Positions 1-34,870 of a stretch of 34,870 nt of DNA are shown in pieces. The notes under the pieces were generated by a model. It saw nothing but the letters and a program-made list of their open reading frames with translations, was not told the origin of the DNA and did no database searches. The translations under genes were made by a program, and so were the position numbers. The DNA is taken from the NCBI GenBank assembly GCA_944380455.1, contig CALWHR010000060.1, positions 1 through 34,870 on the forward strand, given 5' to 3'. Within the stretch, counting starts at the first letter, position 1. Every line of letters begins with the position of its first letter. The DNA is from an uncultured Clostridia bacterium (GTDB lineage Bacteria; Bacillota; Clostridia; Lachnospirales; Anaerotignaceae).

Positions 1-490
1 TTTTTTCAGCAGTATTTAATATGCTTTTTTCTGTTTTTTCTTTTTCTTCTGATTTTTCTGTTTTTATGCCCTCGGTTTTGTGCTCTGATAACACTGACTT
101 TTCATAAGAAGGCTTTTTATCATTTTCAGGCTCATTTAAAGGCATATTCTGTTTTTCGGCATGCTCTGCTTTTTTTGCATTTGATTTATAGCCTTCAACA
201 AAGCCTTCGTAAAACTCACGTCTGCCGTATAACCCCACTGCGGCACCGCAAATTTCTTTTTGGCCGTTTGTTATATTTTTTGTATTAAAATTAATGACTT
301 TTTTGTCTGCCTGTCCAATGCTTACATACTCGTTTTTGCCGTTATTATTTAATATTATGTATACCTGCCATGAAGGCTTTAAGTTTCTGCCTATTATTCT
401 TGCCTGGGATATTTCCGTACCTGTATTTAAATAAACCGCAAGAGTGCCGCCTCTTAATGAAACAACGCTTTTCCCTTTTTCAGTATCCAT
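1..490 (-). CDS. Hypothetical protein, N-terminal 163 codons (3' end outside window)
   Basis: An open minus-strand frame runs from an ATG at 488-490 off the left edge. A strong AGGAGGAG ribosome binding site lies 6-7 bases upstream. The visible protein starts MDTEKGKSVVSLRGG. Its first ~100 residues look like a compact mixed alpha/beta domain rich in V, I and G. From about residue 110 it becomes a Lys/Glu-rich low-complexity segment (EKSEEKEKTEK near the edge), probably a linker to a domain outside the window. No signal peptide or membrane segment is visible. I do not recognise the family. It is divergent from the 641 gene. The frame and ribosome binding site make the gene real; its function is unknown. 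Confidence 0.75.
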   Translation of the reverse strand, partial: MDTEKGKSVVSLRGGTLAVYLNTGTEISQARIIGRNLKPSWQVYIILNNNGKNEYVSIGQADKKVINFNTKNITNGQKEICGAAVGLYGRREFYEGFVEGYKSNAKKAEHAEKQNMPLNEPENDKKPSYEKSVLSEHKTEGIKTEKSEEKEKTEKSILNTAEK

Positions 491-573
491 ATAATTCTCC
501 TCCTGTAACAGATGTAAAATTACGCAAAAGTACCATGTTAAAAATATATGCACTTTCGCCTGTAATATACCCG

Positions 574-603
574 TTGACAAAAATACGATTTCATAATTAT
601 AAT
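574..603 (+). promoter_or_regulatory. Sigma-A-type promoter for the 641-2018 operon
   Basis: TTGACA at 574-579 and TATAAT at 598-603 with an 18-bp spacer, both perfect consensus. The expected start is near 610, about 30 bases before the TTG start of the export protein. Confidence 0.7.
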
Positions 604-640
604 TAATCAGATAAAAAAATAACGAAAAGAGGATAGATAA

Positions 641-1141
641 TTGCAGACAATACTTGACTTTTTTATTAATGCACTTCAGGGAAAAATTTCCAAAGAGCTT
701 ATAGTTTTTATTGTGTCGCTTTTTCCTATTGTTGAGCTTAGAGGCGGAATACTGGCCGGGTATGCAATAGGTGTAGACCTTCTTCCGGCTTTTGTTATAG
801 CTTTTTTGGGCAATATAATACCTATTCCGTTTATACTTCTGCTTATAAGAAAAATATTCGAGCTTCTTAAAAAAACACCAATGAAAAATATAGTTTATAA
901 ACTTGAAGAAAAAACCATGGCTAAAAGCGATAAAATACAGAAATACGGCTACTGGGGACTTTATATTTTTGTAGCCATACCCCTTCCGGGAACAGGCGGA
1001 TGGACAGGTGCTTTAGCCGCTTCACTTTTGCACATGGATATTAAAAAGGCATTTTTAACAATAGCCGCCGGAGTATTTACCGCCGGTGTAATTGTTTCAA
1101 TACTGTCATTCGGCCTTTTAAATGCTATAGGAATAGGATAA
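641..1141 (+). CDS. Small multidrug export family membrane protein (COG2426 / PF06695 type)
   Basis: A 166-residue integral membrane protein with about four hydrophobic segments (residues ~15-35, 40-70, 100-130, 140-163). The conserved start of the family is visible in ELIVFIVSLFPIVELRGG, and GYWGLYIFVAIPLPGTGGW (residues ~105-125) is also characteristic. Family members are annotated as putative small multidrug exporters, but substrates are not established. Translation starts at a TTG at 641, six bases after AAGAGGA; no ATG fits. The stop codon lies 4 bp before rsmA, so the two genes are translationally close and share the promoter at 574-603. Confident on family, not on substrate. Confidence 0.85.
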   Translation: MQTILDFFINALQGKISKELIVFIVSLFPIVELRGGILAGYAIGVDLLPAFVIAFLGNIIPIPFILLLIRKIFELLKKTPMKNIVYKLEEKTMAKSDKIQKYGYWGLYIFVAIPLPGTGGWTGALAASLLHMDIKKAFLTIAAGVFTAGVIVSILSFGLLNAIGIG

Positions 1142-1145
1142 AAAA

Positions 1146-2018
1146 ATGAGTGAGAAAATATCAACACCATTAAAAACTAAAGAAATTATTGAAAAATACG
1201 GTTTTTATTTTAAAAAGAATTTCGGACAGAACTTTCTTATAGACCAAAATGTATTAAAAAACATCGTTACGTCGGCAGGCATTACAAAAGACGATTTTGT
1301 GCTTGAAATAGGCCCGGGAATTGGCAGTCTTACCCAGTTTTTAGGCGACAGCGCCAAAACGGTTTGTGCCATAGAAATAGACAAAAACCTTATACCCATA
1401 CTGGAAGATACCCTCTCCGGATATGACAACATACATGTTATAAACAGCGATGTTCTTAAGCTGGATTTAAACGAGATAATAAAGACTTACGGAAACGGCA
1501 GAAAAGCAAAGCTTGCGGCTAATCTGCCTTACTACATTACAACACCTATTATTATGGAGCTTTTGGAAAAGCATGCAGATATTGAGAGCATGACTGTTAT
1601 GGTGCAAAAAGAAGTAGCCGACCGTATGCAGGCAAAGCCAGGAACAAAGGATTACGGTGCTCTTTCGGTTGCCGTGCAGTTTTACTGTGATGCACACACT
1701 GATTTTATAGTGCCGCCTTCCTGCTTTATGCCAAAGCCCAATGTAGACAGTGCCGTTATAACTCTTACTCTTAAAGATAGTTCTGTAAGTGTTAAAAACG
1801 AAGAAATTATGTTTAAAATTGTAAAATGTGCTTTTGGTCAAAGGCGAAAAACACTTTTAAACGGATTACACAACTTAGGGAACTTTGGTCTTTCAAAAGA
1901 AGATTTGACTCAGTCTTTGGAAGAAGCCGGCTTTGACAGCCGTATAAGAGGCGAGGCATTAAGTGTTGAGCAGTTTGCTCTTTTAGCCGATATAATAGAA
2001 GAAAAAATCAAAAAATAA
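1146..2018 (+). CDS. rsmA: 16S rRNA (adenine1518/1519-N6)-dimethyltransferase RsmA (KsgA)
   Basis: Dimethylates the two adjacent adenines in the 3' terminal hairpin of 16S rRNA during small-subunit maturation, using S-adenosylmethionine. The 290-residue length is normal. The N-terminal KKNFGQNFL signature is at residues 23-31. SAM-binding motif I (EIGPGIG) is at 54-60, the acidic residue after beta-2 is in AIEIDK at 75-80, and the catalytic NLPY is at 126-129. The C-terminal helical domain carries FGQRRKTLLNGL. The start ATG follows the upstream stop by 4 bp, and its ribosome binding site (GGAT) lies in the end of the upstream gene. The gene is usually linked to other housekeeping genes in Firmicutes; here its partner is a membrane exporter. 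Confidence 0.97.
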   Translation: MSEKISTPLKTKEIIEKYGFYFKKNFGQNFLIDQNVLKNIVTSAGITKDDFVLEIGPGIGSLTQFLGDSAKTVCAIEIDKNLIPILEDTLSGYDNIHVINSDVLKLDLNEIIKTYGNGRKAKLAANLPYYITTPIIMELLEKHADIESMTVMVQKEVADRMQAKPGTKDYGALSVAVQFYCDAHTDFIVPPSCFMPKPNVDSAVITLTLKDSSVSVKNEEIMFKIVKCAFGQRRKTLLNGLHNLGNFGLSKEDLTQSLEEAGFDSRIRGEALSVEQFALLADIIEEKIKK

Positions 2019-2035
2019 AATTCCAAACAATATTT

Positions 2036-2067
2036 AAAAGGCGAAAACTTGGTTTTCGTCTTTTTTT
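2036..2067 (+). terminator. Rho-independent terminator after rsmA
   Basis: A 13-bp stem (AAAAGGCGAAAAC pairing with GTTTTCGTCTTTT, one G-U pair), loop TTG, followed by a run of seven T. Confidence 0.9.
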
Positions 2068-2110
2068 GTATTATACATAAATTGCATATATTAAAGGTTT
2101 CTTAAAGTAA

Positions 2111-2139
2111 TTGTTAGAGCTGATGTTTTATGATATAAT
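2111..2139 (+). promoter_or_regulatory. Extended -10 sigma-A promoter for degV
   Basis: TTGTTA at 2111-2116, a 17-bp spacer, then TATAAT at 2134-2139 preceded by TGA (extended -10 element). It lies about 38 bp upstream of the degV start. Confidence 0.75.
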
Positions 2140-2176
2140 TATCTCGATTTTTGTAGTTTAAACAGGAGGATTTAAA

Positions 2177-3058
2177 ATGGCTAAAACAGCTGTTGTAACA
2201 GACAGTAACAGCGGAATTACACAATCAGAAGCCGAAAAACTCGGCATTACCGTTATACCAATGCCTTTTACAATAAACGGCGAAACTTATTTTGAGGACA
2301 TAACACTTACACAAAAACAGTTTTATGAACACCTTGAAAATGACGCTCAAATAGGCACATCCCAGCCGGCCATTAGCGACATAACCGACTGTTGGAATAA
2401 TCTGCTTAAAGACTATGACGAAATAGTGCATATACCAATGTCCAGTTCTTTAAGCGGTTCATGCCAGACAGCCATTATGCTTTCAGAAGACTACGACGGC
2501 AAAGTCCATGTTGTAAATAACCAAAGAATATCCGTAACACAAAAACAATCCGTTTTGGATACACTTGAAATGATTTCAAATGGCATATCCGGCGAAAGAA
2601 TAAAAAACTACCTTGAAAGAACAAAACTTGATTCCAGTATATACATAACCCTTGAAACACTTAAATATTTAAAAAAAGGCGGAAGGGTTACACCTTCGGC
2701 GGCGGCACTTGCTTCTCTTTTAAAAATAAAGCCTATACTTCAAATACAGGGTGAAAAACTGGATTCTTTCTCAAAAGCCCGTACCAAAAAACTGGCTAAA
2801 AAAATAATGCTTAATGCCGTTTTAAGTGATATGAAAGAACGCTTTAACAGCGGTGAAAGTGATGAAAACGTGTCACTTCATGTGGCATACAGCGGCACAG
2901 ACACTACAGAAGCCAATGAGTTTAAAAAGGAAATACAGGAGATGTTCCCTTCTCAGCCTGTAATGGTAGACCCGCTTTCATTAAGTATTGCCTGCCACAT
3001 AGGCTCCGGCGCTCTTGCCATAGCCTGTGCCAAAAAACTTAATTTAAACGATGTATAA
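2177..3058 (+). CDS. DegV family fatty-acid-binding protein
   Basis: A 293-residue DegV (PF02645) protein. In Firmicutes these proteins bind a fatty acid and present it to fatty acid kinase FakA, feeding exogenous fatty acids into phospholipids. The opening VTDSNSGI (residues 6-13) and the ligand-loop motif PMSSSLSGSC (residues ~95-104) are diagnostic. The second domain has LKYLKKGGRVTPSAA and, near the end, HIGSGALAIAC. AGGAGG sits 7 bases before the ATG. It is monocistronic, with its own promoter and a strong terminator. Genomes usually carry several DegV paralogues, so the particular lipid preference cannot be read here. Confidence 0.93.
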   Translation: MAKTAVVTDSNSGITQSEAEKLGITVIPMPFTINGETYFEDITLTQKQFYEHLENDAQIGTSQPAISDITDCWNNLLKDYDEIVHIPMSSSLSGSCQTAIMLSEDYDGKVHVVNNQRISVTQKQSVLDTLEMISNGISGERIKNYLERTKLDSSIYITLETLKYLKKGGRVTPSAAALASLLKIKPILQIQGEKLDSFSKARTKKLAKKIMLNAVLSDMKERFNSGESDENVSLHVAYSGTDTTEANEFKKEIQEMFPSQPVMVDPLSLSIACHIGSGALAIACAKKLNLNDV

Positions 3059-3060
3059 CA

Positions 3061-3108
3061 AAAACAGCACAAGCCCTATACACAAAAGGGTTGTGCTGTT
3101 TTATTTTA
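3061..3108. terminator. Strong terminator between convergent genes
   Basis: AAAACAGCACAA-g-CCC pairs with GGGTTGTGCTGTTTT (one bulged base), followed on the + strand by TTTTATTTTATT. A T-rich flank on the other strand suggests it also serves the convergent 3142-3735 gene. Confidence 0.9.
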
Positions 3109-3110
3109 TT

Positions 3111-3143
3111 ACTCTTTTATCACTCTTTTATAACTCTTTTATT
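3111..3143. repeat. Three 11-bp tandem repeats (ACTCTTTTATN)
   Basis: ACTCTTTTAT followed by C, A and T in three successive copies. The array lies just downstream of the terminator and touches the stop codon of the minus-strand gene at 3142. Likely slippage-generated DNA; no function is evident. Confidence 0.8.
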
Positions 3144-3735
3144 ACTGATTTATAATTTCGTCATTCTGTACCGTTTCACAGTCTATATCAACCATTACAT
3201 CATCACTGGCAGTATAAACTTTTACATTGCTTACACTTTCTGCCTGAGTGCTGTCGGAATACGGCACAAATGTTATTTTAGGCGGTTCTATTTTTTTTGT
3301 TAATTTCACATCTGCATTTGTTGTTGTATCTTTAGCGCTTACAACTACTTTTGCCGCCTCGCTGTTTTCTGCAACAGCTACAACGGCACACGGAGTATCA
3401 TTTACTACAGTATTGGCATTTACAATAACGCTCTCATCTGTGCTGTATAATATAGAATCAACAGTGTATGAACCTCTGTTATTGTTATTAAGTATGGCAA
3501 GGCCTATACCTTCTTTGCCGTTTTCATCGGTATAGTTAAAAGCACATACTTTGTTTTTGTCTTCGTTTTCGTAGGAGAAAACCGAAACACTGTTTAAACC
3601 GGAATTTTCACTTATAATATCCTCTACTGCACTTGTTTTGCTTGTGCCGCCTAAAAACACCAGCTTAACAAGTATAATGCATATAACACAGGCTATTATA
3701 AAACCGGTAAAGAATTTCTTATCTTTTGGACTCAT
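3142..3735 (-). CDS. Membrane-anchored hypothetical protein
   Basis: 197 residues. A short basic N-terminus (MSPKDKK) is followed by one hydrophobic helix at residues ~9-30, which could be a signal anchor. The rest is a soluble, Ser/Thr/Val/Asn-rich region expected to be extracytoplasmic; its alternating V/T/N pattern suggests beta structure. There are no Cys pairs or recognised catalytic motifs, and I do not recognise the family. AGAAGGGAAATGTT precedes the ATG. It starts 18 bp after the MATE stop codon, so the two are probably co-transcribed, but a functional link is only inferred from that spacing. Confidence 0.75.
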   Translation of the reverse strand: MSPKDKKFFTGFIIACVICIILVKLVFLGGTSKTSAVEDIISENSGLNSVSVFSYENEDKNKVCAFNYTDENGKEGIGLAILNNNNRGSYTVDSILYSTDESVIVNANTVVNDTPCAVVAVAENSEAAKVVVSAKDTTTNADVKLTKKIEPPKITFVPYSDSTQAESVSNVKVYTASDDVMVDIDCETVQNDEIINQ

Positions 3736-3753
3736 AACATTTCCCTTCTGTTT

Positions 3754-5130
3754 TTAAGCCGATGCCTCAGCCTCATTTTTAAGGCCTAATTTGCCCAAAG
3801 AACGTTTTAAGAAGAATATACTTAAAATCATGGCTACTACTTCCGCAACAGGGAATGCAAACCATACAATATCAAGACCGCCTATTTTGGAAAGTATATA
3901 TGCCGCCGGTATAAGCACAACTACCTGTCTGCCTATTGATATGTAAAGGCTGTAAAAACCGTGGCCGAAAGCCTGACAAACAGAGCTTGTTATAATACAG
4001 AATCCGGCAAAAATATAGCTTAAGCAAATTATTCTTAAAGCATGAACACCTATTACAAGCATATCATCAGAAGCATTAAAGAGCAACAATAATTTATCCG
4101 GCAATATCTGGAATATAGCAAGACCTATAAGCATTATGCATACAGCATATATAACAGCCAGTTTAATTGTTTTGTGTATTCTGTCGCCTTTTCTTGCGCC
4201 ATAGTTAAAAGCAAGTATAGGAACCATAGCATTGTTTATACCGAATATAGGCATAAATACAAAGCTTTGAAGCTTAAAGTAAACACCAAATACTGCAACG
4301 GCTGTAGGTGTAAATACAATAAGTATTTTGTTCATGGCATAAGTCATAACAGAACCTATAGAAATCATAAGTATTGAAGGTATACCTATGCCAAGTATTG
4401 TTTTTATAACACTCCACTGTGGAGCAAGGTTTGAAAGCTTAAAGTTAATATCCGGGTTCTTTTTTATATTAAGTATAAAAGCCATTAAACCGGCTACACA
4501 CTGGCCTATTACTGTGGCATAAGCCGCTCCGGCAACCCCAAGCTTAGGAGCACCTAAAAGACCGAATATAAGTATAGGGTCAAGAACTATGTTTATAACG
4601 GCACCTGTTGTCTGTGTAAACATTGTATAAAGTGTTCTGCCTGTAGCCTGAAGAAGTCTTTCAAATGTAAGCTGCATAAAAATACCTATTGAAAAAATAC
4701 AGCATATACGCACATATTCTGTTCCGCCTTCATATATGGAAGCTATATTTGTTTGGCTCTTCATAAAAAGGCCGGCACAGAATATACCGAAAACAAGGAA
4801 TATAACAAAGCTTATTAAATTTAAAAGTACACCCTGCATGGCAGTTTTGTCTGCTGCCGATTGCTTCTTTTCACCTAATGCTCTTGAAAGCACAGCATTT
4901 GTACCAACACCTATACCGCTACCCATAGCAATCATAAAGTTCTGTATAGGGAAAGCCATAGAAACGGCAGTAAGTGCATCTTCACTTAACTGTGAAACGT
5001 AAATACTGTCTACTACGTTGTAAAAGGCCTGTACTATCATAGAAATCATAATAGGTATGGCCATTGATAAAAGAAGCTTGTTTACGGGCATAGTACCCAT
5101 TTTGTTTTCATTTACACTATTGTTTTCCAT
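3754..5130 (-). CDS. MATE family multidrug/cation efflux transporter
   Basis: A 458-residue, 12-helix transporter of the MATE (MatE, PF01554) fold, present twice in pseudo-symmetric halves. The start NKLLLSMAIPIMISMIVQ and VDSIYVSQL are typical of the DinF/NorM-like bacterial group that exports drugs or other solutes using Na+ or H+ gradients. GIGVGTNAVLSRALGE (residues ~75-90) and FNYGARKGDRI (residues ~310-320) are conserved loops. A perfect AGGAGGA lies before the ATG. It is probably part of an EamA-MATE-hypothetical operon: the EamA stop is 60 bp upstream with no terminator between. The substrate cannot be inferred. Confidence 0.93.
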   Translation of the reverse strand: MENNSVNENKMGTMPVNKLLLSMAIPIMISMIVQAFYNVVDSIYVSQLSEDALTAVSMAFPIQNFMIAMGSGIGVGTNAVLSRALGEKKQSAADKTAMQGVLLNLISFVIFLVFGIFCAGLFMKSQTNIASIYEGGTEYVRICCIFSIGIFMQLTFERLLQATGRTLYTMFTQTTGAVINIVLDPILIFGLLGAPKLGVAGAAYATVIGQCVAGLMAFILNIKKNPDINFKLSNLAPQWSVIKTILGIGIPSILMISIGSVMTYAMNKILIVFTPTAVAVFGVYFKLQSFVFMPIFGINNAMVPILAFNYGARKGDRIHKTIKLAVIYAVCIMLIGLAIFQILPDKLLLLFNASDDMLVIGVHALRIICLSYIFAGFCIITSSVCQAFGHGFYSLYISIGRQVVVLIPAAYILSKIGGLDIVWFAFPVAEVVAMILSIFFLKRSLGKLGLKNEAEASA

Positions 5131-5190
5131 ATTTCCTCCTAAAACACAAGTTCCTAACTTAAAATTGCTTAATGCATTTAATATTTGCTT

Positions 5191-6120
5191 TTACTGCTCA
5201 GCACCTTGATGGACATGCTTTGACGCATTTTTTTCGGAATTAAATAATCTGTCCTTGTCCGATATAAAAAGACCTATAAATATAAGCCCTATACCACACA
5301 GCTCCATTAAAGTTATTTTCTCTTTTAAGAATATAACCGAAAATATAACCGTTACAACAGGTATAAGGTATATGTATACGCTTGTTTTTACGGCACCCAG
5401 TATTTTAAGGGCACTGTTCCAAGTTACATAGCAAATTCCCGAGCCTAAAAAGCCGAGAAATGCAAAGCTGAGCAAAACTTTTGTATTACCTAAGTCCTTA
5501 AGCTTTACATCAAAGCCCATAAAATACAAAACCGGAATACAAATTATTATTGCATAAAAGAATATGTGCCTTGTCATGGGCACAGCCTTAACACCTAATG
5601 AGCTTATTTTTTTTGTTATGGTTGAATATACAGCCCAGCTAAAAGCCGCTCCACAGGCCAATATTAAGCCTTTAAAATCCAAGGCGCCTTCAACACCGCC
5701 GTTAAGTGTTACAAGTGTAATACCTACCATAGCCAAAACAAAACCGGCAAAAAAATACCGTTTTGTCTTTTCGCCTAAAAAAACTCTGGATATTAAAGCA
5801 GTAAAAAACGGCGATACCGAAACAAGTATGCCTACCGCCGATGCGGTTATATACGTGAGGGCAGTATTTTCAAAAAGGAAATACACCACAACACCGAATA
5901 ATCCCGCTGAGGCAAACATTAATTCCTCTTTAAAGCTCTTTGTTTTTACTCTGCTGTGATCCAGTATCATAAGCAGTACCCAAGCAGCCGAAAACCGTGT
6001 AAAAAGTATCTCTGCCGGAGTAAATTTATCCAGTAGAACTTTTGTTACAACAAATGTGGTTCCCCAAATAAGTATGCTCCAAAGAGCACATAAGTGGCCC
6101 CGTGTACTGGCCTTTTCCAT
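5191..6120 (-). CDS. EamA/DMT-superfamily transporter (10 TM)
   Basis: A drug/metabolite transporter superfamily permease with two EamA repeats. The first repeat starts LCALWSILIWGTTFV; the second starts near GLILACGAAFSWAVYS. About ten hydrophobic helices are visible. Such proteins export amino acids, nucleotides or other metabolites, and the substrate here is unknown. I place the start at the ATG at 6118-6120 (309 residues), preceded by GAGAGGGGGA. A longer frame reaches a TTG at 6183, but that TTG is the -35 box of a good promoter at 6155-6183, so it cannot be translated from that transcript. First gene of the operon with MATE and the 3142-3735 gene. Confidence 0.9.
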   Translation of the reverse strand: MEKASTRGHLCALWSILIWGTTFVVTKVLLDKFTPAEILFTRFSAAWVLLMILDHSRVKTKSFKEELMFASAGLFGVVVYFLFENTALTYITASAVGILVSVSPFFTALISRVFLGEKTKRYFFAGFVLAMVGITLVTLNGGVEGALDFKGLILACGAAFSWAVYSTITKKISSLGVKAVPMTRHIFFYAIIICIPVLYFMGFDVKLKDLGNTKVLLSFAFLGFLGSGICYVTWNSALKILGAVKTSVYIYLIPVVTVIFSVIFLKEKITLMELCGIGLIFIGLFISDKDRLFNSEKNASKHVHQGAEQ

Positions 6121-6154
6121 TTTAGAAATTCCCCCTCTCTTTAACGTAAAATAT

Positions 6155-6183
6155 ATTATATTAAAATTAATTAATATATTCAA
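6155..6183 (-). promoter_or_regulatory. Sigma-A promoter for the EamA-MATE operon
   Basis: Read on the minus strand, TTGAAT (6178-6183), a 17-bp spacer and TATAAT (6155-6160). Transcription should begin near 6148, 28 bp before the chosen EamA start. Confidence 0.7.
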
Positions 6184-6365
6184 TAGATTTATGTAAGCAA
6201 ACTAACAAAAGTCTGAAAATTTGGCTTAGAACATAATTAACAGGTATAAAAAAAGCTCTTTTACAATATTGTGCCACTAAAATATTACAGCAATTTTCAG
6301 ATTATAAGTGCAGTGAAATTATAAATATAAATTATAAAACCATAATAAAATTACCAAAATAAGTA

Positions 6366-6408
6366 ATATTAAACAAAATTAAGCCGCAGGCAACAAAACC
6401 CACGGCTT
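6366..6408 (-). terminator. Terminator of the purO-AICARFT operon
   Basis: On the minus strand, AAGCCGTGGG pairs with CCTGCGGCTT (10 bp with two G-U pairs) around an 8-base loop and is followed by TTAATTTTGTTT. It lies beyond the 10-bp repeat array that follows the AICAR transformylase stop. Confidence 0.7.
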
Positions 6409-6430
6409 ATATAAAACATGTATAAAATTT

Positions 6431-6490
6431 TAACTATTTCTAACTATTTCTAACTATTTCTAACTATTCCTAACTATTTTTAACTATTAA
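6431..6490. repeat. Six tandem 10-bp repeats (TAACTATTTC) overlapping a stop codon
   Basis: Units 1-3 are identical (TAACTATTTC), unit 4 ends TTCC, unit 5 ends TTTT, and unit 6 (TAACTATTAA) contains the stop codon of the AICAR transformylase gene at 6487-6489. On the coding strand the unit reads GAAATAGTTA, so every reading frame after the gene meets stop codons quickly, starting with a double TAA TAG. Copy number could vary between strains. Confidence 0.9.
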
Positions 6491-7662
6491 TGGTGGAAAA
6501 GTCTTATGCCTGTAAAGCACATAGCCATATTGCAGTCATTAGCTGTTTTAATAACTATATCATCCCTTATAGAGCCGCCTGGCTGAGCAACATACTTAAC
6601 ACCGCTTCTGTAAGCACGCTCTATATTGTCCCCAAATGGGAAGAAAGCGTCTGAACCAAGGGCAACATCTTTCATATTTGAAAGCCATGCTTTTTTCTGC
6701 TCCGGTGTAAATACTTCAGGCTTTACTTTAAATATGTTCTGCCATTTGCCTTCTGCTAAAACATCCATATAATCATCGCCTATATAAAGGTCAATAGCAT
6801 TGTCCCTGTCGGCACGGCCTATTGTATCAATAAACTGCAAATTCATTACATTAGGACTCTGACGAAGGAACCAGTTGTCGGCCTTGCTTCCTGCAAGTCT
6901 TGTGCAGTGAATACGGCTCTGCTGTCCGGCACCTATACCTATGGCCTGTCCACCTTTTGCAAAGCATACTGAGTTTGACTGTGTGTATTTAAGTGTAATA
7001 AGAGCTATTATAAGGTCTATCTGTGCTGAGTCAGGTATTTCTTTATTTTCTGTTACAACATTTTTAAGAAGCTCTCTGTCTATTTTAAGCTCGTTTCTGC
7101 CCTGCTCAAATGTAATGCCGTAAACCTGTTTTCTTTCAACAGGTTCCGGTTTATATGAAGGGTCTATCTGTATAACGTTGTAGTTGCCTTTTTTCTTTGT
7201 TTTAAGTATTTCAAGGGCTTCCGGCTCATATCCTGGAGCTATTACGCCGTCTGATACTTCTCTTTTAATAATGTTTGCTGTAGATACATCACAAACATCT
7301 GAAAGAGATATAAAATCACCAAAAGATGACATTCTGTCGGCACCTCTTGCCCTTGCATAAGCACAAGCCAAAGGTGAAAGCTCGCCTAAATCATCTACCC
7401 AGTATATTTTTTTAAGTGTATCGCTTAAAGGAAGGCCAACTGCTGCACCTGCCGGTGAAACGTGTTTGAAAGATGTAGCCGCAGGAAGGCCTGTAGCCTC
7501 TTTTAATTCCTTTACAAGCTGCCAGCCGTTTAAAGCATCAAGGAAATTGATATATCCCGGTTTTCCGTTAAGGACTGTAATAGGCAAATCCCCGTTTTCA
7601 ATAAATATTCTTGACGGCTTCTGGTTCGGGTTGCAGCCGTATTTAAGAGCAAGTTCCTTCAT
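6487..7662 (-). CDS. purH: Stand-alone AICAR transformylase (PurH formyltransferase domain without the cyclohydrolase domain)
   Basis: Catalyses step 9 of purine synthesis, transferring a formyl group from 10-formyl-tetrahydrofolate to AICAR to give FAICAR. The 391 residues start [12 protein letters not shown], the usual entry to the AICARFT domain. The catalytic Lys-His pair is K66-H67 in [10 protein letters not shown]. The family signatures [33 protein letters not shown] and [12 protein letters not shown] follow. The N-terminal MGS-like IMP cyclohydrolase domain of ordinary bifunctional PurH (about 530 residues in E. coli) is absent. The missing step is supplied by the PurO-type gene 21 bp upstream. 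AGGGAGGT lies 10 bases before the ATG. The gene symbol follows the domain; some annotations leave this form unnamed. Confidence 0.93.
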
Positions 7663-7683
7663 AACACAAATTACCTCCCTTTA

Positions 7684-8397
7684 TTATTTGTTTTTGTTAA
7701 TTATTCTTGTTTCGTATTTACCAGTAGCTATATCAATAAATCTTACAAAAAGAGAAACCTTGTTGTCTTCGTTAAGGCTTGACCAAATCATGTCTGTAAA
7801 CTCATCAATATTGCCTTTAATTTCTACTCTCTTAGGTTCGCCTTCAAAGCTTGGAAGCGGATTTTCATTTCTTGCATAAGTATGAATAAATCTGCCTTCG
7901 CCGTTTATAGGATTATTGTAAGCAAATGTAAAACGGTCGCAGCTTTCAGGTCTGCCGTTATCACTTTTAAGTATGCTCATTGCATAGTTATAATTTCCGT
8001 TTTCAACATGCATAATGCCTGAAATTCTTGGTGTATAATTAGGACCGTCAGGCTCAAACTCCCTTTCTCTTAAAGACTGCTCAAATGTAGACTGCTTGTC
8101 CATAAGCTCATAAATTGTGTCTGTCTGGTCTCCGTTTGTAACTATTGTTTTATTGCCTAAAACTCTTACAGGAGCGTAAATAATAAGGCTTGGGTCCTCT
8201 AATTTAGAAGGGTCAAAAGCCTCTGTGCGTATGCCTTCTCCGTCTTCAACAAAAACTCTGTTACGGCTGTTTGAGCTTCTGCCCATTATAAAATATGCTG
8301 TAACAGCAGTTTTGCCGTCTTCTGATTTGCCTATTACAATACCCCTGCCCGGATATGGGTTAGACATAAGTTCTTCTTTTAAAGATATAAGCTTCAT
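7684..8397 (-). CDS. purO: PurO-type IMP cyclohydrolase (archaeal-like, COG3363)
   Basis: Closes FAICAR to IMP, the last step of de novo purine synthesis. The 237-residue protein is unrelated in sequence to the MGS-type cyclohydrolase of PurH and matches the PurO family first described in methanogenic archaea (IMP_cyclohyd, PF07826). NPYPGRGIVIGK (residues ~13-24) and FIMGRSSNSRNRVF (residues ~37-50) are the conserved substrate-binding blocks, and RFTFAYNNPINGEGRFIHTY is near the C-terminal third. The start ATG has GGGGAGG at 7-base spacing. It is first in a two-gene operon with the stand-alone AICAR transformylase, and together they replace bifunctional PurH. I recognise the family by motif pattern; structure-based confirmation would settle it. 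Confidence 0.85.
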   Translation of the reverse strand: MKLISLKEELMSNPYPGRGIVIGKSEDGKTAVTAYFIMGRSSNSRNRVFVEDGEGIRTEAFDPSKLEDPSLIIYAPVRVLGNKTIVTNGDQTDTIYELMDKQSTFEQSLREREFEPDGPNYTPRISGIMHVENGNYNYAMSILKSDNGRPESCDRFTFAYNNPINGEGRFIHTYARNENPLPSFEGEPKRVEIKGNIDEFTDMIWSSLNEDNKVSLFVRFIDIATGKYETRIINKNK

Positions 8398-8466
8398 TTA
8401 AAAACCTCCCCAGTATACTGTATATAATAAACCGTTCATGTGTCTATAAGTGTTTATTTATACCAT

Positions 8467-8493
8467 ATTATATAAAATTTGCTGAAAATTCAA
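8467..8493 (-). promoter_or_regulatory. Possible promoter for the purO operon
   Basis: On the minus strand, TTGAAT (8488-8493) and TATAAT (8467-8472) with a short 15-bp spacer; using TAATAT two bases later gives 17 bp. This leaves a leader of about 65 bases. I see no purine riboswitch fold and no convincing PurR box in it. Confidence 0.4.
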
Positions 8494-8545
8494 CCCTATA
8501 TTTTTTAACTGTCTGTGTGCGGTAGAGAGTAAAAATAAATCTTTT

Positions 8546-8630
8546 AAGCTTTATAATACCAAATACTTCCGCTTTATTTTTATAATTGCGGCTTTATTTT
8601 AAATATGGTATTTTATAAATATAAAAGCTT
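8546..8630. repeat. Imperfect inverted repeat enclosing a direct repeat
   Basis: AAGCTTTATAATACCAAAT (8546-8564) is matched by an interrupted complement ending AAAAGCTT at 8630. Inside are two copies of CGCTTTATTTT / GGCTTTATTTT (8570-8600). The structure fills the space between the divergent purO and zinc-ribbon genes. Its role is unknown. Confidence 0.45.
8586..8614 (+). promoter_or_regulatory. Possible promoter for the zinc-ribbon gene
   Basis: TTGCGG (8586-8591), a 17-bp spacer, then TATTTT (8609-8614) with a TGG extended -10. Moderate match only. Confidence 0.35.
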
Positions 8631-8658
8631 AAATCTGCTTTTAAAAGGAGGCGGTTAA

Positions 8659-8904
8659 ATGCTCTGTCCTAAATGCGGCAAAGAAATGAAAAACGGCTCT
8701 TTGTGCGGCCGTGGGTACAACTATTTTCTTCCTGAAGGCGAAAAAAGCCCTAATCTTTTATCAAAGAAAATACTTGAAAAGAAACATGCTGTTTTGCTTC
8801 CGCCAGATGATATTTGTATTGCTTTCTGCCAAAACTGGCCAAAGGCCTTTTGGTGCGGCGACTGCAAAATGCTTATTGCTGATTATTCAGAGCTTATGGA
8901 ATAA
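8659..8904 (+). CDS. Small zinc-ribbon protein (DUF6487-like)
   Basis: 81 residues. MLCPKCGKEM gives one CxxC knuckle (C3, C6) and FWCGDCKMLIADY gives a second (around residues 69-72), the spacing of a treble-clef or zinc-ribbon fold. The middle (GEKSPNLLSKKILEKK) is likely a surface insertion. It resembles small PF20097/DUF6487-type proteins of Firmicutes, whose function is not known. AAAAGGAGG is 7-8 bases before the ATG, and a strong terminator follows, so it is monocistronic. A second + frame over 8711-8920 is a shadow without its own ribosome binding site. Confidence 0.8.
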   Translation: MLCPKCGKEMKNGSLCGRGYNYFLPEGEKSPNLLSKKILEKKHAVLLPPDDICIAFCQNWPKAFWCGDCKMLIADYSELME

Positions 8905-8921
8905 ATATTTTTATATATAAC

Positions 8922-8956
8922 AAAAACCGGCTTAATTTGCAGCCGGTTTTTTATTT
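8922..8956. terminator. Bidirectional terminator
   Basis: AAAAACCGGCT pairs with AGCCGGTTTTT around an 8-base loop; T runs occur on both strands. It serves the zinc-ribbon gene (+) and the 8967 gene (-). Confidence 0.9.
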
Positions 8957-8966
8957 TGCAGAAAGG

Positions 8967-9224
8967 CTAATACTCCTGCGTCTGTTTTTCGGTTTCTATA
9001 AACCATCTGTTTTCTTCTAAAAATATATATTTTTCATGGTTTTTAATTCGGCATGTATACCTAAGTCCTGCACCGCCTGTTTTAAGTGCCGCCATTTTGC
9101 GTATGCTAAGAACCCTGTCTATTTTATAAACAATTCCGTTTTCGTATTTAAAGCTTATAGGCATTATATTACCATTTTCGTCAAATTCCGCTGTCATGTC
9201 TACATAAACCTTTCTTGCAGGCAT
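8967..9224 (-). CDS. Hypothetical protein co-transcribed with dinB
   Basis: 85 residues, soluble, with no Cys pair or membrane segment. MPARKVYVDMTAEFDENG, YKIDRVLSIRKMAALKTGG and KYIFLEENRWFIE suggest a small beta-barrel-like fold with a basic middle. AGAGGTGAGG precedes the ATG by four bases. The start is 22 bp after the dinB stop with no terminator between, so it should share the SOS-type promoter of dinB. By analogy with YolD/UvrX-type pairs it could modulate the polymerase, but I see no YolD signature. This is inference from position only. Confidence 0.75.
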   Translation of the reverse strand: MPARKVYVDMTAEFDENGNIMPISFKYENGIVYKIDRVLSIRKMAALKTGGAGLRYTCRIKNHEKYIFLEENRWFIETEKQTQEY

Positions 9225-9246
9225 AAAACCTCACCTCTGAATGTTT

Positions 9247-10491
9247 TTATTTAAAATATCCCGCCGGAAAAACAACATTGTCTGTTTTTGGGCTTATAGC
9301 TGTAATATCACTGTTTATAAGCTCTACCCCTCTTATAACAGCTTTAGGGCCGAAACGGTTTCTTATTAAATCAAGAGATTTATCAAGACTTCGGCGCTTT
9401 TCCCTTTTTAAGTCTGTTCCGAAAATATCCATCTGTACAGCCTCGGTATTTTCTGTCAAGTCAGATACTCTAACACCTAAAGAACGTATAGGCTTCTGCC
9501 AGTTATAGTTTGAAATAAAAAGCTCATATGCCTCTTTTAAAATTTCATCGTTTATATCTGTTGAAAGCTTCAGCTTTTTCTGCCTTTCAAAGCTGAAAAG
9601 ACCGTTATCCCGCACACTTACTGCCACAACACTTCCCTTTAAGCCGTGTTCCCTAAGCCTTGCCCCTACAGATTCTGATAAAAGCGCCAAAGCGGCAAAA
9701 ACCTCATTATTTGTGTTTAAATCACGTGGAAGTGTAAAGCTGTTGCCTATGGATTTAATGCCGTAATTTGAGTTATATTCCCTTACTGGGTCAATATCGT
9801 ATCCGTTGGCAAACGAATGAAGCACATAACCCCACTTGCCGAAATGCCTGTGCAGAAACTCCCTGTCGGCTTTTGCTATATCACCTATTGTTCTTATGTT
9901 TAAAAGTGCAAGACGGCGTTTATTTGCCCTGCCTACATAAAGCATATTTTCTGCCGGCTGAGGGAACACCAGTTTTTTATAATTCTGTCTGTCAAAAACT
10001 GTTACAGCGTCTGGCTTTTTATAATCACTGCCAAGCTTTGCGTAAATTTTGTTCCAGCTTACTCCAATGCTTACAGTTATACCCAATTCTTTTTTTATTT
10101 TACATCGTATTTTTTCTGCCGTTTCCTTTCCGCCGCCAAAAATTTCTTTAGATGCCGTACAGTCCAGCCAGGCTTCGTCAAGACCAAAAGGCTCCACAAG
10201 ATTAGTAAATTCCAAATAAATTTCACGTGTCATTTTAGAAAAACGCATATATTTTTTAAAATCCGGCGGTATAACAACCAAATCAGGACATTTAAGTCTG
10301 GCCTGCCAAAGGGCTTCACCTGTTTTAATACCGTATTTTTTGGCTATATAATTTTTAGTAAGTATTATTCCATGGCGCTTTTTTTCATCTCCGCCTACGG
10401 CAACAGGCTTATCTCTCAGCTCTGGATGATAAAGGCACTCCACGGAGGCATAAAAGCAATTGCAGTCGGAATGAAGCACTATCCTGTCCAT
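9247..10491 (-). CDS. dinB: Y-family DNA polymerase IV (DinB)
   Basis: Translesion DNA polymerase. With the ATG at 10489-10491 the protein has 414 residues. Metal ligands are D9 (LHSDCNCFYASVE) and D105-E106 in FGLDEAWLD, where the family usually has SIDEAFLD. The steric-gate aromatic lies in CFYAS (F13). The palm motif GVSWNKIYAKLGSDYKKPD is at 143-161. A beta-clamp binding motif QMDIF is at 353-357, unusually followed by ~55 more residues. AGAGGTG precedes this ATG. A longer frame to 10527 has no ribosome binding site and would add 12 residues before the conserved start. The promoter overlaps a LexA-like box. Co-transcribed with the 85-residue gene. Confidence 0.95.
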   Translation of the reverse strand: MDRIVLHSDCNCFYASVECLYHPELRDKPVAVGGDEKKRHGIILTKNYIAKKYGIKTGEALWQARLKCPDLVVIPPDFKKYMRFSKMTREIYLEFTNLVEPFGLDEAWLDCTASKEIFGGGKETAEKIRCKIKKELGITVSIGVSWNKIYAKLGSDYKKPDAVTVFDRQNYKKLVFPQPAENMLYVGRANKRRLALLNIRTIGDIAKADREFLHRHFGKWGYVLHSFANGYDIDPVREYNSNYGIKSIGNSFTLPRDLNTNNEVFAALALLSESVGARLREHGLKGSVVAVSVRDNGLFSFERQKKLKLSTDINDEILKEAYELFISNYNWQKPIRSLGVRVSDLTENTEAVQMDIFGTDLKREKRRSLDKSLDLIRNRFGPKAVIRGVELINSDITAISPKTDNVVFPAGYFK

Positions 10492-10538
10492 ACAAAACAC
10501 CTCTGTAAAATATATGCAAATATTCATTCTTATAATTA

Positions 10539-10552
10539 CGAATATTTGTTCT
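10539..10552. promoter_or_regulatory. Candidate LexA (SOS) box
   Basis: CGAATATTTGTTCT matches the Gram-positive LexA consensus CGAAC-N4-GTTCG at 8 of 10 fixed positions and lies 3 bp downstream of the dinB -10 element, an ideal place for repression. A wider inverted repeat CAAATATTC (10517-10525) / GAATATTTG (10540-10548) overlaps it. Confidence 0.6.
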
Positions 10553-10555
10553 TAC

Positions 10556-10584
10556 ATTATACTCTCTCTATATATTCAAGTCAA
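10556..10584 (-). promoter_or_regulatory. dinB promoter
   Basis: On the minus strand, TTGACT (10579-10584), a 17-bp spacer, TATAAT (10556-10561). The start would fall at about 10549, inside the LexA-like box. Confidence 0.75.
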
Positions 10585-10644
10585 TACATGCTCAGTGGTA
10601 ATTTATGGTAAAACATACTATGTGTTTTTTGTAGGCAAGTTGTA

Positions 10645-10673
10645 TTGACAAATCAAACAGCCTGTCGGATAAT
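10645..10673 (+). promoter_or_regulatory. pyrBI promoter
   Basis: TTGACA (10645-10650), a 17-bp spacer, GATAAT (10668-10673). A leader of about 55 bases follows before pyrB. Confidence 0.7.
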
Positions 10674-10686
10674 TTAATCAGTAAGC

Positions 10687-10737
10687 CCGCCAGAAGTCGG
10701 CGGTAAAGAGATATTTAATTTAGAGAGGTTAGAATAT
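10687..10737 (+). promoter_or_regulatory. pyrBI leader with two hairpins; possible PyrR-like translational control
   Basis: A small hairpin CCGCC/GGCGG (10687-10703) is followed by an AT-rich stem-loop at 10711-10737 whose loop holds the Shine-Dalgarno AGAGAGG and whose right arm includes the first two bases of the pyrB ATG. The loop region AATTTAGAGAGGTT resembles the PyrR-binding consensus ARUCCNGNGAGGYU except for CC replaced by TT. There is no terminator, so any control would be on translation. Tentative. Confidence 0.35.
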
Positions 10738-11650
10738 GAGACATTTAATTGACCCGTTGGATTTTACTAAGGAAGAAACCGAAGAACTTCTCGTACTTTC
10801 CGAGGACATACGCCGCAATCCTGAAAAATATCAGGATAAATGCGCCCACAAAAAAATAGCCACTCTTTTTTATGAGCCAAGCACACGCACAAGGCTTTCT
10901 TTTGAGTCGGCAATGATTAATTTAGGCGGCAGTGTAATAGGCTTTTCCAGTGCCGATTCCTCCAGTGCCGCAAAAGGCGAAAGCATTGCAGATACCATAA
11001 GAGTATTAAGTGCTTTTGCAGACATTGCTGCTATACGCCACCCAAAAGAAGGCGCACCTATGAGAGCAAGCATGTTCTCATCTATACCAGTTATAAATGC
11101 CGGTGACGGAGGACACCAGCACCCGACTCAGACCCTTGCGGATTTGGCAACCATCCGCCGCAGGAAAGGACGCCTTAATAACCTTGTAATAGGTCTTTGC
11201 GGTGACTTAAAGTTTGGCAGAACGGTACACAGCCTTATAAAGAGCATTTCACGCTGGGACGGCATTAAGTTTATACTTATAAGCCCTACAGAACTTAGAG
11301 TACCTGATTACATTATAAACGAAGTTCTTAAACCTAATAATATAGAGTTTGAGGAAACAACTGACCTTGAAGACGCTTTGGGAAAGCTTGACATACTTTA
11401 TATGACACGTGTGCAGAAAGAGCGTTTCTTTAACGAAGAGGACTATGTACGCCTTAAAGACAGCTATATTCTTACCGAAAAGAAAATGGAACTGGCCAAA
11501 GAGGACATGGCCGTTCTTCACCCGCTTCCAAGAGTAAATGAAATAGCTCTGGCAGTTGACAAAGACCCAAGGGCGGCTTATTTTGAGCAGGTTCAAAACG
11601 GTATGTATGTAAGAGAGGCCCTTATACTTAAATTATTAAACTTAGCGTGA
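10736..11650 (+). CDS. pyrB: Aspartate carbamoyltransferase catalytic subunit
   Basis: Condenses carbamoyl phosphate with aspartate, the first committed step of pyrimidine synthesis. It has 304 residues, normal for the family. The carbamoyl-phosphate loop STRTR is at 49-53, HPTQ at 129-132, and the aspartate-binding [10 protein letters not shown] near 263-272. The start ATG follows TAGAGAGG. pyrI begins 14 bp downstream, so the enzyme should form the dodecameric, allosteric c6r6 holoenzyme. The gene is divergent from dinB, with separate promoters in the shared region. Confidence 0.97.
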
Positions 11651-11663
11651 AAGGAGCCCAAGT

Positions 11664-12098
11664 ATGCTTAATATAGACGAAATTCAAAACGGTGTTGTAA
11701 TAGACCATATAAAAGCCGGCACAAGCCGCACCCTTGCCGACGTAGCCGGACTTGACAGCCTTGACTGCGGCGTTGCCATAATTAAAAATGTGCGCAGTAC
11801 AAAAAGCGGCAAAAAAGACATTATAAAAGTAGAAGGCGAAGTATCCTCAATTAATTTTGGTGTGCTTGCCTATATCGACCCGGACATCACAATAAACTAT
11901 ATTAAAAACGGTAAAATAATTAAAAAAGAAAAACCAGTTCTTCCAGAAACACTTGTTAATGTAATGCGCTGCAAAAATCCGCGCTGCATTACAAGCATAG
12001 AGCATGAGTGTGACCACATATTCAAGCTTACAGCCAGCGGAAAATACCGCTGCCTCTACTGCGAGGAAGAATTCCAGAAAAACAAAAACTTAAAATAA
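11664..12098 (+). CDS. pyrI: Aspartate carbamoyltransferase regulatory subunit
   Basis: The 144-residue allosteric subunit that binds CTP/ATP in its N-terminal domain and contacts PyrB through a C-terminal zinc domain. The zinc site is visible as CKNPRC (C-x4-C) and, about 24 residues later, CLYC (C-x2-C). GTSRTLADV near residue 18 and YIDPDITINYI near residue 75 are typical. Its ribosome binding site is AAAGGAG. Co-transcribed with pyrB; a strong terminator follows. A zinc-containing PyrI is common in enterics and in some Clostridia and absent in Bacillus. Confidence 0.96.
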   Translation: MLNIDEIQNGVVIDHIKAGTSRTLADVAGLDSLDCGVAIIKNVRSTKSGKKDIIKVEGEVSSINFGVLAYIDPDITINYIKNGKIIKKEKPVLPETLVNVMRCKNPRCITSIEHECDHIFKLTASGKYRCLYCEEEFQKNKNLK

Positions 12099-12104
12099 AA
12101 ATAC

Positions 12105-12140
12105 AAAACAGTGAGCAAATTGCAAAGCTCACTGTTTTTT
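12105..12140. terminator. Bidirectional terminator after pyrBI
   Basis: AAAACAGTGAGC pairs with GCTCACTGTTTT, followed by a T run. The convergent membrane-protein gene ends inside it. Confidence 0.9.
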
Positions 12141-12537
12141 ACATTCTGTCTTTATATTTTTCAAAAGCTATCCAAATGCCGACATTTAAAACTATTATTA
12201 TTAAATGCGGCAAATATGACAGTATTTCCACATTTATTCCTGCTTTAACAGCCATATAAAACGAAAATCCAACAGCAAATATATACATAATAAAATATAT
12301 AGACCTCAAAAGCATGCCGCCGTACATAAGGCTTATAAAAATCATAACTACTCCTGTAATATATGGCATCGCCGTATAAGGATTTATAATCTCAGCTATA
12401 TGTTCGCTTAAAGAGTAAAACGGACTTATCATAGTATAATAATAAAATAAGTACAGCATTATAAATACAAGAGGAAAAGCCGGTTTGAAATATATATGAC
12501 TGTTATACTTTTTATATATGGATTCAATAAATTCCAT
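12139..12537 (-). CDS. Small integral membrane protein, unknown function
   Basis: 132 residues with four likely membrane helices (about residues 18-38, 56-75, 80-97, 105-122). Aromatic-rich (many Y/F), ending in a basic EKYKDRM. I do not recognise the family. I chose the ATG at 12535-12537 because GGAGGG lies 4-5 bases before it; the ATG four codons upstream overlaps that ribosome binding site. It has its own promoter at 12594-12622 and shares a terminator with pyrBI. No neighbour suggests a function. Confidence 0.75.
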   Translation of the reverse strand: MEFIESIYKKYNSHIYFKPAFPLVFIMLYLFYYYTMISPFYSLSEHIAEIINPYTAMPYITGVVMIFISLMYGGMLLRSIYFIMYIFAVGFSFYMAVKAGINVEILSYLPHLIIIVLNVGIWIAFEKYKDRM

Positions 12538-12593
12538 ATAACCCTCCATAATAGCGCTTTAAGTTAATTAACTGATATTTTCTGATTTATTTA

Positions 12594-12622
12594 ATTATAT
12601 TCTACCTTATGCAATATGTAAA
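12594..12622 (-). promoter_or_regulatory. Promoter for the small membrane protein
   Basis: On the minus strand, TTTACA (12617-12622), a 17-bp spacer, TATAAT (12594-12599). Confidence 0.6.
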
Positions 12623-12720
12623 TTTAAATTAAAATTAGAAATTATATACAAATTATTGGAGATACATTAAACATGTTACATATAACATATCTAACTTATT
12701 TTATACTTCAATTATCAACA

Positions 12721-12759
12721 AAACACGGGATTAAACCAAAAACAGGTAACCCCGTGTTT
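12721..12759 (-). terminator. Terminator of the cysK-gltB-like-ferritin operon
   Basis: ACACGGGATTA (12723-12733) pairs with TAACCCCGTGT (12747-12757) with one G-U pair; the minus strand continues TTTTGTTGAT. It lies 14 bp after the ferritin stop. Confidence 0.8.
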
Positions 12760-12772
12760 TTATATTTAGTAA

Positions 12773-13285
12773 TTAAAGCACAAGTGAAGGTGCAGTATAA
12801 ACTCTTGCAGCAAGCTCATTGTCAAGCATATAAAGGCCTTTAGGGTCACTGCCGAAAAGAGTAAACTTTTTAACAAGGTCCTCGGCATTTTTCTCTTCCT
12901 CGCCCTGTTCTTTAACAAACCAGTCTAAAAACTGCATTGTACGGAAATCCCTTACACTGTTTGCAGCATCATATATATTATGTATAAGGCTTGTAACATA
13001 CTGTTCATGTTTAAGACCTTCGTTAAGCGGGTCTATAAATTCTTTAAGTTCTACATCTGGCTTTGCTATAGCCTCAAGAACAACCTTTTCGCCGTTGTTC
13101 TGAAGGTATGTAAGCATAAGCATTGCATGGTCTCTTTCTTCCTGAGCCTGTATTTTATACCAGTTGCCGAAGCCGTCAAGGCCTTGGTCATAGTAATAAT
13201 TTGAGAAATCAAGATAAAGATAAGCCGAATAAAATTCTTTGTTTACCTGTTCGTTAATAAGATTTGCTACTTTTGCATCAAGCAT
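12773..13285 (-). CDS. ftnA: Non-heme ferritin
   Basis: An iron-storage protein forming a 24-mer shell that oxidises and stores iron. 170 residues. Ferroxidase ligands align with E. coli FtnA at the same numbers: E17, E50, H53 (QEERDH), E94, and Q127/E130 in KEQGEEE. No heme-binding Met characteristic of bacterioferritin is evident. The start ATG at 13283-13285 has GGGAGGAA at good spacing; a longer frame to 13348 runs back into the upstream gene and has no ribosome binding site. It is the last gene of an operon with a rubredoxin-GltB-like protein and cysK, which hints at a shared role in iron, sulfur and redox stress. Confidence 0.96.
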   Translation of the reverse strand: MLDAKVANLINEQVNKEFYSAYLYLDFSNYYYDQGLDGFGNWYKIQAQEERDHAMLMLTYLQNNGEKVVLEAIAKPDVELKEFIDPLNEGLKHEQYVTSLIHNIYDAANSVRDFRTMQFLDWFVKEQGEEEKNAEDLVKKFTLFGSDPKGLYMLDNELAARVYTAPSLVL

Positions 13286-13310
13286 TTTTATTCCTCCCAT
13301 AAAATTATTT

Positions 13311-14711
13311 TTAAGCGTGAGGTATATTAGTATAATCGCTAATCTCACGGCTTATTGTGCATAAATCATTTACATTAAGGTCATGTATATCATAATGGCC
13401 TGTTATTCTGGCAAATGTTCTAAGCTCATCAAATGTAGTATTTAAAAAGTTAGCTACCCTTAAAGCGGCTTTGTCGCCTTCAAACCTTGCTCTTAATTCT
13501 TTATCCTGTGTTGCTACGCCTACAGGGCACATACCACTTGAGCAAATTCTGTACTGCTGGCATGCGGCGGCTATTAAAGCAGATGACGCTATGGCAACAG
13601 CATCAGCACCCATGGCTATAGCTTTGGCAAAATCAGACGAAACTCTTAAACCGCCTGTAATAACCAGCTCAATATCACTTTTAACACTGTCTAAATACTT
13701 TCTTGCTCTGTAAAGAGCGTATATTGTAGGCACACTTGTAGACTCCCTTAAAAACAGCGGGCTTGAGCCTGTAGCACCGCCTCTGCCGTCTATTGTAACA
13801 AAATCCGGCTGGGCATAGACACAAAATTCAAGGTCTTTTTCTATTCTTCCGGCGGCTATTTTAATACCTATAGGTCTTCCGTCGGATTCATTTCTTAAAT
13901 AATCTACAAGCGCCTTTAAATCCTCTTTCGTGTTTATGCCTTCGTACTTAGACGGGCTTAAAATATCATGGCCTAAAGGTTTTTGGCGTATAGCGGCTAT
14001 TTCTGGCGTTACTTTTTCAGCCGGCAGGTGTCCGCCCATACCAGGCTTTGTACCTTGGCCTATTTTTATTTCTATAGCGTCAGCTTTTTGAAGGTTCTCT
14101 TTTGTAACGGAATATTTGTTAGGTATATATTCAAATATATACTTATGCGCCGCCGCCATTTCTTCCGGCAGTATTCCGCCTTCTCCAGAGCACTGGGCAG
14201 TTTTGGCCATAGCACTGCCCTTTGCAAGGGCTATTTTTGTTTCTTTTGAAAGAGCACCAAATGACATATGCGAAATATACACAGGTCCTGCAAGTATCAT
14301 TGGCCTTTTGGCATTTTTGCCTATAACAGTTGTGATATTAACATTTTCATGCTCAAAAAGCGGCATAGGATTAAGCTGCGCGCCAAGAATAAGTATATCA
14401 TCCCAAGAAGGCATAGGCATTTTAGTACCCATTGCAGCGCTTACTGTTTTACCGGTAACAGCCATTTCGTGTATTTCTTTCATATACCGGCAGGATAAAT
14501 CCACCCTTGCATAGTCCGAAGGATAGGCCAAATCCGCTGTTTCATTTTTTGGCTGTTCAAATGTATTATTTTGTGCTTTGCTTTCCTCAACAGTCACAAA
14601 TTTTTCAGAGCCTGCTCCGCATACAGGACATTTTTTCAATTCCGAGAAAGGTTTTCCTTCTTTTTCTTCATCGTAAACATAACCGCATACCGTACATTTG
14701 TAAACTGCCAT
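13311..14711 (-). CDS. Rubredoxin-fused, GltB-like FMN-binding glutamate synthase family protein
   Basis: 466 residues. Residues 1-40 form a short rubredoxin-like iron domain (C6-x2-C9 and C28-x2-C31, like the C-terminal domain of rubrerythrin). Residues ~70-460 match the FMN-binding TIM barrel of glutamate synthase (PF01645): SFGALSKE, CSGEGGILPEE, IKIGQGTKPGMGGHLP and IDGRGGATGSSP. A cluster motif C384-x5-C390-x4-C395 followed by PVGVATQD has the spacing of the [3Fe-4S] site of GltB. The glutaminase and GXGXG domains of full GltB are absent, so glutamate synthesis from glutamine is not expected without a partner. AAGGAGG precedes the ATG. It sits between cysK (21 bp) and ferritin (25 bp). 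The reaction is unknown; a redox role is inferred. Confidence 0.88.
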   Translation of the reverse strand: MAVYKCTVCGYVYDEEKEGKPFSELKKCPVCGAGSEKFVTVEESKAQNNTFEQPKNETADLAYPSDYARVDLSCRYMKEIHEMAVTGKTVSAAMGTKMPMPSWDDILILGAQLNPMPLFEHENVNITTVIGKNAKRPMILAGPVYISHMSFGALSKETKIALAKGSAMAKTAQCSGEGGILPEEMAAAHKYIFEYIPNKYSVTKENLQKADAIEIKIGQGTKPGMGGHLPAEKVTPEIAAIRQKPLGHDILSPSKYEGINTKEDLKALVDYLRNESDGRPIGIKIAAGRIEKDLEFCVYAQPDFVTIDGRGGATGSSPLFLRESTSVPTIYALYRARKYLDSVKSDIELVITGGLRVSSDFAKAIAMGADAVAIASSALIAAACQQYRICSSGMCPVGVATQDKELRARFEGDKAALRVANFLNTTFDELRTFARITGHYDIHDLNVNDLCTISREISDYTNIPHA

Positions 14712-14732
14712 AAAGTACCTCCTTGTTTTTAA

Positions 14733-15659
14733 TCAGTCAAAAAGTCTTGTGCTGAAATATCTTTCGCCTGTATCCGGCAGAAGTGTAATTATTCTTTTGC
14801 CTTTTCCAAGCTTTTTAGCCAGTTTAAGCGCCGCCGCAACATTTGAGCCGCTGGAAATACCGCATAAAAGACCTTCATACTTTGCCAGCTTTCTGCTCAT
14901 TTCAACAGCTTCGTCATCTGTTACAATACATATTTGGCTGTAAATTTTCTGGTTAAGGTTTTTAGGTATAACTCCGTCGCCTATACCCATTTGAATATGT
15001 GTACTTACTTTGTGGCCTGAAAGTATAGCTGCGTTTTCAGGCTCAACAGCCCATATTTCAATATCTGGATTTGCTTCTTTTAAAGCCTCGCCTATTCCTG
15101 TTAATGTGCCGCCTGTTCCAACACCTGAGCAGAAACCGTCTATAGGCCCGTTTACCTGAGAAAGTATCTCTTTTGCCGTAAACTTTTTATGCGCCATATT
15201 ATTATCCGGGTTTTCAAACTGCTGAGGAACATATACATTAGGATTTTCAGCTTTAAGTTTTAAAGCTGTTTCAAGGCACATATCTATGCACTTTCCTATA
15301 TCACCGTCATCGTGAATAAGCACTACCTCAGCGCCGTAGGCTGCAACTATTTTACGTCTTTCCTCACTTACAGAATCCGGCATTACAATTTTAACTTTAT
15401 AGCCCTTAACAGCGCCTACAAGGGCAATACCTATACCCTGATTTCCGCTTGTTGGCTCCACAATAATGGTATCTTTATTAATAAGGCCTTTTTTCTCGGC
15501 CTCCTCTATCATGTTAAAAGCTGTCCTTGTTTTAACAGAGCCGCCTATATTTACGCCCTCGTATTTTACAAGTACTTCCGCCATATCATCTGTCACAAGT
15601 TTATTAAGCTTTATAACGGGAGTATTTCCCATAGCCTCAAGAACATTATTAAATATCAA
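14733..15659 (-). CDS. cysK: Cysteine synthase family (O-acetylserine sulfhydrylase), PLP-dependent
   Basis: Makes cysteine from O-acetylserine and sulfide. 308 residues, fold type II. The PLP lysine is K43 in GGSVKTRTA (usually NPGGSVKDR). The substrate loop is T70-SGNQG (usually TSGNTG), the phosphate loop GVGTGGTLTG is near residue 175, and GISSGSNVAA is near 265. The loop variants leave open a related beta-replacement activity. Translation starts at a TTG at 15657-15659, eight bases after GGAGG; the next in-frame ATG would remove conserved residues. A consensus promoter lies 47-75 bp upstream. First gene of the operon with the rubredoxin-GltB-like protein and ferritin. Confidence 0.92.
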   Translation of the reverse strand: MIFNNVLEAMGNTPVIKLNKLVTDDMAEVLVKYEGVNIGGSVKTRTAFNMIEEAEKKGLINKDTIIVEPTSGNQGIGIALVGAVKGYKVKIVMPDSVSEERRKIVAAYGAEVVLIHDDGDIGKCIDMCLETALKLKAENPNVYVPQQFENPDNNMAHKKFTAKEILSQVNGPIDGFCSGVGTGGTLTGIGEALKEANPDIEIWAVEPENAAILSGHKVSTHIQMGIGDGVIPKNLNQKIYSQICIVTDDEAVEMSRKLAKYEGLLCGISSGSNVAAALKLAKKLGKGKRIITLLPDTGERYFSTRLFD

Positions 15660-15705
15660 AATAAACGCCTCCGAAAAATTAGTTTATATTAAAACACTAT
15701 TATAT

Positions 15706-15734
15706 ATTATAAAATATTACCAAAATTTGTTCAA
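15706..15734 (-). promoter_or_regulatory. cysK operon promoter
   Basis: On the minus strand, TTGAAC (15729-15734), a 17-bp spacer, TATAAT (15706-15711). Confidence 0.75.
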
Positions 15735-15780
15735 CCATATTAATCATTTGTTTAGACATATAATATCCTTTAAAGCGGAC

Positions 15781-15836
15781 AAAACAAAAAAGACCGATAA
15801 TAACTTTTAAAAGCTCAAATATTATTATCAGTCTTA
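15781..15836 (-). terminator. Terminator after the HAD / small-protein operon
   Basis: A 13-14 bp stem, with AGACTGATAATAA on the minus strand pairing with TTATTATCGGTCT, followed by TTTTTTGTTTTG. Confidence 0.85.
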
Positions 15837-15860
15837 AATAATGCTCTTACCAAAGCTGTT

Positions 15861-16016
15861 TTAAATATTCATATTATCGGCAAAAGTACTTTCGTAAAGC
15901 TCATAAATATCTTCAGGTTTACGTCCTTTGATTTCTCTTTCGTAAAAATCCTCATACCCTGATGCTTCATAATACATGGTAAGAGCGTCTATCATATTTT
16001 CAAGTGTCATTTCCAT
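15861..16016 (-). CDS. Small acidic protein (51 aa), downstream of HAD phosphatase
   Basis: A short frame with an ATG at 16014-16016, preceded by AGGGGGA, and a TAA at 15861-15863. The sequence is rich in E, D and Y (for example ALTMYYEASGYEDFYERE) and looks like a coding helical protein, not a random frame. It starts 13 bp after the HAD stop and ends just before the terminator at 15781-15836, so it fits a two-gene operon. There is no membrane segment or Cys. I do not recognise the family. Confidence 0.75.
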   Translation of the reverse strand: MEMTLENMIDALTMYYEASGYEDFYEREIKGRKPEDIYELYESTFADNMNI

Positions 16017-16029
16017 ACCGCGTCCCCCT

Positions 16030-16683
16030 TTAAAAAAGTTCTGTCAGTTCTTTTGGTGTATCAACTACCGCTATAGCTCCTGCATTTTCAAGCTCCTGCC
16101 TTGAGCCGTAGCCAAATGTAACCCCAATAGCCTCTATAGAAGCCCTTTTTGCACCTTCTACATCGTAATGTCTGTCACCTATCATAATAGCTGAGCTTTT
16201 ATCAGTAACTCCAAGGCCTTTAAGTGTATGCTCTATAACTTTCCATTTTACCATTCTGTCTTCTTCATAACTGCTTCCGCCTATAAAATCCATATATTTG
16301 GAAAGGCCAAACAGGTCCATAATCTGCTGTGCGTAATATTCAGGCTTATTAGTGCTTAAAGCAAGGCGCTTTCCCTTTCTTTTAAGCTCCTCAAGCATAG
16401 GTATAATTCCATCTATTACCTTGTTTTCTTTCCAGCCTTTGTCGCTGTAATAATCGTGATAAAAATCTATTGCTTTATCAAGTGTTCTGCCTTCAAGACC
16501 GAAGTGTGTTGTAAAAGAATGTGTCATAGGCGGGCCTATAAACTCCAAAAGCTCCTCTTGTGTAGGTATTCTTATACCTAACTTCTCGCAGGCATAACAT
16601 ACAGCATTTACTATACCGTCTATTGAGTCGGTAAGTGTTCCGTCTAAATCAAAAAGCAAAACATCATAATTCAGTTTATCCAT
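16030..16683 (-). CDS. HAD family hydrolase, phosphoglycolate phosphatase-like
   Basis: A haloacid-dehalogenase-type phosphatase (subfamily IA) of 217 residues. Motif I DLDGT is at 12-16 with nucleophile D12 and acid/base D14. Motif II is STNKPEYY (S/T near residue 107), and motif III/IV is MIGDRHYDVEGAKRAS near residue 167. An alpha-helical cap occupies residues ~20-85. Specificity is not readable; similar proteins dephosphorylate phosphoglycolate, pyrophosphate or sugar phosphates. I start at the ATG at 16681-16683; a TTG two codons upstream is possible because AAAGGA is 5 bases from it and 11 from the ATG. The 51-aa gene follows. Its promoter may be the one at 16954-16982, about 270 bp upstream. 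Confidence 0.9.
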   Translation of the reverse strand: MDKLNYDVLLFDLDGTLTDSIDGIVNAVCYACEKLGIRIPTQEELLEFIGPPMTHSFTTHFGLEGRTLDKAIDFYHDYYSDKGWKENKVIDGIIPMLEELKRKGKRLALSTNKPEYYAQQIMDLFGLSKYMDFIGGSSYEEDRMVKWKVIEHTLKGLGVTDKSSAIMIGDRHYDVEGAKRASIEAIGVTFGYGSRQELENAGAIAVVDTPKELTELF

Positions 16684-16704
16684 TGGCAAAAAATTCCTTT
16701 CTTT

Positions 16705-16947
16705 GGTATATACAAACTAAGCCTGTGCCAATATCAGCACAGGCTTATAAATATTTATTTGTCTAAATAACTCACTGCATGAAATGTAATCATTTGTGCT
16801 GTACATGGTACTGCTGATTTTTATTATATGCATATTTACTAATTTTCAATCTGTCCAAAACACCTATTCCCGATATATCTTTACCTCTATAAGATATATG
16901 CTTTAGAGTTTGATAACAAATATTTATGTAAAAAATATAAAACTGTG
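16705..16947 (-). ncRNA. Candidate small RNA or long HAD leader (about 240 nt)
   Basis: Bounded by a TTGACT-N17-TAGAAT promoter and by a hairpin followed by TTAGTTTGTAT. Coding content is unconvincing, and two stable stems are visible at 16873-16899 and 16719-16746. It may be an independent small RNA or the untranslated leader of the HAD operon, depending on whether the hairpin terminates. No known RNA family is recognised. Confidence 0.3.
16719..16746 (-). terminator. Hairpin with 10-bp perfect stem
   Basis: AAGCCTGTGC and GCACAGGCTT around an 8-base loop. The T tract is weak (TTAGTTTGTAT on the minus strand), so it could be a partial terminator or attenuator ahead of the HAD gene. Confidence 0.5.
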
Positions 16948-16953
16948 TTTTTT

Positions 16954-16982
16954 ATTCTACACTGTTTTAAAATACAAGTCAA
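16954..16982 (-). promoter_or_regulatory. Strong promoter reading toward the HAD gene
   Basis: On the minus strand, TTGACT (16977-16982), a 17-bp spacer, TAGAAT (16954-16959). Confidence 0.65.
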
Positions 16983-17072
16983 TACCTTTAAAGTCACAGC
17001 ATTTTATCATAAAAACAAGACTTATGTCTGTTCCTGAATCTATAACTGCTATCTTTTACAAAACAAATTATT

Positions 17073-17525
17073 TTATTTAATCCGTATATATTTTCGCAAA
17101 TAAACCATATCTATCAGCTTTACACCACCATCATAAATCGGGTGGTCATAGTTATCAGTAAAGAAGTTCTTAATAATATGAGAACGGATAAAGCCGCACT
17201 TTTCATAAAACGGTATTGTTGATGGACTCTCACCCGTTCCAACCTGTAATATCGAATAATTTCCCTGATATTTTTTTGTAATAAAATCAATCAATGCTTT
17301 ACCTTACCCCTTACCCTGAAACTGCAAAGCTGTGGCAATGTTTTTTACTTCAAGCACTCCTCCGCCGACATCTAAAACAACACATTCTGCTTTAACTCCA
17401 TTATCCTCTAAAATATACATTGTCCCATTTGTCAGATATCGGTCTATCATATTTTCCTGCTCATCTGCCAATAACAGCAAATTAAGATATTGCTTTTTCC
17501 CTTCCTTTACCTCTTTAATATTCAT
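17073..17525 (-). pseudogene. GNAT N-acetyltransferase split by one in-frame stop codon
   Basis: The minus-strand frame from the ATG at 17523-17525 (ribosome binding site AAGGTGAGA) to 17073 is open for 151 codons except for a single TAA at 17304-17306. Across that stop the protein reads FQGKG-*-GKALIDFITKK, which is the acetyl-CoA-binding motif A of GNAT enzymes (Q/R-x-x-G-x-G/A) with the stop where Tyr is common. A single change from TAT or TAC explains it. The second half ends with the usual FYEKCGF block. There is no frameshift, and the remaining sequence looks intact, so the loss is recent or the stop is read through. Acceptor substrate unknown. Two separate-gene annotations (17304-17543 and 17073-17294) would be misleading. 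Confidence 0.85.
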
Positions 17526-17560
17526 AGTTCTCACCTTATACAATATTGTTTCTTTTTATT

Positions 17561-17596
17561 TGAAAATGGGCAATCCCAATAAAGGACTGCCCATTT
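17561..17596 (-). terminator. Hairpin downstream of lysS
   Basis: AAATGGGCA (17564-17572) pairs with TGCCCATTT (17588-17596); on the minus strand a short T run (ATTTTC) follows. Probably ends the greA-lysS transcript before the GNAT remnant. Confidence 0.6.
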
Positions 17597-17626
17597 ATTC
17601 CGTTCATTATGCCATTTTTCAGGCTC

Positions 17627-17675
17627 AGTACACTTTTCTTAATCAAATGATGTAAATTTGATGTAAAAGTGTACT
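17627..17675. repeat. Nested inverted repeat downstream of lysS
   Basis: Outer arms AGTACACTTTT (17627-17637) and AAAAGTGTACT (17665-17675) are perfect complements. Inside are ATCAAAT (17642-17648) and ATTTGAT (17656-17662). There is no T tract of terminator type on either strand. It lies between lysS and the decayed GNAT gene. Unexplained. Confidence 0.7.
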
Positions 17676-17714
17676 TTCGAGGCTTTTTCTGACTATGAAG
17701 TACATACCGTTTTA

Positions 17715-19670
17715 TTAATAGAGTTTTGCACCTGCTGGTATATGGCTGTCTACCATCAAAAGATGAAGTCTTTCTTCACCTTCTTCACTGTGTACTGCTG
17801 AAATCAGCATACCGCAGGAATCAATACCCATCATTTTTCTTGGCGGAAGATTTGTAATAGCAATACAAGTCTTGCCAACCAGTTCTTCTGGCTCATAATA
17901 CTCGTGAATACCGCTTAAAATCACTCTATCCTCAGCTGTGCCGTCATCTAATACAAATTTTAAGAGCTTTTTGCTCTTTGGTACAGCTTCACATTTTTTT
18001 ACCTTTACAGCTCTAAAATCAGATTTGCTGAATGTCTCAAAATCTACAAAATCCTTGAATAAAGGCCCAATTTCTACTTTAGAAAAGTCTATCTTCTCAT
18101 CTGTTTTTTCTTCTGTTTTTGGTGTTTCTGCATAAGAGAGCACACTGCTTTCTTTCTTTACACCATCTAAAGGCCTCATTGTCGGGAACAGAATTACATC
18201 TCTTACAGATACCTGACCTGTAAGGAGCATTACCATTCTGTCTATACCTATACCTAAGCCACCTGTAGGAGCCATACCATATTCAAGAGCAGTCATAAAG
18301 TCCTCATCAATAAGGTTAGCCTCATCATCACCCATTTCACGCATTTTAGCCTGATGGTCAAAGCGTACTCTCTGGTCTATAGGGTCGTTAAGCTCGGAAT
18401 ATGCGTTGCCGTACTCCCTGCCTACAATGAAAAGCTCAAAACGCTCTGTATATTCTGGCTTATCTGGTTTACGTTTTGTAAGAGGTGAAACCTCTACTGG
18501 GTAATCCATAATAAATGTAGGCTCTACAATATTCTTTTCAACAAATTCCTCAAATAAAAGATTTAATATATCGCCTTTTGCGTGTCTTTCTTCAACCTCT
18601 ACGCCTTTTTCTTTAGCTATTTTTCTTGCTTCCTCTGTGTCTTTAATCTCATCAAAGTCAACGCCGGAGAATTTCTTAACAGCGTCAACCATTGTCATAC
18701 GGTTGAATTTCTCGCCTAAATCAATATCATATCCACCGTAAGTTAATTTTGTTGTACCATTTACTCTCTTAGCTACTTCACGGAATATTTCCTCTGTAAT
18801 GTCCATCATTCCGTTGTAGTCTGTGTATGCCTGATAAAGCTCCATAAGTGTAAACTCAGGATTATGTCTAAGGTCAATGCCTTCGTTTCTGAATACACGG
18901 CCTATTTCGTAAACTCTTTCAAAGCCTCCTACAATAAGGCGTTTTAAAGGAAGCTCAAGAGCTATACGGCAGTACATATCTATATCAAGAGCGTTATGAT
19001 GTGTAATAAACGGTCTTGCAGCAGCTCCGCCCGGTATAGTCTGAAGTACAGGTGTTTCAACCTCAAGGAAGCCTTTTTCGTCTAATATATTTCTTATTTC
19101 TTTAATAATAGCGCTTCTTTTAAGGAAAACTTCCTTAACTTCCGGGTTTACTATAAGGTCTACATATCTCTGGCGGTATCTAAGCTCTTGATCTTTAAGG
19201 CCATGGAATTTCTCTGGCAGTATCTGAAGACTCTTTGAAAGAAGCACAACCTCATGGGCATGAACTGAAATTTCGCCCATTTTTGTTTTAAATACAAAAC
19301 CTTTAATACCAATTATATCGCCTATGTCGTACTTTTTAAAATCCGCATAGCTTTCTTCGCCTATATCGTTTTTGCTTACATAGGCCTGAATTTTACCATT
19401 TCTGTCCTGAACATTGCAGAAGCTGGCCTTGCCCATAACACGCTTAGCCATAAGACGGCCTGCTATAACTACGTCTTTGCCTTCGTACTGTTCAAAATTA
19501 TCAAGTATGTCGCTGCTGTGTGTATCAACAGGATATTTTACAATTTTAAACGGGTCTTTGTTTTCTGACTGAAGCTTTTCAAGCTTTTCTCTTCTTACTT
19601 TCAAAAGGGCACTAAGCTCTTCCTGGCTTACCTGTGTATTTTCAGCATTATCGTTTGTATTTTGCTCCAC
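17715..19670 (-). CDS. lysS: Class II lysyl-tRNA synthetase with C-terminal tRNA-binding (Trbp111/MetG-C type) domain
   Basis: Charges tRNA-Lys. Residues ~60-165 form the anticodon-binding OB fold ([15 protein letters not shown]). The class II core follows, with motif 2 around [19 protein letters not shown] and motif 3 [14 protein letters not shown], ending near residue 503 (FPTMRPLDG). Ordinary bacterial LysRS stops there at about 500 residues. This protein has a further 148 residues: a charged linker, then from ~541 an EMAP II/Trbp111-like OB domain with [19 protein letters not shown], the signature of the MetRS C-terminal domain (PF01588). Start is GTG with GGAGG 8 bases upstream, 13 bp after greA. 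The appended domain probably raises tRNA affinity or mediates dimer contacts. Confidence 0.95.
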
Positions 19671-19683
19671 TGCCTTTTCCTCC

Positions 19684-20160
19684 TTATTTATTTATATCAA
19701 GAACTTTAAATGAAATTTCGCCGTCAGGTGTTTCTATTACTATTTCATCACCTATTTTATGACCTATAAGCCCCATTCCTACAGGTGACTCATTTGATAT
19801 TTTGTTTGCCATAGGGTCAGCCTCTGCCGAGCCTACTATTGTATACTCAACTTCTTCATCAAATTCGTTGTCGTATACTTTAACTCTGCTTCCAACGCTT
19901 ATTATATCAGAGCTAACTTCCTCGTCATCAATAACTTCGGCATTTCTGAGCATTTTCTCAAGAAGTGCTATTCTTGCCTCTATCTCTCCCTGCTCCTCTT
20001 TAGCCGCATCGTACTCAGCATTTTCTGAAAGGTCACCCTGACCTCTTGCTTCTTTTATTTTCTCAGCAACTTCTTTACGCCTAACTGTTTTTAATTCCTC
20101 AAGTTCTTCCTCTCTTTTTTTAAGGCCTTCATATGTTAAAACAACTTTCTTTTCCGCCAC
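19684..20160 (-). CDS. greA: Transcription elongation factor GreA
   Basis: Binds the RNA polymerase secondary channel and stimulates cleavage of backtracked transcripts. With a GTG start at 20158-20160 (AAAGGAG nine bases upstream) it has 158 residues, the normal length. The N-terminal coiled coil (residues ~5-75) carries the tip acidic pair in [15 protein letters not shown]. The C-terminal domain ends [15 protein letters not shown] and VLDINK. A longer frame to 20313 starts at a TTG that is actually the -35 box of the promoter and is rejected. It is followed by lysS after 13 bp, a common order in Firmicutes. The 118-base leader contains a 10-bp hairpin. Confidence 0.97.
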
Positions 20161-20232
20161 AAAAAACCGCTCCTTTAAAATATAATAAACGAATTTACAA
20201 ATCAAATAAAAGTAATAAAATTGTGTACGCCT

Positions 20233-20273
20233 AAAACGGCTGCTTATATATACTACATACCCACAGCCGTTTT
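20233..20273 (-). promoter_or_regulatory. Hairpin in the greA leader
   Basis: AAAACGGCTG (20233-20242) pairs with CAGCCGTTTT (20264-20273), a perfect 10-bp stem beginning 5 bases after the expected transcription start. Only four T follow, so termination would be partial at best. It could stabilise the message or act as a pause/attenuation signal. Confidence 0.5.
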
Positions 20274-20284
20274 CATATCCACAA

Positions 20285-20313
20285 ATTATACAATAGGCAG
20301 TCTTTATTGTCAA
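20285..20313 (-). promoter_or_regulatory. Perfect-consensus promoter for greA-lysS
   Basis: On the minus strand, TTGACA (20308-20313), a 17-bp spacer, TATAAT (20285-20290). One of the two strongest promoters in the window by sequence. Confidence 0.85.
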
Positions 20314-20326
20314 ATTTTTTCTTAAA

Positions 20327-21229
20327 TTAAAGGCTTTTTAGTACCAAATAGGGTTTTAAATTAAAATAACTAACTTCTTCTGCTGCCTTTTTTAATCTTT
20401 CCTGTGTAACGCCATTAAATATCATATCCCTAAAAGGCTTATTTATTACACATAATGCCGCCTCAGCACAGCCTGCACTTATTTTTTTATCATTAAAAAT
20501 TATGTTAAAATTTCTCATTACGGTAATATCTTTTCTGCTTCGAATAAGCTTGTTTGTGTTTTGCCTGTCATCGACAATATCTATATATACAGCATTTTTG
20601 CCAAAAGAAGCTGTATAACCCCTGTTTTTACTAAGGTTAATTATTATATCTGAATTTTTTATAAACTGGCTGTTTAAAGATGAGCACACGCCAATACAAA
20701 GCCCTGTTTGAGCGAATATTTCCTCCAAAACAGGCTTAATGCTCTCAGGCCTTAATGTATAAAGCCATACCTTAGTTGCCTTTGGCGCTGTAACATTAAG
20801 GAGTATGTCCGTAAGACAGTTTCCGCCGTCTATAACGGCAATATCAGATTGTTCAAAGCTTTTGCCGTTTTTGACACACGCACTGCTTACCAAGTAATTT
20901 GCCAAAAGGCATATCAGTGCTTTGCCACTAACTGCTTTAACATAATCAGGAATATTAATTCCTCTTTGAAATGAAAAAAATTCCGCGCCGTCAGATATAA
21001 GATGGCGCAGTTCCTTCTGTAAATATTTTTCAAATAGCCTGTTATTTTTTTCATTGCTGTTAAACGGAAGATGCAAAATATATCCTTCTGCCGAAAAAAG
21101 CTCTGTTTTATCCCAAGCCTGTTTATAAAATTTCAAATAATAAAGTTCCCTTAAAAACTCAGGCACATTATTCCACACAACAGAGCCGCCGGCTGTTTTT
21201 TCAGCAAAATAAATACTGGCAAACTTCAT
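20327..21229 (-). CDS. Hypothetical protein with possible Rossmann-like domain
   Basis: About 300 residues, soluble. After an unrecognised N-terminal half (residues 1-120), residues ~125-215 show a strand-turn-helix pattern ([17 protein letters not shown] ... ATKVWLYTL ... [10 protein letters not shown]). It resembles an NAD(P)-type or dehydrogenase-like Rossmann fold, although the glycine loop DGGNCL is not a standard GxGxxG. The C-terminus ([10 protein letters not shown] ... [11 protein letters not shown]) could be a helical cap. I do not recognise the family. I start at the ATG at 21227-21229 (AAAAAGG 10 bases upstream); an ATG two codons earlier or a GTG are alternatives. It lies 45 bp after dusB and ends before the greA promoter, in a position where other Clostridia carry coaX. 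Confidence 0.8.
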
Positions 21230-21274
21230 AAGCATCACGCCTTTTTAATAAAAGTCTATGCTTATCCTTATATG

Positions 21275-22237
21275 TCATATACCCAAAAAATATCTGTTTA
21301 CCAGTGTTTTAATATCTTCATAGCTCATAACAGTGTTTATTTCAGCGCGCATTGCAGATGCCTGCGGCATACCCTTTGTATAATAAGCCAAATGCCTGCG
21401 CATTTCTCTAACGCCTATATACTCGCCTTTAAAATCTATAAGCATTTTTGCGTGAAGCAGCACTGTTTCGGTTTTCTCATTTGCAGAAGGTTCAGGAAGT
21501 AATTCCCCTGTATTAATGTAATGGGTTATTCTTTTAAATATCCACGGATTTCCCTCTGCCGCTCTGCCTATCATAATACCGTCACAGGCAGTATAATCAA
21601 ACATGGCCTTGGCGCTTTGCGGCGAAAACACATCTCCGTTTCCTATAACAGGGATATCCAAAGCCTTTTTAACATCTTTTATTATATCCCAGTCAGCCTT
21701 TCCGCTGTAATACTGCTCACGTGTTCTGCCGTGAACCGTTACAGCCGAAGCTCCTCCTTTTTGCGCCGCCAGTGCCACTTCAACAGCGTTTATACTTAAA
21801 TCATCAAAGCCTTTTCGTATTTTTACAGTAACAGGCTTTTTTTGAGCTGAAGTCATAGCCAAAACTATTTCACGCACCAAATCAGGATTTTTCATAAGAG
21901 CACTTCCGTCACCGTTTTTAACTATTTTAGGTGCCGGACAGCCCATATTAACATCAAGTATGTCAAATGGCATATTCTCTATTCTTTTTGCCATAGAACC
22001 CATTATTTCCGGCTCTGAGCCAAAAAGCTGTATTGCGTATGGCCTGCTGTTTTCGTCACATTCCATCAGCTTTTCCGTATTAGCGCTGTTATAAAAAAGG
22101 CCTTTTGCGCTTACCATTTCGGAATAAGTAAGTCCGCAGCCCATATTAATACATATTGTTCTGTAGGGCTTATCTGTAACGCCTGCCATAGGCGCCAAAA
22201 ACACATTATTTTTAAGCTCAACATTTCCTATAAACAT
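21275..22237 (-). CDS. dusB: tRNA-dihydrouridine synthase DusB
   Basis: A flavoenzyme that reduces specific uridines in the tRNA D-loop. 320 residues. The FMN barrel begins FLAPMAGVTDKPYR (residues 13-26). The catalytic cysteine is C100 in NMGCPAPK, and KIRKGF, TVHGRTREQYY, GNGDVFSPQSA and MIGRAAEGNPW mark the phosphate- and FMN-binding loops. The C-terminal helical domain holds the REMRRHLAYYTKG motif. TATGAGG lies before the ATG. It begins 7 bp after the stop of the DUF6145-like gene, consistent with translational coupling. Housekeeping gene in the birA-dusB operon. Confidence 0.96.
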   Translation of the reverse strand: MFIGNVELKNNVFLAPMAGVTDKPYRTICINMGCGLTYSEMVSAKGLFYNSANTEKLMECDENSRPYAIQLFGSEPEIMGSMAKRIENMPFDILDVNMGCPAPKIVKNGDGSALMKNPDLVREIVLAMTSAQKKPVTVKIRKGFDDLSINAVEVALAAQKGGASAVTVHGRTREQYYSGKADWDIIKDVKKALDIPVIGNGDVFSPQSAKAMFDYTACDGIMIGRAAEGNPWIFKRITHYINTGELLPEPSANEKTETVLLHAKMLIDFKGEYIGVREMRRHLAYYTKGMPQASAMRAEINTVMSYEDIKTLVNRYFLGI

Positions 22238-22244
22238 ATAAACC

Positions 22245-22610
22245 TCATAATTCCACTTTGCCAGTTTTAAGCAGTTCTTCTTTTACTTTTTCGCCATCCG
22301 GTGTTTTATAAATTAAATACCATATTTTAAGTGCTTTAAGAAGCTCACTTTTCTCACGGCGTATTTCTTTTATCTCAAGCTCAGCGCCTATATCGTCAAA
22401 ATCAATGGCATCTTCGCTTTTTACTATATCAAAATATATATCCCCATCGCTGTAAAAGCCCATTACAAAAGTACACATAAGCTTTTGAGCAATTACAACG
22501 CAAACTGTCTGCACTTCTGCCTTAATGCCCTCCGGCAGTGAAGCAAACTCCGGTGCCAAATAATACTTCTGCTTTTCAAATGAAGCTGCCGCCATTACTG
22601 TTTTTTCCAA
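22245..22610 (-). CDS. DUF6145-like protein, unknown function
   Basis: 121 residues, soluble. The start FEKQKYYLAPEFASLPEGIK, a central beta-rich region and the closing DDIGAELEIKEIRREKSEL resemble small Clostridia proteins I know as DUF6145; that assignment is from memory of the pattern. Translation starts with TTG directly after the birA stop (TAA TTG), and its Shine-Dalgarno GAGGAG lies within the last birA codons, so the two are coupled. It is followed by dusB after 7 bp. No catalytic motif is visible; function unknown. Confidence 0.8.
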   Translation of the reverse strand: MEKTVMAAASFEKQKYYLAPEFASLPEGIKAEVQTVCVVIAQKLMCTFVMGFYSDGDIYFDIVKSEDAIDFDDIGAELEIKEIRREKSELLKALKIWYLIYKTPDGEKVKEELLKTGKVEL

Positions 22611-23573
22611 TTAATACACTCCTCTTACAGATACTTCGCCGGAAAATACTGCTGTTTTCTCGCCGTTATCTTTTAAAACTACCAGCTCGCCGCTATCGTC
22701 TACTTCAACAGCCAATGCCTCAAATCCGCCGTCGCGGTTAATTATATTAACCCTTTTGCCTATATTTACACAGTTTGCTTCATATTCATCTTTAACGGCC
22801 TTAAATCCGTTTTGGGTAAAATCTGCATATATTTTATTAAATCTTTCAAGCACAGTTTTGGCTATAGGACTACGCTTAAATTTTCTGCGGCTGATTAAAA
22901 ACATAGATGAAGCCTTATCCTTTAATTCTTCCGGAAAATCCTCATTATTAACATTAATGCCTATACCTACAATAACAAAATCCACCTTTTGCAGCTGACC
23001 TGTCATTTCCGTAAGTATTCCGCATATCTTTTTACTGCCGCAGACAATATCATTAGGCCATTTTATATAAGCATCTATGCCGAAATCATCTCTCAGTGCC
23101 TGACAAACAGCAAGACCGGCACAGAGTGTAACAGAAGGTATTTTAACAGGACTTATATCCGGTCTTAAAAGTATAGACATATAAACTCCTGTGCCTTTCT
23201 TGGACTTCCATATTCGGCCTAATCTTCCGCGCCCGGCTGTTTGTGTATCTGCCACAACAACTATACCTTCTTTAGCACCGTTTAGTCCAAGCTTTTTACA
23301 TTCCTCATTTGTAGATTCAACCTCATTAAAGCAAATTACTTTAGAGCCTATAACTCCGCCGGTTTTAATCTCTGCCGAGTTTATAACATCACCTACATCA
23401 CGTATTTTATAGCCTCTGTTTGTAACAGCGTCAATTATATATCCGTCTTTTCTTAAAGCACGTATTTCCTTCCAAACCGCCGAGCGTGAAACACCTAATA
23501 TCTCCCCAAGCTTTTCGCCGGAAACATAGTCCTTTGATGATTTAAGATAATCAAGAAGATTTTCTTTAAGCAT
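22611..23573 (-). CDS. birA: Bifunctional biotin-protein ligase / biotin operon repressor BirA
   Basis: Activates biotin as biotinyl-AMP and attaches it to carrier proteins such as the biotin carboxyl carrier protein; the holo-repressor form controls biotin genes. 320 residues. An N-terminal winged helix (residues ~1-60, GEILGVSRSAVWKEIRAL) shows the repressor function is kept. The ligase motif GRGRLGRIWKSKKGTGVYMS is near residue 120, and KWPNDI near 175 contains the catalytic lysine. A C-terminal SH3-like domain follows. I place the start at the ATG at 23571-23573, eight bases after AAGGCGG. The argF terminator ends only about 15 bp upstream of the start, so the promoter must lie in or before that structure, or transcription must read through. 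Confidence 0.95.
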   Translation of the reverse strand: MLKENLLDYLKSSKDYVSGEKLGEILGVSRSAVWKEIRALRKDGYIIDAVTNRGYKIRDVGDVINSAEIKTGGVIGSKVICFNEVESTNEECKKLGLNGAKEGIVVVADTQTAGRGRLGRIWKSKKGTGVYMSILLRPDISPVKIPSVTLCAGLAVCQALRDDFGIDAYIKWPNDIVCGSKKICGILTEMTGQLQKVDFVIVGIGINVNNEDFPEELKDKASSMFLISRRKFKRSPIAKTVLERFNKIYADFTQNGFKAVKDEYEANCVNIGKRVNIINRDGGFEALAVEVDDSGELVVLKDNGEKTAVFSGEVSVRGVY

Positions 23574-23587
23574 GCAAAACACCGCCT

Positions 23588-23624
23588 TAAAATTAAATAA
23601 GCCGCAGGCATAAATACCCGCGGC
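23588..23624 (-). terminator. Terminator after argF, abutting the birA ribosome binding site
   Basis: GCCGCGGG pairs with CCTGCGGC (8 bp, one G-U) with an 8-base loop, followed on the minus strand by TTATTTAATTTT and then directly by AAGGCGG of birA. Confidence 0.75.
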
Positions 23625-23642
23625 CGGTTTTATAAAAGCTTA

Positions 23643-24587
23643 TTAATCCCCGAGAGTTGCAACCATAACAGCTTTTATGGTGTGCATACGGTTTTCCGCC
23701 TCGTCAAAAACAACAGACTGCGGTCCTTCTATAACCTCGTTTGTAACCTCGTTGCCTCTTACAGCCGGAAGGCAGTGCATAAATATTGTGCTGCTCTTTC
23801 CGCTTTCTTTCATAACTTCCTCATTTACCTGATAAGGTCTGAGGATTGCAAGTCTTTCCTGTGTTTTAGCCTCTTCGCCCATTGATACCCATACGTCTGT
23901 ATAGATTATATCCGCGCCTTTTACGGCTTCTTCTATCTTATCTGTTATTGTAATAACAGCGCCGCTTTCTTTAGCGTATGTACGGCAGAGCTCAACTAAA
24001 TTGTTGTCAGGGAAAAGGCTTTCCGGCGATGCTACAGTATAATTTACGCCTACCTTGGCACAGCCTATCATAAGAGCATTGGACATATTATTTCTTCCGT
24101 CACCGCAGTAAACAAAATTCAAGCCTTTAATCTTGCCGAATTTTTCTTTCATTGTCATAAAGTCAGCCAAAACCTGTGTAGGATGGTCTTCGTCTGTAAG
24201 ACCGTTCCATACAGGCACACCGCTGTATTTAGCAAGCTTTTCAACTGTTTCCTGTGAAAAGCCTCTGAACTCTATTCCATCGAACATTCTGCCAAGAACT
24301 CTTGCTGTGTCCTCGACAGTTTCTTTATATCCAAGCTGAATATCGTTTTTGCTTAAATATTCCGGATGTGCACCTTCGTCTACAGCGCCTATTGTAAAAG
24401 AACATCTTGTACGTGTAGAAGGCTTTTCAAATATAAGCGCCACATTTTTATTAAGCAGGTGTTTTTCAAATATACCAGCTTTTTTCTTCTTTTTAAGGTC
24501 TATGGCAAGAGATACCAAATATTCTATTTCCTCGGCAGAATAATCCTTTAATGTTAGAAAACTCCTGCCTTTAAGATTTACTGACAT
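23643..24587 (-). CDS. argF: Ornithine carbamoyltransferase
   Basis: Forms citrulline from ornithine and carbamoyl phosphate in arginine synthesis, or runs in reverse in the deiminase pathway. 314 residues. The carbamoyl-phosphate motif STRTR is at 57-61, HPTQ at 135-138, and the ornithine-loop [12 protein letters not shown] near 270. DGIEFRGF (103-110) is typical of OTCases rather than aspartate transcarbamoylases. Its ribosome binding site is GGGGGA. It lies downstream of ftsH and the thioesterase, with no other arg genes nearby, so the biosynthetic versus catabolic role cannot be decided here. A terminator follows. Confidence 0.96.
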
Positions 24588-24617
24588 TTAAATTCCCCCG
24601 AACAAAACTGCATTTAT

Positions 24618-25007
24618 TTAGCTGTTTTTCTTAATGTTTTCAACAAACTTAGCTACATTAACTATAGCTCTTCCATGTGTGCCTTCTCCTACTTTTGTCT
24701 TTTCGTCGTATACTTTTACGTTAAATGTAAGGAGTTTTCCGTTTACTTCTGTTATCTCAACGCAAACACGAACAGTCATACCCATAGGTGTAGGAGCCAT
24801 GTGCTTTACATTTACAAAAGTGCCTACTGTGTCGTAGCCTTCAGGAAGAACCTGCTGGCAGAGTTTAAGACATGTCTGCTCTATCCAGTTAATCATAACA
24901 GGTGTTGCAAAAACAGGGCAGTCATGGCTGAAATGCGCTGTTGTTGCATCTTTTGTTACAACATATTCCATTTCGTTTGTCATACCTTGGCGTACATTAT
25001 ATTCCAT
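24618..25007 (-). CDS. Hotdog-fold acyl-CoA thioesterase, FlK-like
   Basis: 129 residues. It matches the fluoroacetyl-CoA thioesterase (FlK) branch of the hotdog fold. The FlK catalytic residues T42, E50 and H76 are present with identical spacing as T35, E43 and H69 (in FATPVMINWIEQ and VNVKHMAPTP). The GRAIVNVAKF strand closes the fold. In Clostridia such proteins are common and unlikely to act on fluoroacetate; a short acyl-CoA is the more probable substrate. Ribosome binding site GAAAGGAT. It lies 38 bp after ftsH and 30 bp before argF on the same strand, so it is probably part of that transcript. Confidence 0.88.
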   Translation of the reverse strand: MEYNVRQGMTNEMEYVVTKDATTAHFSHDCPVFATPVMINWIEQTCLKLCQQVLPEGYDTVGTFVNVKHMAPTPMGMTVRVCVEITEVNGKLLTFNVKVYDEKTKVGEGTHGRAIVNVAKFVENIKKNS

Positions 25008-25045
25008 TTATAATCATCCTTTCGTTTATATATTAATTTTAAATA

Positions 25046-27046
25046 TTATTCTTCTCTGCCTTGACTTTTATCTTCTGTCTCAGCCTTATCCAATGATACC
25101 TTTTTGGATACGTCTGTATTTTCATCAGAAGGTGTTTCCTGCTTTATACTGCTCTGCTCGTCTGCCTGCTGTGAATTTTCTTCACTGCTGTTTTCTTCCA
25201 TATTTTCAAGCAGAACAGCTTTTGGGTTTTCAAGTATCTTTCTGAACTCGTCGCCTGTGAGCTTTTCTTTTTCTACAAGAAGTTTGGCAGAAGCATGAAG
25301 CGCATCTATATTTTCAGTTAAAATTCTTATGGCTTCCGAATAAGCGGTATCCATCATCTTCTTAACTTCTTCGTCAATAGCTGCCGCTACTTCCTCGCCG
25401 TAATTTCTTGAGTGCGCTATCTCGCGTCCAAGGAATACCTCGTCCTGGTCATCACCAAACTGTATAGGTCCAAGCCTGTCGCTCATACCATATTTCATAA
25501 CCATGCTTCTTGCCATGGCTGTCGCACGCTGGATATCGTTTGAAGCGCCTGTTGTTACGTCTTTAAATATAATATATTCCGCAGCACGGCCGCCTAAAAA
25601 GCTTATTATTTCCTGCTCCATGGCTTTTTTAGTTATATACATTCTGTCTTCGCCAGGAAGCGGCATTGTGTAACCGCCTGCCATGCCTGTAGGTATAATG
25701 GATATACTGTGAACAGGGTCAAGCTCACTTAAAAGCTCAAAGAGCACCGCGTGTCCGCTTTCGTGGTAAGCAGTAATAAGCTTTTCTTTCTCGCTTATCT
25801 TTCTTGATTTCTTTTCAGTACCTATACCAACTTTAACAAAAGCCTTCTGTATTTCTTCCATGTCAATTTTCTTTTTGCCGTCTCTTGCAGAAAGAAGAGC
25901 TGCTTCGTTAAGAAGGTTCTGAAGGTCTGCACCCGTAAAGCCTGAAGTTGTTTTAGCCACAACACTTAAATCCACATCGTCAGCTAACGGTTTACCCTTT
26001 GCGTGTACTTTAAGTATGGCTTCACGGCCCTTAACATCAGGTCTGCCAACATAAACCTGTCTGTCGAAACGTCCCGGTCTTAATATAGCAGGGTCAAGTA
26101 TATCAGCTCTGTTTGTAGCCGCTACAACTATAACGCCTTCGTTAATGCCGAAACCGTCCATTTCAACAAGGAGCTGATTTAATGTCTGTTCTCTTTCGTC
26201 GTGTCCGCCGCCAAGACCCGCGCCTCTGCGTCTGCCCACGGCGTCAATCTCATCTATAAACACAATACAAGGCGCGTTTTTCTTTGCCTGGTCAAACAAA
26301 TCCCTAACACGTGAAGCACCAACACCAACAAACATGTCAAGAAAGTCAGAGCCTGAAATAGAGAAAAATGGTACTTTAGCCTCTCCTGCTACAGCCTTTG
26401 CAAGAAGTGTTTTACCTGTTCCCGGAGGGCCTACAAGAAGAACGCCCTTGGGTATTCTTGCGCCTAAGTCAAGGAATTTTTTGGAATCTTTTAAGAACTC
26501 AACAATCTCGCTGAGCTCGGCCTTTTCCTCATCAAGACCGGCTACATTATCAAATGTAACTCTGTTTTTATCGTCTATTGTTACTTTAGCCTTGCTTTTG
26601 CCGAAAGACATCATCTTTCCGCCGCCGCCCTGCATTTTCTGGAACATAAACGAGAAAATAACAACGGCAAGTATCATCATTATAAGCGACGGAAGTATAG
26701 AGCCAAGCATATTGGTTTTTGGAATATCCTCAACTGTTACATCAAGGTTATCCTCAACTATTTTCTGGTCAATATACTCTGAAAAACCGCTTAAAGAAGG
26801 AACATTGCTCTGTATAACAGTGCCGTCTTTAAGCTCTGCCTTTACCGTGCCGTAATTAATGGCATCAGAATTATTCTGAATATAAATTTTAGAAACCTCT
26901 CCGGCCTCTATTTTCTGGAAAAGGTCGCTGTATGTATACGTCGTTGTCTGCGGCGCAACATAGTCCTGATTGATAAAAGCCAGAATGCTTAAAACAATAA
27001 TGAAAATAATGGCATACAGGCCAAAACTTTTGTAGTACTTTTTCAA
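25046..27046 (-). CDS. ftsH: ATP-dependent zinc metalloprotease FtsH
   Basis: A membrane-bound AAA+ protease that degrades damaged membrane proteins and short-lived regulators. Numbering from the TTG start: TM1 ~10-26, an extracytoplasmic domain to ~115, TM2 ~116-135, Walker A GPPGTGKT 206-213, Walker [12 protein letters not shown] 261-271, arginine-finger region RPGRFDR 323-329, and zinc motif HESGH 428-432. The last ~60 residues are acidic and Ser/Glu-rich. The Shine-Dalgarno GGGAGG is only one base from the ATG at 27052 but seven bases from a TTG at 27044-27046, so I prefer the TTG (666 residues). Own promoter at 27174-27202; follows tilS-hpt as in other Firmicutes. Confidence 0.96.
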
Positions 27047-27173
27047 CTTCATGCCTCCCAATGGAATAAATTTTATATAAGAATATGTCAAACCGCGAAA
27101 AAACACCGGTTAAATTCACATTCATACTGAAAAAAAAGTAAAATACAAACCTCTTTCCAGCCAATAATTTAAT

Positions 27174-27202
27174 ATTTTATCATAATTAAATTGTAAATAC
27201 AA
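27174..27202 (-). promoter_or_regulatory. ftsH promoter (extended -10)
   Basis: On the minus strand, TTGTAT (27197-27202), a 17-bp spacer, TAAAAT (27174-27179) preceded by TGA. Confidence 0.6.
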
Positions 27203-27300
27203 CTTAAATCAAGTGCCTTAGAAAAATTTAACACACTCTAAAGCCGTTATAGCACATATCCGGTCAAACAGCAATTTTTAAAGCCAAATTTAAACTCAGA

Positions 27301-27333
27301 TAAAAATATTACCGCCAAATATAAGGCGGTAAT
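27301..27333 (-). terminator. Terminator of tilS-hpt
   Basis: ATTACCGCC (27308-27316) pairs with GGCGGTAAT (27325-27333); the minus strand continues ATTTTTA. Confidence 0.85.
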
Positions 27334-27357
27334 TTAGTATGCTTATTTTTTTTAATT

Positions 27358-27888
27358 TTATTCTTCTTCAAATGAAATAATACCTATGTAATCAAGGTTT
27401 CTGTATTTTTGAGCGTAATCAAGACCGCATCCTATAACAAATTCGTCAGGAATTTTAAAACCTGTATAGTCTATATCCACATGAGAAACCCTTCTGTCAG
27501 GCTTGTCAAGAAGTGTGCATATTTTAAGACTTGCCGGCTTTCTGGCTAAAAGTACGTCTTTAAGTATGCTTAATGTTCTTCCTGAGTCGATTATATCCTC
27601 TACAATAAGCACGTCTTTGCCGTCAATTGGCTCATCAAGGTCCATAAGTATTTTTATATTGCCGCTGCTTTCGGTAGAATTTCCATAGCTTGATACATCC
27701 ATAAAATGCATGTATACGTTCTGATGAATGGCTCTTGCAAGGTCTGTCATAAAAACAACACCGCCTTTAAGTATACAAATAAAATGTATGTCTTTTCCGG
27801 CATAGTCCTTTTCTATCTGAGCGCCTATTTCGGCAATTCTTTTTTCAACTTCTTCTTTGGAAATAAGTGTGCTTATTTTTTCAATCAT
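27358..27888 (-). CDS. hpt: Hypoxanthine-guanine phosphoribosyltransferase
   Basis: Salvages hypoxanthine and guanine to IMP and GMP. 176 residues. The PRPP-binding loop VLIVEDIIDSGRTL is at 93-106; ILKGGVVFMTDL (39-50) carries the flexible-loop side, and FVIGCGLDYAQKYRNLDYIG the C-terminal metal/base-binding region. The ATG overlaps the tilS stop by 8 bases (ATGATTGA), with GGAGGA upstream inside tilS, so translation is coupled. tilS-hpt-ftsH is a conserved Firmicutes arrangement. The window also carries the last two de novo purine genes in a separate operon. Confidence 0.97.
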   Translation of the reverse strand: MIEKISTLISKEEVEKRIAEIGAQIEKDYAGKDIHFICILKGGVVFMTDLARAIHQNVYMHFMDVSSYGNSTESSGNIKILMDLDEPIDGKDVLIVEDIIDSGRTLSILKDVLLARKPASLKICTLLDKPDRRVSHVDIDYTGFKIPDEFVIGCGLDYAQKYRNLDYIGIISFEEE

Positions 27889-29269
27889 AATCTTTCCTCC
27901 AAGCGTGAATAAACAATTCGTTTTCTTTGTTATTTCCCGGCATAAAATACGCGCTGTCGCGTATACCCCAAACAGATACTATATCCTTTCCCGTAACTAT
28001 AACAGGTATATTATCCCTTTCATCTTTAGGTATTTTTTTATCAATAAAAATATCCTTCAGCTTTTTGGTTCCGCCGTTTTTATTAATGATTATTTTGTCA
28101 CCGTTTTTTCTGTTCCTTATTTCAGGATTAATAGATATTTTATCACAATCAAAGACTTTAGTATACAAATAATTATGTTTTTCTTTTAAAAATTCGGCAT
28201 TTTTAGTCATTAAAAAATACATGCCGCACTCCTTAACAAATACAGGCTTGTCCAATTCCAATTTGTACAGAAAATCATGATTTTGTGTTTTTCCAAGGCG
28301 GAGCTTTAAAATACCGCAGCTTATATCAGCACAAAATCCTGAAGGCATATCAATATGCCCGCCTTTTGAGGCTATTTTAAGCACCGAATCCACATGATTA
28401 AGAGATATGTCCTTTATGTCCTTTTTAAGAGCAAGAAGTCCCATACGTATTATACGCCTTTGAAGCACCGGATTTATACGACAAAGTTTCTCAGAATTTA
28501 AAGAAACAGAATTTTTTTCTTTTTTAACTGTAATTTCATTTAGTTTTTCTAAGGCCAAAGAATTAATATAGTCATCTTCTTCCCTGAGCAAAACAGCGCT
28601 TTTGGCTATGTTTTCCATAGCACTGCTGTTAATCTGGCTTGAAAGATACGGCAGTACATTTAGGCGTATTCGGTTTCTGGTATAGTCCTCTTTAAAATTA
28701 GTACTGTCATTTATATATTCTTGATTGTTAAATTCCAAATACTCCTCTATTTCACTTCTGAAACAGTCTATAAGCGGGCGTATAATATTCCCCCTTACCG
28801 GGCGTATTCCAGCCATACCTGTTAAGCCGCTTCCGCGGCAAAGGCGCATTATAACCGTTTCAGCTTGGTCGTTCATATTATGGGCAACTGCTATAAAATC
28901 AGCGTTCCTTTTTTCAAGCTCTTCTCTGAAATCTTTATACCGCACTTCTCTTCCGGCTTCTTCTTCGGATATGCCTTTTTCTTTTGAAATGCTGACTACA
29001 TCATGATGTTTTACAGTACACTCAACATTAAGTTTTTTACATAAGTCCTCAACAAAGCGCATATCTCTGTCTGCTTCCTCGCCTCTTATTCCATGATGAA
29101 CGTGAACTGCATAAATCTCTAAATTATAGCTTTCTTTTAGAGAACATAAAAAAAGCAAAAGCGCTGTAGAATCAGCACCGCCTGAAACACCTGTTACAAT
29201 CTTTGCCCCTTTAAAGAGCATATTGTATTTTTTAACCGTATTAACAGCTTTTAGATACATACCGGACAT
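27881..29269 (-). CDS. tilS: tRNA(Ile)-lysidine synthase
   Basis: Converts C34 of tRNA-Ile(CAU) to lysidine so that it reads AUA, using ATP and lysine. 462 residues from the ATG at 29267-29269 (GGGGGT upstream). The PP-loop SGGADS is at 29-34. AVHVHHGIRGEEAD (near 55-68) and MNDQAETVIMRLCRGSGLTG (near 130-150) are signature blocks. C-terminal TilS domains follow, including the RNGDKIIINKNGGTKKLKDIF segment. A longer frame to 29287 has no ribosome binding site. The spoIIE terminator ends only ~14 bp before this start, so expression needs readthrough or a promoter within the end of spoIIE. Essential gene. Confidence 0.96.
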   Translation of the reverse strand: MSGMYLKAVNTVKKYNMLFKGAKIVTGVSGGADSTALLLFLCSLKESYNLEIYAVHVHHGIRGEEADRDMRFVEDLCKKLNVECTVKHHDVVSISKEKGISEEEAGREVRYKDFREELEKRNADFIAVAHNMNDQAETVIMRLCRGSGLTGMAGIRPVRGNIIRPLIDCFRSEIEEYLEFNNQEYINDSTNFKEDYTRNRIRLNVLPYLSSQINSSAMENIAKSAVLLREEDDYINSLALEKLNEITVKKEKNSVSLNSEKLCRINPVLQRRIIRMGLLALKKDIKDISLNHVDSVLKIASKGGHIDMPSGFCADISCGILKLRLGKTQNHDFLYKLELDKPVFVKECGMYFLMTKNAEFLKEKHNYLYTKVFDCDKISINPEIRNRKNGDKIIINKNGGTKKLKDIFIDKKIPKDERDNIPVIVTGKDIVSVWGIRDSAYFMPGNNKENELFIHAWRKDYD

Positions 29270-29282
29270 TTTAATACCCCCG

Positions 29283-29317
29283 AACAAAAAAACATATCCG
29301 CATTAACGGATATGTTT
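29283..29317 (-). terminator. Terminator between spoIIE and tilS
   Basis: AAACATATCCG (29290-29300) pairs with CGGATATGTTT (29307-29317); on the minus strand TTTTTTTG follows and runs straight into the GGGGG ribosome binding site of tilS. Confidence 0.85.
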
Positions 29318-29332
29318 ATAATACATTAGAGT

Positions 29333-31711
29333 TTATCGTTTTTCAAATATTTTAACGCATACGCACAGCATATCGTCCCTGCAGCGGCCTTTTTGTGTTT
29401 TTACAGCTTCGTTAATAACGGCTTTGGACAATATCGAAATATCATTGCCTTTATTTTTCCGCACTACATTTTCTATTAATCCTTCGCCACCGTCTTTACC
29501 GGCAAAATCAACAACACCGTCTGTTACCATAAGCAGTATATCACCGTCTTGCATATTAAACTCTGTAATATCTGAGTCAACATCTTTAAGTATTCCTATA
29601 GGCAGTGATGTGGAGCGCACAGAAGTCACTTTTCCGCCGCGGACTATAAAGGCCGTTGAACCGCCGTTTTTAATAAGCCGTCCACGGCCTGTATACATGT
29701 TAATGCAGCACACGTCAAGAGTTGTAAATAACTCCCCGTCACCACGCCCCAAAAGAACACTGTTTAATATTCCCGCTGAAAGTCCGGCATCAAAACCTGA
29801 TGAAGAAAACTTGCTTAAAAGCCTCAATGCTTCGGAGCTTTCATCTTTTGCCGCTTTGCCCGAACCCATTCCGTCGCTTACAGCAACTGTAAGAACACCG
29901 TTTTCGTTTTCTTCAACCAAATAACTGTCTCCCGATACGTCACTGTCATACCGTTTTTCGGCGCATACACTGTATTTAAAACCAAAACTGTCTGCCTGTC
30001 TTAAAGTTATAGTGCATAAACCATTCCCTTTTGCACACAGGGCAGAGCTTTTTACAAAGCTTCCTGAACATACGGAATTAACTGCCGGCAGTATAACAGC
30101 CGTACAGTCACCGCTTTCAAAAGTGCATTTACTGCGTTTTATATTTATAACCCGCCTTCCTGAAGGCTCTTTAAAAACATAAACCTGCTGTACATTTAAT
30201 CCTGCCAAAATAAGCTTCTTCTTAATTTCGTCCGCTTCGGCTTCCGAAGGTATATCGTCTATTTTCACATTTTTAGCCATGCCGTCTATAATGTTTGCAA
30301 CAGAATAGAGCTGTTCTGATATAACACTTCTGCTCTTTTCAAAACGGCTATACCAAAGAGCATTATTTTTAATAACCCGGCAAGATGTATCAATAGCCTC
30401 ACATAATTTTTTAGGCTTAATACAGTACATCTTAAATTCCTCAGGCAAAACACTTTCGTCTGCCATACCGTTTTTATCATACTGCCCGATAAGGGAATAA
30501 AAACCGCTTAAAGTTTCACAGCTTTTTATATTCCAGCAGTAAACATTCATTGTACAGTCACGGCATACTCTTCCTGCGGCATCGTCTATAATGGCGTCAT
30601 TCTTTTTGCGAGGTGTTTGTGTAGTAAGTTCTTTTTCCGGCTCAAAAGCTTCTGCAAGAGAGCGGAAGGCTGAAGCAAAATTCCGGCTTTGAGTATCAAA
30701 TAAATCTTTTGCATTTTCAATATATACTGAAACGTCCTCAGCTTTGGCTTTTGTCAGTTTATTAAGCATACTGAATATTTTATCAGGAACAATAAGAAAA
30801 ATACATGCTCCACCCAAGGCCGAAAAAGCCATGTAAACATCCGATTCCATACCCGAATAAAAAGCGGCTAAAACACCTCCTGCAGCAAACGACACAAGAG
30901 CTGATGTTTTGCTTCCTCTGCTGAAAAGACCGCACATAAGCGAAGAAAGACAAATCATGCCGAAAAATGCTTCATCAGCCCCGCCGCAGAGCAAAAGCAC
31001 AAATCCCAGCATAACACCAAAATATACGGAATAAAATGAAAAAGAAATACCTGTAGCAAGAATTGTAAAAACACATACAACAGTATGTATATCAAACACA
31101 AATATTTTAATGCCGGTAAATGCTGCTGCGCTTAAAGCTGTTATAAATAAGACCGCTGCCTGCTGATGTTCTGTAAGCGGCAGTTTAATCCCTTTTTCTG
31201 CCAATTCTGCTGTTTTGTAAAATACTATCCAGAGTCCTGCACAAAATACAGCTTCAAAAACCGATTTAATAAGTATGTAGGTTTCTGAAGTATATATAAA
31301 ATAAGCAGTTCCGCCTAAAAGAACACAAACAGCCGGAAAAACGGCTTTTTTTGCTGTATTTAATAACGGTATCTTTTTTTCTGCGGCAAACCCAAGCACC
31401 ACTAATAAAAAAAGTGATGCCATATACTGCATTATGCCTTCAGAACTTCTGGACATATAACCCAAAAGTGAAAACAGACATGCCGGATAAAACAAAGCGC
31501 TTTTACCGGCTAATGCCCAGCAAAAAGCAATACCAGCCGGACTCATTCCGCCTATCAGACTTAGCCTTCCCATTAACAGAGCCATAGCGCAGTAGGCGGC
31601 GGGTTTTAAAAAAAGTTTTATACTATTCAAAGCAGTACTTTGTTCCGATAATCTTTTTTGCGCAGTATTTTCCAATAAATCGCCGTTTATTTTTTCAGCC
31701 GTCTTAATCAT
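29333..31711 (-). CDS. spoIIE: Stage II sporulation protein E (SpoIIE phosphatase)
   Basis: A PP2C-type serine phosphatase that dephosphorylates SpoIIAA to activate sigma-F in the forespore and helps form the polar septum. 792 residues. An N-terminal run of about ten hydrophobic helices (residues ~35-305) is followed by a regulatory region with the Cys motif GRVCRDCTMNVYCW. The C-terminal phosphatase has metal ligands in SDGMGSG (D613-G614), VTDGVVDF (D731) and RDDM (D779-D780). AGAGGTGAT precedes the ATG. It is the best evidence that this organism makes endospores. The promoter has unusual 21-bp spacing and a possible Spo0A box. Confidence 0.97.
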   Translation of the reverse strand: MIKTAEKINGDLLENTAQKRLSEQSTALNSIKLFLKPAAYCAMALLMGRLSLIGGMSPAGIAFCWALAGKSALFYPACLFSLLGYMSRSSEGIMQYMASLFLLVVLGFAAEKKIPLLNTAKKAVFPAVCVLLGGTAYFIYTSETYILIKSVFEAVFCAGLWIVFYKTAELAEKGIKLPLTEHQQAAVLFITALSAAAFTGIKIFVFDIHTVVCVFTILATGISFSFYSVYFGVMLGFVLLLCGGADEAFFGMICLSSLMCGLFSRGSKTSALVSFAAGGVLAAFYSGMESDVYMAFSALGGACIFLIVPDKIFSMLNKLTKAKAEDVSVYIENAKDLFDTQSRNFASAFRSLAEAFEPEKELTTQTPRKKNDAIIDDAAGRVCRDCTMNVYCWNIKSCETLSGFYSLIGQYDKNGMADESVLPEEFKMYCIKPKKLCEAIDTSCRVIKNNALWYSRFEKSRSVISEQLYSVANIIDGMAKNVKIDDIPSEAEADEIKKKLILAGLNVQQVYVFKEPSGRRVINIKRSKCTFESGDCTAVILPAVNSVCSGSFVKSSALCAKGNGLCTITLRQADSFGFKYSVCAEKRYDSDVSGDSYLVEENENGVLTVAVSDGMGSGKAAKDESSEALRLLSKFSSSGFDAGLSAGILNSVLLGRGDGELFTTLDVCCINMYTGRGRLIKNGGSTAFIVRGGKVTSVRSTSLPIGILKDVDSDITEFNMQDGDILLMVTDGVVDFAGKDGGEGLIENVVRKNKGNDISILSKAVINEAVKTQKGRCRDDMLCVCVKIFEKR

Positions 31712-31731
31712 AATTTATCACCTCTATGTGT

Positions 31732-31765
31732 ATTATAATTAAAAGACGTGTCATAATTTGCCAAA
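31732..31765 (-). promoter_or_regulatory. spoIIE promoter with 21-bp spacing and a possible Spo0A box
   Basis: On the minus strand, TTGGCA (31759-31764) and TATAAT (31732-31737) are 21 bp apart, too far for ordinary sigma-A use. B. subtilis spoIIE and spoIIG promoters are known to have such long spacers and depend on Spo0A~P bound over the -35. Here TTTGGCAAA (31757-31765) differs from the 0A box TTTGTCRAA at one position and covers the -35. Confidence 0.6.
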
Positions 31766-31802
31766 ACAAAAAAGGAATATATATTTTTATATATTCCTTT
31801 TT
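31762..31802 (-). terminator. Terminator of the 58-aa gene upstream of spoIIE
   Basis: A perfect 15-bp stem AAAAAGGAATATATA / TATATATTCCTTTTT (31769-31783, 31788-31802) with a TTTT loop; the minus strand continues TTTTTTGTTTTG. Confidence 0.9.
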
Positions 31803-31827
31803 GCTTACACTAAACTTTATTTATTAA

Positions 31828-32004
31828 TTAATAATCATAATCATCGTCAAAGTCTATAAACCGGCCTTTTATCTGCTGCCCACCTCTGCTTTTTTTACTC
31901 TTTTTGCCATATCCTATAGCGGATTTTCTTTTTTCAGCCTCTGCCTCTTTTTCCAGTCTTTTCATTCTTTCATACCTGTCAAACTCAGATACTTTCTTTG
32001 ACAC
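31828..32004 (-). CDS. Small basic protein with acidic tail (58 aa)
   Basis: A short frame starting with GTG at 32002-32004 and ending in TAA at 31828-31830. GGAGAGGGA lies upstream at good spacing. The first 45 residues are highly charged and helical (YERMKRLEKEAEAEKRK, then a Lys/Ser/Gly basic patch); the last ten are acidic (IDFDDDYDY). It sits alone between a perfect terminator and an AT-rich upstream region, just before spoIIE. I do not recognise the family; a nucleic-acid or ribosome contact is conceivable from the charge. Coding evidence is the ribosome binding site, composition and fit to the terminator. Confidence 0.7.
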   Translation of the reverse strand: MSKKVSEFDRYERMKRLEKEAEAEKRKSAIGYGKKSKKSRGGQQIKGRFIDFDDDYDY

Positions 32005-32345
32005 TTCTTCCCTCTCCCTAATTTGTAATATATTTTATACTTTAATTAAAAAATAAATGAGTGTTTATACTTGCTTATTTCATATGTATAAATCCCCATA
32101 AAAAAGCTTGTTTATTTTTAAATCTATCAAATAAGACTGTTTAAGCCTGTAATTGATAATACAGCTTATATTAAAATAGTATGTTTCAATTAAAAAAATC
32201 ACTTTAATTATTGTTCAAAATATTAAAATTGTCAATATTTTATTTAAAATCTATTGATATTCTGAAAAATTCGTATATACTAAAAATATAATCATTGGAT
32301 AAAATAATGTTCTTTAAATAAACTATTTTGTTAGGAGGTAAAATT
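32005..32345. other. AT-rich divergent intergenic region (341 bp)
   Basis: It holds the + strand promoter of the YheO-like regulator (32254-32281) and, 12 bp upstream of it, an inverted repeat AAAATATT (32217-32224) / AATATTTT (32234-32241) that could be an operator. The promoter of the 58-aa gene should lie near 32020-32060, where only weak -10-like TATAAA is seen. No other gene is visible. Confidence 0.6.
32254..32281 (+). promoter_or_regulatory. Promoter of the YheO-like regulator
   Basis: TTGATA (32254-32259), a 16-bp spacer, TATACT (32276-32281); the mRNA leader would be about 58 bases. Confidence 0.55.
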
Positions 32346-33017
32346 ATGAAGCAAAAACCGGTTTCATTATCAAAGGCTGACTATGCTATTCTTAATTCGT
32401 ACAAGATACTTGCTGAAGGCCTTGCTGAATATTTAGGCGAAGGCTGTGAAATAGTAATACATAGCTTAGGAAACCTTGAACATTCAGTTATTAAAATAAT
32501 AAACGGACAGCATACCGGAAGAAAAGAAGGCTCTCCTATTACAGACCTTGGACTGTCAATGGTTAAAAGTCTTAGTGAAAATGAATCCCAAAAACATATG
32601 TCATATTTTAACAAAACAATGGACGGAATACCTCTTAAAAGCTGCTCCATAGCCATTATAGGTGAAAAAGGTTATATAATCGGCCTGCTTTGCATTAACT
32701 ATTATCTTAATACTCCTTTAGCTGATGTACTGGCAAAATTCAGTATTAATAATTCCGACTCGCATAATACAGCTTTTGCTGAAAGTTTTGTAGATGATGT
32801 TGATGAATTACTTAAAATCTCACTTAAAGAAGCTTCTGATATAGTATATAACGACCGAAATATTACAACATCAAATAAAAACAAAGAAATAATTGCCATA
32901 CTTAACGACAAAGGCATATTTAACTTTAAAGACTCCGTAGTTAAAATAGCCGATATGATGGGAATATCCAAAAATACAGTTTATATGCACATTCGAAACA
33001 TTTCCAAAAAAAGCTGA
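32346..33017 (+). CDS. YheO/DauR-type transcriptional regulator (PAS_6 + HTH)
   Basis: 223 residues. Residues ~10-125 match the YheO-like PAS domain: EYLGEGCEIVIHSLGNLEHSV, a GSPITDLGLSMVKSL helix, then IIGEKGYIIGLLCINYYL. Residues ~165-220 form an HTH_22-type helix-turn-helix (FNFKDSVVKIADMMGISKNTVYMHIRNI). Relatives such as DauR repress amino-acid catabolic genes and sense small ligands. The start ATG at 32346 has AGGAGG at ideal spacing; an in-frame ATG at 32328 precedes the ribosome binding site and is rejected. It is convergent with ridA, a frequent genomic partner of this family, suggesting control of amino-acid or enamine metabolism. Confidence 0.88.
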   Translation: MKQKPVSLSKADYAILNSYKILAEGLAEYLGEGCEIVIHSLGNLEHSVIKIINGQHTGRKEGSPITDLGLSMVKSLSENESQKHMSYFNKTMDGIPLKSCSIAIIGEKGYIIGLLCINYYLNTPLADVLAKFSINNSDSHNTAFAESFVDDVDELLKISLKEASDIVYNDRNITTSNKNKEIIAILNDKGIFNFKDSVVKIADMMGISKNTVYMHIRNISKKS

Positions 33018-33101
33018 TTCATATTTCAGTAAGTAAGTTTATGGTATATTTATAAAAACATAAACTTTAATAAGGAAAGAGAGTAAAAACATAATCCAAA
33101 C

Positions 33102-33141
33102 CACCGGCTTAGTAAATGTATAAACTAATTCGGTGTTTTTG
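33102..33141 (+). terminator. Terminator downstream of the YheO-like gene
   Basis: CACCGGCTTAG (33102-33112) pairs, with two mismatches, with CTAATTCGGTG (33125-33135), then TTTTTG. A second hairpin AAGTTTATG/CATAAACTT at 33035-33067 lacks a T tract. Confidence 0.6.
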
Positions 33142-33156
33142 TTTAAGTGCATAACA

Positions 33157-33184
33157 AAAAGCCATGCATAACCGCATGGCTTTT
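33157..33184. terminator. Terminator of ridA (bidirectional)
   Basis: AAAAGCCATGC (33157-33167) pairs with GCATGGCTTTT (33174-33184); T runs on both strands. Confidence 0.88.
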
Positions 33185-33208
33185 ATTTTTTACTTTTAAA
33201 ATTTAAAA

Positions 33209-33589
33209 TTATTTCTTCATTGCTGCAATAACTTCAACTTCGCAAAGAAGTTTTTTAGGTAAATCTTTAACAGCTACACATGAACGAGCTGGTTTGCTTA
33301 CGAAATATTTTCCATAAATCTCGTTGAATGTACCAAAATCATTGATATCTGCAAGGAAGCAAGTTGTTTTAACAACATCTTCAAATCCAAGGCCGTTTGC
33401 CTCAAGAATGCCTTTGATGTTCTGGCAAACTCTTTCTGTCTGCTCTTCAATTGTAGTACCAGCAATCTCGCCTGTACCTGGCATAAGAGCAACCTGACCT
33501 GAAGCAAAAAGAAGACCGTTAACTTCTACAGCCTGTGAATATGGACCAATAGCTGCAGGAGCATTTTCTGTTGATGTAAATTTTAACAT
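33209..33589 (-). CDS. ridA: RidA family enamine/imine deaminase
   Basis: Hydrolyses reactive enamine/imine intermediates (such as 2-aminoacrylate) released by PLP enzymes, protecting the cell. 126 residues, forming a trimer. The substrate-binding arginine is R102 in SKPARSCVAV, with IGPYSQAV at 14-21, FASGQVALMPGTGEI at 28-42, and the CEVEVIAA strand near the end. The ATG at 33587-33589 has GAGAGG eight bases upstream; a GTG three codons earlier overlaps the ribosome binding site and is rejected. Own promoter and terminator. The cysteine synthase elsewhere in this window is a plausible, though unlinked, source of aminoacrylate. Confidence 0.96.
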   Translation of the reverse strand: MLKFTSTENAPAAIGPYSQAVEVNGLLFASGQVALMPGTGEIAGTTIEEQTERVCQNIKGILEANGLGFEDVVKTTCFLADINDFGTFNEIYGKYFVSKPARSCVAVKDLPKKLLCEVEVIAAMKK

Positions 33590-33635
33590 TTTTCGCACCT
33601 CTCTAAGTATATAAATTTTAATATCACATGAAATT

Positions 33636-33664
33636 ATTTTATATCCAAAAACTGCCTAAGTCAA
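33636..33664 (-). promoter_or_regulatory. ridA promoter
   Basis: On the minus strand, TTGACT (33659-33664), a 17-bp spacer, TAAAAT (33636-33641). Confidence 0.7.
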
Positions 33665-33817
33665 TATAACCTTTCTTAAACTTCCACCAAAAATAAAAGA
33701 GTTTTTTCGTAAATTTTTTTATTTTTTACAAATTGCTTTGTTTATAAATGTCAAATAAAGTGATTTTAATTTCATCTTCTTATCTGCAGTTAGGTAAATT
33801 TGTGTTTAGAAATATAA

Positions 33818-33840
33818 ACTGAAATTTTTAAACTTTCAGT
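33818..33840 (-). terminator. Short hairpin after the XRE gene
   Basis: ACTGAAA (33818-33824) pairs with TTTCAGT (33834-33840); the minus strand continues TTATATTT. Weak terminator. Confidence 0.45.
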
Positions 33841-33859
33841 CAAAACCGTAATATTTGTA

Positions 33860-34060
33860 TTACTTTTCATCTATTAAACCCAATATATAATCCGTACTCG
33901 TATTATAAAACTTAGCCAAGGCAATTAAAACAGACGTCGGTATATCTCGCTGCCCTAATTCATAGTTGCTGTATACCTGCTGAGAGCAATGCAAATAACT
34001 GGCCAGTTGCTTTTGCGTAAGGTCGCTGTCTTCTCTTAAATCCCTTATCCTCTTATACAT
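33860..34060 (-). CDS. Small XRE/Cro-CI-type transcriptional repressor
   Basis: 66 residues, essentially one HTH_3 domain: MYKRIRDLREDSDLTQKQLA, then CSQQVYSNYELGQRDIP as recognition helix region, and LIALAKFYNTSTDYILGL at the end. The ATG at 34058-34060 has GGTGA upstream. A longer frame to 34117 would translate through the operator and promoter and is rejected. It is divergent from the 34192 stalk-domain gene. Two palindromic sites between them (34083-34128) are the obvious targets, implying autoregulation and control of the divergent gene. Confidence 0.92.
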   Translation of the reverse strand: MYKRIRDLREDSDLTQKQLASYLHCSQQVYSNYELGQRDIPTSVLIALAKFYNTSTDYILGLIDEK

Positions 34061-34082
34061 AAAATCACCATGAAAAGTATAT

Positions 34083-34103
34083 AATACCGCATTATGCGGT
34101 ATT
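34083..34103. promoter_or_regulatory. Operator O1: perfect 10-bp palindrome
   Basis: AATACCGCAT-T-ATGCGGTATT, perfect inverted repeat around one base. It ends at the -35 box of the + strand promoter and lies 23 bp upstream of the XRE start. Confidence 0.8.
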
Positions 34104-34130
34104 GACTTTAACCGCATTTTGCAGTAAAAT
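34102..34130 (+). promoter_or_regulatory. Promoter of the stalk-domain gene, containing operator O2
   Basis: TTGACT (34102-34107), a 17-bp spacer, TAAAAT (34125-34130). The spacer is almost entirely a second, imperfect operator (34108-34128) sharing ACCGCATT-n-TGC-n-GTA with O1. O1 and O2 centres are 25 bp apart. Confidence 0.75.
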
Positions 34131-34191
34131 ATTTTTATTAATTTATGCTTATCAGCTAAAATTATGCAAATGGTAAATAAGAGGTGTTAAA

Positions 34192-34467
34192 ATGTGCATA
34201 TTAAAAACCATATATTTAGCAGTCATAAGCTTAATTGCAGGAGCAGCATTAATATATTTTACTCCTGCAAACTACATAAAACCTTGCGGTATAAGCTCAA
34301 AAAACGTAAAAATAAATATCTCAAATAGAGAAATTAATTTTGAAAATGGTGCTATAAATAGTTACGGCAAAACTTATATAAGAGAAGATATTTTAAATAT
34401 TATTGATTTAGATTACGAAGTTAAGGATTGTAATAAATACATATATATTAGAAAACTTCATAAATAA
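34192..34467 (+). CDS. Membrane-anchored single stalk-domain protein (copper amine oxidase N-terminal domain-like)
   Basis: 91 residues. A hydrophobic helix at residues ~5-25 (signal anchor or signal peptide without a lipobox) is followed by one short domain. VKINISNREINFENGAI, SYGKTYIREDILNIIDLDYEV and KYIYIRKL reproduce the pattern of the copper amine oxidase N-terminal-like stalk domain (PF07833), which is common in clostridial surface proteins and has no link to copper there. Usual proteins carry two or more repeats plus a catalytic domain; this one has a single repeat. Ribosome binding site AAGAGGTG. Its promoter is covered by the XRE operators. Confidence 0.78.
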   Translation: MCILKTIYLAVISLIAGAALIYFTPANYIKPCGISSKNVKINISNREINFENGAINSYGKTYIREDILNIIDLDYEVKDCNKYIYIRKLHK

Positions 34468-34510
34468 AATCACCTGTCATATTCGTGATTTTAAATTTAG
34501 AAATTGCATA

Positions 34511-34541
34511 AAAAAAACGCGGATAACTCCGCGCTTTTTTT
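34511..34541. terminator. Terminator after the stalk-domain gene
   Basis: AAAAACGCGGA / TCCGCG-c-TTTTTTT (stem 34518-34523 with 34528-34533). T runs on both sides make it bidirectional. Confidence 0.85.
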
Positions 34542-34551
34542 GCACATAATA

Positions 34552-34589
34552 TAAAATCAAAAAACCCCTTCAGCAATTGCTGAAGGGGT
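34552..34589 (-). terminator. Terminator of the tRNA cluster
   Basis: A perfect 13-bp palindrome from ACCCCTTCAGCAA to its complement (34564-34589), followed on the minus strand by TTTTTTGATTTT, four bases after the tRNA-Phe gene. Confidence 0.92.
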
Positions 34590-34592
34590 AAG

Positions 34593-34665
<73 letters not shown>

Positions 34666-34670
34666 AAAAA

Positions 34671-34742
34671 CTAGGGTAGCAGGATTTGAACCTGCGAATG
34701 ACGGAATCAGAATCCGTTGCCTTACCGCTTGGCGATACCCCA
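34671..34742 (-). tRNA. tRNA-Gln (anticodon CUG)
   Basis: 72 bases. Acceptor TGGGGTA pairs with TACCCTA (one G-U), discriminator G. Anticodon stem ACGGA/TCCGT with loop TTCTGAT, so the anticodon is CUG for codon CAG. T-arm GCAGG-TTCAAAT-CCTGC. CCA not encoded. Confidence 0.95.
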
Positions 34743-34759
34743 CCATTTTATTTAATGAG

Positions 34760-34831
34760 CTGGGCTAGTTGGATTCGAACCAACGAATGCAGAAGTCAAA
34801 GTCCTGTGCCTTACCGCTTGGCGATAGCCCA
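34760..34831 (-). tRNA. tRNA-Gln (anticodon UUG)
   Basis: 72 bases. Acceptor TGGGCTA/TAGCCCA, discriminator G; anticodon stem CAGGA/TTCTG (one G-U pair) with loop CTTTGAC, anticodon UUG for CAA. T-arm GTTGG-TTCGAAT-CCAAC. CCA not encoded. Confidence 0.95.
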
Positions 34832-34842
34832 TTAAATAAACT

Positions 34843-34870
34843 AAATAAAAAAAGCGCGAAACGAGATTCG
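34843..34870 (-). terminator. Partial hairpin plus T tract at the window edge
   Basis: On the minus strand, TTCG...CGAA (34867-34870, 34857-34860) would form a stem extended by GCGC beyond the edge, followed by TTTTTTTATTTAG. Could be the terminator of an upstream operon or a tRNA-transcript processing hairpin; part of it lies outside. Confidence 0.35.

Follow-up and report, generated by a model that had tools for sequence, protein, structure and literature searches.

Divergent transcription of a small XRE repressor and the gene under its control, with operators overlapping the promoters, is the layout of RstR in filamentous phages (NF041951) and of CI-like lysogeny switches. The same layout was found in the window, i.e. 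the whole 34,870-nucleotide stretch of DNA analyzed here (contig CALWHR010000060.1 of assembly GCA_944380455.1, from an uncultured Clostridia bacterium of the Anaerotignaceae), where a small XRE gene and a gene for a membrane protein diverge from two overlapping predicted promoters. The first-pass annotation of this DNA had described the locus as a compact switch in which an XRE repressor, acting through duplicated operators, controls the divergent membrane protein. Conservation in related genomes and covariation between operators and recognition helices argue strongly for such control as predicted.

The XRE gene occupies 33863 to 34060 on the minus strand (ATG at 34060; stop codon at 33860 to 33862). 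An alternative 85-amino acid open reading frame from 34117 begins within the operators, and the alignment of relatives starts at MYKRIR; with the start at the ATG at 34060, the product has 66 amino acids. In a profile search this protein exceeded the Pfam cutoff for XRE family membership (HTH_3, PF01381, Cro/C1-type helix-turn-helix; E = 3.9e-15, 56.1 bits against a cutoff of 23). No sensor domain was found in its 66 residues, so that any signal for switching can only be guessed at. Scanning of GTDB contigs recovered 80 loci with XRE relatives (73 to 91% identity), and by sequence comparison the protein is a member of a large, tightly conserved clostridial family. Seven residues (C25, S26, Q27, Y30, Y33, E34 and G36) were invariant across the 80 relatives, with C25-S26-Q27 sitting at the recognition helix. 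Carriage by phages or plasmids was considered and rejected (few close relatives; MT838774, labelled as a phage, has bacterial-looking genes).

The intergenic region holds two palindromic sites, neither assigned to a strand. Operator 2 (34083 to 34103, AATACCGCATTATGCGGTATT) is a perfect palindrome with arms of 10 bases each and a central T, and operator 1 (34108 to 34128, TTAACCGCATTTTGCAGTAAA) is its near-copy. The 15-bp cores common to both (ACCGCATTATGCGGT at 34086 to 34100 and ACCGCATTTTGCAGT at 34111 to 34125) have centers 25 bp apart, and the operator consensus reads ACYGCA-N3-TGCRGT. On the plus strand, the promoter of the divergent gene comprises a −35 element at 34102 to 34107 (TTGACT) and a −10 element at 34125 to 34130 (TAAAAT), both conserved in register among relatives (as TTGAC[AT] and TAAAAT/TATAAT), with operator 1 in the 17-bp spacer. 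On the minus strand, a probable −35 element of the XRE gene (TCAATA, 34100 to 34105; found in 43 of 58 aligned loci) overlaps the divergent −35 and lies 18 bp before a −10 element (TATACT, 34076 to 34081; 45 of 58 nonredundant loci have TATAAT/TATACT at this position with respect to operator 2), so that operator 2 falls between the two elements of a likely XRE promoter. Judged from the sequence, each of the two promoters is a carrier of one predicted operator in its spacer. The earlier description of duplicated operators, a perfect palindrome and a near-copy with centers 25 bp apart, was borne out by both sequence and conservation, and its placing of the second copy within the −35/−10 spacer of the divergent promoter was verified (TTGACT-17-TAAAAT, 34102 to 34130). 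Its further statement that both copies cover that promoter holds for the second copy but not for the perfect palindrome, which falls within the likely promoter of the XRE gene.

Of the 80 related loci, 64 had two sites spaced exactly 25 bp apart, whereas 50 rounds of shuffling produced none, and nearly all 80 loci shared the same upstream block. Most loci lacking the 25-bp pair retained one site; operator 1 was the more constant across relatives and was kept in most loci without operator 2. The register of promoters and operators was read from an alignment of 58 nonredundant blocks, whose consensus on the XRE strand was ATTtTACTGCAATTTGCgGTAAAaGTCAATACagCAAatTGCgGTa..aTATAaT and in which the order was fixed: divergent −10, operator 1, divergent −35 overlapping the XRE −35, operator 2, XRE −10. 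A strict pattern for the pair matched in only 2 of 391 genomes of the class, indicating either that the unit is sparse or that the pattern was too strict. The gene pair had been expected to recur in related genomes. This proved true of the XRE-operator unit, which was very widely kept and recurred in dozens of gut Clostridia, but the 91-amino acid partner was confined to the genus; outside it, the gene divergent to the XRE was a different one, usually of envelope type.

Variation in the recognition helix was accompanied by variation in the operator. Proteins with the V29A change were paired with TGTTGT half-sites (10 of the 14 that were scored versus 38 of 246; P = 1e-5, with relatedness ignored), those with a QR[IV]YSNYE[RK]G helix with AGCG(A/C)A operators (L065, L119 and L120), and those with a QV[AC]YSRYELG[ML] helix with AAACCA (L111 and a second module of the same genome, L009/L195). 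In seven paralogues whose operators differ (L009, L111, L119, L120, L127, L128 and L180), 15-bp palindromes lay exactly 25 bp apart, an arrangement seen in 0 of 300 shuffles for each, while in six others tested, two inoviruses among them, the 25-bp pair was not above chance. Because a changed recognition helix comes with a correspondingly changed operator, in many cases still as a 25-bp pair, the XRE protein very probably binds the predicted sites. In the second module of this genome (L195, 3866 to 5359, contig C175; operator AAACCATTTTGGTTT, also as a 25-bp pair), the XRE gene is divergent to a gene for a 363-amino acid protein with a single transmembrane helix, and here too tRNA genes lie nearby.

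Within the genus (six species examined), the pair occurred once per genome in four of six, with the locus fixed between ridA and a tRNA cluster in the order PAS_6 regulator, ridA, variable genes (e.g., MATE pumps), XRE, transmembrane protein and tRNA-Phe/Gln/Gln. In the stretch from ridA to these tRNA genes (33017 to 34592 in the window; L191 to L193), the XRE pair was fixed but gene turnover around it was high from one species to another, involving MATE pumps, a 692-amino acid secreted protein and a deformylase-like gene. A YheO-like PAS_6/HTH_22 regulator adjoining ridA (32328 to 33017) was conserved in five of the genus's species. XRE identity within the genus was 86 to 91%, versus only 31 to 48% for the transmembrane protein. 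The latter is encoded on the plus strand at 34192 to 34464, with a terminator-like hairpin 3′ of the gene on the same strand (34518 to 34533). Its 91 residues comprise one N-terminal transmembrane helix (about residues 3 to 23) followed by beta strands and a short helix (34 to 88; AlphaFold mean pLDDT of 71), and the modelled region 34 to 88 is probably a small extracytoplasmic beta domain. No Pfam, NCBIfam, PADLOC or PDB assignment was obtained for the protein, and a fold search of the PDB with this model returned generic protein G/L folds as best matches (Z of about 5). The product had been annotated as having one transmembrane helix and a single stalk domain; the helix stands, but the stalk domain found no support in Pfam, in hhalign with L087 or in a home-made profile. 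At E values up to 1, neither the window protein nor any of its three genus homologues matched the Pfam profile Cu_amine_oxidN1 (PF07833), and with a profile built from the stalk domains of its own genome and L087, the window protein and its genus homologues scored below many shuffled copies. Elsewhere in the same genome, 16 stalk-domain matches were found. The suggestion of an immunity-type element found no support: PADLOC had no match for the partner, neither recombinase nor phage genes were seen in the surroundings of the locus, and synteny within the genus was fixed. PADLOC likewise matched no known defense family among six other divergent products tested.

Divergent proteins were called by script in 62 loci and grouped by BLAST into 39 clusters, being unrelated from locus to locus. 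With envelope type defined as a transmembrane helix or signal-like segment in a crude hydropathy test, 46 of the 62 divergent genes (74%) were of this type, versus 38% of other genes at the same loci (P = 6e-7), and the bias persisted when counted by cluster (27 of 39; P = 4e-4); by the same crude test, 26% of the script-called genes were not envelope type. The families included zinc-ribbon proteins with a transmembrane segment, TM2, VanZ, BspA-type leucine-rich repeat (LRR) proteins, lipoproteins, a stalk-domain protein in another lineage (L087; E = 2.6e-9) and a few helix-turn-helix proteins. At six loci (L042, L043, L052, L054, L055 and L086), the divergent operon encoded a VanZ-like membrane protein and, after it, a small secreted DUF5067-like protein. 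Mapping target class on the XRE tree gave 44 changes for 34 classes with few forks supported; as the tree of a 66-residue protein is poorly resolved, it is uncertain how many target swaps were independent.

In the window's own genome, exact operators were confined to the XRE locus, where the pair occurred once, and one-mismatch sites were scattered; the predicted control is therefore local, and a wide regulon was rejected. Most exact sites were at the XRE locus in ten other carrier genomes as well. Extra operator copies were found nearby at eight loci, and at L101 and L107 the extra copy was upstream, at the target's own promoter. In Ruminococcus bromii and relatives (L039, L040, L046, L069, L074 and L075), a third promoter of the TTGAC..TAAAAT type with an operator in its spacer was observed directly past the XRE stop codon, antisense through the XRE gene (L046 near 3261; L074 near 3290). 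If repressed by the XRE protein, this promoter would give a double-negative loop.

The layout, the conservation, the operator/helix covariation, the single site pair per genome and the envelope bias of targets are observed, and their best explanation is, in our judgment, highly likely to be a local switch that regulates itself in the manner of a phage repressor and has interchangeable envelope genes as cargo. Binding, repression, autoregulation and induction are predicted from sequence and would proceed as follows. The small XRE protein, presumably as a dimer, would bind the two 15-bp palindromic operators 25 bp apart; a dimer on operator 1, in the −35/−10 spacer of the divergent promoter, would block the envelope gene, and one on operator 2, in the spacer of the XRE promoter, would let the repressor limit its own synthesis. 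Since the protein is without a sensor domain, relief would probably come through a fall in active repressor, through proteolysis, dilution or a partner, or perhaps through a change affecting the invariant Cys25; loss by proteolysis or to a partner seems the most likely route, and Cys25, beside the recognition helix, is speculatively a thiol-sensitive point. Relief would result in on/off expression of the small membrane protein. More tentatively, a portable cassette of repressor and two-operator divergent promoters may have spread in gut Clostridia and become linked with about thirty unrelated genes, most of them for the envelope, with the R. bromii group gaining a third, repressor-controlled antisense promoter to form a double-negative bistable switch for cell-surface diversity.

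Other readings of the locus were weighed against this switch. XRE autorepression is common and the neighboring genes are variable, as would be expected if the XRE protein were a plain self-limiting autorepressor and the divergent gene a bystander with a chance promoter overlap and no role in switching. We consider this unlikely, since operator 1 and the divergent −10 and −35 elements are conserved in register, operator 1 persists in most loci that lack operator 2, L101 and L107 have extra operators at the promoter of the target itself, and the targets are biased toward envelope genes. The locus could alternatively derive from the immunity region of a temperate phage (e.g., an inovirus), as a remnant or in domesticated form; the XRE protein would then be a prophage-type repressor retained for superinfection immunity and the membrane protein an exclusion factor. 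Its best-named family is indeed the RstR inovirus repressor, though below the cutoff, inoviruses of the rodent gut have a divergent XRE repressor 47 to 56% identical (L176 and L177, bajarodino viruses), the XRE locus lies beside a tRNA cluster, and the divergent gene of L113 is recombinase-like. However, no integrase and no gene for phage structure or replication was seen next to the locus, which is fixed between ridA and tRNA genes in four species; IMG/VR matches amounted to four loci only, the inovirus region had no 25-bp operator pair above chance, and PADLOC had no match in the partner. Such an origin is accordingly improbable.

A toxin-antitoxin system, with a toxic small transmembrane protein and the XRE protein as transcriptional antitoxin, is very unlikely. 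The partner is small, membrane-bound and fast-evolving, and XRE autoregulators are common as antitoxins, with weak matches to antitoxin families here; yet the gene order is divergent rather than that of one operon, and the partner differs at other loci, reaching hundreds of residues (LRR, VanZ, TM2, lipoproteins), a misfit with one kind of toxin.

No description of an XRE/two-operator cassette with unrelated envelope cargo was found in the open-access papers searched. If true, the switch with interchangeable cargo would give a name to a regulatory unit of envelope genes that is widespread in gut Clostridia, which are poorly tractable, with a predictive operator from which targets can be read directly from genomes. 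Its natural repressor/operator pairs, which have several different specificities but share one fixed layout, would be useful for studies of XRE recognition and as orthogonal genetic parts, and bistable surface expression could be tested directly in R. bromii relatives by way of their third, antisense operator. Compared with described systems, the parts of the switch are of known kinds. The XRE protein would work like a lysogeny repressor, an analogy that need not mean identity. Against RstR (NF041951) it reached 39 bits of a cutoff of 80, and RstR is a phage gene, whereas the XRE gene of the window is chromosomal, with no phage genes seen, is predicted to control envelope genes and has ridA, a PAS_6 regulator and tRNAs as neighbors in conserved synteny rather than a filamentous phage genome. 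Stalk-domain proteins (PF07833) count the divergent product of L087 among their members, while the 91-amino acid protein of the window has no detectable relation to them. The 66-residue XRE regulator of ICEBs1 (PDB 7t8i; E = 6.7e-10) is single-domain and of equal length, but it is part of an integrative element, has the recognition helix IGNNNLSNYE and acts in another context.
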